Positions 1-64,000 of a DNA stretch of 64,000 bases are shown in pieces. How positions within the stretch are numbered: position 1 is the first letter of the stretch; every line of letters begins with the position of its first letter. The translations under genes and the position numbers were made by a program. Origin of the DNA: Bryobacteraceae bacterium (lineage in GTDB: Bacteria; Acidobacteriota; Terriglobia; Bryobacterales; Bryobacteraceae); contig JAHCHE010000017.1 in the NCBI GenBank assembly GCA_026129905.1, positions 124,001-188,000 on the forward strand. The letters run 5' to 3'. The notes under the pieces were generated by a model, which was not told where the DNA came from, did not search any database, and was given only the letters and a program-made list of their open reading frames with translations.

Positions 1-540
1 CTCGTGAATGCCGTGGTGACTGACCCAGGTCTCGCCGAGCACCTGGCGGCCGTAACCCCCGTCCGCGCTTTTCCAGTGGTACTTCGCGTACGCGCTGCCG
101 GGCCGCTTCTGGTAGTTGAACGGATGCGTGGACGTGCGGAGCGCGACGATTGGCCGGCCCGAGTTGGTGTAGTCGACGATCTCCTTCATCTGCTCGTCGG
201 GTAACTCGAGGAATCGCAGAAACAGCACCACCAGGTCGGCCGTGCGAAGCGCGTCGAGACCGGGGACGTTGTCCGTGACGGAGGGGTCCACCTCGCCGCT
301 CTTCGGATTGATCGCGAACAGCGCCGTGCATTTGAAGCCGTGGCGCCGGGCGAGGATCCGCGCGAGCATCGGGATGGCTTCTTCGGAGCGGTATTCCTGG
401 TCACCGGCAATCAGAACGATGTGCTTCCCCTTTCCGGGTCCGCTCTCGCCTTCGTAGACGATCGGCGCGGCGGCGCACAGCGGCGGCAGGGCGAGGGCGC
501 CCAAAACCGCGAACGTCGCAATCTTGAATCGGAGGGCCAT
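1..540 (-). CDS. ThuA-like domain protein (3' part outside window)
   Basis: The frame is open from an ATG at 540 to the window edge, giving 180 residues of an incomplete protein. It begins with a hydrophobic signal peptide (about residues 1-24, ending LCAAAP). The mature part starts with the pattern IVLIAGDQEYRSEEA followed by a helix with ILARRHGF, then ADLVVLFLRF and PIVALRTSTHPF. This is the glutamine-amidotransferase-like fold of ThuA proteins, which in this lineage are often secreted and sit near sugar-catabolic genes. The true substrate is unknown. The C-terminal half, with any catalytic or binding residues, is not visible. Confidence is good for the family and low for the role. Confidence 0.75.
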   Translation of the reverse strand, partial: MALRFKIATFAVLGALALPPLCAAAPIVYEGESGPGKGKHIVLIAGDQEYRSEEAIPMLARILARRHGFKCTALFAINPKSGEVDPSVTDNVPGLDALRTADLVVLFLRFLELPDEQMKEIVDYTNSGRPIVALRTSTHPFNYQKRPGSAYAKYHWKSADGGYGRQVLGETWVSHHGIHE

Positions 541-619
541 CGTCCGCGTATTATATCCGCCGCCGTTCCGTGCGGGCGCGGAGGACCGAGAGGGAACAAC
601 GCCGCCTGACGCGGCTGTC

Positions 620-847
620 TCATGGGATTGCAGCGGCCAGGACAGGTGGTCTATTGGCTGGCCGCAGGCGCTCGGAGTCGAGGCCATCGCCAAGGACCTG
701 CTCAGCCGGCGCACGGCCGCGTACGGCGCCCCCGAGAATGGACGGGTCGCCCTGGCCTTCGTCGAACACGGTGTCCGCCTCGTGGCCTAAGTCGCGCAGG
801 TCGACCGCCAACTCGCTTGGCATGTTCTCGTCGATCTTGAACTTCAC
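620..847 (-). pseudogene. Decayed DUF5615 (PIN-like) toxin of a TA pair
   Basis: From a GTG at 847 the frame gives MKFKIDENMPSELAVDLRDLGHEADTVFDEG, the conserved N-terminus of DUF5615 PIN-like toxins. After about residue 45 similarity stops in this frame. It continues weakly in another frame (reading RLSRSLAM in place of the usual LLTLDKGLA), so at least one indel is present. Only 75 residues remain where the family has about 110. The GTG overlaps the TGA of the upstream DUF433 remnant (GTGA), the normal coupling of this TA type. I infer a broken toxin. Confidence 0.7.
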
Positions 848-1088
848 GATGCCCGGAGCGGAAGCAAGCGCTCTTCATGCGCCAATTCCGCCGCCTCGGC
901 CAACGACGCCTGAATGTGCTCCGGCCTCAGCGCCGGATAGCTTGCCAAGATCGCTTCTGCCGTGGAACCCTCGCCGAGGCTGTCGAGGATAACCGTGTAA
1001 CCGTGACCGGAATCCTGGTCCCTTTCGCGCAAAGCTCGCCTCCACAGATCTACGGGTCACGGCGCAGGTGTTCCTGCCAATCCACCAT
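844..1088 (-). pseudogene. Decayed DUF433 antitoxin of the same TA pair
   Basis: From an ATG at 1088 the sequence reads MVDWQEHLRRDP, then a TAG at 1052-1050 where the family has Glu, then ICGGELCAKGTRIPVTV, followed by a frame change. The second frame continues VILDSLGEGSTAEAILASYPAL and the typical helical C-terminus to the TGA at 844. The order (RDPxICGG, KGTRIPV, ILDSL, YPAL) is that of DUF433 antitoxins, which carry a winged-helix-like fold. One nonsense and one frameshift mutation make a functional product unlikely. It is paired with the toxin remnant downstream. Confidence 0.75.
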
Positions 1089-1208
1089 ATTGTACGGAGG
1101 AATCGAGACGCTCCAAAACCATGGTCGTGTCCGGATGGCCGACAACTCGACAGGCAACGCCGCAGTCACTCGACATCGCGCCGCTGATCGCGGGTAATCG
1201 CCCCGAGT

Positions 1209-2591
1209 TCAGGGCCGCGGTTCGACCGGTCGTGCCACGAAGCGAATCGTCCAGCCGCCCGACGGCATCTCATCTCGATGTACCGTGCCTTCGTGCGTGA
1301 ACTCGTCGAAGACGAAGGGCACACCTTCAGAGCTGAACGGGTCCGGTCCATCCACAACGTGGAAGTGGAGGTGGGCTGCGTAAGAGGCCGAGTTGCCAAC
1401 GCGCGCGATCACCTGGCCGCGGCGGACACGCTCGCCTTGTTTAACCCGGAGCGAGCCCGATTGCAGATGGGCATAGACAGCCCAGTGCTGTTGGCCAAGG
1501 TCGAGAACAACCACATTGCCTCCCAAGGTTTCTTTCGTGATCGGATGAGGCGGGGCGATTTCGTAGGGTGCGGCATCGGGCAAACCGTCGCGGGCCATGG
1601 TCACCGTCGCATCTGCTACTGCCAGGACATCGGCGCCATAGCTTGGGCTGCTCGCAAGCTGACGCGGGTCACCTCGCTCGAAATCAGCCGACCCGGGTAC
1701 GCGCTGTGAGAAGTCGAAGGCAAAGCGCTGGGCGATCGCGAACCGGCCATCCATCGGGATAATGGCGGCGCGATGGTGGAGACTGCTATCGGGCCCGGCG
1801 CCAGCCCACCAGTCACCGCCCTGTAGGGGCGGTCCGATCCGTACAGGGTTACGAGTGACGGGGACTGCCTGCGTCGCCAGCGTTGAACTCCGGCCAGCCG
1901 AGTTGAATGTCAAACGGTGCCGCAGTACGTCCGGCGGCGGAGTAGTCATGGTGAGGCCGATCAGCACGACCCCGCTCTTAGTGGGTGGAATCGAAACTCC
2001 GTAACTCACCGTCTGCCGGGCCAGTGCATCGCCTGAAAGCGTTGCCGTCTGCTCCCCAATCTGGATATCGACGCTCCGCAGTTCGATACGCTCCTCGGTG
2101 TAGTTGGAAACACCGATCTCGTAATACAGACGATAGGCGCCATTGGTCAGGACTGCGGTAGGCGGCTTAGGGATACGAACTTCGACGATGGGGTCGAAGA
2201 AGGTGGGAGGCGTGGCTGAGGGAGCGCGAGTCAGTTGAACCGGCTGACGGTCGCTGCCAAATTGGGTCCAGGTGGCGCTGATCGACTGGCGGTCGCGCGC
2301 GAGATTGCCTTCGATGAGGATGCGAAGCGTTTGAATCTCAATCCGGGCCGCGCCTTCCGGTGAAAGAGTAGCTGCGTCCACGAAGAAAGGAGTTACTGAC
2401 CCTCGGCCAATCGGCTGGAGTCGCCCGACTGGCTCGGCGCCAGGCGAGCCAATTTGAAGTTCGAACTCAATGGGCTGCTGCCGTCGGTCATGGACGCGGC
2501 CGCGCCAGATACCTTCCAGCCCTGGAGCCGGCGCGCTGCGAGCCGCCACTAAGAGGATGAGCGCAACAGCCGTCCAAATCTGCATCCTCAT
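1209..2591 (-). CDS. Secreted M23 (LytM-type) metallopeptidase
   Basis: The product has 460 residues. A signal peptide occupies about residues 1-22. Residues 25-130 look like a beta-rich domain, and residues 130-260 an Ig-like beta domain. The C-terminal third is an M23 peptidase: GGNVVVLDLGQQHWAVYAHL, then RVRRGQVIARVGNS and the final zinc motif HLHFHV (about residues 405-409). Such enzymes cut peptide cross-links in peptidoglycan or related peptides outside the cytoplasm. Whether the first zinc-binding motif is intact is less clear: the expected HxxxD appears altered in the segment around IIPMDGRF, so it could instead be a non-catalytic M23 fold. It lies alone between the TA remnant and the M48 gene on the same strand. 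Confidence 0.8.
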   Translation of the reverse strand: MRMQIWTAVALILLVAARSAPAPGLEGIWRGRVHDRRQQPIEFELQIGSPGAEPVGRLQPIGRGSVTPFFVDAATLSPEGAARIEIQTLRILIEGNLARDRQSISATWTQFGSDRQPVQLTRAPSATPPTFFDPIVEVRIPKPPTAVLTNGAYRLYYEIGVSNYTEERIELRSVDIQIGEQTATLSGDALARQTVSYGVSIPPTKSGVVLIGLTMTTPPPDVLRHRLTFNSAGRSSTLATQAVPVTRNPVRIGPPLQGGDWWAGAGPDSSLHHRAAIIPMDGRFAIAQRFAFDFSQRVPGSADFERGDPRQLASSPSYGADVLAVADATVTMARDGLPDAAPYEIAPPHPITKETLGGNVVVLDLGQQHWAVYAHLQSGSLRVKQGERVRRGQVIARVGNSASYAAHLHFHVVDGPDPFSSEGVPFVFDEFTHEGTVHRDEMPSGGWTIRFVARPVEPRP

Positions 2592-2772
2592 AGTTTCGCT
2601 CAGTACGGAATTCCTCGAGACTGAGCGGCGGGCCGGTGACCAGCCGGAAGTCGCCCCACGTTTCTACAGATTTCCGGATTGCTTCCGCGTGACGCGCAAT
2701 CCGGAAGCTGGCATACGCGCCACGAGGAGAATGTTCCGCCGATCCGGTTACCCGAAGGTGATCCGCAGGCTC

Positions 2773-4707
2773 TCAGCGGAACTGGCCGAGAAACGGATGG
2801 TACGTGTACGTCGTGGAGAAGGATTCCGGCTGGTTCCAACGCCGCCGGGCGGTTTCGGCCGGCTGAAGGAACCACTCGCCCAGCGGCCGGTCCCGATCTT
2901 CTCCGTCGAACCAGCCCCACGGCGGCCGGGACATGTGGGCGCCGCCCACCAGCCCGTTCAAAGCCGAGCCCATGACCCCGAGCCGGATGTGACGCTCGGC
3001 GTCCGACGTCCCTTCAGCGAAGCGGACGCTCAGAAAAGCGTAGTCGTGTTCCAGGCCAAAGGTATCGTTCTTCCCGGCGCGAGTGCGCTGCCAGAACGTC
3101 TCGTACGTCGGTAGCAGGTCGTATCCGACCGAATCCGCGCCCGCTGAATCCGGATCGCCCGCGGACCCGGCGTACCTGTAGATCATGAACCCCTTCTCGG
3201 CCTGCTTGCGCTGGAACGCGTCGTCCCGCCAGGCCTCAATGCCGTGCCCTTTGGGCTCCACAAACAGGAGAGGCCGCACGCCGTCCACCTGCACAGGATC
3301 GCCAACCAGAGGGCTCCCCCGCGGCGTGTACTTGAGGTAGTGGTTGTGGGCCAGGGTCTCGACAATGGCGAGCCGGGCTGCGGCCGGGTTCTCGCCGCTC
3401 TTCTCGGCGATGACAAGAGCGCCTTCGAGATCGTTCTCGTGCGCCATGACCAACTCGTTCGACCGGCCGGTGGGATCGTACTGGCCGCCGATTCCGGCGC
3501 CGAGGCGAAGCGCCTCGCTCAACAGCGCGCCGCGCTGCTCGCCGCCTTTGTAGTCGCGAGGGTGGAACGCGGCGTAGTGAATGTACAAGTGCGTGCGCGT
3601 CTCAAAAACGGCGTAATAGACGTACGCCTTCAGCGGAAACCGGCGATTGCCCGCGTTTTCCCAGTTATTATCGCCTCGCCAGTCGTCGTCGAAATCGAAA
3701 TTCGTAATGTAGTCGAAGCGAGGGGCGGGACCCAGAGCCTGGTGGAAAACCGGAGCGAACCGGGCGGCGATTTCGCGGTCGCGCGCCAGGTTTCGGGCGC
3801 GGACTTCCGGCGCCGGCTCGGCGGGCGGCAGGGCCGCGGCGGCGATTGCGGCGGCCGCTTTGGCCGCTTCCACTTCCGGACGCGGCATGGCAGCCAGCCG
3901 CCGCTTCACATCGCGAAACGTTGCATCGTCCGTAACGGGCTGGGGATGAACCGGGAACCCGGCGATCAGGGAAGCGATGTTGGCGGAGCGCTCGGTCGGG
4001 CTGGGGTGGGATGAGAAGAACTTCAGGACTGCGTTGGGTTCCGTCTTTTGCATCTCGGCAAGCCGGTCGAAGAAGCTCACCATGCCCTGCGGCCGAAAAC
4101 CCGCTTCGTAGAGCATGCGCGCGCCCACCTGGTCCGCATCACGCTCAGCCTGGCGGCTGAACTTCATGAACACCCCCGTCGTTACCATCTGGGCGGCCAT
4201 CTGGCCGACGGAGGCTTTTGTCCCGCGCCCGAGGAGACCTCCGAGCACCCCGAGGCCCGTCTGCGCCATGTTGGCGCGGCCTGCCTGTTCGGCCCCGTGG
4301 CGGTGCACGACGTGGCCGATTTCGTGCGCCAGCACGCCGGCCAGTTCGTCCGGCGTTTGGGCCGCCTCGATCAACCCGCGGTTGACGTAGACGAAGCCGC
4401 CCGGAAGCGCGAACGCGTTGATCTCCGGGCTATCGACGACCTTGAACGAATAGGCGATCTCCGTCCGCCCCGATTTCCGGACAAGGGCCTGACCGATATC
4501 GTCGATGAACTTGACCACCGCCGGATCTTCGACGAGGAGGATGTCCTTCTCGATTTGCCCGGCGGCCGCCCGGCCGAGTTCGAGTTCCTCTTTTTCCGAG
4601 AGCGTGAACGGATTCTGAGCCAGCAGGGCCGCGGGCAGCGCGATCAGGATCGCGAGTCCCACGATGCGCGGCGCACGACACCCTCTCGTCTTCAGCCGGC
4701 CTGGCAC
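2773..4707 (-). CDS. Secreted M48 metalloprotease with long C-terminal domain
   Basis: I chose the GTG at 4707 because AGGAGGT lies just upstream; an ATG at 4761 is in frame but has no such site. The 644-residue product has a signal peptide or anchor (about residues 8-30). An M48 domain follows, with NAFALPGGFVYVNRGLI, the zinc site HEIGHVVHRHG (about residues 127-137) and the downstream metal ligand region RQAERDADQVGARML. M48 enzymes of this BepA/YfgC kind degrade or chaperone misfolded envelope proteins. Residues from about 270 to 644 form an extra domain that I do not recognise, rich in aromatic and acidic residues (FDFDDDWRGDNNWENA, PPWGWFDGED). The family is normally 250-500 residues, so this is a fusion. 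Confidence 0.8.
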   Translation of the reverse strand: MPGRLKTRGCRAPRIVGLAILIALPAALLAQNPFTLSEKEELELGRAAAGQIEKDILLVEDPAVVKFIDDIGQALVRKSGRTEIAYSFKVVDSPEINAFALPGGFVYVNRGLIEAAQTPDELAGVLAHEIGHVVHRHGAEQAGRANMAQTGLGVLGGLLGRGTKASVGQMAAQMVTTGVFMKFSRQAERDADQVGARMLYEAGFRPQGMVSFFDRLAEMQKTEPNAVLKFFSSHPSPTERSANIASLIAGFPVHPQPVTDDATFRDVKRRLAAMPRPEVEAAKAAAAIAAAALPPAEPAPEVRARNLARDREIAARFAPVFHQALGPAPRFDYITNFDFDDDWRGDNNWENAGNRRFPLKAYVYYAVFETRTHLYIHYAAFHPRDYKGGEQRGALLSEALRLGAGIGGQYDPTGRSNELVMAHENDLEGALVIAEKSGENPAAARLAIVETLAHNHYLKYTPRGSPLVGDPVQVDGVRPLLFVEPKGHGIEAWRDDAFQRKQAEKGFMIYRYAGSAGDPDSAGADSVGYDLLPTYETFWQRTRAGKNDTFGLEHDYAFLSVRFAEGTSDAERHIRLGVMGSALNGLVGGAHMSRPPWGWFDGEDRDRPLGEWFLQPAETARRRWNQPESFSTTYTYHPFLGQFR

Positions 4708-4887
4708 AATTCCACCTCCTCTTGGCGATCGCTCTGAACGGTGATTCGGGCGAACTCCCATTCTCCCAAAAAGCGTTAAGGCAGACGTTACTCAGAAGCT
4801 GCCAAGCGAGAGGATCCGGCGGCGGCTCGGGCTACTGGTCGCGCGAGGGTGAGCGGGCCGGGTGTTGCGCCGGCCGCTCGGGAAAGG

Positions 4888-7623
<2,736 letters not shown>

Positions 7624-7663
7624 AGGTGCAATACTCTCCTTATCAATAAGTTCTTGAAATCTG

Positions 7664-9666
7664 TCATGATTTTGACGTTACAATCTCCGAAAAATCGGCG
7701 ATCGATGAAAACTCCCGCAATAACCGATCGAGCAGCGTCAGGCGGTTCCTCCGCACGCGCTCGTCCGGCGCATTCACCAGCACGTGGTCGAAGAACGCGT
7801 CCACTTCCGGCCGCATGGACGCGATTGCCGCAAGCGCAGCCTGGTAGTCGCGGTCGCCGCGGCGCGATTCCACCTCCCCGCGAACCCGGAGAAACGCGTT
7901 GTGGAGTTGCGCCTCACGTCCGTCTTCGAGAAGCTCCGCAACGACGTCGCCGCCGCCGGTGAACTCCGCCTGGCGCAGGATGTTCTTGATGCGCTTGAAG
8001 CTGGCGGCTATCGGCTCGAAATTCTCCGTCGGCCGGACGGCCTTCACTGCCTCCAGGCGCCGCTCCAGGTCGGTGAGATCGTCGGCGCCCGACGCCAGCG
8101 CCGCGTTGATCTCATCGTAGGCAAAGCCGCGGATCTCGCGGAAGTAGTAGCGCGCGCGGTCGAGCAGAAACTCGCGCAGCGCAGCTTTGCCGGCGGCGAG
8201 TTCGGAAACGGAAAAGGCCAGCCGTCCCTCCACCAGGATCTTCACCGCGCCCTGCGCGGCGCGGCGGAGCGCGAACGGGTCCTTCGATCCTGTCGGGACG
8301 AGGCCGATGCGAAAACACTCCCGCAGCGCGTCCAACTTGTCGGCCAGCGCCACCAGCCGCCCCTCGGCTGTCGCCGGAATCGCGTCCTCCATGCTCAGCG
8401 GCTTGTAATGCTCGTAGACGGCGCGCGCAACCGCTTCGGGCTCTCCCTGGGCGCGGGCGTAGAGGCCCCCGATCACCCCCTGCAACTCGGGGAATTCGCC
8501 GACCATCCCGGTCGTCAGGTCGCACTTTGCGATAAGCGCCGCCCGCTGGGCTTCCTCGGAACCGCCGAGGCTGCGGACGATCTCCACCATCCGGTTCGCC
8601 TTGTCGAGGTACGACCCTAACTCCTGCTGATAGGTGACGTGCGCCAGGTCCGCTGCCCGGTCCGCAAGTTTCCTGTGCTGGTCGAACTGCCAGAAGAAGC
8701 GCGCGTCGTTGAAACGCGCCCGCAGCACGCGCTCGTTGCCCGCCTGAACCAGGCCCTCAGGATCGGCCGCCGTGTTCATCACGGCGACGAAGTGCGGCGC
8801 CAGCTTGCCGTCCGGCCCCGCCACGGAGAAGTACCTCTGATGGTGGCGCATGACGGTCACCAACACTTCTTCGGGAAGGTCAAGATACCCGGCGTCGAAA
8901 TTGCCGAGAATCGGCGTCGGATATTCGGTCAAATACGTCAGCGTATCGAGCAGCGCGTCGTCCGCATTGACGCGCAGATCCCGATCCGCCAGGAGGGCCT
9001 CGATCCCGTCCGCGATTCGGCGCCGCCGCGCGGAAGCTGCCGCGAGAACGAAATTCTTTTCGAGCTGTTCCTCGTAATTACGGATAGATACCGGGACCTT
9101 TTTCCGGCCGAGGCGCCGGTGCCCGCTCGAAACCTTGCCCGACGCCACGCCCGCGAGTTCGAAGGGCGCTACCTTGTTCGCCAGCAGCGCGACAATCCAG
9201 CGCACGGGCCGGATGAACCGCGGGCCGCTCTTGCCCGTCCAGTACATGGTTTTCGGGAAGTAGATCTTAAGGATGAGTTCGGGCAACGCCTCGGAGAGAA
9301 TGTCCGCCGTTTCCCGGCCGGGGACTTGCCGGTTGTAGGCGAAGTATTCGCCCTTCGGCGTGCTGACCGTATGCAGGTCCTTCGGTTCCACGCCGTGCTT
9401 CCGAGCGAAACCTGCGCTGGCGTTCTCGCCGGCGGCCACCGGAGGGCCCGTCACCAGTTCCACCACCGTTTTCTGGCTCGCGGGGAGACCGGCGGCGCGC
9501 AAGATCAGCCGCCGCGGCGTTCCGTCCACCGACGTCACTTCGCCGGCCAGCTTGTTCTCTTCGAGCAGCTTCAGGAACAGCTCCCGCAGGTTGTCGAGCG
9601 CCGGCCGGATCATCCAGTCGGGAATCTCTTCGGTTCCGATTTCCAGCAGGAACGGTTTGCCGGCCA

Positions 9667-9667
<1 letters not shown>
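7664..9667 (-). CDS. glyS: Glycyl-tRNA synthetase, beta subunit
   Basis: The 667-residue product begins MAGKPFLLEIGTEEIPDWM, the standard beta-subunit N-terminus; the frame is open further upstream but the MAG start at 9667 matches the family. It contains the expected HD-like region and a C-terminal DALR-type anticodon-binding segment. With GlyQ it forms the alpha2beta2 bacterial enzyme that charges tRNA-Gly. The start codon shares one base with the glyQ stop (TGATG), so translation is probably coupled and the subunits made in equal amounts. Confidence 0.96.
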
Positions 9668-10557
<890 letters not shown>

Positions 10558-10560
10558 ACG

Positions 10561-11202
10561 TTAGAGCGATTCCACATATGCGGGCGTCTGGAGCTTTCGT
10601 TCGATATGCTCTTCGATCTGGCGCACGAGAAAGCGGCGCAACCCCTGGGCGGTCGACCGGTCCCAGGAGCGGGCGGACAACTGCCCCAAGGGCGTTCGCA
10701 GCATTTCCGCGGCGATCATCTTCTCTTCCGCGCTCACCTTCAAATCCGGCAAGAATCCGGACAACCGTACCGACCAGAGGCTGAAGTACGTCACGGCGGG
10801 CCAGACGCCCGGTTCGCCGCGCTCTCTCAGGTACTCGAGCACCGCCAGCAGGAGCCGGAAAAACCGCTCCCCGGGCTCCGCCGGAGGCAGAAGTTGCTCG
10901 GACACTTCAGCCAGGTAATCCAGCGCCACGCCCGACGCAAAATTCCCAGCCAGATCGAACTGGGAATGTATCAGTTCGCAGGAATCGAGATCCGCCAACT
11001 CCCGGTTCTCGCGCTGAAAGTAATACATCCGCACGTGCGAGAGCCGTTCGAGTCCCGATCCGAAATCGCTCTTGAGCCGCCGCGCCCGCTTCGCGACGCC
11101 TCGCAATTTGCCCTGGTCGCGGGTGAAAAAACTAACGATCAGATCCGCTTCCCGCAACGGGTATGTCCGCAAGACAATCGACTCGCTCACTCTGGCGGGC
11201 AT
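10561..11202 (-). CDS. recO: DNA repair protein RecO
   Basis: The 213-residue product has the N-terminal OB-fold signature ESIVLRTYPLREADLIVSFFTRDQGKLRGVAKRARR followed by the helical C-terminal region. RecO loads RecA onto SSB-coated single-stranded DNA with RecR. The protein is slightly short (family about 230-250), and the C-terminal CxxC zinc motif found in many RecO proteins is absent: only one cysteine is present. It is the first gene of the glyQ-glyS run. A TATAAT hexamer (complement of 11229-11234) lies upstream. Confidence 0.9.
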   Translation of the reverse strand: MPARVSESIVLRTYPLREADLIVSFFTRDQGKLRGVAKRARRLKSDFGSGLERLSHVRMYYFQRENRELADLDSCELIHSQFDLAGNFASGVALDYLAEVSEQLLPPAEPGERFFRLLLAVLEYLRERGEPGVWPAVTYFSLWSVRLSGFLPDLKVSAEEKMIAAEMLRTPLGQLSARSWDRSTAQGLRRFLVRQIEEHIERKLQTPAYVESL

Positions 11203-11228
11203 CCCGTGCGGGCTCTTGAATAAGTGCC

Positions 11229-11234
11229 ATTATA
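11229..11234 (-). promoter_or_regulatory. Putative -10 element for recO operon
   Basis: The minus strand reads TATAAT, a perfect match to the sigma70 -10 consensus, about 27 bases upstream of the recO ATG. No convincing -35 box stands 16-18 bases before it, so strength is uncertain. Confidence 0.45.
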
Positions 11235-11365
11235 TCGCACCTGGAAGGCCAGATTCCGGACCCGTTTGACCGATGAAAGGAGAGCGGACGCTCCACTGGG
11301 CGCCGCCAGCGGCTGCCTCCAGCTTCCCAGGACGCCGCCGGGGAGGAGTATGCGAATATGTTTTT

Positions 11366-11590
11366 ATGCGAACAACGATTGATCTGCCCGATCCGCTGTT
11401 TCGCGAGTTGAAAGCCCTCGCGGCGCGGCGGGGAGCTTCGATGAAAACGCTAATCCGCGCCGCGGTAGAGGCGGAATTGCGGAGGAATCAACCAACGCGT
11501 GGGCGCCGCCTGAAATTCCCGCTGCGCGCCTCGGTGGAGCCTGGGACGCTCCGCCTCACGAATGCCGAGATCGACGACCTTTCTGCCTGA
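11366..11590 (+). CDS. RHH-type antitoxin of a VapBC-like module
   Basis: The real start is the ATG at 11366, giving 74 residues: MRTTIDLPDPLFRELKALAARRGASM is a ribbon-helix-helix DNA-binding domain (strand MRTTIDLP, two helices). The basic C-terminal tail should wrap the toxin. It overlaps the PIN-domain toxin gene by 29 bases, the usual layout of VapBC operons, and probably represses its own promoter. GGGAGGAG lies about 20 bases upstream, rather far for a ribosome binding site. Confidence 0.8.
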   Translation: MRTTIDLPDPLFRELKALAARRGASMKTLIRAAVEAELRRNQPTRGRRLKFPLRASVEPGTLRLTNAEIDDLSA

Positions 11591-11996
11591 CGTGAACGTC
11601 TGGCTCGCGTTAACCTCCGCGCGGCATGTGCACGCGTCAACGTGCGCCAGATGGTTCGACTCCGTCGCCCCCGCCAAGGCGGCTTTCTGCCGGGTGACTC
11701 AGATGGGGTTGCTCCGGCTGCTGACGAACGAATCGGCGATGGGCCGGGATGTCGTGTCTTGCCGTGAGGCGTGGCGCACCTATCGCGCGATGCGAACCGA
11801 TGAGCGGGTCCAGTTCGCGCCGGAGCCTTTCACGCTCGAGCAGGAGTGGCAACGGCTGACGACTTTGGATCGGCCCGCGCCGAAGATCTGGACGGATGCC
11901 TACCTGGCTGCGTTTGCTCGAGCGGCGGGAATGCGGCTCGTGACATTGGATCGCGCCGTGTTGGCGATGGCGGCCCAAGCCTTGTTGCTGAGCTGA
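11562..11996 (+). CDS. PIN-domain ribonuclease toxin (VapC family)
   Basis: The 144-residue product begins with FLPDVNVWLAL, the first acidic motif of PIN nucleases, and ends with the region WTDAYLAAFARAAGMRLVTLDRA, holding the later acidic residues. VapC toxins cleave tRNA or rRNA and are held inactive by the antitoxin. It overlaps the RHH antitoxin gene by 29 bases. All expected acidic positions look present, so unlike the remnant at 0.6-1.1 kb this module appears intact. Confidence 0.85.
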   Translation: MPRSTTFLPDVNVWLALTSARHVHASTCARWFDSVAPAKAAFCRVTQMGLLRLLTNESAMGRDVVSCREAWRTYRAMRTDERVQFAPEPFTLEQEWQRLTTLDRPAPKIWTDAYLAAFARAAGMRLVTLDRAVLAMAAQALLLS

Positions 11997-12035
11997 TATC
12001 GTCCGTCCGCTCGCGATGAGCGCTCCAACGGAAGC

Positions 12036-13814
12036 TTACTTCACCACCGGCAATTCCACGTAGGACGGCTTCCGCGCGTCGTGATAGATCGAGTTCCGCG
12101 CCTTCCTCGGGTTCGGCTCGACGTTCGGGAAATTGCTGCTCGAGACGTCGAGACGGATCCGGTGTCCCGCCGCGAACAGATTGCTGGTCGGTCCGAGCTC
12201 GATCGTCACCTCGTACGTCTTGCCGGCTTTCATCGGCCGGGGCTTTTCAAAGCTATTCCGGAACTGCGCGCGAATCTGGCCGTCGGCCACGATCAGCGCA
12301 TAGCCGTCGGGATAAACGTCCACCAGTTTCGCGGTGAAATCCGCATCCGGGGCATCCGACGACACCCAGTATTTCGCCTGCACGAAGCCGGTCACTTCCA
12401 CCGGCGCGTCCAGCGGCTCCGATTGAAACGACAACACGTCCGGCCGGCTGTTGAGGGGCTTGGCGCCGTCGCAGCCGAGGATGTCCGGCCGGCAGACCTG
12501 GTCCTGGGCGCAGCCGGGCGTCGCGGCGCCCACGCCGTAGCGGCCGCCGATGGTGGGGACCGGATTCATCGGATCGTAGTCGTAGGAGGAAGGCTCGCCC
12601 GCGCCCGCCGGACGCGCCGTTCTCAGCCCGCCTCCGGGATGCAAATAGTAACGCACGCCGCCGGCCGCCGGATGAGGCCACGCCGCCGCCGTGCGCCATT
12701 CTCCTCCGTGATCCAACTTGCCTTCCGCGGTCCGCGAACCGCTGCCGCCGCCCATGCGGAAGATCCGGACCGGTTCGGAACCGATCAACGCGAGCGGCTT
12801 CCCTTTCAAGGTGTGGTCGAACCAATCGGCGATATATGCCCGGGTCTCCAGTCCCGCCGCTTCGCCGAACCATGCATCGCCGCACTGCCGCCCGCCGACG
12901 CCATGTGGCCACGGGCCTACGATCAGCTTCTTCGCCGATTTCTGCTTTTCCGATAATGCGGCGAAAGTCCGGATCGAGCCGGGCCCGAAATAGTCGTACC
13001 ATCCGGTTAAAAAGACGGTTGGAACATCTTTCATCTCGCGGTAGTACCCGGCCGTGTACCAGCCGCGCTGTTTCCAGTAGCGATCGAAGGCTGGGTGGGC
13101 GTAGAGATCCTCGTACATTCGCTGCTGAGCGGGAAAGCCGCGAAAAATCTCCCCGCGTTTCTTCGGATCTTCGCGCAGCCAGGCGCCCGGCTGCTTGGCG
13201 ATTTCGTTCATTTTCTCCACGGCATCCGGATTTGCCGAGGCTTGCTGCGAGGACCGCGCCGAGCCCAGCAGCCACAGCGGCCACCCCAGGTTCAGCGCGC
13301 CGCCGGGATAGCCGAACTCCTGGTAGAAGTTGGCGCCTCCTACCACCGCGAACATCGCCTCCAGACGCGGCGGCTTGTACATCGCCGCGTGGTACTGGTC
13401 CCAGGCGAGGTACGACCCGCCCAGCGTCCCGACCTTGCCGTTGGACCACGGCTGCGCCCCGGCCCATTCGATCGCGTCATAGCCGTCCTTGCCTTCATTG
13501 AGGAAGGCATAGAACTCCCCCTCGGACGCGAACCGGCCGCGGCAATCCTGGGCCGCGACCACGTAGCCTCGCCGCGCGAGATACTCCGCGTCGCCCCGCA
13601 CGCCCGCCTTGTTGTACGGCGTCCGAACCAGCAGCACGGGGAACCGCTCGTCCACCGCCTGGCCGGAGCGCGCCGGCCGGTAGATGTCGGTGGCCAGTTT
13701 CACGCCGTCCCGCATGGCGACCATCTCGGTGGAGACGGTAAAGGAATCGAACTCCTGGGCGGCGCCGATTGCCGCAAGCCACAGTACGCTTCCCCAGATC
13801 GTGCGATGTGCCAT
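12036..13814 (-). CDS. Secreted CocE/NonD (S15-like) hydrolase
   Basis: The 592-residue product has a signal peptide (cleavage near GAAQEF, residue 20). The alpha/beta hydrolase core carries the nucleophile in GGSYLAW (Ser134), an acid in TGWYDYF and a histidine in GPWPHG. A C-terminal jelly-roll domain follows (VEVTGFVQAKYWVSSDAPDADF). These features define the X-Pro dipeptidyl-peptidase/cocaine-esterase family; substrates range from peptides to acyl esters and cannot be fixed here. CGGAGGATC precedes the ATG. It stands alone on the minus strand. Confidence 0.88.
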   Translation of the reverse strand: MAHRTIWGSVLWLAAIGAAQEFDSFTVSTEMVAMRDGVKLATDIYRPARSGQAVDERFPVLLVRTPYNKAGVRGDAEYLARRGYVVAAQDCRGRFASEGEFYAFLNEGKDGYDAIEWAGAQPWSNGKVGTLGGSYLAWDQYHAAMYKPPRLEAMFAVVGGANFYQEFGYPGGALNLGWPLWLLGSARSSQQASANPDAVEKMNEIAKQPGAWLREDPKKRGEIFRGFPAQQRMYEDLYAHPAFDRYWKQRGWYTAGYYREMKDVPTVFLTGWYDYFGPGSIRTFAALSEKQKSAKKLIVGPWPHGVGGRQCGDAWFGEAAGLETRAYIADWFDHTLKGKPLALIGSEPVRIFRMGGGSGSRTAEGKLDHGGEWRTAAAWPHPAAGGVRYYLHPGGGLRTARPAGAGEPSSYDYDPMNPVPTIGGRYGVGAATPGCAQDQVCRPDILGCDGAKPLNSRPDVLSFQSEPLDAPVEVTGFVQAKYWVSSDAPDADFTAKLVDVYPDGYALIVADGQIRAQFRNSFEKPRPMKAGKTYEVTIELGPTSNLFAAGHRIRLDVSSSNFPNVEPNPRKARNSIYHDARKPSYVELPVVK

Positions 13815-13940
13815 TGTCGATCCTCCGAGGCGCCGCGCGGCGTCAGCCCCGAAGCTCCGGCGCGGCGAACCTACATCATAAGCCCATTCGCCGGAATCGA
13901 CGGAGAAGCCGACAGCGAGCCCTGGCGCTATGACCGCTCG

Positions 13941-15209
13941 TCAGGGGCGCAGCAGGTTGAGGGAGCCATTGATTAGCAACGCGTTAATGAAGTCGATCAA
14001 GAAGGCGCCGACAATCGAGACGACGAAAAACGCCCGCGGCGCCGGACCCGACTTGCGAACGATCTCGTTCATGCACGCCAGAGCGTTGGCCGTGGTGCCC
14101 AGCATGAACCCGCAATAACCTCCGCTCATCACGGCAGCCTCATGGTCGCGGCCCATCAGCCGGAAGATCACAATCCAGCACAGCGCCACGGTGAGGACAA
14201 TCTGTCCCATCAGGATGATGAAGACCGGAAGCGCAAGGTTGATCAGTTCCCACAAACGCAGGGTCAGCAGCGCCATGACGATGAAGAGCTCCAACGAGAT
14301 ATTCCCCAGTTCATCCATGCGCGCCTGGGAGATTCCAAGGAAGCGGAAGCGATCGTCGAGATTCCGCAGAATTCCCGCGACGATCATCGCGCCGATGTAG
14401 ACCGGGAGGGTGAATTGAAGGCGCGTTAGCCCCGAGCTGACCAGCGTGCCGATTCCCATCGCTAGGCCCAGCGCGATCACGTTCTGGAGCATCGGACTGT
14501 GCTCGACCTCCGATTCGTCGTCGAGGCGCGTCGGTTCGGGGCCCACCGCGTCGTTCCCGTAGATGGCGGCTTCGGTCCGATCCACGGGATCGCCGTTCCG
14601 GCCGGAATGCGCCGACTGCAACTTGTACCTGCCGATGAGAAAGCCGCCGACGTAGCCTCCCAGCAGGCCGCTGGAAACGATGCCAAACACCGCCGACGCA
14701 AGCCCCAGCGCCGTCGCGCCGGTCACTCCCGCCTTCTCAAACTCGGCGCCGAACGCCAGCGCCGTTGCCGGTCCGCCAGTCAGCGAGACCGCTCCCGGAA
14801 TGATCCCCAGCAACGGCGGGAGGCCCATGGCCGTTGCCGCCGCCGCGCCCCACGCCATTTGCGCGATCAGCCCGATAACCGCCGCGAACAGGAAGATCAC
14901 CACCTGTTTGCCGCCCTGCACGAGCAGGCGCAGTGACGCGCTCATCCCCACGGTGGTGAAGAAGGCCACCATCAGCAAATCGCGGAGCGCCATGTCCATC
15001 TCGAAATTGATCCACCGGTCGCGCATCGCGAGCACGGCCACGGCGTAGACTAGCCCTCCGAGGATTGCGCCAGGGATGTTAAACCGGTCCAGCGCCGGCA
15101 GCAGGCGCTTGATCCAAACGCCCAACATCGAGCCAAAGCAGGCCAGCGCCAGCACCTGCGCCGTATTCAGTTCTACAGTGAGCACGTTCATCGTGGCGTC
15201 GATTCCCAT
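13941..15209 (-). CDS. gltS: Sodium/glutamate symporter (GltS family)
   Basis: The 422-residue membrane protein has about ten to twelve hydrophobic segments. It carries the GltS signatures LRDLLMVAFFTTVGMSAS and GIIPGAVSLTGGPATALAFG. The second half repeats the fold, ending FMLGTTANALACMNEIV near the C-terminus. GltS imports glutamate with Na+ across the inner membrane. A hydrophilic loop of about 40 residues in the middle is longer than in E. coli. The start could be ATG 15209 or the ATG six codons on. It is divergent from the MarR gene, so the MarR operator region may also influence it. Confidence 0.9.
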   Translation of the reverse strand: MGIDATMNVLTVELNTAQVLALACFGSMLGVWIKRLLPALDRFNIPGAILGGLVYAVAVLAMRDRWINFEMDMALRDLLMVAFFTTVGMSASLRLLVQGGKQVVIFLFAAVIGLIAQMAWGAAAATAMGLPPLLGIIPGAVSLTGGPATALAFGAEFEKAGVTGATALGLASAVFGIVSSGLLGGYVGGFLIGRYKLQSAHSGRNGDPVDRTEAAIYGNDAVGPEPTRLDDESEVEHSPMLQNVIALGLAMGIGTLVSSGLTRLQFTLPVYIGAMIVAGILRNLDDRFRFLGISQARMDELGNISLELFIVMALLTLRLWELINLALPVFIILMGQIVLTVALCWIVIFRLMGRDHEAAVMSGGYCGFMLGTTANALACMNEIVRKSGPAPRAFFVVSIVGAFLIDFINALLINGSLNLLRP

Positions 15210-15365
15210 CGTGGAGCCGTGATTCGGCAGGAGCGCCGGCGTGACGGGGCTAACACTAATTCAGTATCACGTTCCAGGCCGAAATTGTTGAGCGCCGTCC
15301 GCGCGCCGCCCTCGGCCCCGGCAGACCGCCCCGGCCCGAAGATTCTACTTGCAACAAATTTCCTC

Positions 15366-15394
15366 TTGACAATATTCGTTATAACGATTAATAT
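15366..15394 (+). promoter_or_regulatory. Sigma70-type promoter with palindromic operator for marR
   Basis: TTGACA (15366-15371) and TAATAT (15389-15394) are separated by 17 bases, a near-consensus promoter. The spacer holds the perfect 12-bp palindrome TCGTTATAACGA (15376-15387), ideally placed for a dimeric MarR repressor to block RNA polymerase. The -10 ends 6 bases before the GTG start, so the mRNA is predicted to be leaderless. Confidence 0.75.
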
Positions 15395-15400
15395 GATTTT

Positions 15401-15871
15401 GTGAGCGAACGGATCCTCGACGACCTCCGCCAAACCAAGCCGCGCCGGATGCCGGAAGAGGAAGCCTTCGTCACCCTGCTCCGCACGGCCGACTACCATC
15501 AGCAGGCCCTGACCGCGCTCCTCAAGACGTATGGTCTTACGCCGCCGCAGTACAACGTGCTCCGGATTCTGCGGGGCGCCGGCGCCCAGGGGCTCCCCTG
15601 TGGCGAGATTTCGGCCCGTATGATCACGCGCGATCCCGACATCACGCGCTTACTGGACCGGATGGAAGCCCGGGCCTGGGTAGGTCGGACCCGGGATGCC
15701 AGGGATCGCCGCGTGATCACCGCGCGGATTGCGGCGGAGGGGCTTCGACTGGTAAATGCTCTCGACGCGCCCGTTCACGGCCTCCTGCGTCGCCAACTGG
15801 GAATGGTCGGGAAGCAAAAACTTGAGAAACTGGTCCGGCTGCTGGAAGAAATTCGCGGCCGGGACGCCTGA
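15401..15871 (+). CDS. MarR-family transcriptional regulator
   Basis: The 156-residue product has a winged-helix MarR core: LTPPQYNVLRILRGAG, then SARMITRDPDITRLLDRMEARAWVGRTRDARDRRVITARIT-like wing, and helical dimer ends. The GTG start coincides with the expected +1 of the promoter just upstream; an ATG at 15449 is the alternative, also without a ribosome binding site. Because the operator palindrome lies inside its own promoter, autorepression is likely. The pirin gene follows 42 bases later and is probably in the same transcript, a common pairing in which the ligand may be a phenolic or quinone compound. Confidence 0.88.
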   Translation: MSERILDDLRQTKPRRMPEEEAFVTLLRTADYHQQALTALLKTYGLTPPQYNVLRILRGAGAQGLPCGEISARMITRDPDITRLLDRMEARAWVGRTRDARDRRVITARIAAEGLRLVNALDAPVHGLLRRQLGMVGKQKLEKLVRLLEEIRGRDA

Positions 15872-15913
15872 GATACCGGAAGATCGGGAAATGAAGGAAA
15901 GAGGGGTAAGAAA

Positions 15914-16609
15914 ATGATTCAACTCAGACCATCCAACGAACGCGGCGGCGCAAGGTACGACTGGCTCGACACGCGCCACAGCTTCTCGTTCGATCAATAT
16001 TACGACCCGCGCTACATGGGGTTCGGCCATCTGCGCGTGCTGAACGAAGATTGGATTTCGCCGGGCGCCGGCTTTCCGACGCACCCGCACCGCGACATGG
16101 AGATCGTCACCTATCCTCTGGAAGGCGCCATCGAGCATAAAGACAGCATGGGCAACGGCTCCGTGATCCGGCCAGGGGAGGTGCAGCGGATGAGCGCCGG
16201 TACCGGCATCTTCCACAGCGAGTTCAATCCCTCGAAGACGGAAGCGACGCACATGCTGCAAATCTGGATTCGTCCCCGCGCCCGCGGGATCACGCCGACC
16301 TACGAGCAGAAGGCGCTGGTAGCCAACGGCGGCGGCCTGCGTCCCGTGGCCTCGCCGGACGGCCGGGACGGTTCCGTCACCATCCAGGCCGACGTCGTGC
16401 TGTACGCGGGTAGAATGAAAGCCGGCGAGATGTTCACCCACCAGTTCGCGCCCTCCAACACGGGTTGGTTACAGGTGGCGCGCGGAGCGGTGACGTTAAA
16501 CGGCGCGAAGCTTGCGGCGGGCGATGGCGCCGCCATCAAGGACGAAGCGCGGATTGAAATTGTCGCCGCCGACGATGCCGAACTGTTGCTGTTCGACATG
16601 ATGCCCTGA
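15914..16609 (+). CDS. Pirin family protein (YhaK/YhhW type)
   Basis: The 231-residue bicupin starts IQLRPSNERGGARYDWLDTRHSFSF. It has the metal motif HPHRDMEIVTYPLEGAIEHKD followed by GEVQRMSAGTGIFHSEFN, the conserved N-cupin of pirins. Bacterial homologues such as YhhW open flavonoid rings (quercetin 2,3-dioxygenase activity) or act as redox-linked regulators. The histidine ligands and the final Glu/His set look intact. GAGGGG upstream of the ATG gives a usable ribosome site. It is co-oriented with the MarR gene. Confidence 0.9.
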   Translation: MIQLRPSNERGGARYDWLDTRHSFSFDQYYDPRYMGFGHLRVLNEDWISPGAGFPTHPHRDMEIVTYPLEGAIEHKDSMGNGSVIRPGEVQRMSAGTGIFHSEFNPSKTEATHMLQIWIRPRARGITPTYEQKALVANGGGLRPVASPDGRDGSVTIQADVVLYAGRMKAGEMFTHQFAPSNTGWLQVARGAVTLNGAKLAAGDGAAIKDEARIEIVAADDAELLLFDMMP

Positions 16610-16652
16610 ACGAAGCGGGGCGCAGGGGCGGCTCAGTGAGCGGCTCCGTTCA
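16607..16652. terminator. Imperfect inverted repeat between convergent genes
   Basis: TGAACGAAGC (16607-16616) and GCTCCGTTCA (16643-16652) are complementary at 9 of 10 positions, and the loop holds a smaller GCTCA/TGAGC hairpin. It sits between the pirin stop and the convergent desaturase. There is no T-run, so it would be a weak or factor-assisted bidirectional terminator. Confidence 0.35.
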
Positions 16653-16670
16653 GGTCTCGCGCGCGCCTGG

Positions 16671-17486
16671 TCAGGCAGCCTTCCGGGCGGAAACCGGACC
16701 GTCGAGCCGGGCCACGCGAGCCGAACGCACCACGCCGAGCAGCTTGAGGATTCGGATCTGAATCCATGACAGATCGAACTCGTACCACGCCAGGCCGTGC
16801 CGCGCCGAGGTCGGGTGGGCGTGATGATTGTTGTGCCAGCCCTCCCCGAACGTGATCAAGGCCACCAGCCAGTTGTTGCGGGAATCGTCCCGCGTGGCAA
16901 ACCGGCGGGAGCCCCACATGTGCGTCGCCGAGTTGACCAGGCACGTGGCGTGGAGGCTCACCACGGTGCGCAGGCAGACGCCCCACAATACCAGCGGGAG
17001 GCCCCCGATAGCGAACAACAATATGGTGAGAGCGGCGATGGGCGCCCAGTGGTAGGTGTTCAGCCAGGAGTAGTAACGGCTCTTTGCCAGATCGGGGGCA
17101 TGCTTCGCCATCTTACGCGTGTCGTTGTGATTGGCTTCCCCTAAGAGAATCCAGCCGATGTGGGCCCACCATCCGCCATCTCTGGGCGAGTGCGGATCGC
17201 CGGGTTTGTCCGAGTTCCGGTGATGAATCCGGTGGGTTGCCGCCCAGGAGATCGGTCCCCCCTGCATCGCCAGCGCGCCGCAGAACGCCAGAAAGTACTC
17301 CAACGCCCGCGGCGCGTCGTACGATCCGTGCGTTAGCAGGCGGTGGTATCCCATCGAGATGCCAAGGCCGGTACTGAGCCAGTACAGGAACAGGGCAACG
17401 GCGAAGTTCAGCCAATCGAACATGAACAGCGCGGCGACCGCGCCGATGTGGAACAGTGATAGAGAGATAGCAGCGGCCCAGCTCAT
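16671..17486 (-). CDS. Acyl-CoA/phospholipid delta-9-type fatty acid desaturase
   Basis: The 271-residue membrane enzyme carries the three histidine boxes of membrane desaturases: HRLLTHGSYD (HX4H), HRIHH and HNNHH. Hydrophobic segments lie at about residues 5-40 and 135-160. It should introduce a cis double bond in membrane acyl chains to adjust fluidity. The length is close to bacterial stearoyl-CoA-type enzymes. No electron-donor domain is fused. It is convergent with the pirin gene and is followed on the same strand by nothing closely spaced. Confidence 0.92.
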   Translation of the reverse strand: MSWAAAISLSLFHIGAVAALFMFDWLNFAVALFLYWLSTGLGISMGYHRLLTHGSYDAPRALEYFLAFCGALAMQGGPISWAATHRIHHRNSDKPGDPHSPRDGGWWAHIGWILLGEANHNDTRKMAKHAPDLAKSRYYSWLNTYHWAPIAALTILLFAIGGLPLVLWGVCLRTVVSLHATCLVNSATHMWGSRRFATRDDSRNNWLVALITFGEGWHNNHHAHPTSARHGLAWYEFDLSWIQIRILKLLGVVRSARVARLDGPVSARKAA

Positions 17487-17537
17487 AGTTTGGAATCGCC
17501 CCGGGTATCGCCCCCGGGGCGTCGAAACGTGCGAGGT

Positions 17538-17837
17538 CTACCAGCGTTTGCGGCCGTAACCGCCGCCGGAGCGGCCGCCGGAATTGCGGTCGGCCTTCGG
17601 ACGCGCTTCGTTCACGTTGAGGTCGCGGCCGGCCAGCGCGGTTCCGTTCAAGGCGGAGATGGCGCGGTCGGCCTCCGCGTCGTTCGTCATTTCGACGAAC
17701 CCAAAGCCGCGTGGCTGTCCGGTGTCGCGGTCCGTGATAATGCTCACGCGTTCGACGGTTCCGTACTGCTCAAAGAGCGAGCGGATATTGTCCTCGGTTG
17801 CCCCATAACTGAGGTTTCCAACAAAGATATTCTTCAT
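17538..17837 (-). CDS. RRM-type RNA-binding protein
   Basis: Starting at the ATG at 17837 (AAGGAAG upstream) the product has 99 residues. A single RRM domain fills residues 1-80, with RNP2 KNIFVGNLSY and RNP1 RGFGFVEM, followed by a Gly/Arg/Ser-rich tail (GGRSGGGYGRKRW). This is the architecture of the small bacterial RNP proteins that bind single-stranded RNA and are often cold- or stress-induced. A long leader of about 114 bases separates it from its promoter. Confidence 0.93.
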   Translation of the reverse strand: MKNIFVGNLSYGATEDNIRSLFEQYGTVERVSIITDRDTGQPRGFGFVEMTNDAEADRAISALNGTALAGRDLNVNEARPKADRNSGGRSGGGYGRKRW

Positions 17838-17957
17838 GCTAACTTCCTTTTCCGATTTGAAGGGCACCTAACTCCGGCTGGACGACCAAGCGAACGACGC
17901 TCTGAGCAAGTCTCACCACGGATTGGCGGGATCGATCAAATCTTGTCTTCTTGCTGC

Positions 17958-17963
17958 ACTATA
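17958..17963 (-). promoter_or_regulatory. Extended -10 promoter for the RRM gene
   Basis: On the minus strand TGG-TATAGT forms an extended -10 element (TGnTATAnT). Transcription from it would leave an untranslated leader of roughly 114 bases before the ATG at 17837. No clear -35 is needed for this promoter type. Confidence 0.5.
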
Positions 17964-18029
17964 CCACAATTCGTGGCCAGCGTGAGCCAAAACACGTGAA
18001 TCCGGCGCGCAAGCTTTTCGGAGGCGAAA

Positions 18030-19307
18030 TCATCGGTTGGGCCGCGCTCGCTGGATTCCCGCGCCCGCGGGAGCGAGCAACCGACAGCGGAGCGTGTCCA
18101 GCGCCGTTTGCACGGACAGCCGGCGCACGCGGGTCCGGTCTCCGAGAAAACGGTACCGCTTCGCTTGTGCTCCGCGTTGATCCGCGACGCCGATCCAGAC
18201 CGTGCCCGCGGGATTTTCATCGGTTCCGCCGCCGGGTCCGGCGATTCCCGTCACCGAAAGCGCGAAGGTAGACCCGGTGCGGTCGCGCGCGCCCTCGGCC
18301 ATAGCAATAGCCGCCAGTTCGCTGACCGAGGTGTATCGCTCGAGGACCGACGGATCCACCCTTAGCAGGTCGATCTTCATCGCGTCGTTGTAGACGAGAA
18401 AACCGCCGACAAAATAGTCGGAGCTGCCCGGCACGGAAGTGATGCGCTCCGCCAGCATTCCGCCGGTGCAGCTCTCGGCTACCGACAGCGTCGCCATCCC
18501 GTTGCGCAGAAGCTGCCCCACCACCTCCTCGAGCGTCTCGCCGCCCCGCGAATAGATCCGGTCGCCGAGCAGCGCTTCAATGCGAGCGCCCACCAGCGCG
18601 AGCAGCGCCACCGCTTCGGCGTCGGTTTCACACCGGGCGCGCAGATGGATCTGGATGTCGCCCGGGGCGGCCAGGATGGTAGTGGCCGGATTTTGATATT
18701 CCTTATAAACCGGCGCGATCAATTGATCGACGTCGGATTCCGGCATGCCCGCAACGCGGTATTGCAGCCTGCGGATCACCAGCGGCGGAACAAGCTGGGC
18801 CAGGCGCGGCCGGCACTCCCGCGCGAACATCGACTGTAACTCCTCCGGAGGTCCCGGAAGCAGCGCCACCACGCGGTTCGCCTCGACAGCGATCCACAAA
18901 CCCGGCGCCGTGCCCCGATCGTTCGGCATCGCCTCGGCGCCCTCGATAATGAACGCTTGGCGTTTGTTGATTTCCGCCATCTTGCGTCCCATGCGGCGAA
19001 ACCGCGCTTCGATCGCGTCGCACAGGTCCTCGCGGTAGACGAGCGCGCGTCCCAGCGCCTGCGCCACCGCGTCCCGAGTGACATCGTCTTCGGTGGGGCC
19101 GAGGCCGCCGGTGAGAATCACGATCTCCGATCGCTCGACCGCCGCTTTCACAACCGCGGCGAGCCGCTCGCGGTCGTCGCCGACCGCGGCTTTCATCACC
19201 ACTTCCACACCGAACGTGTTCAGCTCATCGGTAAGAAACAGCGAGTTCGTATCGACTCGCTTGGGCGTCAGCAGTTCGGAACCGATCGCGATGATTTCCG
19301 CGTTCAT
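18030..19307 (-). CDS. cinA: CinA family protein / nicotinamide-nucleotide amidase
   Basis: From the ATG at 19307 (typical MNAEIIAIGSELL start; an ATG at 19337 is also in frame) the product has 425 residues. The N-terminal half is the MoCF-like COG1058 domain with ILTGGLGPTEDDVTRDA and ALLPGPPEEL. The C-terminal half is the amidohydrolase domain with LSVAESCTGGMLAERIT and GIAGPGGGT. The two-domain enzyme recycles NAD by deamidating NMN and may hydrolyse ADP-ribose. It follows the TIG/NHL gene after about 120 bases. Confidence 0.93.
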   Translation of the reverse strand: MNAEIIAIGSELLTPKRVDTNSLFLTDELNTFGVEVVMKAAVGDDRERLAAVVKAAVERSEIVILTGGLGPTEDDVTRDAVAQALGRALVYREDLCDAIEARFRRMGRKMAEINKRQAFIIEGAEAMPNDRGTAPGLWIAVEANRVVALLPGPPEELQSMFARECRPRLAQLVPPLVIRRLQYRVAGMPESDVDQLIAPVYKEYQNPATTILAAPGDIQIHLRARCETDAEAVALLALVGARIEALLGDRIYSRGGETLEEVVGQLLRNGMATLSVAESCTGGMLAERITSVPGSSDYFVGGFLVYNDAMKIDLLRVDPSVLERYTSVSELAAIAMAEGARDRTGSTFALSVTGIAGPGGGTDENPAGTVWIGVADQRGAQAKRYRFLGDRTRVRRLSVQTALDTLRCRLLAPAGAGIQRARPNR

Positions 19308-19426
19308 GAAGAAGTTGCGTTCCCCCGTTCGCTCCATGACGCTCGCGGCTCTCGAGGGAGCCGCGGCCGCGAGGGAGCGGTATTCGCCAGTCCACGAATA
19401 GGCGACCGTATTGGCGAAAGCATGTA

Positions 19427-20455
19427 CTAAGGCAGAGGCTTGCCTGCAATATCGACGTCGACGCGATAGAGGGTGTTATTGGTAGCGACGACCATCGATC
19501 GCGAGGGGGTGAAGGCAATGCCGACGACGCCGGGACCGGAGAGGAAGAGTTCTGCCTCGCGATTCGGCGTGATTCGGACCACGCCCTTTCTCCCGGTGAT
19601 CGAGCCGGCGACATAGAGATTGCCGGCCGCGTCGAACGCTAGTCCCTGCGGCCGTCCCAAGCCGCGATAGAAAACTTCCACCTCGCCGGCTGGCGAAACC
19701 CGGTAAACGCAATCGAAGCTCGACGTGGTCGGGCCGGTCACGTAGAGGTAGCCGTCGGGACCGAACGACAGGTGATACGCGGCGATCGACGGCTCCAGCG
19801 TGGTGAAGACGAAAATCTGGCGCTCCCGGTTGATCTTGAAGATGGTGCCGCTGCGGTCGCCCACGTAAAGGTTTTCGTGGTGGTCGAAGGCGATTCCTGT
19901 CGCCACGCCCATTCCCTCGACGTACACCGACAGACTTCCCTTTGACGAAGCCTGATAGACAATGCCGTCATGGCGGCTGGAGATGTGGAGGACGCCATAC
20001 TGATCGAAAGCCAGTCCGGTGGCGTTCATCAGGTCGGAGATAAACGGACCGACGTTGTAGTTCAGGTCCACCTTGAATACGGCGACCGGCGTTTTTTGTC
20101 CGCGGGACCCGCTGAACGTGGTGAAGATGTTCCCGTACGTATCCACCGCCGGGTTCGCCACCGGGTGCACGGAATCGGCGATCTGCAGGCCGACGTCGCA
20201 GGCGTACGTTTCACTGACCGCATCCCCGTTGCCGACCGTCATCTCGCCCACCATTGCGCCCTCGGGAACCCGCGCCGTGACGAACGTATCCGAGCCGATG
20301 ATCACCGGCGCCGACTCGGCCCCGAGCTTGACGGAAGGACGTTTGGCTTTGGCGAACCCCCGGCCGCGGATCTGAAATTCGCCGCCCGGTATCGCTGCCT
20401 GGGGGCGGACCTCTATGATTTCGGGCTTTGCGTCAGAACGTCGTTTGATAGCCAT
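19427..20455 (-). CDS. Cytoplasmic IPT/TIG plus NHL-type beta-propeller protein
   Basis: The 342-residue product has an N-terminal IPT/TIG domain (residues about 10-85: PEIIEVRPQAAIPGGEFQIRGRGF). It is followed by repeats such as ATGLAFDQYGVLHISSR, ATGIAFDHHENLYVGDR and PQGLAFDAAGNLYVAGS, the blades of an NHL/SMP-30-like propeller. No signal peptide is present, which is odd because TIG and NHL domains are usually extracellular. It starts 1 base after the pgpA stop, so it belongs to the rimO-yacG-pgpA transcript. Ligand and role are unknown. Confidence 0.8.
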   Translation of the reverse strand: MAIKRRSDAKPEIIEVRPQAAIPGGEFQIRGRGFAKAKRPSVKLGAESAPVIIGSDTFVTARVPEGAMVGEMTVGNGDAVSETYACDVGLQIADSVHPVANPAVDTYGNIFTTFSGSRGQKTPVAVFKVDLNYNVGPFISDLMNATGLAFDQYGVLHISSRHDGIVYQASSKGSLSVYVEGMGVATGIAFDHHENLYVGDRSGTIFKINRERQIFVFTTLEPSIAAYHLSFGPDGYLYVTGPTTSSFDCVYRVSPAGEVEVFYRGLGRPQGLAFDAAGNLYVAGSITGRKGVVRITPNREAELFLSGPGVVGIAFTPSRSMVVATNNTLYRVDVDIAGKPLP

Positions 20456-20456
20456 C

Positions 20457-20924
20457 TCAATACAGGTTGAATCGCCCCGCGATATGCAGCGCGAGGGCCG
20501 CGTAGATTCCCGCCATCACGTCGTCGGCCACAATGCCGACCCCGCCGCGAAGGTTCTCCAATTGACGGACTGGCGCGGGCTTCCAGATGTCAAACAGGCG
20601 GAATAGCACGAACGCCCCCAGCCACGTTTTCCAACTGTAGTGGCTGACTCCCGCGAGCGCGATCCACTGGCCGATCACCTCGTCTACCACTACTATACTC
20701 GGATCGTCTTTTCCACTGCTGATCGCCACCGCGTGCGAGGCGGCGACGGCGGGACCCGCCAAACAAAGCGCAAGAATGCCGAAATGGAACGGGCCCCAGC
20801 CGGCCAAAATATGCAGCGCGAGCGCGATTGCCAATGCCCCGAGCGATCCGGCCGTACCCGGAGCGACCGGCGAGTATCCGCACCCGAACCACGTCCCTAT
20901 CAGCCGCGCTACGGTCGTTTTCAG
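20457..20924 (-). CDS. pgpA: Phosphatidylglycerophosphatase A
   Basis: The domain reads RLIGTWFGCGYSPVAPGTAGSLGALAI, then DDPSIVVVDEVIGQWIAL and FVLFRLFDIWKPAPVRQLE, the PgpA signature with its Asp/Glu metal ligands and about four membrane segments. The enzyme dephosphorylates PGP to phosphatidylglycerol. No ATG, GTG or TTG fits the family N-terminus. A CTG at 20924 does: it overlaps the yacG stop as CTGA and has AGGAG 8 bases upstream, giving 155 residues. A longer frame reaches 21293 but runs across yacG and the end of rimO and lacks similarity there. Confidence 0.85.
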   Translation of the reverse strand: MKTTVARLIGTWFGCGYSPVAPGTAGSLGALAIALALHILAGWGPFHFGILALCLAGPAVAASHAVAISSGKDDPSIVVVDEVIGQWIALAGVSHYSWKTWLGAFVLFRLFDIWKPAPVRQLENLRGGVGIVADDVMAGIYAALALHIAGRFNLY

Positions 20925-21118
20925 GCGCTTCGCTCCTGTTCCCCGTCCGGCTCGCCGCCGTCGCCAGGGCCTGTTTCCGCCTCCGGCGCCAGCGGCGTCG
21001 AGATCACGTATTTCTCCGAAGCCCAGTTTCCCAGGTCGATCAGCTTGCAGCGCTCGCTGCAAAACGGCATGTACGGGTCGTCGAGCTTGACGTTTTTGCG
21101 GCAGATCGGACACTTCAT
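20921..21118 (-). CDS. yacG: YacG zinc-ribbon protein (DNA gyrase inhibitor type)
   Basis: The 65-residue product has the YacG zinc site CPICRKNV...FCSERCKLIDLGNWA (C-X2-C...C-X3-C) and an acidic tail. In E. coli YacG binds GyrB and inhibits gyrase; whether that is true here is unknown. It starts 5 bases after rimO and ends overlapping pgpA. Confidence 0.92.
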   Translation of the reverse strand: MKCPICRKNVKLDDPYMPFCSERCKLIDLGNWASEKYVISTPLAPEAETGPGDGGEPDGEQERSA

Positions 21119-21123
21119 CGAGG

Positions 21124-22506
<1,383 letters not shown>

Positions 22507-22608
22507 GGCAGAGTTTCTTCCAGGACGGAGGGCTAAACCTTCAGAATAGCATCAAGCGCGCAGGGTCATTTCTAGTGAATGAGCTTGCGGCGGGCTCGAG
22601 CTGGCGTC

Positions 22609-23877
22609 TCACCGCGTGAGGTGGAGCCAGGCGCCGAGAGGGGAACCGAACAGGAGTTGGCACAAAGCCGCGCCGATGAAGCACATGGCGAGACCCATCC
22701 GGATGAGTCTGCGAAAGAGGCGTTGGCGGCCGTCTGCGGTCGGGACGTACGCGACGCAAACAGCGCCGACAGGGGACAAGGGGGAGATGTCAACAAGATG
22801 AGCGCTGACGTTAATCGAGTATGCGATGGCAGTCACATCGCCGCCGCCCGCCGCCCGGACGATGTCCGTGACAGCCGGAAGGAAGGCCGGCAGGACCACT
22901 CCAATAGAACTGGCTGTCACCGAAACAAGGCCGGACACGAAGGCGATTCCCCCGGGAAGCCACTGCGGATCGGGGATGGCGGCGAACAGGCGACCAAACA
23001 GGGCCATGCCGCCCGCCTGCCGAACCACTTCGGCGAGCATGCTCACACCGCAAACCAGGCCTATGAGACGCCAGGGCATCCTGGGGATCCAGTCCGCGCC
23101 TTTCACGGCGCGCAGGAAGAGCAGGGACATGGCAGCGCCGGTCGCCATCCACTCAAGGGGCAACCGGGCGAGGAGCGTGACCAGGAGGAAGGCGGCCAGG
23201 ACAGCCGCCGTGCGATGGTGCACAGTTGTCCAAATCAGGTCCGCGGGCGGGGAATCAGAGACCGCCGCGACGCCGGGGCGGCTCCTCCACCCCCGCATCG
23301 CCACATAGACCGCGGAAGCGACCAGCAGATGGGCAATCAGGGAGCTGAAGTAGAGCGTCCAAGCGTTGTGCGGAACGTCCCCGCGAACCAGGAGCGCCCT
23401 CGCGACCAGCCCGGTAGGGGCGATGGGCGAGAACGCGCCGGCGGTTGCGCCGTAGGCGACCATGACGGACATGAGAAAGGCGCTCAGGCCGAGGCGCGGC
23501 GCAACGGCCATGGCGACGGGAGCGAGCATAGCAGTCGCGGCGAAGTTGCCCGAACCGGAACTGGCGAGGGCCATGCTGGCGAGGAAGACCAGCGGTCCGG
23601 CTAGCGCGGAACGGAACCGGATGGCCCGCAGGGCAAGCCAGGCGAAGCGCTCCAGGGTTCCGTTGGTGAGGGCAATGGTGAAGAGCGCCGTGACGGCTGC
23701 CAACCGGGCGAACAGAAGCCAGGGAAAAGCTGCGGTCACCTCGGCGGCGCTGAGACCAGCCCATAGCGCCAGAGGGACGGCCAACGCCGGCGCCAGAAGG
23801 GACACGTTGAGGCGGGTAGCGCAGCCGGCGAGCACAACCAGCGCCAAGGCGGCGCAACCGACGGCGTCCGGCCCCAT
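22609..23877 (-). CDS. SLC13/MatC-like membrane permease
   Basis: I start this 422-residue protein at the ATG at 23877, sharing one base with the stop of the upstream ATP-grasp gene (TGATG). The frame is open further but only overlaps that gene. About eleven hydrophobic segments are visible. Two similar re-entrant-like regions, ALASSGSGNFAATAMLAPVAMA and ASSIGVVLPAFLPAVTD, fit ion-transporter superfamily members such as SLC13 or MatC dicarboxylate carriers. The sequence does not fix the substrate. The translational overlap suggests it moves the substrate or product of the ATP-grasp enzyme. Confidence 0.7.
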   Translation of the reverse strand: MGPDAVGCAALALVVLAGCATRLNVSLLAPALAVPLALWAGLSAAEVTAAFPWLLFARLAAVTALFTIALTNGTLERFAWLALRAIRFRSALAGPLVFLASMALASSGSGNFAATAMLAPVAMAVAPRLGLSAFLMSVMVAYGATAGAFSPIAPTGLVARALLVRGDVPHNAWTLYFSSLIAHLLVASAVYVAMRGWRSRPGVAAVSDSPPADLIWTTVHHRTAAVLAAFLLVTLLARLPLEWMATGAAMSLLFLRAVKGADWIPRMPWRLIGLVCGVSMLAEVVRQAGGMALFGRLFAAIPDPQWLPGGIAFVSGLVSVTASSIGVVLPAFLPAVTDIVRAAGGGDVTAIAYSINVSAHLVDISPLSPVGAVCVAYVPTADGRQRLFRRLIRMGLAMCFIGAALCQLLFGSPLGAWLHLTR

Positions 23878-25064
23878 CAAGCACGACCGGCTAGGGAGGG
23901 ATCCGTGCGCCGGGGGCCGAAGCGCCGGCGGCGCCACAGCCTCTTCAGGCCGTAGAGGAATTCGGCGGCGTGAGGCGCTGGGTCCGACCAGCGCCAGTCG
24001 CCGCCCGTATCGGGCGCCGGGCCCAGCAGGCTCACGAGCGAGCGCCACCTTGCGTCGGTCTGGGCGGCGTGGAGGATGCCGAGCGGGACCGGCCAGCGGT
24101 ACCGCGCACCGAAGCGGTAGGGGCGATGCCAGCTCACGTCTCCATCCAACGCCAACCGGTACCAGAGCCAGGGGAAATCCACCCCCGCCCAAACCGCGAG
24201 CGCCAGGGTGCCCCAGAGACGGCCGTTGACTTCGATGAGCCAGACGCGCCCGCCTTCCGGATCGACCTTGAACTCGATCTGTGCTGGGCCGTGCCATTCG
24301 AGTGCACGCATGAGCACTGTCGCGCGCTCGACTAGCGCAGGCTCGTCGGTGGTGACGCAGTCGACGCCCACGCCGCCAACGGCGGGATACGTCCTGAGGC
24401 GGCGCTGTGTCACGGCGGCGCGCAACTCGCCGTGGCAGAACATGGCGCAGACATCATGGGTGTCGCCGGGGACGAACTCCTGGACCACATATTGCCGGAA
24501 GTCGAACGCTACATCGGATTCGCGTCCTGCGAGGTCCATCGGCCGCCACTGCTCGGGGCCCCGCACGATGCGCAGCCCGACGGCGCCGGAGCCCCGGCGG
24601 AGCTTCGCAACGCAAGGGTAGCCGACTTCGCCGGCTGCTGTCAGGATTTCGCCTTCGGAGCGGGCGAGTCGCGTGGACGGGCTCTCGATGCCCAACTGCC
24701 GGCTCAACTCAGCCAGGACGTATTTGTCCTGGGCCCGGGCGAGGCTCTCCTCGCTGGGCAGCGCCATGCGGGCCAAGCCCGACAGAGCAGAGGCATGGGC
24801 GGCCAGCGCGCCGGTGGTGTAGTCGTTGGTGGGGAGGAGTACATCGTGTGGATGGTCAACAAGCAGACGATGGAGATGGCGGGCAAAACGGGCGGCGTCC
24901 CGGCCCGGGTGGGGATAGCGAAACCGCCGAGCGACGGACCTCGACCAGAATGCCAGCCCCAAGAAGCGGTCGCCTCCCACCGAGACGCGGATGCCACGAC
25001 GCGCCAAGGCGCGGGCGGCGCACAGCGTCTTCCGGTCGTCCGGAGTACAGGTTGTGGCCAGCAT
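23877..25064 (-). CDS. ATP-grasp domain ligase
   Basis: The preferred start is the ATG at 25064, with GGTAGG 8 bases upstream; GTG codons at 25067 and 25073 are alternatives. The 395-residue product has a Rossmann-like pre-ATP-grasp domain, then the ATP-grasp fold: YPCVAKLRRGSGAVGL (phosphate-binding loop), VVQEFVPGDTHDVCAMF, and the Mg site in AQIEFKVDPEGGRVWLIEVNGRLWGTLALA (E..N). Such enzymes join a carboxylate to an amine or thiol through an acyl phosphate. The acceptor is unknown. The permease gene overlaps its end. Confidence 0.85.
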   Translation of the reverse strand: MLATTCTPDDRKTLCAARALARRGIRVSVGGDRFLGLAFWSRSVARRFRYPHPGRDAARFARHLHRLLVDHPHDVLLPTNDYTTGALAAHASALSGLARMALPSEESLARAQDKYVLAELSRQLGIESPSTRLARSEGEILTAAGEVGYPCVAKLRRGSGAVGLRIVRGPEQWRPMDLAGRESDVAFDFRQYVVQEFVPGDTHDVCAMFCHGELRAAVTQRRLRTYPAVGGVGVDCVTTDEPALVERATVLMRALEWHGPAQIEFKVDPEGGRVWLIEVNGRLWGTLALAVWAGVDFPWLWYRLALDGDVSWHRPYRFGARYRWPVPLGILHAAQTDARWRSLVSLLGPAPDTGGDWRWSDPAPHAAEFLYGLKRLWRRRRFGPRRTDPSLAGRA

Positions 25065-25158
25065 CACGTGCACCTACCAAGTATAGGGACTGTGCTCCTG
25101 GCACGAATGGTGGCGCTCTACGTGGTGGCTCGCTCCGTTTGGGCTGAACCAGGACAAC

Positions 25159-25947
25159 TCACAGCAGGGCCAGTTCCAACGGCGATCCTGCGCCGATCTT
25201 CAGCAACGACGCGGCCGAACCCCGATTCAGCGCCACTTCCAGATATCCGGCGCTTCCGGCCACCAGCGCCAGTTCGCCGGCGGGGCTCTCCGCGAACGTT
25301 GCTACCAGTCGTGTGACGCTCCGCAGGCCGACGATCATTTCGAAAGGGCGGCTCTGCAATTCCGGAAACTCGTCGAGCCGGAAATTCGTGATCAGGTTTC
25401 CGAAGCGATCCACTTTTAGCACCGCGCCGGACCAGTAGCGCTTGCCGGTCCTCACGGGCTTCTCGAAGTTGGGCCGGAGATGGTCCTCAATGCGTTTCCC
25501 AAACTGGGCCGGCCGCACGCCTCGCGCCAGGTGCGCCGCGACAGGCGCAAAGATGTCCCGTCCGTGGAACGTGCCGCTCACCTGAGGCAGAAAGTACTTC
25601 GCGGCGGCGATGTGGCGCGCCCGGTGCTTCTCGCGCGAATAGACCATCGAGAGCAACCCGTTGTCCGGACCGATGAAGTACTGGCCCGCCGCCTCCACCA
25701 GGATCGGCCGCCGGGACGTGCCGACTCCGGGATCGACCACCGCGACGTGGATTGTTCCCCGCGGGAAGTAGGGGTACGCCTGCGCGATGACGAAGGCCCC
25801 CTCCCGGATCGCGAACGGCGTCACCTCGTGCGTGATGTCCACAATCTCCGCGTTCGGGGCGATGCCCAGGATCACGCCTTTCATCGCGCCGGCAAAGTGG
25901 TCGGAAAGGCCGAAGTCTGTAGTGAGAGTAATCAGACGGCGAGGCAT
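25159..25947 (-). CDS. SAM hydrolase / SAM hydroxide adenosyltransferase (DUF62)
   Basis: The 262-residue product has the DUF62 pattern: ITLTTDFGLSDHFAGAMKGVI, THEVTPFAIREGAFV, VVDPGVGTSRRPI and GPDNGLLS. The family uses the fold of fluorinase and chlorinase but transfers hydroxide, splitting S-adenosylmethionine into adenosine and methionine. Residues for SAM binding look complete and no halogenase-type insert is seen. It diverges from nifS with a 40-base gap. Confidence 0.93.
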   Translation of the reverse strand: MPRRLITLTTDFGLSDHFAGAMKGVILGIAPNAEIVDITHEVTPFAIREGAFVIAQAYPYFPRGTIHVAVVDPGVGTSRRPILVEAAGQYFIGPDNGLLSMVYSREKHRARHIAAAKYFLPQVSGTFHGRDIFAPVAAHLARGVRPAQFGKRIEDHLRPNFEKPVRTGKRYWSGAVLKVDRFGNLITNFRLDEFPELQSRPFEMIVGLRSVTRLVATFAESPAGELALVAGSAGYLEVALNRGSAASLLKIGAGSPLELALL

Positions 25948-25987
25948 GGCGAATAGCTGACAGGACCCTTATCCTATTATTTAACTG

Positions 25988-27151
25988 GTGTCCCGTTTTT
26001 ATTTCGATCACAATGCGACGACGCCCGTCTCGCCGGACGTCCTGGACGCCCACTCGCGCGCCTTGTGCGAGGTCTACGGGAACGCTTCCAGCATCCATTA
26101 CTTCGGGCAGGAGGCGAAACGGCGGCTCGAATCGGCGCGCTGGCAGGTCGCCGATCTCCTGCGCTGCGATCCGAAGGAAGTCGTGTTCGTCAGCGGCGGC
26201 ACGGAGGCCGACAACCTCGCGATCCTTGGGACGCTGCGGCGCTCTGCCGCGGACCGCAGGCATGTGGTCACCACGCGCATCGAGCATCCGGCGGTGTTGA
26301 GCGCCTGCGCGCAGCTCGAGAGCGAAGGCGTCGAGGTGACATACGTTGACGTGAGCGCGTCGGGCGTGGTCGATCCGGACGACGTGCGCCGCGCCATCCG
26401 TCCCTGCACGGCATTGATATCCGTAATGCACGTCAACAACGAGATTGGAACCATCCAGCCGGTCGAGGAAATCTTCCGGGCCGCGAGCGAAGCGGGCATC
26501 ATGTTCCACTCCGATGGCGTCCAGGCGGCCGGCCGCATCCCGATGGAAGAGCCGCCGCCAGCCGATCTGTACGCCATCAGCGGGCACAAGTTCTACGCCC
26601 CGAAGGGCGCCGGCGCGTTGTATGTGCGCCGCGGCGTGCAGGTTGCGCCGATCCTCTACGGCGGCCGGCAGGAGCGGGAACTGCGCCCCGGCACGCTCAA
26701 TGTTCCCGGCGCGGTCGCGCTCGGCGAAGCAGCCGAATGGGCGCGACGCAACGCCGCGGAGGAAGCCGTCCGCCTCGGCGCATTGCGGGATCGTCTCGAG
26801 CGGCGCATCCTGGCCCGAGTGTCCGGCGCGGGCATCAACGGCCAAGGCGCTCCGCGCGTGGCCAACACCACGAACATCTATTTCGACGGGATCAACGCGG
26901 AAGCGTTGCTGATCGCGCTCGACCTGCGCGGATTCGCCGTCTCCACCGGTTCGGCCTGCTCCAGCGGCGCGGTCGAGCCCTCCCACGTACTAACCGCCAT
27001 TGGCTTGTCGAAGGAGCGTGCGCGCGCCAGCGTTCGCTTTTCCCTCGGCCGCTCAAACACGGCGGACCAGGTGGACGATCTGGTCGAAGCGGTCGTCGAG
27101 GCTGCGGCGCACTTGCGAAAGCTTTCTCCCGTGGCGGTCGAGCATGCCTGA
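25988..27151 (+). CDS. Cysteine desulfurase (NifS/IscS type)
   Basis: The 387-residue PLP enzyme begins at GTG 25988 with [17 protein letters not shown]. It carries [14 protein letters not shown], the PLP lysine in [12 protein letters not shown] and the active cysteine in [17 protein letters not shown]. It removes sulfur from cysteine and hands it on as a persulfide. Its stop overlaps the start of mnmA by 8 bases, so the likely acceptor is MnmA in tRNA thiolation; Fe-S assembly is possible too. No ribosome site precedes the GTG; TATTAT ends 7 bases upstream. Confidence 0.95.
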
Positions 27152-28253
27152 AGAACTCGTCGCCGTCGCTATGTCCGGAGGAGTGGACAGTTCCGCCGTG
27201 GCCGGGCTACTGCGCCGCCGCGGCGTGCCGGTGGTGGGTCTCACGATGCAGCTCTGGAACCAGCGGCGGTTGCCGGAACTGGTTCCCGAGGGCGGTATTT
27301 CCGGCCGCTGCTGTTCGCTCGACGACGTCTACGACGCCCGGTCCGTGGCGCAGCATCTCGGCATCCCGCACTACGTGGTGAATTTCGAGCAGCGCTTCGA
27401 AGAGCAGGTGGTGAAGCCGTTTGTCCGCGAATACCTCGCGGGCCGCACGCCGGTCCCGTGCACGCTGTGCAACAACTTCATCAAGTTCGACGAGTTTCTG
27501 GACCTGGCGCGCGGCGTCGGCGCGGGACGGATCGCCACGGGGCACTACGCGCGCATTCGGCGGGACGAGGAAACCGGCCGCTACCAGTTGCTCCGCGGCG
27601 TGGACGCCGCCAAGGACCAGAGCTTCTTCCTGTTCGGGCTGACGCAAGCGCAGCTCGCGCGGACGGCCTTTCCGTTGGGCGAGTACACGAAGGCCGATGT
27701 GCGCGAAGCGGCGCGGTCGCTTGGGCTGCCTGTGGCCGAGAAGGGCGAGAGCCAGGAGATATGCTTCGTTCCCAACGGCGACTATGCGGCTTTCATCGAC
27801 GCTTATTTTCGCGAGCGGGGAATGGCGCCCGAAACCGCGCGCGGCGAGATTACGGACCGCGAGGGGAACGTGCTCGGCGAACACGAGGGTATCCACAGGT
27901 TCACCGTCGGCCAGCGCAAGGGTCTCCGCATCGCCGCCAGCGAGCCGCTCTACGTCATCGCGACGGAACCCGCCACGCAGCGCGTCGTGGTCGGCCACGG
28001 CGACCAGTTGCTTCGCGGCGGCCTGACGGCCAGGGACGTAAATTGGATATCGATCGCCGGACTGGCGCAGCCGTGTCGCGCCGGGGTGCGCATTCGGCAC
28101 CGGCACGCGGCGGCGCCGGCCACGCTCTATCCGGCGTCCGCTCCTGACTGCGTCGAGGTTCGCTTCGACGAACCGCAGCGCGCCGTTACGCCCGGCCAGG
28201 CGGCGGTCTTCTATGACGGCGACGTGGTGCTGGGCGGCGGGTGGATCGAGTAG
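27144..28253 (+). CDS. mnmA: tRNA 2-thiouridylase MnmA
   Basis: The 369-residue product has the PP-loop [15 protein letters not shown] at its N-terminus, the catalytic cysteines in [11 protein letters not shown] and [14 protein letters not shown], and the C-terminal beta-barrel. MnmA activates U34 of Lys, Glu and Gln tRNAs with ATP and inserts sulfur. The start overlaps nifS by 8 bases, which couples production of the sulfur donor to its user. Confidence 0.96.
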
Positions 28254-28266
28254 ATGGCGGCTCGGA

Positions 28267-28272
28267 TAGAAT
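28267..28272 (+). promoter_or_regulatory. Putative -10 (TAGAAT) for a leaderless acyltransferase mRNA
   Basis: TAGAAT ends exactly 6 bases before the TTG at 28279. There is no Shine-Dalgarno sequence between them. The -35 position is weak. The same spacing is seen at four other genes in this window. Confidence 0.4.
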
Positions 28273-28278
28273 AGCCGC

Positions 28279-29181
28279 TTGCGCAGCCGCTCGTCCCTCC
28301 GGAACTGGCTCGAGTACTTCGGGGTCCGCGTAATTTTGGCGTCTCTCGAATGGACGCCGCTGCCGCTCGCGCGCGGGTTGGCTCGCCTGTATGTGGGGAT
28401 GCTTGATCGCGCGATGCCTCGCCTCCGCCGCATCGCGCTTCGCAACCTCGAACTGGCATTCCCGGAAAATCCGGAGGCGGAACGCGCCCGGATCGCGGAC
28501 GGCGTGTTCCGCTCCATCGCCCGCTCGCTGGTGGCGTTCGCGCGCTTGCCGCGCATCGATCGGACCAACGTGGGCCAGTGGATCCGCTACGACGGCTTCG
28601 AGCATTTTGAAGAAGGCATGCGGCGGGGCAGGGGAGTGCTGTTCGCCACGGCGCACCTCGGCAACTGGGAGTTAAGCGCGGTGGCGCACGGGCTGATGGC
28701 CGCCCCGATCCGCGTGGTTGGCCGGCCGCTCGACAACCCCCTCATCGACCGGCTGGTGGAACGGCGCCGGACGCTCTGCGGCAATCGCGTCATCCAGAAG
28801 AAAGACTACGCGCGCGGGATTCTGCGGGCGTTGGCCAACAATGAAGCCGTCGGCATCCTCATCGACCAGAACAGCAGCCTCGAGGACGGCGTCTTCGTGA
28901 ACTTCTTCGGCGTACCGGCCTGCGCGGGCACGGGCTTCGCGAAGATCGCCGCGCACAGCGGCGCCGCCGTGGTCCCCGGGTTCGCGCTCTGGATCGAACA
29001 AGAGCGGCGCTATGTCTTGCGCTTCTCTCCGCCCGTCGAGATCACCGGCGACGCCGCCGAAGATACCCGCCGTCTGCAAGCGACGCTCGAACAGGTGATC
29101 CGCGAATATCCCGATCAGTGGCTCTGGATCCACCGCCGTTGGAAGACGCGGCCGGCGGGCGCTCCGCCAATCTACTCCTGA
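28279..29181 (+). CDS. Lipid A-type lysophospholipid acyltransferase (LpxL/HtrB family)
   Basis: The 300-residue product starts at TTG 28279, just after an in-frame stop. An N-terminal hydrophobic helix anchors it to the inner membrane. The catalytic HX4D/E motif is HLGNWE, followed by VGRPLDNPLIDRLV and EAVGILIDQNSS, as in LpxL/LpxM-like late acyltransferases. These add secondary acyl chains to lipid A precursors. The exact acyl chain cannot be told. It lies 25 bases after mnmA but may have its own promoter. Confidence 0.88.
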   Translation: MRSRSSLRNWLEYFGVRVILASLEWTPLPLARGLARLYVGMLDRAMPRLRRIALRNLELAFPENPEAERARIADGVFRSIARSLVAFARLPRIDRTNVGQWIRYDGFEHFEEGMRRGRGVLFATAHLGNWELSAVAHGLMAAPIRVVGRPLDNPLIDRLVERRRTLCGNRVIQKKDYARGILRALANNEAVGILIDQNSSLEDGVFVNFFGVPACAGTGFAKIAAHSGAAVVPGFALWIEQERRYVLRFSPPVEITGDAAEDTRRLQATLEQVIREYPDQWLWIHRRWKTRPAGAPPIYS

Positions 29182-29202
29182 GTCGGCGATGCGGGCCAAG
29201 CT

Positions 29203-30897
29203 TTATTGCCGGGCTCGTACAGCGATCGTAGCGCCGGGCGCGCTTTCCTCGTCCCCGACGCGCAGGCTCACCGGGACGGCGTCGCCCTCCGCGTCCGCCG
29301 GCACAATGGCGTTGATCTGCATAACACCGGCGGTGAAGGGCGCCTGTCCCGCGAAGAGAACCTGCGCCCGCGCGCCGCCGATTCGCAATTCGAGCGGCGC
29401 GGCAGGCTCGGGATACACGCCGTCCACCGGATGCGCTCCGGTAATGCTGGCCGGGCGCGTCGCGCCCTGCCCGGTCGCGAACAGGATAACGACGCTGCCG
29501 GCAGCGGCGGGGTTCGCGGGTTCATTTCGCGAGCCGTTCCCGTGAAACGCGTACGGGAAGAGACCAGGATGCGACGGACGAACCGCCACGCTAACCGCAT
29601 CGCTGGCGGCGCCCCGGTACGTAATGACGAGTTCCGCTTGCTGCGCGCCCCCCAATTCGTACGGCGCCTGCATGTTGATTTGTCCGGCGCTGACGAAGTA
29701 GAGCGGCGCCGGGACGCCATTCCAGGTCGCCGAGACGCCGCCCGCGGTTTCGGGCAAGCGTCCCGTTCTTGAGTCAAACGACGTGGCGGTCCGTTCGGCC
29801 GGTCCCAGCCCGCTTCCGAAGACGGTGACAATCTCGCCCGGCGCCACCGCCTGCCCGTCGGCGCTGAAGGCATTCACAACCCCGCCGGCGGCAATTAGCG
29901 GCCGCCCCACCGGCGGCGCCAGAAGCCATAACTCGTTCGACAAACCTTCGGCGGTCCGCCCGCCGAAGAAGACCGTTCCCGCGAGAGCGGCTGCGTGCGT
30001 TCCCTGTAATCGTTCTCTTGGCGACGGCGCGGGGCCGTCGAGCGCCGCCTCGCCCCAGGTTCTCGAAATCGGGTCGAATTCCCAGGTGTCGCCCAGGAGG
30101 CCGGGCCCCGAACCTCCCACGACAACAAACCGGCCGCGCTGCTCGTCAAACGCCGCGCCGTACCATTGCCGCGGCGGCGGCGCGGAGCCGCTGGCCTGCG
30201 TCCAGCGATTGCTTTGCAGATTGAACGACCACAAATCACCGAGTGGGCAGGAGCCGAAGCCGCTGGCGCAACCGCCGTAAAGGATCATCTCGTCGCCGGC
30301 GCGGTGGTAGACCGCATGATGAAGGCATCGCCGCAGCGGCCTTCCGGCCTCCGGCGAGATGTCGGTCCAGCGGTTCGACGAGAAGGCGAAGGCCCAGGTG
30401 TCGTCGAACCGGCCCGCGTCCGTGAATCCGTGGGAGATCACCATGCGGTCCCGCGCTGCGTCATAGATCGCCGAGTGCCCGTAGCGCCGGCTTGGACCCG
30501 CTTCATCGGGACTGAGCCGCTGCCAGTCTCCGCGCGAGATGTCGAAGGCCCAAACGTCGCTGAAGAATCCTCCCGCCTGTCCGCCGAACACGATCAGCCG
30601 GCGGCGGACCGCATCGAGGACGAGCGTGTGGCCGAACCGCGCGGGCGGACGAGACGAGGTTTCGATCTCGGTCCACCGCCGCTCATCGATTGAGTAGGCC
30701 CAGAGATCGTTGCGCGGCGCGGTGTCCCGTCCGCCGAAAAGGTAGAGACGCCGGTCCTGGTCCTCGTAGACGATCGCACCGTCGACGCGCGGCGACGGCG
30801 CCCGGCCGGCATGGTCCAGCAGCGTGAACGACGATGGCGCGGCATGCGCCGCCCCAATCGCGGCCGCGATCAGCGGAAGTAATCCCTTTCGTAGCAC
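29203..30897 (-). CDS. Secreted Kelch-repeat protein with TIGR03437 C-terminal domain
   Basis: The 564-residue product has a signal peptide (about residues 1-20) and six Kelch-like repeats (for example [36 protein letters not shown]), forming a propeller over residues 45-330. From about 335 the pattern [38 protein letters not shown] and [14 protein letters not shown] matches the TIGR03437 domain abundant in Solibacter relatives. It is thought to be extracellular; function is unknown. This gene is the main taxonomic clue in the window. Confidence 0.88.
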
Positions 30898-30977
30898 CTC
30901 GACCGGATAATCGCGGCCCGCGGTGGCTTTATTCCATGCGGAACAGGCGCGTCATACTACGGAGAGGAGGAGGAGCT

Positions 30978-31964
30978 TTGAAACAACGCGAACTTGGCCG
31001 CAGCGGCCTGAAGGTTTCCGCGATCGGACTGGGGTGCATGGGGATGTCGGAGTTCTATGGCGCCGCCGATGAAGCGGAGTCCATCGCCACCATTCACCGC
31101 GCGCTGGAACTCGGGATCAATTTCCTGGACACGGCCGACATGTACGGGCCGTACAAGAACGAGGAACTGGTAGGCCGCGCGATTCGAGGCATGCGCGATC
31201 GCTTTGTCGTGGCGACCAAGTTCGGCATTGTCCGGACCGGTGACCCTGCGTTCCGAGGCGTGAACGGCCGGCCGGACTACGTGCGCTCGGCCTGCGAGGG
31301 CAGCCTGAAGCGGCTGGGCATCGAGACGATCGACCTCTACTACCAGCACCGAGTCGATCCACAAGTACCGATCGAGGAGACGGTCGGCGCCATGGCCGGC
31401 CTCGTCCGCGAAGGTAAGGTCCGCTACCTCGGATTGTCGGAGGCTTCCCCGGCCACTATCCGGCGCGCCTGCGCCGTGCACCCGCTTGCGGCGCTCCAAA
31501 GCGAATATTCTCTCTGGAGCAGGGAACCGGAGGACGAAGCGCTGCCCGCGCTGCGCGAACTCGGCGTCGGATTGGTGGCCTACAGCCCGCTTGGGCGTGG
31601 ATTCCTCACCGGACAGATCAAGCGGTTCGAAGACCTGGCGGAAGACGACTACCGCCGCTTCTCGCCTCGCTTTCAGGGCGAGAATTTCGCCGCGAACCTG
31701 GAGATCGTTCGCCGCCTTGAACAACTTGCGGCCCAGAAGGGCTGCGCGCCGGCGCAACTCGCGTTGGCGTGGGTGCTGTCGCGAGGCGAGGACGTCGTCC
31801 CCATTCCGGGTTCCAAGCGGCGCTCGCGCCTGGAGGAGAACGCGGCCGCGGCCGGCATTACGCTGAGTCCCGACGAACTGGCGCGCATCGAGGAGGTTGC
31901 GCCCAAGGGATTCGCGGCCGGTCCCCGCTATCCGGCGGCCATGATGAGCCTGTTGAACGGATAG
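30978..31964 (+). CDS. Aldo/keto reductase
   Basis: I chose the TTG at 30978 because AGGAGG lies 7 bases upstream and the product then begins [21 protein letters not shown], the family N-terminus (328 residues). The catalytic tetrad is visible: Asp and Tyr in [11 protein letters not shown], Lys in VVATKFGIV and His in [13 protein letters not shown]-binding residues near [13 protein letters not shown] close the barrel. It is most like AKR11/13-type enzymes. It diverges from the Kelch gene and precedes two enolase-superfamily genes, so a sugar-acid or sugar-aldehyde role is plausible. Confidence 0.92.
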
Positions 31965-32013
31965 CCTCGCCTCTGTTCCCGGCTTTTCGCCGCCTCATGT
32001 AAGATAGCGAGAC

Positions 32014-33225
32014 ATGACCCGGAGAACATGGCTGCAAACAGCGTTGATCGGAAGCGGGGGGCTGCTCCAGAAAGCGAATGCCGCGCTTTCGAAGATGAAA
32101 ATCACGCGCATCCGCTTCTACCACTCGCCGATCACCCGCCCGATTTTCAACCAGAGTTTCCATATCGTCACGGTTGAGACGGACCAGGGCATCACGGGCA
32201 TCGGCGAAGGCGGAACCAAGGACACCATCGAACAATGCGCCGCCCTTCTCATCGGCGAGGACCCGACGCGCATCGAACATTTGTGGCAACTGATGTACCG
32301 CGGCTATTTTTATCCGCCCGGACGCGAGAAGATTCACGCGCAGGGGGCGCTCGACCTTGCCCTTTGGGACATCAAAGGGAAGGCGCTCGGCGTGCCGGTG
32401 TACGATCTGATCGGTGGGCTGAGCCGCGATCACATCGAATGTTACTCTACCGGGTTTCCCCGAAAAGGGAGCCTGAAAGAGACCGCGCGCGCGTGCATCG
32501 AGGCGGGGTTCCGCGCGTTTCGCACGTCGGTGGCCGATCCCGGTAAGGACCAGCCGTTCGTGGCCATCCAGATGGTGCGCGAAACGCACCGCCGCTGCCA
32601 GGAAATTCGCGAGGGCGTCGGACCGGGCGGCGACTGGGCGATCGACTACCACACGCGCCTCGATCTGCCGGACGCCATCCGGCTGAGCACTCTCATCGAA
32701 CCGCTGGAGCCCATCTTCGTCGAGGATCTGGTCCGCTCCGAGAACCCCGGCGTCTACCGCCAGGTGCGGCCTCAAGTGAAAGTGCCGATCGCCGTCGGCG
32801 AACATTTTGCCGACCGCTGGGAGTTCAACGAACTGGTAGAGCAGCGGCTGATCGATTACTCGCGCGTTACCATCCCCAATTGCGGCGGCCTCACCGAAAT
32901 GCTGAAGATCGCGGCTATGTGCGAAACCCACTACGTGGGAATGATCCCGCACTTCACCGGCCCGCTGGCCGAGGCGGCGCTGGTGCACGCCTGCGGCGTC
33001 TTCCCCGGCCCGGCGCTCATGGAGATGACCGGCGACGGAACCCAGAAAATCCGGTACCTGCCCGAAGTCTACGATTTCAAGAGCGGGAAGATGTGGCCGA
33101 ACCGCCGCCCCGGACTGGGCGTGACCTTCGACGCCTCTCAGACGCAACTGGTGGCGGAGATCACCGAGAAATTGCAGCCCATTCCGCTGTTCCGCCGCTC
33201 GGACGGCTCCATCACCAACTGGTAA
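32014..33225 (+). CDS. Enolase-superfamily dehydratase, Tat leader (galactonate dehydratase-like)
   Basis: The 403-residue product starts with a twin-arginine-like leader (TRRTWLQTALIGSG). The capping domain follows, then a barrel with metal ligands in WAIDYHTRLD (Asp), PIFVEDL (Glu) and VGEHFADRW (Glu), and a late histidine in GMIPHFTGP. This D-E-E/His set resembles D-galactonate or mannonate dehydratases. The KxK base on the second strand is replaced (FRAFRTSV). TAAGAT lies 8 bases before the ATG. It pairs with the next gene, 4 bases downstream. Confidence 0.85.
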   Translation: MTRRTWLQTALIGSGGLLQKANAALSKMKITRIRFYHSPITRPIFNQSFHIVTVETDQGITGIGEGGTKDTIEQCAALLIGEDPTRIEHLWQLMYRGYFYPPGREKIHAQGALDLALWDIKGKALGVPVYDLIGGLSRDHIECYSTGFPRKGSLKETARACIEAGFRAFRTSVADPGKDQPFVAIQMVRETHRRCQEIREGVGPGGDWAIDYHTRLDLPDAIRLSTLIEPLEPIFVEDLVRSENPGVYRQVRPQVKVPIAVGEHFADRWEFNELVEQRLIDYSRVTIPNCGGLTEMLKIAAMCETHYVGMIPHFTGPLAEAALVHACGVFPGPALMEMTGDGTQKIRYLPEVYDFKSGKMWPNRRPGLGVTFDASQTQLVAEITEKLQPIPLFRRSDGSITNW

Positions 33226-33229
33226 CGTC

Positions 33230-34408
33230 ATGGATCGCAGAAGTTGGCTCACGGGCGCCGCGTCCGGACTGCTGTTGCCATGGACATCAGCGGCGCAGGC
33301 CCCGCGCCCCGTTGTCGGCGGCCTCGAGACGTTTCGGGTCAGGGTAAACCGCCGCGGCGAATGGGTGCTGTTTCGCCTGACCGCCAGTTCCGGCCTCACC
33401 GGCATCGGCGACGCCTCGCACGGCGGAGACGACGAACTGGCGATGTCGCTGGGCCGCGGGTTCGCCGAGGCGATGAAAGGCCGCGGTATCTTTGACGTCG
33501 AATGGCTGCGCCGGACGGCGTTGCCCGAGGTAGAACGAAGCAAGCGGCCCGCCGCCGTCGCTCTGGGCGGTATCGAGCAGTGCCTGTGGGACCTGCAAGG
33601 AAAAGCGCTCGGCCTGCCGGTTTACAAGCTCTTCGGCGGCATGCTGCATCCGCGGATTCGCAACTACGCGAACATCAACCGCTCAACGGAGGAACGCAGC
33701 CCCGCCGGCTTTGCGGCGATGGCGAGGCAAGCGGTGAGCGCCGGCTTCGATGCAGTCAAGCTCGCGCCGTTTGACGACATGCCGCGCCTGGATGCCGACC
33801 CGAAGCTCCTGTCGGAGTTCACGGAACTCGGCGTCGAACGTACTCGGGCGGTTCGCGAAGCGATCGGCCCGGAGAAGGACCTGCTGATCGATGTCCATAG
33901 TCGCATGGACCTGCCGCGGGGGCTCGAACTCGCGCAACGTCTCGCGACGCTGAACCTCTACTGGCTGGAGGAGGTCTGCCGCGGGCTGCCGGAACTGGCG
34001 GCCATCAACAAGGCAGCGCCCATGCCGACCGCGGGCGGCGAATCGCTGTTCGGAACGAAAGGTTTTTACGAGTACATCAAAGCCGGCGCGGTGGACATTG
34101 TCATGCCCGACATCAAGTACTGCGGCGGGTTGCTGGAGATGAAGAAAATCGCCGCGATGGCGGAAGGGGCGGGGCTGCCAGCCTCGCCGCACGGGCCGGC
34201 CAGTCCCGTGGGCAACATGGCCGCCGCGCACGTCTGCGCGACGCTGCCGAATTTTCAGATTCTGGAGTATGCCTTTGGAGAAGTCCCCTGGCGAGCGGAC
34301 CTCGTGGAACCTCCGGAAACCCTCGACCGGGGCTGGCTCGGCGTCCCGGAGCGGCCGGGTTTCGGCATCGCGCTGAACGAGGAGACAATCCGCCGCCACG
34401 CGGTTTAG
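33230..34408 (+). CDS. Second enolase-superfamily enzyme, Tat leader
   Basis: The 392-residue product has a Tat-like leader (DRRSWLTGAASG). The superfamily features are FDAVKLAPFDDM (base lysine), LIDVHSRMD, YWLEEVCR and AGGESLFG as metal ligands, and PASPHGPASPVG as the late histidine. It differs from its neighbour in carrying the lysine and an extended loop PDPKLLSEF. The pair, both predicted to be exported, probably act on acid sugars outside the cytoplasm. Reaction is not assigned. Confidence 0.85.
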   Translation: MDRRSWLTGAASGLLLPWTSAAQAPRPVVGGLETFRVRVNRRGEWVLFRLTASSGLTGIGDASHGGDDELAMSLGRGFAEAMKGRGIFDVEWLRRTALPEVERSKRPAAVALGGIEQCLWDLQGKALGLPVYKLFGGMLHPRIRNYANINRSTEERSPAGFAAMARQAVSAGFDAVKLAPFDDMPRLDADPKLLSEFTELGVERTRAVREAIGPEKDLLIDVHSRMDLPRGLELAQRLATLNLYWLEEVCRGLPELAAINKAAPMPTAGGESLFGTKGFYEYIKAGAVDIVMPDIKYCGGLLEMKKIAAMAEGAGLPASPHGPASPVGNMAAAHVCATLPNFQILEYAFGEVPWRADLVEPPETLDRGWLGVPERPGFGIALNEETIRRHAV

Positions 34409-34452
34409 AATAGTGAACGTAACCGTGTGGTCAAGGGGTCCTGAGGAGGAGT

Positions 34453-35292
34453 GTGGCCAATAATTTCGTCTTGGTGATCTTCGATAGCTGCCGCTATGAT
34501 TCATTCCGCCGCGCCAACCCTAAGACGATCGCGAAGCTCGGCAAAGTCGAGAAGAGGTGGTCCTACGCCACCTGGACGGCGCCCTCGCACTACAACTTCC
34601 TGATCGGCTTGATGCCGCACCGGAGCCCCAAGCACGTCTATGCCTCGGAGTATTACACCAAGGAGTTTTTCAAGTTCAACGAACGCCTGGGCGCCGATGG
34701 CATCGAGTTCAAGTCCCTTGTGCCGCGCCTCTATCTGCCGCACTTTCTCAAGGAGAAGATGGGCTACCGGACGCACGCCATGGTCTCGCTGCCGGTGTTG
34801 AATCCCAAGACCGTGTTGAACCAGGGTTTCGACGACTACACGCTGATGGACAAGCACAACGACATGCGCGCCATGGTGAAGCGCATGACGTTCACCAAGG
34901 ACCAGCCGAGCTTTTACCTGCTGAACGTCGGCGAGACGCACTATCCTTACGCGCTGCCGGATGAGCCGAAGGACGAATGGCCCCGCATCAGCGGCGTCCA
35001 CGGCGTCTTCAAGCACCTGGACGACCACGTTGTCGGGGGCAAGCTCGTCCAGCAGAAAGAGAAGTTTTTCGACCAGAAGAAACTGAAGGCGCTCCGTGGC
35101 CGCCAGGTCGAAGCCGTGAAATACCTGGACACCGTTGTGGAGGAGTTATTCGACCTGGTTCCGAAGAACACGTACATCACCATTACCTCCGACCACGGCG
35201 AACTGTTCGGCGAGGAAGGCTACTTCGGCCACGGCCCGATTCTGCACGACAAGGTTCTGGAAGTGCCGTTTGTGGAGGGGAAACTCCGGTGA
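34453..35292 (+). CDS. AP-superfamily (sulfatase-like) hydrolase, no signal peptide
   Basis: The 279-residue product starts at a GTG with GAGGAG upstream and opens directly with the metal motif VIFDSCRYDS. The nucleophile region is WTAPSHYNFLIG, in which Thr takes the place of the formylglycine Cys/Ser of true sulfatases. ITITSDHGELFGEEGYFGHG carries the second metal set. It lacks leader and membrane segments, so it should be cytoplasmic, and it is shorter than most family members (400-600). Its stop overlaps the next start (GTGA). It is the first gene of a seven-gene run. Confidence 0.82.
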   Translation: MANNFVLVIFDSCRYDSFRRANPKTIAKLGKVEKRWSYATWTAPSHYNFLIGLMPHRSPKHVYASEYYTKEFFKFNERLGADGIEFKSLVPRLYLPHFLKEKMGYRTHAMVSLPVLNPKTVLNQGFDDYTLMDKHNDMRAMVKRMTFTKDQPSFYLLNVGETHYPYALPDEPKDEWPRISGVHGVFKHLDDHVVGGKLVQQKEKFFDQKKLKALRGRQVEAVKYLDTVVEELFDLVPKNTYITITSDHGELFGEEGYFGHGPILHDKVLEVPFVEGKLR

Positions 35293-37400
35293 GCGGGAAA
35301 ACGAAAGTCTGCCCCTGGTGGGCGGTGTTGCTGCTGGCTCTCGCGGTCCTGATCGAGCCGCGCGGCGCCGGCGAGCTGCAACTGGCCTACATCGGACCCG
35401 GCGCCGGGTTCGCCTTCCTCGGATCGTTTCTGACGCTGCTTTGGGCCTTATTGGTGAGCGTCGGTACGCTGCTGACCTGGCCCATTCGCATGGCCGTCAA
35501 ATCGTTCCGCCGCGGCAGGAGCCTGAAGAACGCCCGCGTGAAGAAGGTAATCTTCCTCGGCCTCGACGGCTTCGATCCCGGCCTGGCCGAGCGGTTCATG
35601 GCCGAAGGTAGACTCCCGAATCTCTCCCGCTTGCGCGAACAAGGTTCGTACCGAAGATTGCGCACCACCTTCCCGTCTCTTTCGCCCGTGGCCTGGTCCA
35701 CCTTCGCGACCGGCGTCAACCCGGCCAAGCACAATATTTTCGACTTCCTGAATCGCAACCTGAAGAATTACCTTCCCGAACTGTCGTCCTCGCGCGTCAA
35801 CAAGCCGCTGCGCGTCTGGAAGATCGGCAAGTACGCCATCCCGCTGAGCCGCTCGAGCGTCGACATGCGCCGCAAGAGCATGCCCTTCTGGAAGATTCTC
35901 GGCGAGCACCAGGTGGATTCTACGATCCTGCGCGTGCCGATCACTTTCCCTCCGGAGAAGTTCAACGGGCGGTTGCTGTCGGCAATGTCGACGCCCGATC
36001 TGCGCGGCACGCAGGGGAGTTTCTCGTTCTTCTCGACGCGCCAGGAACAGGTGAGCTATGAGCAGGGCAGCCGCTATCCCCTCCATCGAAACGGCAAGTC
36101 GATCGCCGGCGTCCTGGAGGGACCCGACCACCCGCTGATTCCGGGCGCGGGCGTCTTGAAGATCCCGTTCGCCGTCAAGCTGAACGGTTCGCGCGACGGT
36201 GGCGAACTCGAGATCCAGGATGAAACGCTGCCGCTGCGGTTGGGCGAGTACACGCCGTGGGTGAACGTGAAATTCAGCGCGGGCATCGGCGTGAAGGCGC
36301 ACGGTATCTGCCGTTTTCTGCTGACGCAAATCGAGCCCGACGTCAATCTCTACGCCACGCCCATCAACATCGATCCGGAAAAACCCGCGCTGCCTATTTC
36401 GCATCCGGCGTACTACTCCGCCTATCTGGCCAAGCTGCTCGGAACCTTCGCGACCGTAGGAATGGCCGAGGACACGTGGGCGCTGAACGAAGGCGCCATC
36501 GACGACGACGCATTCCTCGAGCAGGCGTATGCGATCCACCAGGAACGCGAGGCGATGTTCTTCAGCGCGCTCGACCGCCTGCGGCACGGCGTGGCCGCGT
36601 GCGTCTTCGATTCGAGCGACCGCATCCAGCACATGTTCTACCGCTACCTGGAGAACCGCGCGCAGGGCAAGCACCAGGAGACCATCCAGGAAATGTACGC
36701 GCGCATGGACGCCATGGTCGGCCGCGCTCTGAAGTATGTCGATAAGGACACCGTCTTGTTCGTGCTGTCCGACCACGGCTTCGGATCGTTCCGCCGCGGC
36801 GTCAATCTGAACACCTGGCTGGTCGAGAACGGCTACCTGGCGCTGAAGGACGGCGCGCGGACTGCGGGTCCCTACTTCAAGGGCGTGGACTGGTCCCGCA
36901 CGAGGGCTTACACCCTCGGCTTGGCCGGCCTCTATCTCAACATCAAGGGCCGCGAGGCCGAAGGCGTCGTTAAGCCGGGCGAGGAAGCCGAGGCGCTCAA
37001 AGCGGAGTTGATTCAGAAACTCAGCGGGTTAGTGGATCCGGAGAGCGGCGAGGTGGCAATCCAGCGCGTTTACGCCACGAACCGCCTGTATCGCGGGCCG
37101 TATCTGGGCGAAGCGCCCGACTTTATTGTAGGTTTCAGCAACGGCTACCGCGTGTCGTGGGACGCCGCCCAGGGTAAGATAACAACCAGCGTGTTCGAGG
37201 ACAATGCCAAGGCCTGGAGCGGGGATCATAGCATGGATCCCGTTCTCGTGCCCGGCGTGTTGTTCTCCAATCGTAAGATCGACGCCGAGGATCCGGGCCT
37301 GGAAGACATGGCCCCGACCACTCTGGCGCTATTTGGAATTGAGAAGCCCGCGCACATGGAAGGCAAACCGATTTTCACCTTTTCCGGCGCGCCGGCGTAA
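35289..37400 (+). CDS. Membrane-anchored type I phosphodiesterase/nucleotide pyrophosphatase family protein
   Basis: The 703-residue product starts at the GTG overlapping the previous stop. Hydrophobic segments at about 8-24 and 33-66 anchor it. The AP-superfamily core follows: KVIFLGLDGFDPGLAERFM (metal), FPSLSPVAWSTFATGVNP (nucleophile region), DSSDRIQHMFYRY and VLFVLSDHGFGSF (metal). The C-terminus has WSGDHSMDPVLVPG. Such enzymes cleave phosphodiesters or transfer phospho-groups on lipids or glycans. AAGGAGG after the stop serves the next small gene. Substrate is unknown. Confidence 0.85.
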   Translation: MSGKTKVCPWWAVLLLALAVLIEPRGAGELQLAYIGPGAGFAFLGSFLTLLWALLVSVGTLLTWPIRMAVKSFRRGRSLKNARVKKVIFLGLDGFDPGLAERFMAEGRLPNLSRLREQGSYRRLRTTFPSLSPVAWSTFATGVNPAKHNIFDFLNRNLKNYLPELSSSRVNKPLRVWKIGKYAIPLSRSSVDMRRKSMPFWKILGEHQVDSTILRVPITFPPEKFNGRLLSAMSTPDLRGTQGSFSFFSTRQEQVSYEQGSRYPLHRNGKSIAGVLEGPDHPLIPGAGVLKIPFAVKLNGSRDGGELEIQDETLPLRLGEYTPWVNVKFSAGIGVKAHGICRFLLTQIEPDVNLYATPINIDPEKPALPISHPAYYSAYLAKLLGTFATVGMAEDTWALNEGAIDDDAFLEQAYAIHQEREAMFFSALDRLRHGVAACVFDSSDRIQHMFYRYLENRAQGKHQETIQEMYARMDAMVGRALKYVDKDTVLFVLSDHGFGSFRRGVNLNTWLVENGYLALKDGARTAGPYFKGVDWSRTRAYTLGLAGLYLNIKGREAEGVVKPGEEAEALKAELIQKLSGLVDPESGEVAIQRVYATNRLYRGPYLGEAPDFIVGFSNGYRVSWDAAQGKITTSVFEDNAKAWSGDHSMDPVLVPGVLFSNRKIDAEDPGLEDMAPTTLALFGIEKPAHMEGKPIFTFSGAPA

Positions 37401-37409
37401 GGAGGAACC

Positions 37410-37598
37410 ATTTCCAAACCAATCAAGCTCAGTAAGGAACTCTACGAGAGAGTGAAACGCTGCTCCGACGCGGCCGGTTACTCTGGGCCGCAGGAGTTTG
37501 TGGAACACGTCCTCGAAAAAGAGTTGGCCAAGCTCGAAGACGCCCAATCGGACGAGGAGATTGTAAGCAAGCTTAAAGGACTGGGATATCTCGAGTAG
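37410..37598 (+). CDS. 62-residue RHH-like small protein with probable ATT start
   Basis: This frame has no ATG, GTG or TTG before its conserved-looking N-terminus, but an ATT at 37410 stands 4 bases after GGAGG. It lies in the 200-base gap between two clear operon genes. The product reads SKPIKLSKELYERVKRCSDA, then a second helix around GPQEFVEHVLEKELAKLED, then a tail ending KLKGLGYLE. Strand-helix-helix order suggests a ribbon-helix-helix fold, as in small operon regulators. Its C-terminal tail resembles that of the sulfatase two genes downstream. Function is unknown. Confidence 0.65.
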   Translation: MSKPIKLSKELYERVKRCSDAAGYSGPQEFVEHVLEKELAKLEDAQSDEEIVSKLKGLGYLE

Positions 37599-37602
37599 TA
37601 AC

Positions 37603-38361
37603 ATGATTCCCCAGTGGCTTAGCCTGGTGATCGTGAGCGGCGTAAGCGGCGTGGCGCTGTTATGGCTGTTCAGTAAGACCTCGAATCCGGTCAAGATTAA
37701 AAGAACCAAGAAGAAGTTACAGGCGCACTTACTCGAGATGCGCCTCTACGCCGACGACCCCGGCGTCATTCTTCGCGCGCAGAAGAACCTGATGGTTCAA
37801 AACCTGCGGTATTTCGCGCTGATGTTGAAGCCGGCGCTGGCAGCCACCGTCCCGATGATCGCGCTACTGTTGATCCTGGACGGCTATTACGGCAAGGCGC
37901 CGCTGAAGATCGGCGAACCGGCGATCGTGACCGTCCAAATGGAGGACGCGGCCCGCGTTAACGCCGCTCCGCCGAAATTGGAAGCCCCGCCGGCGATTGT
38001 CATCGAGACCCCCGCCGTCCGCGCCGTCGGCGAACGCCAGGCAAGTTGGCGAATCCGGCCTGCGGCGGAATTCCGCGGCGATCTTCGCGTGGTGGCGAAC
38101 GGGGTCTCGGCCACCAAGTCCATCGCCGCCGGCGATGGCAGACGGTTCGTATCCAGCCGCCGGGTCCACTCGATCCCGGCGCTGCTTCTGTATCCGGGTG
38201 AAAGGCCGCTTGGCGCCGGGGGAATCGAATGGATCGAGTTGGAGTACCCTTCGGCTTCCGTCCGAATGTTCGGGATCGAAACGCACTGGCTGGTGTGGTT
38301 CTGTATTTTCTCGCTCGCCACGGCGCTGGTGTTCAAAAGCAGGTTCAAGGTCGTCATTTAG
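37603..38361 (+). CDS. Membrane protein resembling the Oxa1/EMC3 (DUF106) superfamily
   Basis: The 252-residue product has a first membrane helix (about 5-23), then a basic, strongly helical segment with SNPVKIKRTKKKLQAHLLEM and ILRAQKNLMVQNLRY, then a second membrane segment (about 71-90). This helix - cytosolic hairpin - helix order recalls the DUF106/EMC3/YidC insertase superfamily. Residues 95-225 form an outer beta-rich domain, unlike classic members, and a last helix lies at about 228-247. It is packed between the small RHH gene and the large sulfatase. Membership is an inference from topology. Confidence 0.55.
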   Translation: MIPQWLSLVIVSGVSGVALLWLFSKTSNPVKIKRTKKKLQAHLLEMRLYADDPGVILRAQKNLMVQNLRYFALMLKPALAATVPMIALLLILDGYYGKAPLKIGEPAIVTVQMEDAARVNAAPPKLEAPPAIVIETPAVRAVGERQASWRIRPAAEFRGDLRVVANGVSATKSIAAGDGRRFVSSRRVHSIPALLLYPGERPLGAGGIEWIELEYPSASVRMFGIETHWLVWFCIFSLATALVFKSRFKVVI

Positions 38362-40404
38362 ATGCCGGCACTCCGAGGGGCGCAGTTTTGGGCCGCCTAC
38401 GGCGTTGTCGAACTGTTCTTCCTCGCCGTGTGGCCATGGATTGTCGCGCCTGAACGCCCGCACGAACGGTTTCACGTCGGCTTCTCGATTCTGATCGTCG
38501 GCCTCTACGCCGCCGTCGGCGCCGCTGTAACCGCCCTCGCCGCGTTCGGCATCCGGGGAGCGCTCTCGGTCAGCGCGGCCTTGCGGCGCGCGGATCCCAG
38601 CGAGTTGTACCGGGCTGTGGCCGCATCGACCTTAGCGTGGGCATTCGGCATCAACATGGCGCTGGCGTTCCAGGCGCCGGCGATGCGCGCGGCGGCGCTG
38701 GCGATGCCGGTCCTGCTAACGACCACGCTTATCGTGGGCTATCTTGTCCGCCCCCTCGCGTGGGTAATCGCGTTTGCGCGTCCGTGGACGCTCGGCATCG
38801 TCCTGGTGGGAACCACATGGCTTGCCTCACACCATGCTGGACGTCTGATCACTGTCGCGGCGCTGGCGCTGGCGCTGACCGGCGCGGTCGCTTTCCGGCG
38901 GCGAATCGAGGCGTGGAGTCCGAGGCTGAAGGAGGCCGCAGCCGCGGCGGCCTTCGTCCTGCTGCTGGGAGCCGGAGCGGCGATCGATCCGTCCCCTCCG
39001 ATTGGAGCGTTCCGTTCCGCTCCGTCGGAGGCCGACGGACCGAACGTGCTCCTGTTAACGCTGGACACGGTTCGCGCGGACCACCTGTCTGTATACGGCT
39101 ACGCGAGGGACACCAGCCCCAACCTGAACGAGTTCGCCGCGGACGCGACGCTCTACCGCGACGCCGTTTCGGCGGGCGACATGACCTTGACCGGCCATGC
39201 CTCGATCTTCACCGGAATGTATGCGGCCAGGCACGGCGCATTTTGCAGCCGCGAGGTCCCGGCCGGCTGGCCGCTCGACGACCGCTTCACAACCCTCGCC
39301 GAAACCCTAAAGGAGAATGGATACCGGACAGCCGCCGTGGTCGCCAACAACGGCTATCTTGGCCGGCGCCACAATCTCCATCAGGGGTTCGATTTCTACG
39401 ACTCCACGGGTCCGGCGCTGTACCTGGAGGGCCCTCCACGATACTGGCTCCGCGGAGCGGTGGGGGCCCTCGGTTTCCACCTTCTGCCGTACTCGAAACT
39501 CATGCGCTGGACGCGTGATGCCGCCGAAATCAACCGCCGGGTTTTCCGATTGCTGGACGTTGCGTCCGAGACGCCGTTTTTTCTGTTCGTTAACTACATG
39601 GATGCGCACCGGCCCTACCTGTCGCCTCCGCCGTTCAATGCGAAATTCAGGGGCAGGAACCCGAGGTTCGGCGCCGCCGCGTACGAGTCGCTGCTGACGG
39701 AAATCATGTCCGACAAACGGAGCATCGCGGAGGAGGAACGTGAGCATCTGACCTCGCAGTACGACGGCGCCATTGCCTACCTCGACCACGAACTCGGCGG
39801 CCTGTTCGCGCGCCTGAAACAGCTCGGCCTCTATGATCGGACCTTGATCGTCGTCACCTCGGATCACGGCGAAGCGTTCGGCGACAAGAACCTGCTCGAG
39901 CATGGCAGTTCCGTCTACCAGGACCAGGTGGGCGTTCCACTCATCATCCGTTATCCCGGCCAGGACGGCGCCCGCGTCGTGGAAGGCCCCGCCAGCGGCG
40001 TGGACATCCTGCCCACTGTGCTGGACGCGCTTGGCATCGCCCCGCCGGATGGCATCCAGGGTCGCAGTCTTCAACGCGAATCTGGCGCGGTCCCGGTGCT
40101 GGCCGAATCGTACGCGCCCGGGCTCGTAATGGGTTTCCACCGGCGCTTTCGCCTGCCCGAGCGCGCCGTTTTTCTCGGTCCGTGGAAACTGATCGAATCG
40201 CGAAAGGGCCGCCGCGAGTTGTACAATCTCGCCGGCGACCCCCGCGAGGCCCGCGACCTTTACGGAACCGAGGCGCCGCTTCAGGAAGAAATGGAACAGA
40301 TGCTGGTGGAGCTGAGCGCGGCCGGGTCGAGGGCCGGCTCCGACGCCCCAAAGCTGGACCCGGCGACCCTGCGGCGGCTGCGTGGCCTCGGCTACCTGAA
40401 GTAA
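38362..40404 (+). CDS. Multi-spanning membrane sulfatase/phosphotransferase-like protein
   Basis: The 680-residue product begins directly at the preceding stop. About six hydrophobic segments fill residues 1-205. The catalytic domain starts with VLLLTLDTVRADHLSVYGY (metal), then GDMTLTGHASIFTGMY, where Thr takes the nucleophile place, and later VTSDHGEAFGDKNLLEHG. This resembles LtaS or phosphoethanolamine transferase layouts as much as true arylsulfatases; no C/S-x-P-x-R formylglycine site is present. The last residues are RRLRGLGYLK. Confidence 0.85.
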   Translation: MPALRGAQFWAAYGVVELFFLAVWPWIVAPERPHERFHVGFSILIVGLYAAVGAAVTALAAFGIRGALSVSAALRRADPSELYRAVAASTLAWAFGINMALAFQAPAMRAAALAMPVLLTTTLIVGYLVRPLAWVIAFARPWTLGIVLVGTTWLASHHAGRLITVAALALALTGAVAFRRRIEAWSPRLKEAAAAAAFVLLLGAGAAIDPSPPIGAFRSAPSEADGPNVLLLTLDTVRADHLSVYGYARDTSPNLNEFAADATLYRDAVSAGDMTLTGHASIFTGMYAARHGAFCSREVPAGWPLDDRFTTLAETLKENGYRTAAVVANNGYLGRRHNLHQGFDFYDSTGPALYLEGPPRYWLRGAVGALGFHLLPYSKLMRWTRDAAEINRRVFRLLDVASETPFFLFVNYMDAHRPYLSPPPFNAKFRGRNPRFGAAAYESLLTEIMSDKRSIAEEEREHLTSQYDGAIAYLDHELGGLFARLKQLGLYDRTLIVVTSDHGEAFGDKNLLEHGSSVYQDQVGVPLIIRYPGQDGARVVEGPASGVDILPTVLDALGIAPPDGIQGRSLQRESGAVPVLAESYAPGLVMGFHRRFRLPERAVFLGPWKLIESRKGRRELYNLAGDPREARDLYGTEAPLQEEMEQMLVELSAAGSRAGSDAPKLDPATLRRLRGLGYLK

Positions 40405-41178
40405 GTGAAACTCCAGGAGACGGTCGAAAGAGCCATGGCGGGCCGGCAAGGCGCGGTGGTGGCGCTCGACGGCCGCTCCGGCCGGACGTTGCTCTGTCAC
40501 GACGAGCGGCGCGCCGCCACGCGCACTGCAAGGCCGGGCTCCACGGTGAAGCCGTTCACGCTGGCGGCCCTTCTGGAAGCGAACGTGGTTACCCCGAAAA
40601 CCACGCTCGTCTGTGAAAGCCCGCTGCGGGTCGCTGGACGCCGCCTTCCCTGTGCGCACCCGCGCGACAGCGTTCCTTTGGACCCCGTGACGGCGCTGGC
40701 TTTCTCCTGCAATTTCTTTTTCGCCACGATGGCGCGGCTGCTCCAACCCTCGCGCCTCGTCCGCGCCTTCGAGCGAGCCGGACTCGGCGCCGCGCCCGGC
40801 ATCGTCCGGTTGGCCCAGAGCGGCGATCAACTACAGCTCCAGGCGCTGGGGGAAAGCGGCATCGAAACGACGCCGTTGGCGTTGGCCGCGGCGTACCGGC
40901 AGTTGTCGCGGTGGTCCGAGGAGGCGCCGTCGATCCGCGAAGGGCTTCTCGGCGCGGTCGAGTACGGCACAGGCCAGTTGGCCCGGCGCGGCAAACGGCG
41001 GATCGCCGGCAAGACCGGAACCGCAACCAGCCGCAACGGAGCGTGGACGCACGGATGGTTCGCCGGCTTCTCTCCACCCGCCTCGCCCGAGATCGTGGTG
41101 GTGGTTTTTCTCGAAAGAGGTCAGGGTGGCTTGGACGCCGCCCCCATCGCGGGCGCTGTATTCGAAGCGTTCACATGA
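40405..41178 (+). CDS. Stand-alone penicillin-binding transpeptidase domain
   Basis: The 257-residue product (GTG start right after the sulfatase stop) holds all three active-site motifs in order: SxxK in RPGSTVKPF (Ser46, Lys49), SxN in AFSCNFFF (Ser101) and KTG in AGKTGTATS (Lys203). It is a bare transpeptidase domain, without leader, membrane anchor or dimerisation domain, where class B PBPs have 550-700 residues. Either it is exported by an unusual route, or it works on a cytoplasmic ligand, or a leader is missed. It overlaps the SpoIID gene (ATGA). Confidence 0.82.
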   Translation: MKLQETVERAMAGRQGAVVALDGRSGRTLLCHDERRAATRTARPGSTVKPFTLAALLEANVVTPKTTLVCESPLRVAGRRLPCAHPRDSVPLDPVTALAFSCNFFFATMARLLQPSRLVRAFERAGLGAAPGIVRLAQSGDQLQLQALGESGIETTPLALAAAYRQLSRWSEEAPSIREGLLGAVEYGTGQLARRGKRRIAGKTGTATSRNGAWTHGWFAGFSPPASPEIVVVVFLERGQGGLDAAPIAGAVFEAFT

Positions 41179-42542
41179 GGCTCGCCTTCGTATGGCTCGC
41201 CTTCGGCGCGGCGCTGGCGGCGCAGACGGAGATAACGGTCCGTGTGCAGAACCGCACGCTGAAAATGCCGCTCGAAGAGTACGTCGCGGGAGTACTCGCC
41301 GGCGAAGTGAACATCTTCCGTTCCGAGGAGGCGCTGAAGGCGGCCGCCGTGGTGGCGCGCACCTACGCCCTCCGCTTCCGGGGCCGGCACAAAGCGGAAG
41401 GCTTCGACTTCTGCGAAACAACGCGCTGCCAGGATCTGCGGCTGGACGCCGTTAATGCGCGGGTTACAAGAGCCGCCGAGGAGACCGAAGGCGAGTTGCT
41501 CTGGTATCAAGGGGCGCTCGTGGCGGCCTTCTACCACCGCCACTGCGGCGGACGGACCGAGGCCGCGAGCGAACTCTGGCCCGACATGGCCGCCCCATAC
41601 CTGCGGGTCCAGTCCGACACCTACTGCATCGCGCGCGGCCGCGACGAGTGGAGCGCCTCGATCTCCGCGCGGGATCTGCAACAGGCTTTGTCGCTCGATT
41701 GGCCCGTGGGATCGGTGGAGGTTCGCAGCCGGACCCATTCCGGCCGCGTGCGGCGCCTGCGCATCGACGGGCAGGACCTGACGGCGGACGCGTTGCACAT
41801 CGCGGTTGGCCGCGCCCTCGGCTGGCATTTGCTGAAAAGCGCGTCCTACGAGGTGTTCTCCCGGAGCGACAAGTTCTTGTTTCAGGGCTACGGCAGCGGC
41901 CACGGCGTCGGCCTCTGCCAGGCCGGCGCCGAGCAGCGGGGCGAGGATGGGCAGAACTACGCGCAGATTCTTTCTTTCTACTATCCGGGCACGGTGATCG
42001 GCATCAACGCCCGCGGTTTCCGCTGGCGTCTGCTTGGCGGCGAGCGCGTGGATGTCTTCAGCACGCGCGAAGCCGAGGAACGGGAACTGGTGGCCATTGC
42101 CGATCGAATGCTCGCGGAAGCCGAACGGCGCGCCGGATTCCGCTATGCCGGCCGCCCGAGATTACGCGTCTATCCAACTGTCGCCGCCTTCCGCGATGCC
42201 ACGGGTGAACCAGGGCAAGTCGCGGGTTCCACCGTGGGTTCCACCATTCGTCTGCAGCCCTCGCCGGCGCTCCGGTCGCTCGGAACGCTGGAATCCACCG
42301 TCCTGCACGAGATGCTGCACGTCGTGCTGGAATCGCGTGCGCATCCATCATTGCCGGAGTGGTTCAGGGAAGGGTTGACGCTGTACCTCGCCGAACCCGG
42401 CGGAAGCGCCGCCTCCAACGCGTACCGCCAATGGCGATCGCGCGTGGCGTCGCTGGTGTCCCGCCACGGCCGCGATACTGTTCTGCGCTGGCTAGGCGCG
42501 GGACTCCCGCCCGGCGTGACCGATGATAGCGGCCAGCGTTAG
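41175..42542 (+). CDS. SpoIID-domain protein fused to a gluzincin-like metallopeptidase
   Basis: The 455-residue product has a signal peptide (cleavage near ALAAQT). A SpoIID domain spans about 20-280, with the catalytic Glu in VAGVLAGEV (Glu44), HCGGRTEAASE, and GYGSGHGVGLCQAGAE. From about 290 a second domain carries HEMLH (378-382) and WFREGLTLYLAE with a third-ligand Glu, the pattern of MA-clan peptidases. SpoIID is a lytic transglycosylase on denuded glycan. The fusion suggests an enzyme that cuts both glycan and peptide or protein. It ends overlapping a convergent gene by 51 bases. Confidence 0.85.
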   Translation: MRLAFVWLAFGAALAAQTEITVRVQNRTLKMPLEEYVAGVLAGEVNIFRSEEALKAAAVVARTYALRFRGRHKAEGFDFCETTRCQDLRLDAVNARVTRAAEETEGELLWYQGALVAAFYHRHCGGRTEAASELWPDMAAPYLRVQSDTYCIARGRDEWSASISARDLQQALSLDWPVGSVEVRSRTHSGRVRRLRIDGQDLTADALHIAVGRALGWHLLKSASYEVFSRSDKFLFQGYGSGHGVGLCQAGAEQRGEDGQNYAQILSFYYPGTVIGINARGFRWRLLGGERVDVFSTREAEERELVAIADRMLAEAERRAGFRYAGRPRLRVYPTVAAFRDATGEPGQVAGSTVGSTIRLQPSPALRSLGTLESTVLHEMLHVVLESRAHPSLPEWFREGLTLYLAEPGGSAASNAYRQWRSRVASLVSRHGRDTVLRWLGAGLPPGVTDDSGQR

Positions 42543-43148
42543 CCAGGCCAGCGCCGCCAGCGCCGCGGCGATCGTGAACCGGACGACAATGCTTGCGCTT
42601 TGCGCCGTCAGCCCCGTGACCTCGGGAATCCACGTCAGCAGGAGTTTGGGAGCAACGACGCCCATCACGATCGCGACGGCGCCGGCGATCCAATAGCCGC
42701 TCCGGCTGAGCACGCGGCGGGCGCTTCCGGCGGGCAAAAGGCCGCCGGCCGCCTCACTCGCCAGCGGGAGCAGGAGCAAGGCAACCAGCGGTCCGGCCAG
42801 CCAGAGGGGCACGCGCGACTTCGAAGCGAGCCACGCAGTCCCATAGGCGACCGCGCCCAGCAGCACCGCCCACGGCAGAAAGCGCGGCAGCCTGCGCAGC
42901 GCCACCATCGCGTACGAAGCCCCCGGCTGCTGGAACGCCGCGAGGGTTGCTCCGTATAGCCACACGATGCCGAACGCAAGGCCAAGGAGGATGAGCGCCG
43001 ACCCGGTCAGCGCAAGCGCCGACCGTTCTGGAATGGAAAGCCAGGCGTAGAACAACAGGAGCGCCGCGGCGTTGCCCGCCAGCAGAACCGCGATCAGGAT
43101 CGGCCTCCGAAGCACGGCCGCCAGCGCGTTGCGAAGCGTCGTCAACAT
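42492..43148 (-). CDS. Small polytopic membrane protein of the A2M cassette
   Basis: From the ATG at 43148, which shares one base with the alpha-2-macroglobulin stop, the product has 218 residues and about six hydrophobic segments (for example AVLLAGNAAALLLFYAWL, LILLGLAFGIVWLYGATL). I do not recognise the family. It may be a partner of the macroglobulin in the inner membrane. Its last 51 bases overlap the end of the SpoIID gene on the other strand. Confidence 0.65.
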   Translation of the reverse strand: MLTTLRNALAAVLRRPILIAVLLAGNAAALLLFYAWLSIPERSALALTGSALILLGLAFGIVWLYGATLAAFQQPGASYAMVALRRLPRFLPWAVLLGAVAYGTAWLASKSRVPLWLAGPLVALLLLPLASEAAGGLLPAGSARRVLSRSGYWIAGAVAIVMGVVAPKLLLTWIPEVTGLTAQSASIVVRFTIAAALAALAWLTLAAIIGHAGRESRA

Positions 43149-46100
43149 CAGCGCACCTCCACGGATTTGCTTTCCGACGTGGCAATGAACTCGGGCTGGT
43201 ACATCGGCGAGACGCGCGCCGGACTGACGCGGTACTGCCCCGGATTCACCACCTTCAACAGGTACACGTACGGCGCGGAATCGTACGGCGGGTAGTTTTG
43301 GAAGAACGCGGCCCGGTCGTCGTGAAACTCGCGTCGCGCCGACCAGAAGGTCCACCAATCGGGCTTCTCGGTCAGATCGTACAGATCGTCGCGGGCGATC
43401 AACTCCGTGCCGGCGGGGATCGGATCCTCGATCAGCAGATAGCGCCAGGATCCGCTATCCACAGTCAGCCGTACCGCGACCACATCCCCTGGCGCCAGCG
43501 GTCCGCTCAACGGGTCGAGGCGGTGGACGATCTTGTCCCCCGTCGTTTGTGGCGCCAGCTTGAAGTATTCGCGCTTGACGGCGAGCGCCTTATCCCCGGC
43601 TTGCGAGAATGAGTCGCGGCTGGTGTAGTAATCCGAGCGCGCGGACCAGTACAGGCGGCCTTCGCCGTTCTTCGCGATCTCGATACGGTTGACGCCGCTC
43701 TCAAGTTGCGCCGCGTCGAGCTGCACAGCGACCGGCGTGGCCAGCAGAGCATCGGCCGGCGCGAACCGACGGTTCAGCGCTTCCTTCCCGTTCACCTTCA
43801 CGGTGACGCCGAAGTTCGGGCTCAACTCCTGGCTGGCTTTAAGATAGTCGATGAGGCCGTAGATGACAAAGGCGGTCTGCTTGGTTGAGGACCAGTAGGA
43901 CCCGCGGTCGCGGTTAAGCACCAGCCACATGGCTGCGCTCTCCCGCAGCGCACTCTCCGGCCGCACCGCGCTGAGCAACTTCAGCGCGTACGCGGTGGCT
44001 TCGTGAGAAGCCGGCTCCTCGATGTCGAGGAGACTGTCGCGCGCGGCCTCCCAGTAGGCGCCGCCCTGGTCCTTCTTTACCGCCGCTTCCAGTTGTGCCG
44101 CCGCTTCTACCGCCCGCTCGTCTGACGCCGCGTTGAGGGCCAATCCGAGCAGCGCCAGGCCGTAAGAAGTCAGCGCCGCCCGTTGATTCCACAACCTGTC
44201 CAGCAGAGCGCCATCCGGCGCGCCGTTGACCGAGAGCGCGTATGCGACATACGCTTGAAGGTCCGTCCGCTCGTTGGGACGCCCCGATGTCTGCCCTCGC
44301 AGCCAGTCGACGCTCCGCTCCCGCACGCCGGGCTGCACGGCGTATCCCGCATCCTCGGCCTGCTTCAAACCGGTGACGACATAGGCCGTCATGAACACGT
44401 CGCTGTCGTCGGACTGCCACCAACCCCAGCCGCCATCTTCATGTTGGAAAGAGTACAGCCGCGTAAGTCCGGCCCGTACCTTCCTTGCGAGCGCCGCCTG
44501 GTCGATGCCAGTCTTCAGGTTCAGATCCTTGGCCGCCTGCGCGACAATCACATTCGGCAGGAAACTCGACATCGTCTGCTCGGTGCAGCCGTACGGGAAC
44601 GAGGTGAGGAAGTCCAGCGCCCCGAGAATCGTCCCTGCCACCGAGGGCGTGACGGAGATCTCGATCTTCGTGGAATGGGCGATGGTTTCCGGCGGGAACG
44701 ACAGTTCCGCCTGCGCCTGCTGCGCCGGCTCGGTCAGTGCTCCCGTGTGCGATTGGGAGAGCTTGACGCCGTATGGAATCACCGGGATCCTCAACTCGAG
44801 TGCGTCGGACTCCTCGTCCGTGAGCGCTTTCCCCAACAGAACCACTTCTTCCTCTCCGGGAAGCGCACGCACGCGGTAATCCACCTTCGCGCCGGCCCGG
44901 CTGGCGATCGCAACATCGGTGGTAGTCCCTTCCAAAACTTCCAGCCCCTTTGCTTCCAGCGAAATCCGCACCTGCTTGTCCACCTTCAGGTAGTTGTGGA
45001 CCAGGGCGGAGAGCGTCACCTCGTCGCCTTCGGTGAAGAAGCGCGGCACGGCGAGGCGAAGGATGAGGTTCTTGCGGACTATCGTGTGATCCTTCGCCAC
45101 GCCCACCTTGGTGTCCTTTGTCACGCCGCGCGCGGTGGCCCGCCACGTAGTGAGCGCGTCCGGGTACGTCACCCGGGCGGTCGCGCGGCCACCGGCGTCC
45201 GTTCGGACATCCGCCAGCCAGAGAATCGTGTCGGGGAACGCCTTGCGGACCTGCGGCTGCACCAGATCGCCCGGCTTGAGCTGCGCGCGAGCTTTCCGCT
45301 TGCCCGCTTGCGCCAGTTGCATGCGCCGCCGTCCGGCTTCGCCATAAAAGTTGTAGCTTAACGAGGAGGTGAACGCCACCCGGTTGTACGTCTGGCCGTA
45401 GAAGAACGGCAGAATCTCCGGCATGTTCTCTTTGCGGACCGAATAGATGGCCTCGTCCACCACCCCGAGGCTGAATTCCGCCGACACCGGCTGTCCGCTG
45501 GAGTCCCGCGCCAAAAGGGAATAGCTGCCGGTCTCACCCGGCTTGTATTCGTCCTTGGAAGACGTGAGTTCCACTTGAAGCTGCCGGTCGACCGGCGGGA
45601 CCTTGAGGCTCTTCCCTCCCTGGTAAATCTGGTCGTCCCGCACGAAGGTGGCGGTCACGAAGAAATTGGGCGCGTACTCGGCCTGGACCGGGATCTCCAC
45701 CGTCACCGTCGGCGTCTTGGCCTCGATGAACCGGCTGTCCCGGATCCCGCGCCCTTCCGCGGTCACCCAGAGGTTCGCCTCGGGCGCGCCGGTCACGATG
45801 AGCACCTTCGCTACCTCGCCCGGCTTGTACGATCTCTTGTCCGGAACCAGCGTCAGCCGCTGATTGCTCGACGAGTACCAGCCGCCGTAACTGGAGACCC
45901 ACATGTACGCCGCGTCGCGAATGCGGCGTCCCCCTTCGATAGCGGCCGAAACCTCCGCGATCAGCGAGCCGCGGTCGGGTATCGTCGCTTCAATCGAGGC
46001 GTTGCCGGTCTGGTCCGTCCGGCCCTCCGCGGTGTGGAGGACCGCGCCTGGCTCGCCCTGGTAGCGATACTCGCGCAGTACCACCTTGAACGCGATATCG

Positions 46101-47761
46101 GGGACGGGCTGCCCTTCGTAGTCCCGCGTTTCAATGCGGAACCGCGCTTTGTCGCCGGCCTGGTAGATGTACTTGTCGCCCTGAATGTCGATCCGGAACG
46201 GTCCTACAGTGGCCACAACGCCACCCGTTCCGGAGACCTCGCGATTGCTAGCGTCCGAAACGCGCGCCTCGATCCAGTATTGAAGGTCATGCTCGTCCGG
46301 CTCGTTCGGGATCCGCACGGTGACCTTTCCGCCCGCGTTCAGTTCCGCATTCTCCTGGAGAACCTGTTCGGCGCCGTAATCCGCCTCCTCCTCCTCCGGG
46401 CTCGCGTCTTCGTCGTCGGAGCCATAGCTCCAGTAGCGCGATTTGTAAACGAGGTAGGTGACCTTGCCGTTCGCGACAGGCTCGCCATAGAAATAGCGGG
46501 CTTCGATCTCCGCCTCGATCGGCTCGCCTTGCGCCAGCCGGCGCTTCGAAGGACGAACCGCCACGGCGAACTCCGGCTTGCGGTACTCCTCGACGTTGAA
46601 GCCGCCGTACGCGCTGGACTCGCCGGCGTGGATTTCGATGCCGTAGTAGCCGAGCGCGGCGTCGGCCGCGATGGTGAAATCCGCGTTCACCGTGCCGAAC
46701 GGCGAGACGGGCAGCGTCTTGCTGAACGCCACCCGGCCGTCGGGCGCCTGCACCTGCGCCTGCACTTCCTTGTGGGCGGGCAGGTTATAGAAGGTTTCTC
46801 CTTGCGCCCGCAGGATGGCTCGCAGATGCACCTCGTGACCGGGCCGGTACACCGGCCGGTCCGTGTACACGTAGCCGACCGTGTTTCGGTCCGGGTTGGT
46901 CGAGAGAAACCAGGAGTAAACGGTGGCCACGGCGAAGTCGTCGTCCCGCCTCGCCATCAGCAACACGTTCTCCGGCTTTACATCGTCGATCGTGAACCGC
47001 GCCAGTCCGGAGGCGTCGGTGGCCACGCGAGCCCGCTCTTTCTGGTCGATCTGGAGAACTACCGGGCAGTCCGCAACCGGCGCGCCCGTCTTGCGATCGA
47101 GCAGACGCGCGAGGATGATGCCGGGCGCGCCTTTGGCGATCAGAGCGAGATCCGTCACCGACGCAATGGCGTACGCGTTCAACGAGCCGGAAGTAGCCTC
47201 GACCAGGTACAGGCCGCGCTCGCGCACGTCCACCGGTATGCTCTGCGCTTGCCACCGTCTGCCGCTCCCGACGTTTTGTTCCCACACCGCCACCACCTGC
47301 TGCGGGTTCAACAGCGGCACGGCCGCGTACTTGCTCGCCGGAGCCGCCTGGGGCGCGACCGGCTTCTGCTCCCGCGCCGCCATCCAGTCGCGGATGGTGG
47401 CCCTCGAGTCGCCGGTATATTGGCCGCGGACAAAGTCCCGGAGTTCGTACTTCAGGCCGAGCTTCCAGGCGCGGAACCGCTCGAGCGGGGTCAGTTCGCG
47501 CGCCTTTCTGGGCGCCTGCCCGCCGAAACGATGCGGATCGTCCAACTGGCGGAAGAACTCGATCGGGTCGCGCACCTTGTACGCCCGGAACTGGAGCTGC
47601 GCGACGCCCTCGGCCCAAAGCTGGACCGACGGCTTGTCCCCCGGCCGGTACGACCGGTTGCTGCTGAGGGAGAAATACGCGCGGCCTTCGTCTTCCTGGG
47701 CGACGGAGGGCAGGCTCAGGGCCAGCGCGAGAGCGGCGAGCGGCGCGGAGTGAATTCGCAT
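43148..47761 (-). CDS. yfaS: Bacterial alpha-2-macroglobulin with thioester motif
   Basis: The 1537-residue product has a signal peptide (cleavage near PSVAQE) and several MG-type beta domains: the MG2 region VYTDRPVYRPGHEVHLRAILR, and a later RSYKPGEVAKVLIV. A bait region follows, and the thioester site is GCTEQ (about residue 1058) inside SFPYGCTEQTMSSF, with the terpenoid-like domain behind it. Such proteins trap periplasmic proteases and defend the envelope. The length fits the type-II (YfaS) kind. The DUF1175 gene upstream is its usual companion in that lineage. Confidence 0.93.
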   Translation of the reverse strand: MRIHSAPLAALALALSLPSVAQEDEGRAYFSLSSNRSYRPGDKPSVQLWAEGVAQLQFRAYKVRDPIEFFRQLDDPHRFGGQAPRKARELTPLERFRAWKLGLKYELRDFVRGQYTGDSRATIRDWMAAREQKPVAPQAAPASKYAAVPLLNPQQVVAVWEQNVGSGRRWQAQSIPVDVRERGLYLVEATSGSLNAYAIASVTDLALIAKGAPGIILARLLDRKTGAPVADCPVVLQIDQKERARVATDASGLARFTIDDVKPENVLLMARRDDDFAVATVYSWFLSTNPDRNTVGYVYTDRPVYRPGHEVHLRAILRAQGETFYNLPAHKEVQAQVQAPDGRVAFSKTLPVSPFGTVNADFTIAADAALGYYGIEIHAGESSAYGGFNVEEYRKPEFAVAVRPSKRRLAQGEPIEAEIEARYFYGEPVANGKVTYLVYKSRYWSYGSDDEDASPEEEEADYGAEQVLQENAELNAGGKVTVRIPNEPDEHDLQYWIEARVSDASNREVSGTGGVVATVGPFRIDIQGDKYIYQAGDKARFRIETRDYEGQPVPDIAFKVVLREYRYQGEPGAVLHTAEGRTDQTGNASIEATIPDRGSLIAEVSAAIEGGRRIRDAAYMWVSSYGGWYSSSNQRLTLVPDKRSYKPGEVAKVLIVTGAPEANLWVTAEGRGIRDSRFIEAKTPTVTVEIPVQAEYAPNFFVTATFVRDDQIYQGGKSLKVPPVDRQLQVELTSSKDEYKPGETGSYSLLARDSSGQPVSAEFSLGVVDEAIYSVRKENMPEILPFFYGQTYNRVAFTSSLSYNFYGEAGRRRMQLAQAGKRKARAQLKPGDLVQPQVRKAFPDTILWLADVRTDAGGRATARVTYPDALTTWRATARGVTKDTKVGVAKDHTIVRKNLILRLAVPRFFTEGDEVTLSALVHNYLKVDKQVRISLEAKGLEVLEGTTTDVAIASRAGAKVDYRVRALPGEEEVVLLGKALTDEESDALELRIPVIPYGVKLSQSHTGALTEPAQQAQAELSFPPETIAHSTKIEISVTPSVAGTILGALDFLTSFPYGCTEQTMSSFLPNVIVAQAAKDLNLKTGIDQAALARKVRAGLTRLYSFQHEDGGWGWWQSDDSDVFMTAYVVTGLKQAEDAGYAVQPGVRERSVDWLRGQTSGRPNERTDLQAYVAYALSVNGAPDGALLDRLWNQRAALTSYGLALLGLALNAASDERAVEAAAQLEAAVKKDQGGAYWEAARDSLLDIEEPASHEATAYALKLLSAVRPESALRESAAMWLVLNRDRGSYWSSTKQTAFVIYGLIDYLKASQELSPNFGVTVKVNGKEALNRRFAPADALLATPVAVQLDAAQLESGVNRIEIAKNGEGRLYWSARSDYYTSRDSFSQAGDKALAVKREYFKLAPQTTGDKIVHRLDPLSGPLAPGDVVAVRLTVDSGSWRYLLIEDPIPAGTELIARDDLYDLTEKPDWWTFWSARREFHDDRAAFFQNYPPYDSAPYVYLLKVVNPGQYRVSPARVSPMYQPEFIATSESKSVEVR

Positions 47762-47765
47762 GGAT

Positions 47766-48554
47766 TTACGACATATCTCTCAGAATATTCCACCGATAAA
47801 CGCCAAGGAAATTACCATTTCCTAAAAGCGGTCTCCACCTCGGCTGGGGATGATGGCGTAGTTCCGTCACCGAAGGGCGCCGGATTTCGCCGGGCTCGTC
47901 GCCGTCGGGTCCGGTGTGATAGACGATCCAGTTCTCCGGCCCCCCTTCCACGCGGCTCGGACCGAGATAGATCATGGCGTGAAAGGGGAGCTGCTGGTTC
48001 AGTTGTTCGAAGAACAGCAGGTCGCCCGGCTGGGCGCGATCGAGGTCGCGGCCCACGAAATGCGTGTTCCAGCGCTTGAGCGATTGGGCGTCGGCGAACT
48101 GGGCGAACGCGCCGTCGGACAAGTCGGCCGGACGGAACGCGCCGGGCCGGACGCGAAACAGCGCGCCGCCAAGCGGCGTGAACGGATACCGGTACTTGGC
48201 CACCGCGGGCGTGGCCGGAACGCCGGCTAGCCGGAGACCGGCGGCCCACTCGCCGGTGTGTTCCCGCAGCGCCTCCCGGTACGCGAAGCGGATCAGCGCG
48301 GCGCAGTCGACGATCTCCTTCTGCGCGGCCTCCGGCGGCTGAAAATATTGAGCTTCGGCAAGGAAGGTGAACCAGGCGACAAAGGCCGCCCGGTCCGCCT
48401 GGTCGTCCAGCCGCAGGAAGTCCGGCGTACCGTCCCGGGCGAAGTCGGACATCCCGGCGCCGGCTTCGGAGACGGCTGCGGCGGGCGTTGGCCGGGACGC
48501 CGGGGGCGCCGCCTTTTGCTCGCCGCCGCAGGAGACGAGGCACAGCGACACCAC
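47766..48554 (-). CDS. yfaT: DUF1175 (YfaT-like) lipoprotein
   Basis: The product has 262 residues and starts at GTG 48554. A short leader with lipobox LVSC marks a lipoprotein. The domain has the NlpC/P60-like pair [16 protein letters not shown] (Cys) and [14 protein letters not shown] (His). DUF1175 proteins are encoded next to type-II bacterial macroglobulins, and here the macroglobulin starts 4 bases after its stop. It could process the peptide or act on peptidoglycan. A TATAAT (complement of 48613-48618) lies upstream. Confidence 0.85.
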
Positions 48555-48612
48555 GAGCGTGCATTCAAAAGACTGAGCCCAAGTGGCGATGCCGGACAGA
48601 ACCTTCGGCGAA

Positions 48613-48618
48613 ATTATA
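48613..48618 (-). promoter_or_regulatory. Putative -10 for the DUF1175-macroglobulin operon
   Basis: The minus strand reads TATAAT about 58 bases upstream of the DUF1175 GTG. No good -35 box stands at the proper distance, so it is only a candidate. Confidence 0.4.
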
Positions 48619-48703
48619 GCGTGACGGGGGTCCGCCGCGCGCGGCCCCCAGTAATGGAACGAAGTAGTGGAACGAATGGACGCCGGTTCTCCATTCCGGA
48701 GTC

Positions 48704-49699
48704 TCAGCCCGCGTTCGCCGCGCTGTGGTCGTTAGTGGGAGACTCGCCGGCCGCGGAAGAGGATTCGGCCAGGACCTCCCGAATCAGCCGCTTCAGTTCC
48801 TCGCGCGAGAGCCCTCCGACGACGGCTGCGTCCTGGTTTGAAGCGAAACTCAGCGTGCGCTGCGGGAAGGGAATCTCGATCCCCTCCTGGTCGAAGGCTT
48901 TCTTGAACCGGCGGTTGAGTTCGCGTCCGACCGACCATTGCTGGATCGGGCGCGTCTTGATGCGGGCCTTGATAACCACCGCCGAATCGGCGAACTTGTC
49001 CAGCCCGAGAACGTCCAGCGGTTCCACAATCGCCGCCGACCACTGTGGTTCCTGGCGCATCTGCTCGGCCACTTCGCGAATCACGCGGACCACATGGTCG
49101 GTGTCTTCCTTGTAGGAGACGCCGAGATCGAACACGTAATAGGAAAACTCCCTCGTCAGGTTGGACAAGGTCTGGATGGCGCCATTGGGGAAAACGTGCA
49201 CCGCCCCGTCCTGGCTCCGAAGCACCGTGGTCCGCAGGTTGATTTCCTCCACCAGGCCGCCCGTCCCATTGATCAGCACGACGTCGTTCACGCGAATCTG
49301 GTTCTCCACCAGCATGAACGCCCCGCTGATCACGTCGCGTACCAGGCTCTGCGCGCCGAACCCCACCGCGATGCCGACGATCCCCGCGCCGGCGATCAAC
49401 GGGCCGATATCGAAGCCGACCTCGCGCAACGCCATGGCGATGGCGACGGCCCATATCAGGACCGCGATGGCCTTGCGCATGCTTTCGCCGACCGTGGCGG
49501 CGCGCTTTTGCAGTTCCAGCGCGCGGCCGGCGGAGTGATCCTCGACGAACCGCAGCACCTGGGACCGGGCATGAAACAGCAGCCGCGAAATGAACCGGCT
49601 GAGGCCGAACGCCAGCGCGAGCAACAGCACTACGCGCCCGAACCGGACGCCGTACGGCAGCAGGAACTCGAGATTCGGCATGGTCCAGTCAGAAGGCAT
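48704..49699 (-). CDS. Mechanosensitive channel, MscS family
   Basis: From the ATG at 49699 the product has 331 residues. The frame is open to 49987 but the upstream part shows no similarity. Three membrane segments precede the pore-lining helix [23 protein letters not shown]. The beta domain ([21 protein letters not shown]) and the C-terminal cytoplasmic vestibule follow, with [14 protein letters not shown]. It opens under membrane tension to relieve hypo-osmotic shock. Confidence 0.93.
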
Positions 49700-49887
49700 G
49701 TCTACCAGTATCTCGGAGGAGGGAGGCCGGCGGGCTTGTTGCGGCGTCCACCATAGGCCCCGCAGTCCCGCAGCCCTGCACGTATTCGTTCTGAGCCAAC
49801 GAACAAGCGCCGCCGCCGCTTTCAATTGGTCCTTTGCTGCGCATTTTGGAGGAGATCGCGCGGCAAGTGGTCCGGCGGCGTGCACGA

Positions 49888-49918
49888 TTGACGTATGCAC
49901 ACTCGGTACGTACACTTG
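49888..49918 (+). promoter_or_regulatory. Promoter and direct repeat upstream of brnT
   Basis: TTGACG (49888-49893) and TACACT (49911-49916) are 17 bases apart. The last base of the -10 lies 6 bases before the GTG. Two adjacent 13-base half repeats (49893-49905 and 49906-49918, sharing 10 of 13 bases) cover the spacer and -10 and may be the BrnA operator. Confidence 0.5.
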
Positions 49919-49922
49919 AATT

Positions 49923-50201
49923 GTGGCTTTCGAATGGGATGATTCGAGCAAAGCCGGGCTCAACTTCCGCAAGCACGGCGTCCGCATGCCCGAAGCAATC
50001 CCGGTTTTCGATGATCCCTATGCCATCACGATCACGGATGATGAATCCGATCCCGGTGAGCGGCGATTCGTCACTCTTGGCATCGGGGCGGTGGGCCGAT
50101 TGCTCGTTGTTGCGTACACGTGGCGAGGCGAGAACATTCGCATCATCTCAGCGCGGCCTGCCGAAGCCCATGAGCGTGAGCAGTACGAGGCAGAACGATG
50201 A
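49923..50201 (+). CDS. brnT: BrnT-family ribonuclease toxin
   Basis: The 92-residue product has FEWDDSSKAGLNFRKHGV, then FDDPYAITITDD, ERRFVTLGIG and VVAYTWRGENIRIISAR, the full BrnT pattern with its active-site His, Arg and Glu. The toxin cleaves RNA and is neutralised by BrnA, whose gene overlaps it as ATGA. The start is GTG, with no ribosome site, and the message is probably leaderless. Confidence 0.93.
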   Translation: MAFEWDDSSKAGLNFRKHGVRMPEAIPVFDDPYAITITDDESDPGERRFVTLGIGAVGRLLVVAYTWRGENIRIISARPAEAHEREQYEAER

Positions 50202-50467
50202 AGGACCGATACGATTTCAGCAAAGGCAAGCGAGGCCGGGTTGTTCAGCCCGAGCCTGAGCCCGAAGGCAAGGTCCGCATTACCATCCGGCTTGACCAAG
50301 ACATTGTGGACCGGTTTCTTCAACTGGCGGAGGCATCGGGCGGTGGGACCGGATACCAGACGCTCATCAACGCCGCGTTACGAGAATACCTTGACGGCAA
50401 AGCGCCACGGTTCGAAGAAACGCTGCGTCGGATCATTCGTGAAGAGTTGAATTCGAACGCAGCTTGA
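50198..50467 (+). CDS. brnA: BrnA-family antitoxin
   Basis: The 89-residue product has a disordered N-terminal toxin-binding segment and a ribbon-helix-helix domain (KVRITIRLDQDIVDRFLQLAE) followed by GYQTLINAALREYL. It should bind BrnT and repress the brnTA promoter. It starts in an ATGA overlap with brnT. The order toxin-antitoxin is normal for this family. Confidence 0.9.
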   Translation: MKDRYDFSKGKRGRVVQPEPEPEGKVRITIRLDQDIVDRFLQLAEASGGGTGYQTLINAALREYLDGKAPRFEETLRRIIREELNSNAA

Positions 50468-50511
50468 CAAGCGCTGCCGCGCCCCCCGATGGGTTCAAAG
50501 GGCAGAATCGT

Positions 50512-50586
<75 letters not shown>

Positions 50587-50608
50587 TGAAGGCTGGTCTC
50601 TACTTCCA

Positions 50609-50638
50609 GAAATACCGCACCCGGGAGGGTGAAATCAA
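50609..50638 (-). promoter_or_regulatory. Possible promoter of tRNA-Cys
   Basis: On the minus strand TTGATT (complement of 50633-50638) and TATTTC (complement of 50609-50614) stand 18 bases apart, about 22 bases ahead of the tRNA 5' end. Spacing is right but both boxes are imperfect. Confidence 0.35.
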
Positions 50639-50724
50639 CGGCCGCGCCGAAAGCTTCTCCCGCGCCCGAGCGGTAGGGCCTCTCCGCCGCCGATATGCGA
50701 AACTCGGCTAGGAGGCGACCGGAC

Positions 50725-51870
50725 TTGCCCGCGGAGAAGCGTGACCTCATCCTTGCGTGCCTGCATCGCGAAGAAGGGCCTGTTCCCCAGTGGCTGATGG
50801 GGTTCTTCAACAAAGCGCTCGCCGAGCGCCTGATGCCGGAGTTCGTCTACCCCTCCTACTACCACCTGCCCGATTGCGGCGCCTTTGGATTCGCTCCCCT
50901 CGGCGACGAAGAGCGCGAGCGAGCTCTGGCCGTCAACGAGCACATCGATAAGTGCTCCGTCGGCGTCGGGCGCGGGGCAAACTGGTCCTTCGGACACGGC
51001 GGGCCGGGCGAGTTCAACTGCGCCGTGATCGAGCGCGAGGCGGATCACTTCGTGGTGGAGTACGAGACCGGCGCCCAACACTACTACCAGCTCCAGCCGC
51101 ACAATTACCACATCTCCAAGTCGCCGCTCGCCGACCTGTCCGAAGTCGATTCATTGGAACTCCCCGATCCTGACGACCCGGCGCGCTGGGCGGGTTTTGC
51201 CGAAGACGTAGCCTGGTTCAAGGCGCGCGGCGAGTTCACGCACGGCCACATCAACGGCTTTTTCAGCGGCCTGCACTACTTCCTGATGGAGTACACGGAA
51301 ACGCTCATGGGTTTCCGGCTGGACCCCGACGGCATGAAGCGGCTGATCGCCCGGCTCGGCGAATGGAACCTGGCGGCGGCGAACCAGATGCTCCGGGCCG
51401 GCGTTGATTGCATCACCCTTTGCGACGATCTTGGCGCAGGCAGTTCCCTACTCATGGCGCCGCAGATCTATCGCGAATTCATCAAGCCGTGGCATGCGCG
51501 ATTGAACGACCTTGTCCACTCGTACCCTGGCCGCTACGCGCATCTGCACAGCCACGGCGCGATCATGAAGATCTTCGGCGACATGGTCGAGGCGGGTTTC
51601 GACATGATCAACCCCCTCGACGCCGACGAGCGCATGGATCTGCCGGAACTGAAGGAACGCTACGGCCGGCGCATCACGCTGGTGGGCGGCATGCACAAGC
51701 GCTTCTTCGACTGGGACCACGCCGCGCAGCGCGACTACCTCGCGCGCGTCGTCGCCATCGGTCGGCGAGGCGGCGGCTACGTCGTGATGGACACCGGCGG
51801 CATCCCCGAAAATGTCCAGCGGGACGATTTCGATCGCTTCCTGGAGATGAGCCGCGAGATACGGGCCTAG
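50725..51870 (+). CDS. UroD-like methyltransferase/decarboxylase family protein
   Basis: The TTG at 50725 has AGGAGG 9 bases upstream; an ATG at 50695 is in frame but has no ribosome site. The 381-residue product follows the uroporphyrinogen decarboxylase fold used by cobalamin methyltransferases: HINGFFSGLHYFLMEYTETLM, CITLCDDLGAGSSLLMAPQIY, HLHSHGAIMKIFGDMVEAGF and VMDTGGIPENVQRDDF. Such paralogues in this lineage lie in catabolic clusters and likely act on C1 or ring substrates. The substrate is unknown. Confidence 0.85.
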   Translation: MPAEKRDLILACLHREEGPVPQWLMGFFNKALAERLMPEFVYPSYYHLPDCGAFGFAPLGDEERERALAVNEHIDKCSVGVGRGANWSFGHGGPGEFNCAVIEREADHFVVEYETGAQHYYQLQPHNYHISKSPLADLSEVDSLELPDPDDPARWAGFAEDVAWFKARGEFTHGHINGFFSGLHYFLMEYTETLMGFRLDPDGMKRLIARLGEWNLAAANQMLRAGVDCITLCDDLGAGSSLLMAPQIYREFIKPWHARLNDLVHSYPGRYAHLHSHGAIMKIFGDMVEAGFDMINPLDADERMDLPELKERYGRRITLVGGMHKRFFDWDHAAQRDYLARVVAIGRRGGGYVVMDTGGIPENVQRDDFDRFLEMSREIRA

Positions 51871-51887
51871 CCGTCGCCGCCCGCCGG

Positions 51888-52523
51888 CTACAGGCCGCTG
51901 ATATACGCGATCACCGCGTCGACCTCCGGGCGTTTGTAGAACTCGCCCCGGATCAGGACTTCCTTGTCGTTAACTTCCCCTATACGCAGTCTTTCGCGGA
52001 TCTGCGGCGCCGTCAGCCGGTTGCCGATGCCCACCAGCGGCTTGACGTCTTCGCAGATGTGCAGCGCGCCGTCCTCGCCGTGGCACCGGGCGCAGGAGGC
52101 GTTGAACACGACCTTGCCGAACTGCCAAAGTTTTACGAACCGCTCCAGCTCGTCGCCCGTCAAGGCTCGTCCCGGCTCGATGCGCCGCATGACGCCGTCG
52201 GGATCGATCAACACGGTGGCCGGCGCCGCAACCTCGGACAGCCGGTCGTTCTTTTCCACGTCCGAAGGCAGCGCCAACGCCACGGCCTTCAGCGGCTCCA
52301 GGCGGCGGCAGGCATCCTCGATGACCGCCACTGGCAAACGGCCGGCGGGACCCTCCGCCAAGAGCACCACAATCCTGTTGTCGCGGACTTCCGAGAGCCG
52401 CAACTCGGCGCCCCGGGCGTCCCGCACCGTCAAGTCGGGCGCCGGCTCGCCCAGCTTCGCCGGCCACGCCGGCAACGCGCCGCTCAGCGCGGCGAGCGCG
52501 GTCAAGCAGATTCGGATGCGCAT
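51888..52523 (-). CDS. Secreted thioredoxin-like domain fused to cytochrome c
   Basis: The 211-residue product has a signal peptide (cleavage near PAWPAK). A peroxiredoxin/thioredoxin-like region (APDLTVRDARGAELRLSEVRD) lacks a CxxC. A small cytochrome c domain follows with the heme site CARCH (about residue 145). No methionine follows at the place of the second axial heme ligand, so ligation must differ (His or Lys). GGAGG precedes the ATG. It may transfer electrons in the periplasm. Confidence 0.8.
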   Translation of the reverse strand: MRIRICLTALAALSGALPAWPAKLGEPAPDLTVRDARGAELRLSEVRDNRIVVLLAEGPAGRLPVAVIEDACRRLEPLKAVALALPSDVEKNDRLSEVAAPATVLIDPDGVMRRIEPGRALTGDELERFVKLWQFGKVVFNASCARCHGEDGALHICEDVKPLVGIGNRLTAPQIRERLRIGEVNDKEVLIRGEFYKRPEVDAVIAYISGL

Positions 52524-52599
52524 TGCCTTACTCCTCCAGGAACATTATCGCTCCGAAAATCCGCTTATCGACAGGAGTTCTTGTCGGAAAGACGGGCCG

Positions 52600-53118
52600 C
52601 TAGAGCCTGGGGTCCACGGGCTCGCTCTCCAGGGCCAGCACGCCGAACACGCACTCGTGAACTCGGCGGAGCGGCTCCATCCGGACAAAGCGTTCGAGCG
52701 CCTCGACGCCCAGGGCGAACTCCAGCAGAGCCAGCGCACGCTTGGCGCTCAACCCTCGCTCGCGCAAACGCCGCAGATGCTCCTCACGCGTGTAGTCCGG
52801 CCCGTAAATGATCCGCAGGTACTCTCGCCCCCGGCATTTTATGGCCGGCTGCGCCAAACCTCGCGGACCAATATGGGCAAAGGCCGCCGGCTTGATTACC
52901 ATCCCCTCGCCGCCCGCTTCCGTCATCTCTTCCCACCACCCTGTCGCTTCGGCTTGGGACGCGGGATCCGAAAGGTCCACTTCTTTGTACGAAGTGGCGA
53001 GCAGCAGGCTCGGATCGGCCGCACAGAGTTGCGCGAGCGTCTTCATGTGCCACGCGTGGTCCTTATCCGCGTGAACGTGGCCTTCGGACGCGAGCAGATG
53101 AAACGGCGCCAGCCGCAA
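52600..53118 (-). CDS. Pnkp C-terminal ligase module (separated by frameshift)
   Basis: The 172-residue frame begins RLAPFHLLASEGHVHADKDHAW. It contains GGEGMVIKPAAF and QPAIKCRGREYLRIIYGP, nucleotidyltransferase motifs with conserved lysines, ending VFGVLALESEPVDPRL. These are the last 170 residues of bacterial Pnkp. The upstream pnkp frame reaches the same place but is one base out of register at AAAA (53117-53120, T-run on the coding strand). If read through, the joined protein has about 840 residues, the family length. Alone, this module could start at a TTG. Confidence 0.85.
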   Translation of the reverse strand: MRLAPFHLLASEGHVHADKDHAWHMKTLAQLCAADPSLLLATSYKEVDLSDPASQAEATGWWEEMTEAGGEGMVIKPAAFAHIGPRGLAQPAIKCRGREYLRIIYGPDYTREEHLRRLRERGLSAKRALALLEFALGVEALERFVRMEPLRRVHECVFGVLALESEPVDPRL

Positions 53119-55165
53119 AATCGTCCAGCGAATGCACCCGCCAGCAATATCGCCGGTAAGCGTCTACAAAGCGCTGGGCCATATCGAGCCGTTCCTTAAA
53201 GGCTTCGAGCAGCGGCGCCGTTTCCGCATTCAGCCGCCCGGCGGCCTCGAGCGCTGCCACCGCCTCCGGCAGGGCGGCCCGCGCGGCGGAACCGGTTCGC
53301 CCATATTGCCGGCGCAAAAGCTCCTGCGCCTTGGCCGACCATGGCATCAGCTCGCAATCCAGGCAGACCCAGTCCGACTTCAACCGCTCCCAAAGCCCTG
53401 ACGCGCAGAGGGCCTGATGAATCCGCGCCAGCAACCCGCGCTCGATATCCGGTTCGGTGAAGAACCGGCGACCCGTTCGCGTGTAGCAGATTCCGATGCC
53501 TTCGCCCACAACGCCGAACCTGCTTCGGGCGATGTCCTCATCGCGGCAGACGATGACAACCGCTCGCGAGCCCATATGCTTCTGCTGGCAGATTACGGCG
53601 TGCGAGCCCTCGTGGCGATAATAGGCGAAACTTTCGTCCGGATATTCGAGCCAGGAGCCGTTTCGGCTTGTCTCGGACGGGGACATCGTCGGGGGCAGAT
53701 AGATCAGCCACTTGGGATTCGCGGCGAAACGACTCATCGCCTCCAGGGCCGCCGCGGCGTTTTCCTCGCGGATGGTTACGGTCCGATGCAGCCGCGTCCC
53801 GATGATCCGTTTGCCGAGTATGTCTTCAATCTCGAGAAGGTCATCGTGCCGCTGCTGGGCTGTGAGCCCCGCCGTCACGGCCGACGGCTGTTCGTCGGGA
53901 AACGGCTTGGCGGGCGCGTAATAGGTTTGCCGGGCTGGCACGGAGACGAACTCTCTCTCGGGGTACCGCAGCGCAGTCAGCTTTCCGCCGAAGACGCAAC
54001 CCGTATCGATGTTCACCGTCCGGTTCAGCCACTCGGGCTCTGCCACCGGCGTGTGTCCGTAGACGACCATCGCCCGCCCGCGGTATTCGGAGGCCCAGTT
54101 GAGGCGGACCGGGAGGCCGAATTCGTCGGTCTCGCCGGTGGTCTCGCCGTACAGCGCGAAATCCCTTACTTTACCGGAACCCCGTCCCTGCATTTCCTCC
54201 TTCATCCCGGCGTGAGCTACCACCAATTTACCTTCGTCCAGAACGTAGTGGCTGACCAATCCATCCAGGAATGCGGCGACTTGATCCCGGAATTCCGCCG
54301 GTTCTCGCCCCAACTGGTCGATCGATTCGGCGAGCCCGTGCGTGATCTGCACGTCCCGCCCGCGCAGTTTCCGGACCAGCTTCATGTCGTGGTTTCCCGG
54401 AACGCACAACGCCGCTCCGGCCTCCGCCATGCTCATGGCCAGCCGAAGCACGGCCGGAATCTTAGGTCCGCGATCCACCAGGTCGCCGACGAAGATCGCC
54501 TTCCGCCCGGGGGGCGGCGTCGCCCGGCATTCACCGCCGGACGCCTCCACTTGGTAGTCGAGGCGCAGTAGCAGATCCACCAACTCCTCGAAGCAGCCGT
54601 GAACGTCTCCGATGATGTCGAACGGTCCGTGATCGCCCTTGCGATTGTTCCACAACGGCTGGCGCTCAATCACTGCGCCTTCCACTTCTTCGACGCTGCT
54701 GAGGATCTGGACGTGACGGAAGCCTTCCTTCTCCAGCGCCCGGAGTGAGCGGCGAAGCTGCAGCGCCTGCGCGCGAACGACATGAGGCCCGAAGCTGCGT
54801 TCCGGACGCGACCGGTTCCTGTCGACGCAGAGGCGCTCCGGCAGGTTCAGCACGATCGCCACCGGGATAGCGTGGTACTCCCGGGCCAGCGCCACCAGCG
54901 GCTTTCGGGCTTCCGCCTGAACGTTGGTCGCGTCCACCACGGTCAGCCGTCCCGCCTTGAGCCGCTTGGACGCTATGAAGCGCAGAATCTCGAACGCGTC
55001 ACTCGTCGCCTCCTGATCGTTCTCGTCGTCGGAGACCAGCGCCCGGCAGAGATCCGAGGACAATATCTCGGTTGGAGCGAAGTGTTTTCGCGCGAAGTTC
55101 GATTTGCCGCAGCCCGACGGACCGATCAGCACAACCAGCGAAAGCTCTGGGATTTTCAACGTCAT
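53063..55165 (-). CDS. pnkp: Polynucleotide kinase-phosphatase of the Pnkp/Hen1 RNA repair system (frameshifted 3' end)
   Basis: This frame codes 700 residues. The kinase domain has the P-loop GPSGCGKS (15-22). The metallophosphatase domain has GDVHGCFEE, GDLVDRG, GNHD and VVYGHTP. The adenylyltransferase domain has the nucleotide lysine in QQKHMGSR. After DDF near residue 670 the frame runs into unrelated sequence (AAGAVSSARVRR) and stops, because of an extra T. The enzyme heals RNA ends: 5' phosphorylation and 3' dephosphorylation, followed by ligation with Hen1. It overlaps hen1 as ATGA. Confidence 0.9.
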   Translation of the reverse strand: MTLKIPELSLVVLIGPSGCGKSNFARKHFAPTEILSSDLCRALVSDDENDQEATSDAFEILRFIASKRLKAGRLTVVDATNVQAEARKPLVALAREYHAIPVAIVLNLPERLCVDRNRSRPERSFGPHVVRAQALQLRRSLRALEKEGFRHVQILSSVEEVEGAVIERQPLWNNRKGDHGPFDIIGDVHGCFEELVDLLLRLDYQVEASGGECRATPPPGRKAIFVGDLVDRGPKIPAVLRLAMSMAEAGAALCVPGNHDMKLVRKLRGRDVQITHGLAESIDQLGREPAEFRDQVAAFLDGLVSHYVLDEGKLVVAHAGMKEEMQGRGSGKVRDFALYGETTGETDEFGLPVRLNWASEYRGRAMVVYGHTPVAEPEWLNRTVNIDTGCVFGGKLTALRYPEREFVSVPARQTYYAPAKPFPDEQPSAVTAGLTAQQRHDDLLEIEDILGKRIIGTRLHRTVTIREENAAAALEAMSRFAANPKWLIYLPPTMSPSETSRNGSWLEYPDESFAYYRHEGSHAVICQQKHMGSRAVVIVCRDEDIARSRFGVVGEGIGICYTRTGRRFFTEPDIERGLLARIHQALCASGLWERLKSDWVCLDCELMPWSAKAQELLRRQYGRTGSAARAALPEAVAALEAAGRLNAETAPLLEAFKERLDMAQRFVDAYRRYCWRVHSLDDFAAGAVSSARVRRPRSRG

Positions 55166-56556
55166 TTCGCGAAAACTCCCATCTGCGTCGGTGGACCGGC
55201 GACAAAATCTTCCGGACCGATTCCGAGGAAACGTACGCTATATCCAAAACGATCGGCGACCGCGGCCGCCCAGACGGCGAACTGAGGCCGCGTCCACTCG
55301 AAGCGATGATCTCTATGGCGCAACCGGTTCGCTGGAAGAGCCGGGAATTTCACGTTGTATTCGAAATTGGGGGTGGTCACCACAACCGCGCGCGGCGCCG
55401 CCCGCTCGAAAACGACCCGTTCGAAAGCGGCGAGCCGCGGCGGATCGAGATGCTCGATCACTTCAACCACGGTGGCCGCGTCAAAGCCTGTCAGCCGCTT
55501 GTCGCTATACAGCAGGGAGCCATGGATCAACTCGATCCGCCCCCGCTGCGCCGGCGGCATCTGGTGCAGCCTCAGGCGGCGTTGCGCCGCCTCGATACTT
55601 CTCCACGACACATCCATTCCGGCGATCCGCTCCAGTGAACGGTCCTCCAATAGAGCCTTGAGCAACTTGCCTTCGCCGCACCCCAGATCGACAACGCTGC
55701 GAGCTTCCACCGCGCGTAGACAGGCCAGCACCGCGCCCGTCCGCTGCTCAGCCAGCCGCAGCGGCGTCTCCAGATCCGCTTCCTCTCGCCGGCGTGCGTG
55801 ATCCTCCGCCTCCGGGTCGCCGCTGTCTTCGTCCACCAGGCGGGCCAGCGCGTCACGGATCAAGGTGCGGTCATATCGGAGGTACCCCGCGGCGATGGCC
55901 TCCTTCCGCGGGTGTGACGCCAGCCAACCCTCGCCTTTCCGCAACAGTTTCTCCACTTCATCCGGGCCGACCCAGTAGTGCTTCTCCGCGTCGAGCGCCG
56001 GCACGAGCACGTAGATGTGCGTTAGCAGGTCCCGGAGCCGGGCCCGGCCCTGGATTCGCGCCGTCCAGTAAGGCCCGTCTCCCCATTCCGGAAACTGTTC
56101 GTCAAGCGGGTGGCGCTCCGCTGAAACGGCGTAGCCCAGCGGCTCGAACAGGCTGCGCAGAAACGCTTCGCCGTCTTGGCAAGGCAGGGCGGCGATCGTC
56201 GCTTCCAGATCCAAGGGCTGGTCGGCCAGTTCCTGGCGCTCCTTGCTCTTGCCGCTCATTGCCGTTCCGAAAACCCGCGAGAGCGCCACGCTGAGGAACG
56301 ACGACGCGGCATAAGGCCGGTCGTTGACGTAGTGATCGAGTGCGCCTTCCCCGCCCGTCTGCCTCCCGCTCCGGACCAGTCCGATCGGATCGACGTCGAG
56401 GAGAAGCGCGGCCTCAGCGTGGTCCTCGCCGAGCCGCGTGTAGAACACATGGGCCTTGCCGAACGCCAAGTCGAACGCATGCGCTCGCGCCGGGTTCTTG
56501 TGCAGCAGATAGCCCAAGTCTTCGCCGGATACCGCCGCGCCGATTTTGAGCAACAC
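55162..56556 (-). CDS. hen1: Hen1 3'-terminal RNA ribose 2'-O-methyltransferase
   Basis: From the GTG at 56556 the product has 464 residues, the usual Hen1 length; the frame is open further but unlike the family. The N-terminal domain reads LGYLLHKNPARAHAFDLAFGKAHVFY and LLLDVDPIGLVR. The C-terminal methyltransferase has VDLGCGEGKLLKAL (SAM loop), the Mn site VVEVIEHLDPPRL (ExxEH) and RHRDHRFEWTR. Bacterial Hen1 methylates the RNA 3' end before ligation by Pnkp. A TATACT ends 6 bases before the GTG. Confidence 0.94.
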   Translation of the reverse strand: MLLKIGAAVSGEDLGYLLHKNPARAHAFDLAFGKAHVFYTRLGEDHAEAALLLDVDPIGLVRSGRQTGGEGALDHYVNDRPYAASSFLSVALSRVFGTAMSGKSKERQELADQPLDLEATIAALPCQDGEAFLRSLFEPLGYAVSAERHPLDEQFPEWGDGPYWTARIQGRARLRDLLTHIYVLVPALDAEKHYWVGPDEVEKLLRKGEGWLASHPRKEAIAAGYLRYDRTLIRDALARLVDEDSGDPEAEDHARRREEADLETPLRLAEQRTGAVLACLRAVEARSVVDLGCGEGKLLKALLEDRSLERIAGMDVSWRSIEAAQRRLRLHQMPPAQRGRIELIHGSLLYSDKRLTGFDAATVVEVIEHLDPPRLAAFERVVFERAAPRAVVVTTPNFEYNVKFPALPANRLRHRDHRFEWTRPQFAVWAAAVADRFGYSVRFLGIGPEDFVAGPPTQMGVFAK

Positions 56557-56562
56557 TATTCG

Positions 56563-56568
56563 AGTATA
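56563..56568 (-). promoter_or_regulatory. -10 element for a leaderless hen1-pnkp mRNA
   Basis: TATACT on the minus strand stands exactly 6 bases before the GTG of hen1. A TTGCTC lies 15 bases upstream. No Shine-Dalgarno sequence is present in between. Confidence 0.5.
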
Positions 56569-56665
56569 GAGTTGGACAAGATCGAGCAAGGTCTCGGCCC
56601 AAGTTGCGGCCCCCGAACCGTCGACGGGAATCGGAGATGTCACTCTGTTAAAGTGAGTACTTCCG

Positions 56666-58459
56666 ATGCGCGTCCTTCTTATCTCGCTGGCCGTCTGCCT
56701 GTCCGGCGCACAGCGTCTTCCTTCCGCCTCGCTTGAGCTGCTGCCGGAATTCCTCCGGCCCGACCCGTTTGGCGGCATCGTCGCGCCGGATCGCGGCTCG
56801 GCGCGCGCGCAGGCGCCGCTCATCGCCGCCCGCGGTGGATATGTTTCCTTTCATCTGGTGGTCAAACTGCCCGACGGCGGTCCGTATTCGCTCGACTTGA
56901 AACTCACCGGGAGAAACCTCCAGGTGGATGTTTTCCGGGAATGGTTCCATCTGACGCGCAAGCGGTACTTTCCCGATGCGCTGATCCCGGTGAATCTGCC
57001 GTACCGCTCGCAACTGCCGGAGCCCGACAACCAGGTCGACAAGCAGACCGCGCAGGCTTTCTGGGTGGACGTGTGGGCGCCGCCCGGCGCCGCTCCGGGG
57101 GTGGTTGAAGGCACCGCCACGCTCGAAGCGGCCGGCCGGACGCAGTCGCTGCCCTTGCGGATCGAAATCCTTGCGGCCGCCGTGCCCGGCGACGATCCCT
57201 TTGTCATCGATCACAACTCGTATGGCAGCTCCTGGATTGCCGAATATTACAGAAACCCGGGCGAAAGCGACGCAGCTTTCTTTCAAAGCGACAGGTTTTT
57301 CAAGCTGATCCACGCCCACCACCGCCTCTTTTACGAGCACCGCGGCGTGTTCCACCAGCTCGGCTACGGCCATGGCGGAAAGGTCGGCCCGGAATTCGCT
57401 CCGGAACTGACGGGCTCGGGGAAAAACAAGCGGATTGCCGGCTGGGATCTGTACGATCGCCACTACGGCCCGCTGCTCGACGGCTCGGCCTTCGAAGGCT
57501 CGCGGCGTGGGCGCAAACCGGTTCCCTTCGTCTATCTGCCGGTCAATCCGGAATGGCCGGCCTCTTACCTCTGGTGGGGCGAGCCGGGCTACGAGACGGA
57601 ATTCGTGAACGTGGTGTCGGAAATGGAGCGGCATTTCCGGGAAAAAGGATGGACGCAAACCCGTTTCGAACTGTTTTTCAACCACAAGAAGCGCTATAAG
57701 GCTTTCGAGTGGGACGGCGACGAGGTGCGCTTTCTCAAGGACAACCGGTATTTCCTGGAGTTCGGCCGGCTGCTGAAGAAAGCTGTCCCGTCGGATTCCC
57801 CCGTCCGCTTCGTTTTTCGCAGCGACTCGAGCTGGGCCATGGAAGCGCAGTTCAGGGAACTGGCCGGCGTGGTGAATTTCTGGGTCTGCGGCGGCGGGGA
57901 GTTTAGCTGGTTCGACTATGCGCCGAAGATGCTCAAGGACCGCGGCGACATCGTGTGGTTCTACTCGGGTCCGCCGAACGTGGCCGAACCGTCGGTCGCC
58001 ATCACAAAGTTCCCGCTTCGCGTCTGGATGTGGGGCATCGACGGCTACATCCACTGGCTTACCGTCAGTCCGGGCGCCGACCCCTGGTTCCGCTTCGACG
58101 GCGGAGGGACCGCACTCGTATACCCGGGCGTCCGTTTCGGCATCCCGGGGCCCATCCCCAGCGTCCGGCTGAAGCTTCAGCGCAATGCCGTCCAGGACCT
58201 CGCGTTGCTCGACAGCTTCCGGGCAGGGAAGGGAATTGACGCGCTGCGGACGGAAGCGGCGAAACGATATAACGGCTCGGCGCCGAAAGACTGGTGGACG
58301 CCGCGCCCCAAACTCGCCGATACGCCCGCGCACGAATGGTCGAATACCGACATCGCCGAGGCGACCGATCTCGACCAACGCCTGTTCAAGAAACTCGATC
58401 CGTCCGCCTGGCAGAACGTGAGAGATTACGTCATCGCTCTGGCGAAGGAGGCGCGATGA
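56666..58459 (+). CDS. Secreted DUF4091-type glycan-active protein
   Basis: The 597-residue product has a signal peptide. A beta-sandwich domain (residues about 40-175, with GYVSFHLVVKLPDG) precedes a barrel-like region. The end has the DUF4091 features WMWGIDGYIHWLTVSPGADPW, GGTALVYPG and GPIPSVRLKLQRNAVQDLALLDSFR. Proteins of this kind resemble glycoside hydrolases; activity here is unproven. The stop overlaps the next start (ATGA). Confidence 0.82.
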   Translation: MRVLLISLAVCLSGAQRLPSASLELLPEFLRPDPFGGIVAPDRGSARAQAPLIAARGGYVSFHLVVKLPDGGPYSLDLKLTGRNLQVDVFREWFHLTRKRYFPDALIPVNLPYRSQLPEPDNQVDKQTAQAFWVDVWAPPGAAPGVVEGTATLEAAGRTQSLPLRIEILAAAVPGDDPFVIDHNSYGSSWIAEYYRNPGESDAAFFQSDRFFKLIHAHHRLFYEHRGVFHQLGYGHGGKVGPEFAPELTGSGKNKRIAGWDLYDRHYGPLLDGSAFEGSRRGRKPVPFVYLPVNPEWPASYLWWGEPGYETEFVNVVSEMERHFREKGWTQTRFELFFNHKKRYKAFEWDGDEVRFLKDNRYFLEFGRLLKKAVPSDSPVRFVFRSDSSWAMEAQFRELAGVVNFWVCGGGEFSWFDYAPKMLKDRGDIVWFYSGPPNVAEPSVAITKFPLRVWMWGIDGYIHWLTVSPGADPWFRFDGGGTALVYPGVRFGIPGPIPSVRLKLQRNAVQDLALLDSFRAGKGIDALRTEAAKRYNGSAPKDWWTPRPKLADTPAHEWSNTDIAEATDLDQRLFKKLDPSAWQNVRDYVIALAKEAR

Positions 58460-59007
58460 AATCTCCGTGGCTGCTCTTGGCCCTGGCCCCGCTGGCCGCC
58501 GCGCAGACCGTCGCCCAATTGGACGAAGTGGCCCGCGTCGCCTCCGTCATGGTCGATGGCGACGTCGCCAAACGCATCGTGACGGATCGCGCGATCGAGA
58601 GCATTATGAAGGTGGACAAGCGCGATCCCTACATCGCTTCCGACAATTACGACGTCCATCATGAACCCTTCCTTCACACAAAGAAGACGCTGATCCGCCT
58701 TTCCCGCCTCGTGGACTTCCCCTGCGACGTCAACCTCTGGATGCCCCTGCCCACCACGCCGCCGCGCGTGCATATCGTCATCCGCAACGCGAACGAGATG
58801 AGCCGCTTCTGGCAGTGGGGCGCGCTGCATCAGGAAATGTTTCCGCCCATGAAGGAAGTCTTCGAAAAGGGCAAGCGCGTCGCGGTCGCCGACAAGCCCG
58901 GCTGGATCGCGATCCTGGCCCCGGTTCGCGACAGCCTCGGCGACATCGTGGGCCTCGTCGAGGTTGTGGCGCGCCAGGCGCCCGATCCGCGCGAGAACGT
59001 CAAGTGA
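58456..59007 (+). CDS. Secreted small Cache-like domain protein
   Basis: The 183-residue product has a signal peptide (cleavage near LAAAQTVA) and GGAGG upstream. The mature part has a long helix, then a beta region with GWIAILAPVRDSLGDIVGLVEVVAR, the pattern of Cache/PDC sensor domains. No membrane anchor or signalling domain follows, so it would be a free periplasmic ligand binder. It overlaps the DUF4091 stop. Function is unknown. Confidence 0.65.
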   Translation: MKSPWLLLALAPLAAAQTVAQLDEVARVASVMVDGDVAKRIVTDRAIESIMKVDKRDPYIASDNYDVHHEPFLHTKKTLIRLSRLVDFPCDVNLWMPLPTTPPRVHIVIRNANEMSRFWQWGALHQEMFPPMKEVFEKGKRVAVADKPGWIAILAPVRDSLGDIVGLVEVVARQAPDPRENVK

Positions 59008-59022
59008 ACGGGCCCGGAAGCG

Positions 59023-59028
59023 TAGAAT
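59023..59028 (+). promoter_or_regulatory. Putative -10 (TAGAAT) for a leaderless DUF169 mRNA
   Basis: TAGAAT ends 6 bases before the ATG at 59035 and no ribosome binding site lies between. No good -35 box is seen at 17 bases. Confidence 0.4.
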
Positions 59029-59034
59029 AAGCAG

Positions 59035-59790
59035 ATGCACGGTAATGCCGAACTGGCCAAGGAATTGTCGGGAGCGCTCCGATTGTCGCTTCCTCCGATT
59101 GCGGTTTGCCTGTCCGAGTCCGAGGCGGTAAGCGCGCCGCGATACGAAGGAAAACGGGTTCCGGCCGGCTGCGTCTTCTGGCAGGAAGCCGTCCAGGGGC
59201 CGTTTGTCACCGAACCGCTCGACCACGGCCTTTGCTCCATCGGGATGTACACCCACAACATGGAGCTGTCGGCACAGGCGCGGCAGGACCTCGGCGATGC
59301 GCTCAAGGTCTTCGCCGACATCGGCTACCTGCCCGCCGACCAGGTTCCGGGCATTCCCGTGCTGGCAGGACAGCCGCGGAGGGTGGTCTACGGCCCGCTC
59401 GCGTCGGTATCCGCGCCGCCGGATGTCGTGCTGCTTTTCGTGGAGCCCGACCAAGCCCTCATCGTAACGGAAGCCACGCAGGTGGTCGACGGCGGCGTTG
59501 CGCCCGCGATGGGGCGACCGGCCTGCGCGGCGATTCCCGCCGCTGTCAACGGAGGCCGGGCGGCGCTCAGCCTGGGATGTTGCGGCGCCCGAACGTATCT
59601 CGACGCGCTGGGTCCGACCGTCCAGATGTTCGCCTTGCCCGGAGCGCGGCTGGCGGAGTACGTGCGCCAGATCTCCACCTTCAGCCGCGCGAATACGACC
59701 CTGGCGCGGTTCCACCAACTCAGGCGGCGGGATGTCGAGCGCGGCCTCCGTCCCTCGGTAAGCCAATCGCTGGCGCGGCTCCAGCAGTAA
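59035..59790 (+). CDS. DUF169 family protein
   Basis: The 251-residue product has the DUF169 pattern: LRLSLPPIAVCLSESE, AGCVFWQEAVQGPFVT, CSIGMYTH and LGCCGARTYLDA. Several conserved cysteines (CVFW, CSIG, CCG) suggest metal or cluster binding. The biochemical role of the family is not established. It stands between the DUF4091 pair and the antiporters. Confidence 0.85.
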   Translation: MHGNAELAKELSGALRLSLPPIAVCLSESEAVSAPRYEGKRVPAGCVFWQEAVQGPFVTEPLDHGLCSIGMYTHNMELSAQARQDLGDALKVFADIGYLPADQVPGIPVLAGQPRRVVYGPLASVSAPPDVVLLFVEPDQALIVTEATQVVDGGVAPAMGRPACAAIPAAVNGGRAALSLGCCGARTYLDALGPTVQMFALPGARLAEYVRQISTFSRANTTLARFHQLRRRDVERGLRPSVSQSLARLQQ

Positions 59791-59818
59791 CCGCCGGCAT
59801 GTCCCCATTGGCGCGCCG

Positions 59819-61162
59819 CTATTCGATGCTCGCCAATCCCTCCTCGGGCTTCAGGCCGATTCCCGCTTCGGCCGGAACGCGAAGATTTCCGGCTTCGCCG
59901 CTCTTCACCAGCGCCCAGCGGTACAGGATCGGCGCGGCTAGCTCGTTCAGCGCCACCACCGCGAATACCAGCGCCGACGCCGCTTCGCCAAACTGCGGAA
60001 AGCTCCGCGCGAACAACAGCGCCAGCGCCAGCGCGAGGCCCGCTTGCGGCAGGAGGCCGAATCCGGCGAAGCGGCGGACCACGTCGGGCGACCCGGCTAC
60101 CCTTGCCGCGATCCTCGAGCCCGACAGAAAACTGCACGCCCGCACCAGTACGAAAACCGCCGCCGGGACGCCGACGACGGTTAACGCGCCGAGGTGAATC
60201 GTCGCGCCGGCCACGGCGAAGAAGCTTACGTACACGGGGAAGGAAGCCGCCTCGATTTCCCCATGTAAGCGGTCCCCGAACCGGGTGAAGTTGCGGACGA
60301 GCATGCCCGCGCACAGGCCGATCAACAATGGATCCAGCCGTACCCGCTGGCCCACCTCCGCGACCAGGAACCCGGTCGTGATGACGAACAGCGCCCCTCC
60401 TCCTTTTACGCCGCGAAGGTACGTGGCGATCAGAGTCCCGATTAACAGGCCTGCGCCGCCGGAACCGAAGATCTCCCATGCCAGCGCGCTTCCCGTAATC
60501 GCCTCCTCGACGCCGCTGCCCACCAGGCTCTTCGCGACGGACGACACCACCGCGAACAGGACAATCACCACCAGGTCCGAGACCACCACGACGCCCAGCA
60601 CGGTCCTAGCCAACGGACCGTCCGCGTCCATCTCTTTTCGCAACGCCACAACCACCGCCGGCGACTGCGAAGCCATCGTCACGCCCAATACCAGCGCTAC
60701 CGCCAGCGCCTGTAGTTGCGTTAGGTTGGCGGTGAACGGAAGGAGTTCCCGCAGCAGAAACGCGGCCGCGGTGATGACCAGAACCGTTCCCAGCACGGCG
60801 ATCAGCGTCATCCACAGGATGCCCCGCAACAGCGGCCTCACCGTTCGGAAATCCATCTCCGTCCCCGCCGTAAGCGCGATCAGCGCGATGGCCACGCCGT
60901 TGAAGATCCGCAACTGTTCCAGCATCGGCTCCGACACCAGGTTCATCAGGTGGGGACCGGATACGATGCCCAGCACCAGGTAGCCCGTAAGCTGCGGCAA
61001 CCGCAATTGCCGGAAGAGGTTCCCCGCGAACAGCGCGGCCAGCAAGATGAAGCCGGCGCCCAGCGTCGTTGCGGCCGGACCGCTTCCCAGGCCCGGCTGA
61101 GGAGAGAAGGTCCGGGCGGCGTGCATCAGGCCGAGAATGGATATCAACAGCAGGATTTGCAC
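59819..61162 (-). CDS. Kef/CPA2-type cation:proton antiporter, first of pair
   Basis: From the GTG at 61162 (11 bases after the upstream stop) the product has 447 residues and about 12 membrane segments, with QLTGYLVLGIVSGP, ALTAGTEMDFRTV, and LGVVVVSDLVVIVLFAVV, the CPA2 transport core. No TrkA-N or TrkA-C domain is present. The ion is not determined. It is coupled with the next antiporter. Confidence 0.85.
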   Translation of the reverse strand: MQILLLISILGLMHAARTFSPQPGLGSGPAATTLGAGFILLAALFAGNLFRQLRLPQLTGYLVLGIVSGPHLMNLVSEPMLEQLRIFNGVAIALIALTAGTEMDFRTVRPLLRGILWMTLIAVLGTVLVITAAAFLLRELLPFTANLTQLQALAVALVLGVTMASQSPAVVVALRKEMDADGPLARTVLGVVVVSDLVVIVLFAVVSSVAKSLVGSGVEEAITGSALAWEIFGSGGAGLLIGTLIATYLRGVKGGGALFVITTGFLVAEVGQRVRLDPLLIGLCAGMLVRNFTRFGDRLHGEIEAASFPVYVSFFAVAGATIHLGALTVVGVPAAVFVLVRACSFLSGSRIAARVAGSPDVVRRFAGFGLLPQAGLALALALLFARSFPQFGEAASALVFAVVALNELAAPILYRWALVKSGEAGNLRVPAEAGIGLKPEEGLASIE

Positions 61163-61173
61163 GGTAAAGCCCC

Positions 61174-62766
61174 TCAGCCCGGCCGCAGCGCCCGGTTCTC
61201 TTCGCGATCCGCCGGCGGCTCCGCTACCATCGCCCCAGGGCCGGCGGCGCGCCGCGCTCCGCGCAATGAAAGCTGGAGACCGGCTTCCATAACGATGGCG
61301 CCGCCGATCACCGCCGTTACAATCCACGAAACCGTGGGTCCGAAGAACAGATCCTGCGCCGTGACAACGATCGCGATGGAAAGCGCGCCCATCGGGGCCT
61401 TCTCCAGCACCCGCCTCTCATCCGGATTGAGGTCGTCAATCCAGTAGCGCCCTAACAGCCGGGCCGAAAGCCGTTTCGACGTTACCCGGCTGGCGACGAA
61501 CAGAACCATCAGCAGCCATGCCTGCCATTCCCAAGGCCGCCACAGCGCGCCGGCGATAACCAAAAACAGGAAGTAGATCGGCCGTTCCAGCCGCTCCAGA
61601 ACGTGGCGAACCTGCTCCCGCCACGCTCCCGCCAGGTTGATCACGATCGCCCCGGCGATGAAGCACACCGACACCGGCGACAGGCGGAGGAAGCTGGCCA
61701 TTCCCGCGGTGAACGCCACGGCGCCCAGCAGTACCGTTGTGAACTGCGGATCGCGGTTGATCCGGGTGAGCGTGGCCGAGACCACGATACCCATCGTCGT
61801 CCCGATGCCCAGAATGACGAAGAGCCAGCCCGTGCCCGGCAGGTGCCACGCCACAGTCGCTCCAGGAGGGCGGGAATAGGCGCTCACCAGCATCAGACCG
61901 AATACGCCGGCCAGTTGTTCGAATTCAATGATGCGCATGAGGCGCGCGGATGCGTTTTGTCCGGAGGCGGCAAGGAACTGGGGCGCGCTACGCGCGGTCA
62001 TGGCGCCCGCCGTCGCCAGCAGGAACGCGTCGCGCATCACCCCCGGCGTGGACACCGATTCCCCCGTCAGAAACAGCGCCACCCCGCAGGCCAGCAGTAT
62101 CGCGGCGATCGGCAGCGCCGTGGTAAGCAGCAGCGCGGTTCCGACGCCGGCGGGAAGCCCCTCGAATGTGCGCGCATCGAATCGCGATCCGATCACGAAT
62201 CCGATCCAGCCCAGCCCGAGCGACAGCAGCGGCGCGACGTCCCGCAGGATATCGGGCGTCAGCACGCCGACCGCTGGATGACTGGCGAGGAGGCCCAGCA
62301 AAACGAACGGCAGCCCGACCGTGACCATGTGCCCGATGTTGAGACGGCGCTCGATCTGTTGGAACCGCCGGTGGCCTCCAAGGTAGGCCAGCACCATTAG
62401 CCCTACCAGCCCGATGATCGCCCGGATCACCGCGCCCGCTGTCGGCGGCGCCACCGCGACATCCGGGGACCGTCCCAGCAGCGTTTCGCTCTGCCGCTGC
62501 GGCAACACGCCCGGAGTGGGGTCGATGTGCGGCGGTGGAGGAGGGATGAAGATGACGTCCGGGGGACTTGCCTCCGGCAGCACAAACGGTTGAGGCGCCG
62601 GCCGGCGCGCCGGTTTCCACTGCGGCGGTTCCTGCGGCTCCGGCGGCGCGGGCGCCTGACATACGGCCTCCCAGGCGAACGCAAAAAGCCCCGCCGCCAG
62701 TACCAGCCTCCAGCCCCGGCGCGGCCCGGTCGCGTTCGGTACCCGGTATCCCAATGGGGGCGTCAC
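61174..62766 (-). CDS. Kef/CPA2-type membrane protein with proline-rich N-terminus, second of pair
   Basis: The 530-residue product starts at GTG 62766. After a first hydrophobic segment (about residues 20-36) come 75 proline-rich residues (APPEPQEPPQWKPARRPAPQ, FIPPPPPHIDPTP), then about 12 membrane segments with the CPA2-like fold (ALWRPWEWQAW, VLEKAPMGALSIAIVV). Key ion-binding acids of CPA2 are not obvious, so it may be a regulatory or structural partner of the downstream antiporter. Confidence 0.7.
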   Translation of the reverse strand: MTPPLGYRVPNATGPRRGWRLVLAAGLFAFAWEAVCQAPAPPEPQEPPQWKPARRPAPQPFVLPEASPPDVIFIPPPPPHIDPTPGVLPQRQSETLLGRSPDVAVAPPTAGAVIRAIIGLVGLMVLAYLGGHRRFQQIERRLNIGHMVTVGLPFVLLGLLASHPAVGVLTPDILRDVAPLLSLGLGWIGFVIGSRFDARTFEGLPAGVGTALLLTTALPIAAILLACGVALFLTGESVSTPGVMRDAFLLATAGAMTARSAPQFLAASGQNASARLMRIIEFEQLAGVFGLMLVSAYSRPPGATVAWHLPGTGWLFVILGIGTTMGIVVSATLTRINRDPQFTTVLLGAVAFTAGMASFLRLSPVSVCFIAGAIVINLAGAWREQVRHVLERLERPIYFLFLVIAGALWRPWEWQAWLLMVLFVASRVTSKRLSARLLGRYWIDDLNPDERRVLEKAPMGALSIAIVVTAQDLFFGPTVSWIVTAVIGGAIVMEAGLQLSLRGARRAAGPGAMVAEPPADREENRALRPG

Positions 62767-62789
62767 AAATCCCAGGATCCCCCTTTTCC

Positions 62790-63704
62790 TCAGTAGAACG
62801 AGACGCCGATCTCGCCCGCTACGCGCTGGATGTAGCGCTTGCCCTCATCGTACTCTTCCGCCGTCTTCAGGTGCTCCAGCATCAGTGGCGCGTCCTGTTC
62901 CAGCCGCGCCAGTTCCGACAGGTAGGTCCGGTAATCCATTGACCCTCGGCCCGGTATCACCTCGACGAAATGCACGTTCATCTCCGGCAGCCAGTCGAGA
63001 TCCTTGGCATGGCACGAGGTGATCCAGGGCCCCAGCTTTCGGAAGCAATCCTTGATGAACGCCGCGTTCTCGTAGAACTTCTCCGGGCTGCTGATTCCGT
63101 TGCAGACGTCGATATGTACGGCGAACGGTTTCCGATCCACCGCCTTCAGCAGCTTCAAATACGAGTCGGCGTCGTTGGGAATCGCCCAACCCATCATTTC
63201 TATTGTGAACTTCGTCCGTGCGGGCTTCACCTCGTCGATCACCTTCCGGCAGTTCTCCACGGTCGCGTCGAAGAACTCTTTCGAGAAGTTCTTCGGATGC
63301 GGGCCGTACCAGACCTTCGGATTGTACGAGCCGGCAATATCCACGCAGCAGCGCGCGTTTACCGCCTCGGCCAGCGCCAGCCGCTCGGTGACGTAGCGCA
63401 GGTTTTCGCGCCGGGCCGCCGGATCCGGATCCAGCATATTCTTCCACGCGCCCACTTCCGCGATCGCGACGTTTTCGGCCGCGAAGGCTTTCTCGATCTC
63501 GCGCGTTCGAACCGCGTCCTTTACGTCCGCCTGCGGACAGTATGCCGCGCTGTAGCCCAGTCGGCGATGTTCCCGGGCCAGTTCGCGAGGATCGTCGCTC
63601 TTCAGGAATATCGGGCCGCCTAGGCGTATCCGCATGCCCGGCGCCGCCATTGCCGCTCCCGCCGCCGATGCCAGCAGCAGCGCGCGGCGACTAACATTGC
63701 TCAT
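62790..63704 (-). CDS. Exported sugar phosphate isomerase/epimerase-like TIM barrel
   Basis: The ATG at 63704 has GGGAGGC upstream. The 304-residue product begins with a Tat-like leader (SNVSRRALLLASAAG), then a xylose-isomerase-like barrel with EVGAWKNMLDPD, FTIEMMGWAIPND, VHIDVCNGI, CHAKDLDW and GRGSMDYRTYL. The Glu, Asp, His and Glu metal-binding positions look complete. It probably acts on a free sugar or inositol in the periplasm. Confidence 0.85.
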   Translation of the reverse strand: MSNVSRRALLLASAAGAAMAAPGMRIRLGGPIFLKSDDPRELAREHRRLGYSAAYCPQADVKDAVRTREIEKAFAAENVAIAEVGAWKNMLDPDPAARRENLRYVTERLALAEAVNARCCVDIAGSYNPKVWYGPHPKNFSKEFFDATVENCRKVIDEVKPARTKFTIEMMGWAIPNDADSYLKLLKAVDRKPFAVHIDVCNGISSPEKFYENAAFIKDCFRKLGPWITSCHAKDLDWLPEMNVHFVEVIPGRGSMDYRTYLSELARLEQDAPLMLEHLKTAEEYDEGKRYIQRVAGEIGVSFY

Positions 63705-63759
63705 GATTGCCTCCCATTCCAGCCGGCTGCGGCGCCCCTCGCGGCGCGCCTGGCCGCGA

Positions 63760-64000
63760 TCACATGCCCAACCTCTGGCCAACCAGTTGGCCGATGTAGT
63801 AATCCATGAATGCGTCCCGCTTCGGCTCCAGGCATACCGCAACCGGTTTCCCGCGAGCCTGGTCGATTCGTGTGTACCCTTCCTCGTCCACCACCAGCGG
63901 AAGCGTCTCGATCTTGCCGAAGAATGCGCCGGGTTTGGCCGTCTCGGCCACGGCCAGTTGGTCGTGCAGCGTCATGCGCGACCTCGGATTGTCCAGCCAC
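63760..64000 (-). CDS. C-terminal end of a gene that extends beyond the window
   Basis: The frame is open from the window edge to the TGA at 63760. The visible end has about 80 residues (RMTLHDQLAVAETAKPG, then GKIETLPLVVDEEGYTRIDQ, ending QLVGQRLGM). I do not recognise the family. It lies upstream of the exported TIM-barrel gene on the same strand, 55 bases away, so the two may be co-transcribed. Confidence 0.55.
   Translation of the reverse strand, partial: WLDNPRSRMTLHDQLAVAETAKPGAFFGKIETLPLVVDEEGYTRIDQARGKPVAVCLEPKRDAFMDYYIGQLVGQRLGM

Follow-up and report, generated by a model that had tools for sequence, protein, structure and literature searches.

A putative bacterial DUF106/EMC3-branch Oxa1 protein encoded with a ribbon-helix-helix protein and AP-superfamily enzymes in a widespread gene cassette

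The Oxa1 superfamily is built on a core of three transmembrane (TM) helices, of which the first two flank a helical hairpin in the cytoplasm (PMC8675477), and its DUF106/EMC3/TMCO1 branch has been placed in archaea and the ER, with YidC in bacteria (PMC8675477, PMC8887752). Archaeal YidC and DUF106 share this three-TM core without the bacterial h4/h5 hairpin (PMC8675477, PMC8887752), and YidC carries a positively charged residue in its hydrophilic groove (PMC8920935). The other described groups closest to parts of the locus reported here are the NPP/phosphonoacetate hydrolase group (PF01663), the STM4013/SEN3800 family hydrolases, and the sat/cysC genes of PAPS synthesis. Literature searches for the combination of genes found at this locus returned no described system, as the first-pass annotation of this DNA had also stated.

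The window, which is the whole 64-kb stretch of Bryobacteraceae DNA that was analysed, contains at positions 34453–42542 of the + strand seven genes that overlap or are separated by gaps of 9 bp or less. The genes and the features within them are the following.

34453..35292, +, P1: 279 aa, predicted cytoplasmic AP-superfamily enzyme, distantly STM4013-like (Sulfatase PF00884, 1.5e-10)
35289..37400, +, P2 (PDEa): 703 aa, PF01663 NPP-type enzyme (Phosphodiest, 3.6e-36)
37400..37405, +, ribosome-binding site for the RHH gene (AGGAGG), seen in the sequence; it overlaps the stop codon of PDEa
37410..37598, +, P3 (RHH-LGY): 62-aa ribbon-helix-helix (RHH) family protein, ATT start, C-terminal ...KLKGLGYLE
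37572..37598, +, LGY tail of the RHH protein: LKGLGYLE, then stop (pattern match G000:C9:161572-161598)
37603..38361, +, P4: 252 aa, predicted TM1, cytoplasmic helical hairpin, TM2, Ig-like domain, TM3
37921..38283, +, Ig-like domain of P4, predicted extracytoplasmic: residues 107–227, between TM2 and TM3 (AF2 secondary structure)
38362..40404, +, P5: about seven predicted TM helices, followed by an extracytoplasmic sulfatase-fold AP enzyme (PF00884, 3.7e-52) with an LGY tail
40378..40404, +, LGY tail of P5: LRGLGYLK, then stop (pattern match G000:C9:164378-164404)
40405..41178, +, P6: lone penicillin-binding transpeptidase domain (PF00905, 2.1e-29), start at GTG 40405 or ATG 40435
41175..42542, +, P7: predicted secreted SpoIID/LytB protein with an HExxH peptidase-like domain (TIGR02669, 8.4e-55; HEMLH)

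The first-pass annotation had read these as one envelope operon of touching or overlapping genes, and all seven genes and their tight packing were found as described. P1 and PDEa overlap by 4 bp (GTGA), as do P6 and P7 (ATGA), P4/P5 and P5/P6 abut with zero gap, 4 bp lie between the RHH gene and P4, and the largest gap (9 bp) is that between PDEa and the RHH gene. The ATT start of the latter lies four bases after the AGGAGG, and since the RHH homologs use ATG or GTG at the aligned position it is presumably either a quirk of the window genome or a sequencing error. Two tandem enolase-superfamily-like genes on the same strand (32014–34408) end 44 bp 5′ of P1, such that the left border of the transcript is uncertain and the run may reach further upstream; promoter and terminator scans gave results at chance level only. 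At the right end P7 overlaps a convergent minus-strand gene (42492–43148) by 51 bp (42492–42542), behind which lies a 1537-aa gene that reads by eye as an alpha-2-macroglobulin family protein. A gene pair at 49923–50467 reads by eye as a BrnT/BrnA-like toxin-antitoxin module.

Comparisons with relatives define which of the seven genes belong together. P4 is present in 34 of 61 relatives, and the presence or absence of P4 and of PDE genes agrees in every one of the 61 (34 with, 27 without; Fisher 6e-18 when genomes are counted as independent despite kinship), with P1-PDEa-(PDEb)-RHH-P4 as the usual order; P1 adjoins PDEa in most relatives, at 69–78% identity. Among 197 genomes of the phylum, P4 occurs in 52 across many families and a strong RHH match (E < 1e-10) is found in the same 52, these P4/RHH and P4/PDE profiles being raw counts in which related genomes are not down-weighted. 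The co-occurrence of the PDE, the Oxa1-like protein and the RHH protein that the first-pass annotation proposed to look for is thus real. Scattering of the genes in relatives, which it had named as the observation that would speak against the set, does occur in one family, as on the single complete chromosome of G040 (PDEa at 5.80 Mb, PDEb at 0.48 Mb and RHH-P4 at 2.50 Mb), but the scattered genes still co-occur without exception and the scatter does not therefore refute the link between them. The RHH-P4 pair stays joined where the PDE genes have moved away. In genus g39 (family f3, L056–L065) RHH-P4 is positioned directly behind genes reading as the biotin synthesis genes bioB, bioF and bioD, with PDEa and PDEb located elsewhere.

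A genome-wide search with P4 alone as the query gave no match, and with the RHH alignment as the query 464 stretches were matched in a collection of 84,980 species. Among the best 80 of these 464 loci, the RHH gene has P4 within 1.5 kb in 77 and a PDE gene nearby in 61; 29 of the best 80 are labelled as outside the Acidobacteriota, and PDE, RHH and P4 are together in 25 of those 29. Among the labels are Planctomycetota, Myxococcota/Polyangia, Deltaproteobacteria, Gemmatimonadota, Latescibacterota and Eisenbacteria; a few (e.g. Kiloniellaceae, L100) look like binning errors. Runs of PDEa-PDEb-RHH-P4 turn up again in Planctomycetota, Gemmatimonadota and Latescibacterota, among others. The cassette is widespread in bacteria and, in the literature searched, apparently undescribed.

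The Oxa1-like assignment of P4, made initially by reading the sequence, is borne out by profile comparison. A profile built from 52 P4 homologs has one strong match in the PDB, the archaeal DUF106/Ylp1 protein MJ0480 (5c8j; E 1.7e-12, or 4.8e-8 with 25 sequences in the profile), and the match is collinear, covering TM1, the hairpin and TM2, with TM3 as a second, weak segment. The Pfam model EMC3_TMCO1 matches 12 of the 52 homologs (best 3.1e-6) and does not match the window P4 itself. In the AF2 model (pLDDT 94.5; helices 4–26, 29–48, 53–97 and 229–244) P4 has the three-TM core with a hairpin between the first two TM helices, and the hairpin is placed in the cytoplasm because of the basic residues 31–38. 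The Oxa1 link became visible through the profile search and not through Foldseek, where the top matches listed for the model are mostly to Ig-like folds (filamin and other Ig domains), none of them at E <= 0.001, and the helical core is short.

P4 departs from its nearest described relatives in several respects. Unlike MJ0480 it is predicted to carry a domain of about 120 residues with an Ig-like fold between TM2 and TM3; unlike the archaeal and ER members it is bacterial and occurs beside a normal YidC, a single canonical copy of which is encoded in addition to P4 in the window genome and in four others examined; and unlike its DUF106/EMC3 relatives it has an RHH-LGY protein as its partner and a link to PDEs, its own insertase role being putative. 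No conserved Arg or Lys lies within TM1–3 of P4, in contrast to the charged groove residue of YidC, and polar residues are kept in all three helices (Ser12 in 78%, Gln/His91 in 89% and Ser237 in 79%). Judged jointly, we consider it highly probable that P4 represents a bacterial member of the otherwise archaeal DUF106/EMC3 branch of the Oxa1 superfamily, on the strength of these sequence comparisons, and that the conserved core of the locus consists of PDEa, the RHH protein and P4, plus PDEb, a PDEa paralog located elsewhere in the window genome (contig 18, L302). P1 is usually kept together with P2-P3-P4 and, within this order, often occupies the upstream position in the cassette.

The first-pass annotation had recognised three AP-superfamily enzymes lacking a formylglycine motif, and the C/S-x-P-x-R motif is indeed absent from P1, P2 and P5, which have instead TAPSH (the nucleophile region of P1), LSPVAW and MTLTGHAS, respectively. 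P1 has no signal peptide and matches the STM4013 family model at 3.3e-18, but its 66.1 bits are well below the NCBIfam cut-off of 250, so that the likeness to these hydrolases is a distant one. PDEa scores 125.9 bits against PF01663 (cut-off 23) and its metal and nucleophile residues are intact; across 39 aligned homologs D93, D444, H448, D495, H496 and H647 are invariant and S132 nearly so. Its AF2 model (pLDDT 87) is closest to NPP, PhnA and related phosphatases, with a target-normalised TM of about 0.6 to Xac NPP and PhnA, and it shares with that group the fold, the metal ligands and the Ser/Thr nucleophile at a pairwise identity of about 12% to the solved enzymes. Unlike NPP and PhnA, it has a large additional beta domain that separates the nucleophile from the second metal half, and an N-terminal anchor that is predicted to leave the catalytic domain facing the cytoplasm.

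Topology was derived from the positive-inside rule and from signal peptides. The PDEa N terminus consists of an export-like helix, the motif YIGPGAGF, a TM helix and then a basic stretch, and because of this last arrangement the catalytic domain should face the cytoplasm. PDEb proteins begin with lipoprotein, Sec or TAT signals, and the two related enzymes, one inside and one exported, would therefore probably act on different faces of the membrane. Fusions of P4 with a P5-type AP enzyme exist in three genomes (L068, L069 and L107), and such an enzyme follows P4 in only 6 of 107 other cases. The L068 and L069 fusions continue behind the LGY motif into a further repeat-like region.

Membership of P3 in the ribbon-helix-helix family, proposed at the outset, is supported by sequence matches: RHH_1 matches 14 of 27 family members, weakly (best 0.0031), and the closest solved relatives are NikR and MazE-type regulators, with a NikR-type alignment. 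Residues G57, L58, G59 and Y60 are invariant in the 27-member alignment and lie in the C-terminal LGY tail. When the pattern L..LGY[LIV]x is searched in the window genome there are ten true C-terminal matches, namely the RHH protein and nine AP enzymes, and a classification of 60 LGY-tailed proteins drawn from several genomes gave 35 AP enzymes, 18 RHH proteins, five APS kinases and two others. The tail is thus common almost exclusively to AP-superfamily enzymes, RHH proteins of this kind and APS kinase (58/60). None of the solved AP enzyme structures searched for packing of such a tail covers it.

In the order-level sample LGY-tailed AP enzymes occur in 13 of the 34 genomes with P4 and in 0 of the 27 without it, as judged from coded tail peptides that were not each read as a gene. 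Phylum-wide they are also found in genomes without P4; a dependence of these enzymes on P4 was therefore dropped as an explanation, and only an enrichment of LGY tails with P4 remains. In genus g39 RHH-P4 is present with no other LGY tail on an AP enzyme.

The tail also points to sulfate activation. A second RHH-LGY family, RHH2, often adjoins genes for ATP sulfurylase and APS kinase, and in two genomes (L314 and L315) a single run comprises an inositol-monophosphatase-family gene, RHH2, Sat, an LGY-tailed APS kinase, a PF01663 enzyme, PDEa, PDEb, RHH and P4; related runs are present at L237/L238, L316 and L149. In relatives the cassette thus lies in one run with genes like those of PAPS synthesis (ATP sulfurylase, APS kinase and the inositol-monophosphatase-family gene), whereas no sat, cysC or inositol-monophosphatase-family gene was recognised in the 64-kb window, and no sulfotransferase was identified at the cassette loci. 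Elsewhere (L308–L310) RHH2, APS kinase and PF01663 enzymes form one run without P4. Beyond these genes, L308 encodes a PHP-domain protein and a radical SAM protein as well as a polysaccharide flippase and an LGY-tailed AP enzyme, and genes of the latter two kinds are found close by in loci other than L314 and L315. APS kinases with a fused C-terminal RHH-like domain and an LGY tail (L223, L224, L225 and L231) tie the RHH-LGY unit to enzymes and not only to gene control. Gene order and fusions in relatives link the wider network of RHH-LGY proteins to sulfate activation.

Composition, co-occurrence, homology and fusions were established directly, and the explanation of the whole that we favour, at a probability of about 0.5, is a conserved module in which P4 serves as insertase or scaffold and RHH-LGY as adaptor for the PDEs. 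P4 would be a dedicated membrane insertase or scaffold for the AP enzyme set, and RHH-LGY a dimeric adaptor in the cytoplasm that would dock on partner enzymes through its tail and might regulate by binding DNA as well. The AP enzymes may act on phosphodiester- or phosphosulfate-linked groups of envelope glycoconjugates, by hydrolysis or by transfer, a step that would stand beside PAPS synthesis in many species. As a mechanism, a membrane-bound system for phospho- or sulfo-linked envelope glycoconjugates is a tentative proposal. Counting against the favoured explanation are the conserved Ser and Gln/His residues of P4 in place of a charged groove residue, the LGY-tailed AP enzymes of genomes without P4, and the g39 genomes with RHH-P4 and no other tailed AP enzyme. 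In addition, one receptor cannot read both kinds of tail, because that of the RHH protein should be cytoplasmic and that of P5-type enzymes periplasmic. A bolder and rather improbable extension would make the LGY tail a portable docking code, such that RHH-LGY, LGY-tailed APS kinase and AP enzymes, and tail-less cytoplasmic PDEs using the tail in trans, assemble on the archaeal-type Oxa1 protein as a membrane-bound metabolon for phospho- or sulfo-modified envelope glycoconjugates; the bacterial DUF106 branch would then be devoted to a single set of enzymes and not to membrane protein insertion in general.

The seven-gene operon of the first-pass annotation, in which two peptidoglycan enzymes would act jointly with the AP enzymes and the insertase to build or trim a phospho-substituted polymer of the wall, draws on the tight packing of all seven genes in the window genome and on AP enzyme families that include phospho-group transferases. 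The two peptidoglycan-type assignments themselves hold up, P6 having the motifs STVK, SCN and KTGT (with no evident signal peptide) and P7 its SpoIID/LytB match and HEMLH. P7 is present in 14 of the 61 relatives, but in 5 of the 34 with P4 and in 9 of the 27 without, and in most P7-bearing relatives it adjoins a P6 homolog away from the cassette (L284–L296); the P4 neighbourhoods of relatives yielded no P6 or P7 match. As P7 thus occurs regardless of P4 and usually with a P6 homolog beside it, P6 and P7 are an independent pair, conserved as two genes in the order, that lies behind the cassette here by chance and is outside the conserved core. With P5 also adjacent or fused in only a few genomes, no direct support for a phospho-substituted wall polymer, and sulfate activation as the nearest pathway link in relatives, the operon as drawn is very unlikely, and for P6-P7 it is largely refuted. 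The earlier observation is partly confirmed: it is real, but its unit took in too many genes, as only P2-P3-P4, usually with P1, are conserved together.

Two further readings concern single components, and both seem unlikely to us, though clearly less so than the seven-gene operon. RHH folds usually bind DNA, and with regulators as its closest solved relatives the RHH protein could do no more than autoregulate transcription of the cassette, or could be a stray antitoxin, with a tail unrelated to those of AP enzymes; against this, the tail is invariant in 27/27 aligned members, the RHH-plus-tail unit is fused to APS kinase, and the RHH protein occurs in every P4-bearing genome of the phylum sample and remains joined to P4 when the PDEs have moved. 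A toxin-antitoxin role was rejected, as no toxin partner was seen and the unit has the APS kinase fusions. The other reading makes P4 an anchored scaffold or sensor and not an insertase, its Ig-like domain sensing or holding an envelope polymer and its hairpin signalling via the RHH protein. The position of that domain between TM2 and TM3, the lack of a charged groove residue and the obligate pairing with the RHH protein agree with this, whereas the whole-length collinearity with MJ0480, TM3 included, suggests that the insertase core has been kept.

A bacterial DUF106-branch member that occurs beside YidC and is tied to a defined enzyme set would be a new branch to study, and an Oxa1-type core may here serve one pathway. 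Its obligate pairing with a 62-residue RHH protein provides a handle on an uncharacterised envelope system in several phyla, and the C-terminal LGY tail, found in three protein families that are unrelated but occupy one neighbourhood, offers a second experimental handle.
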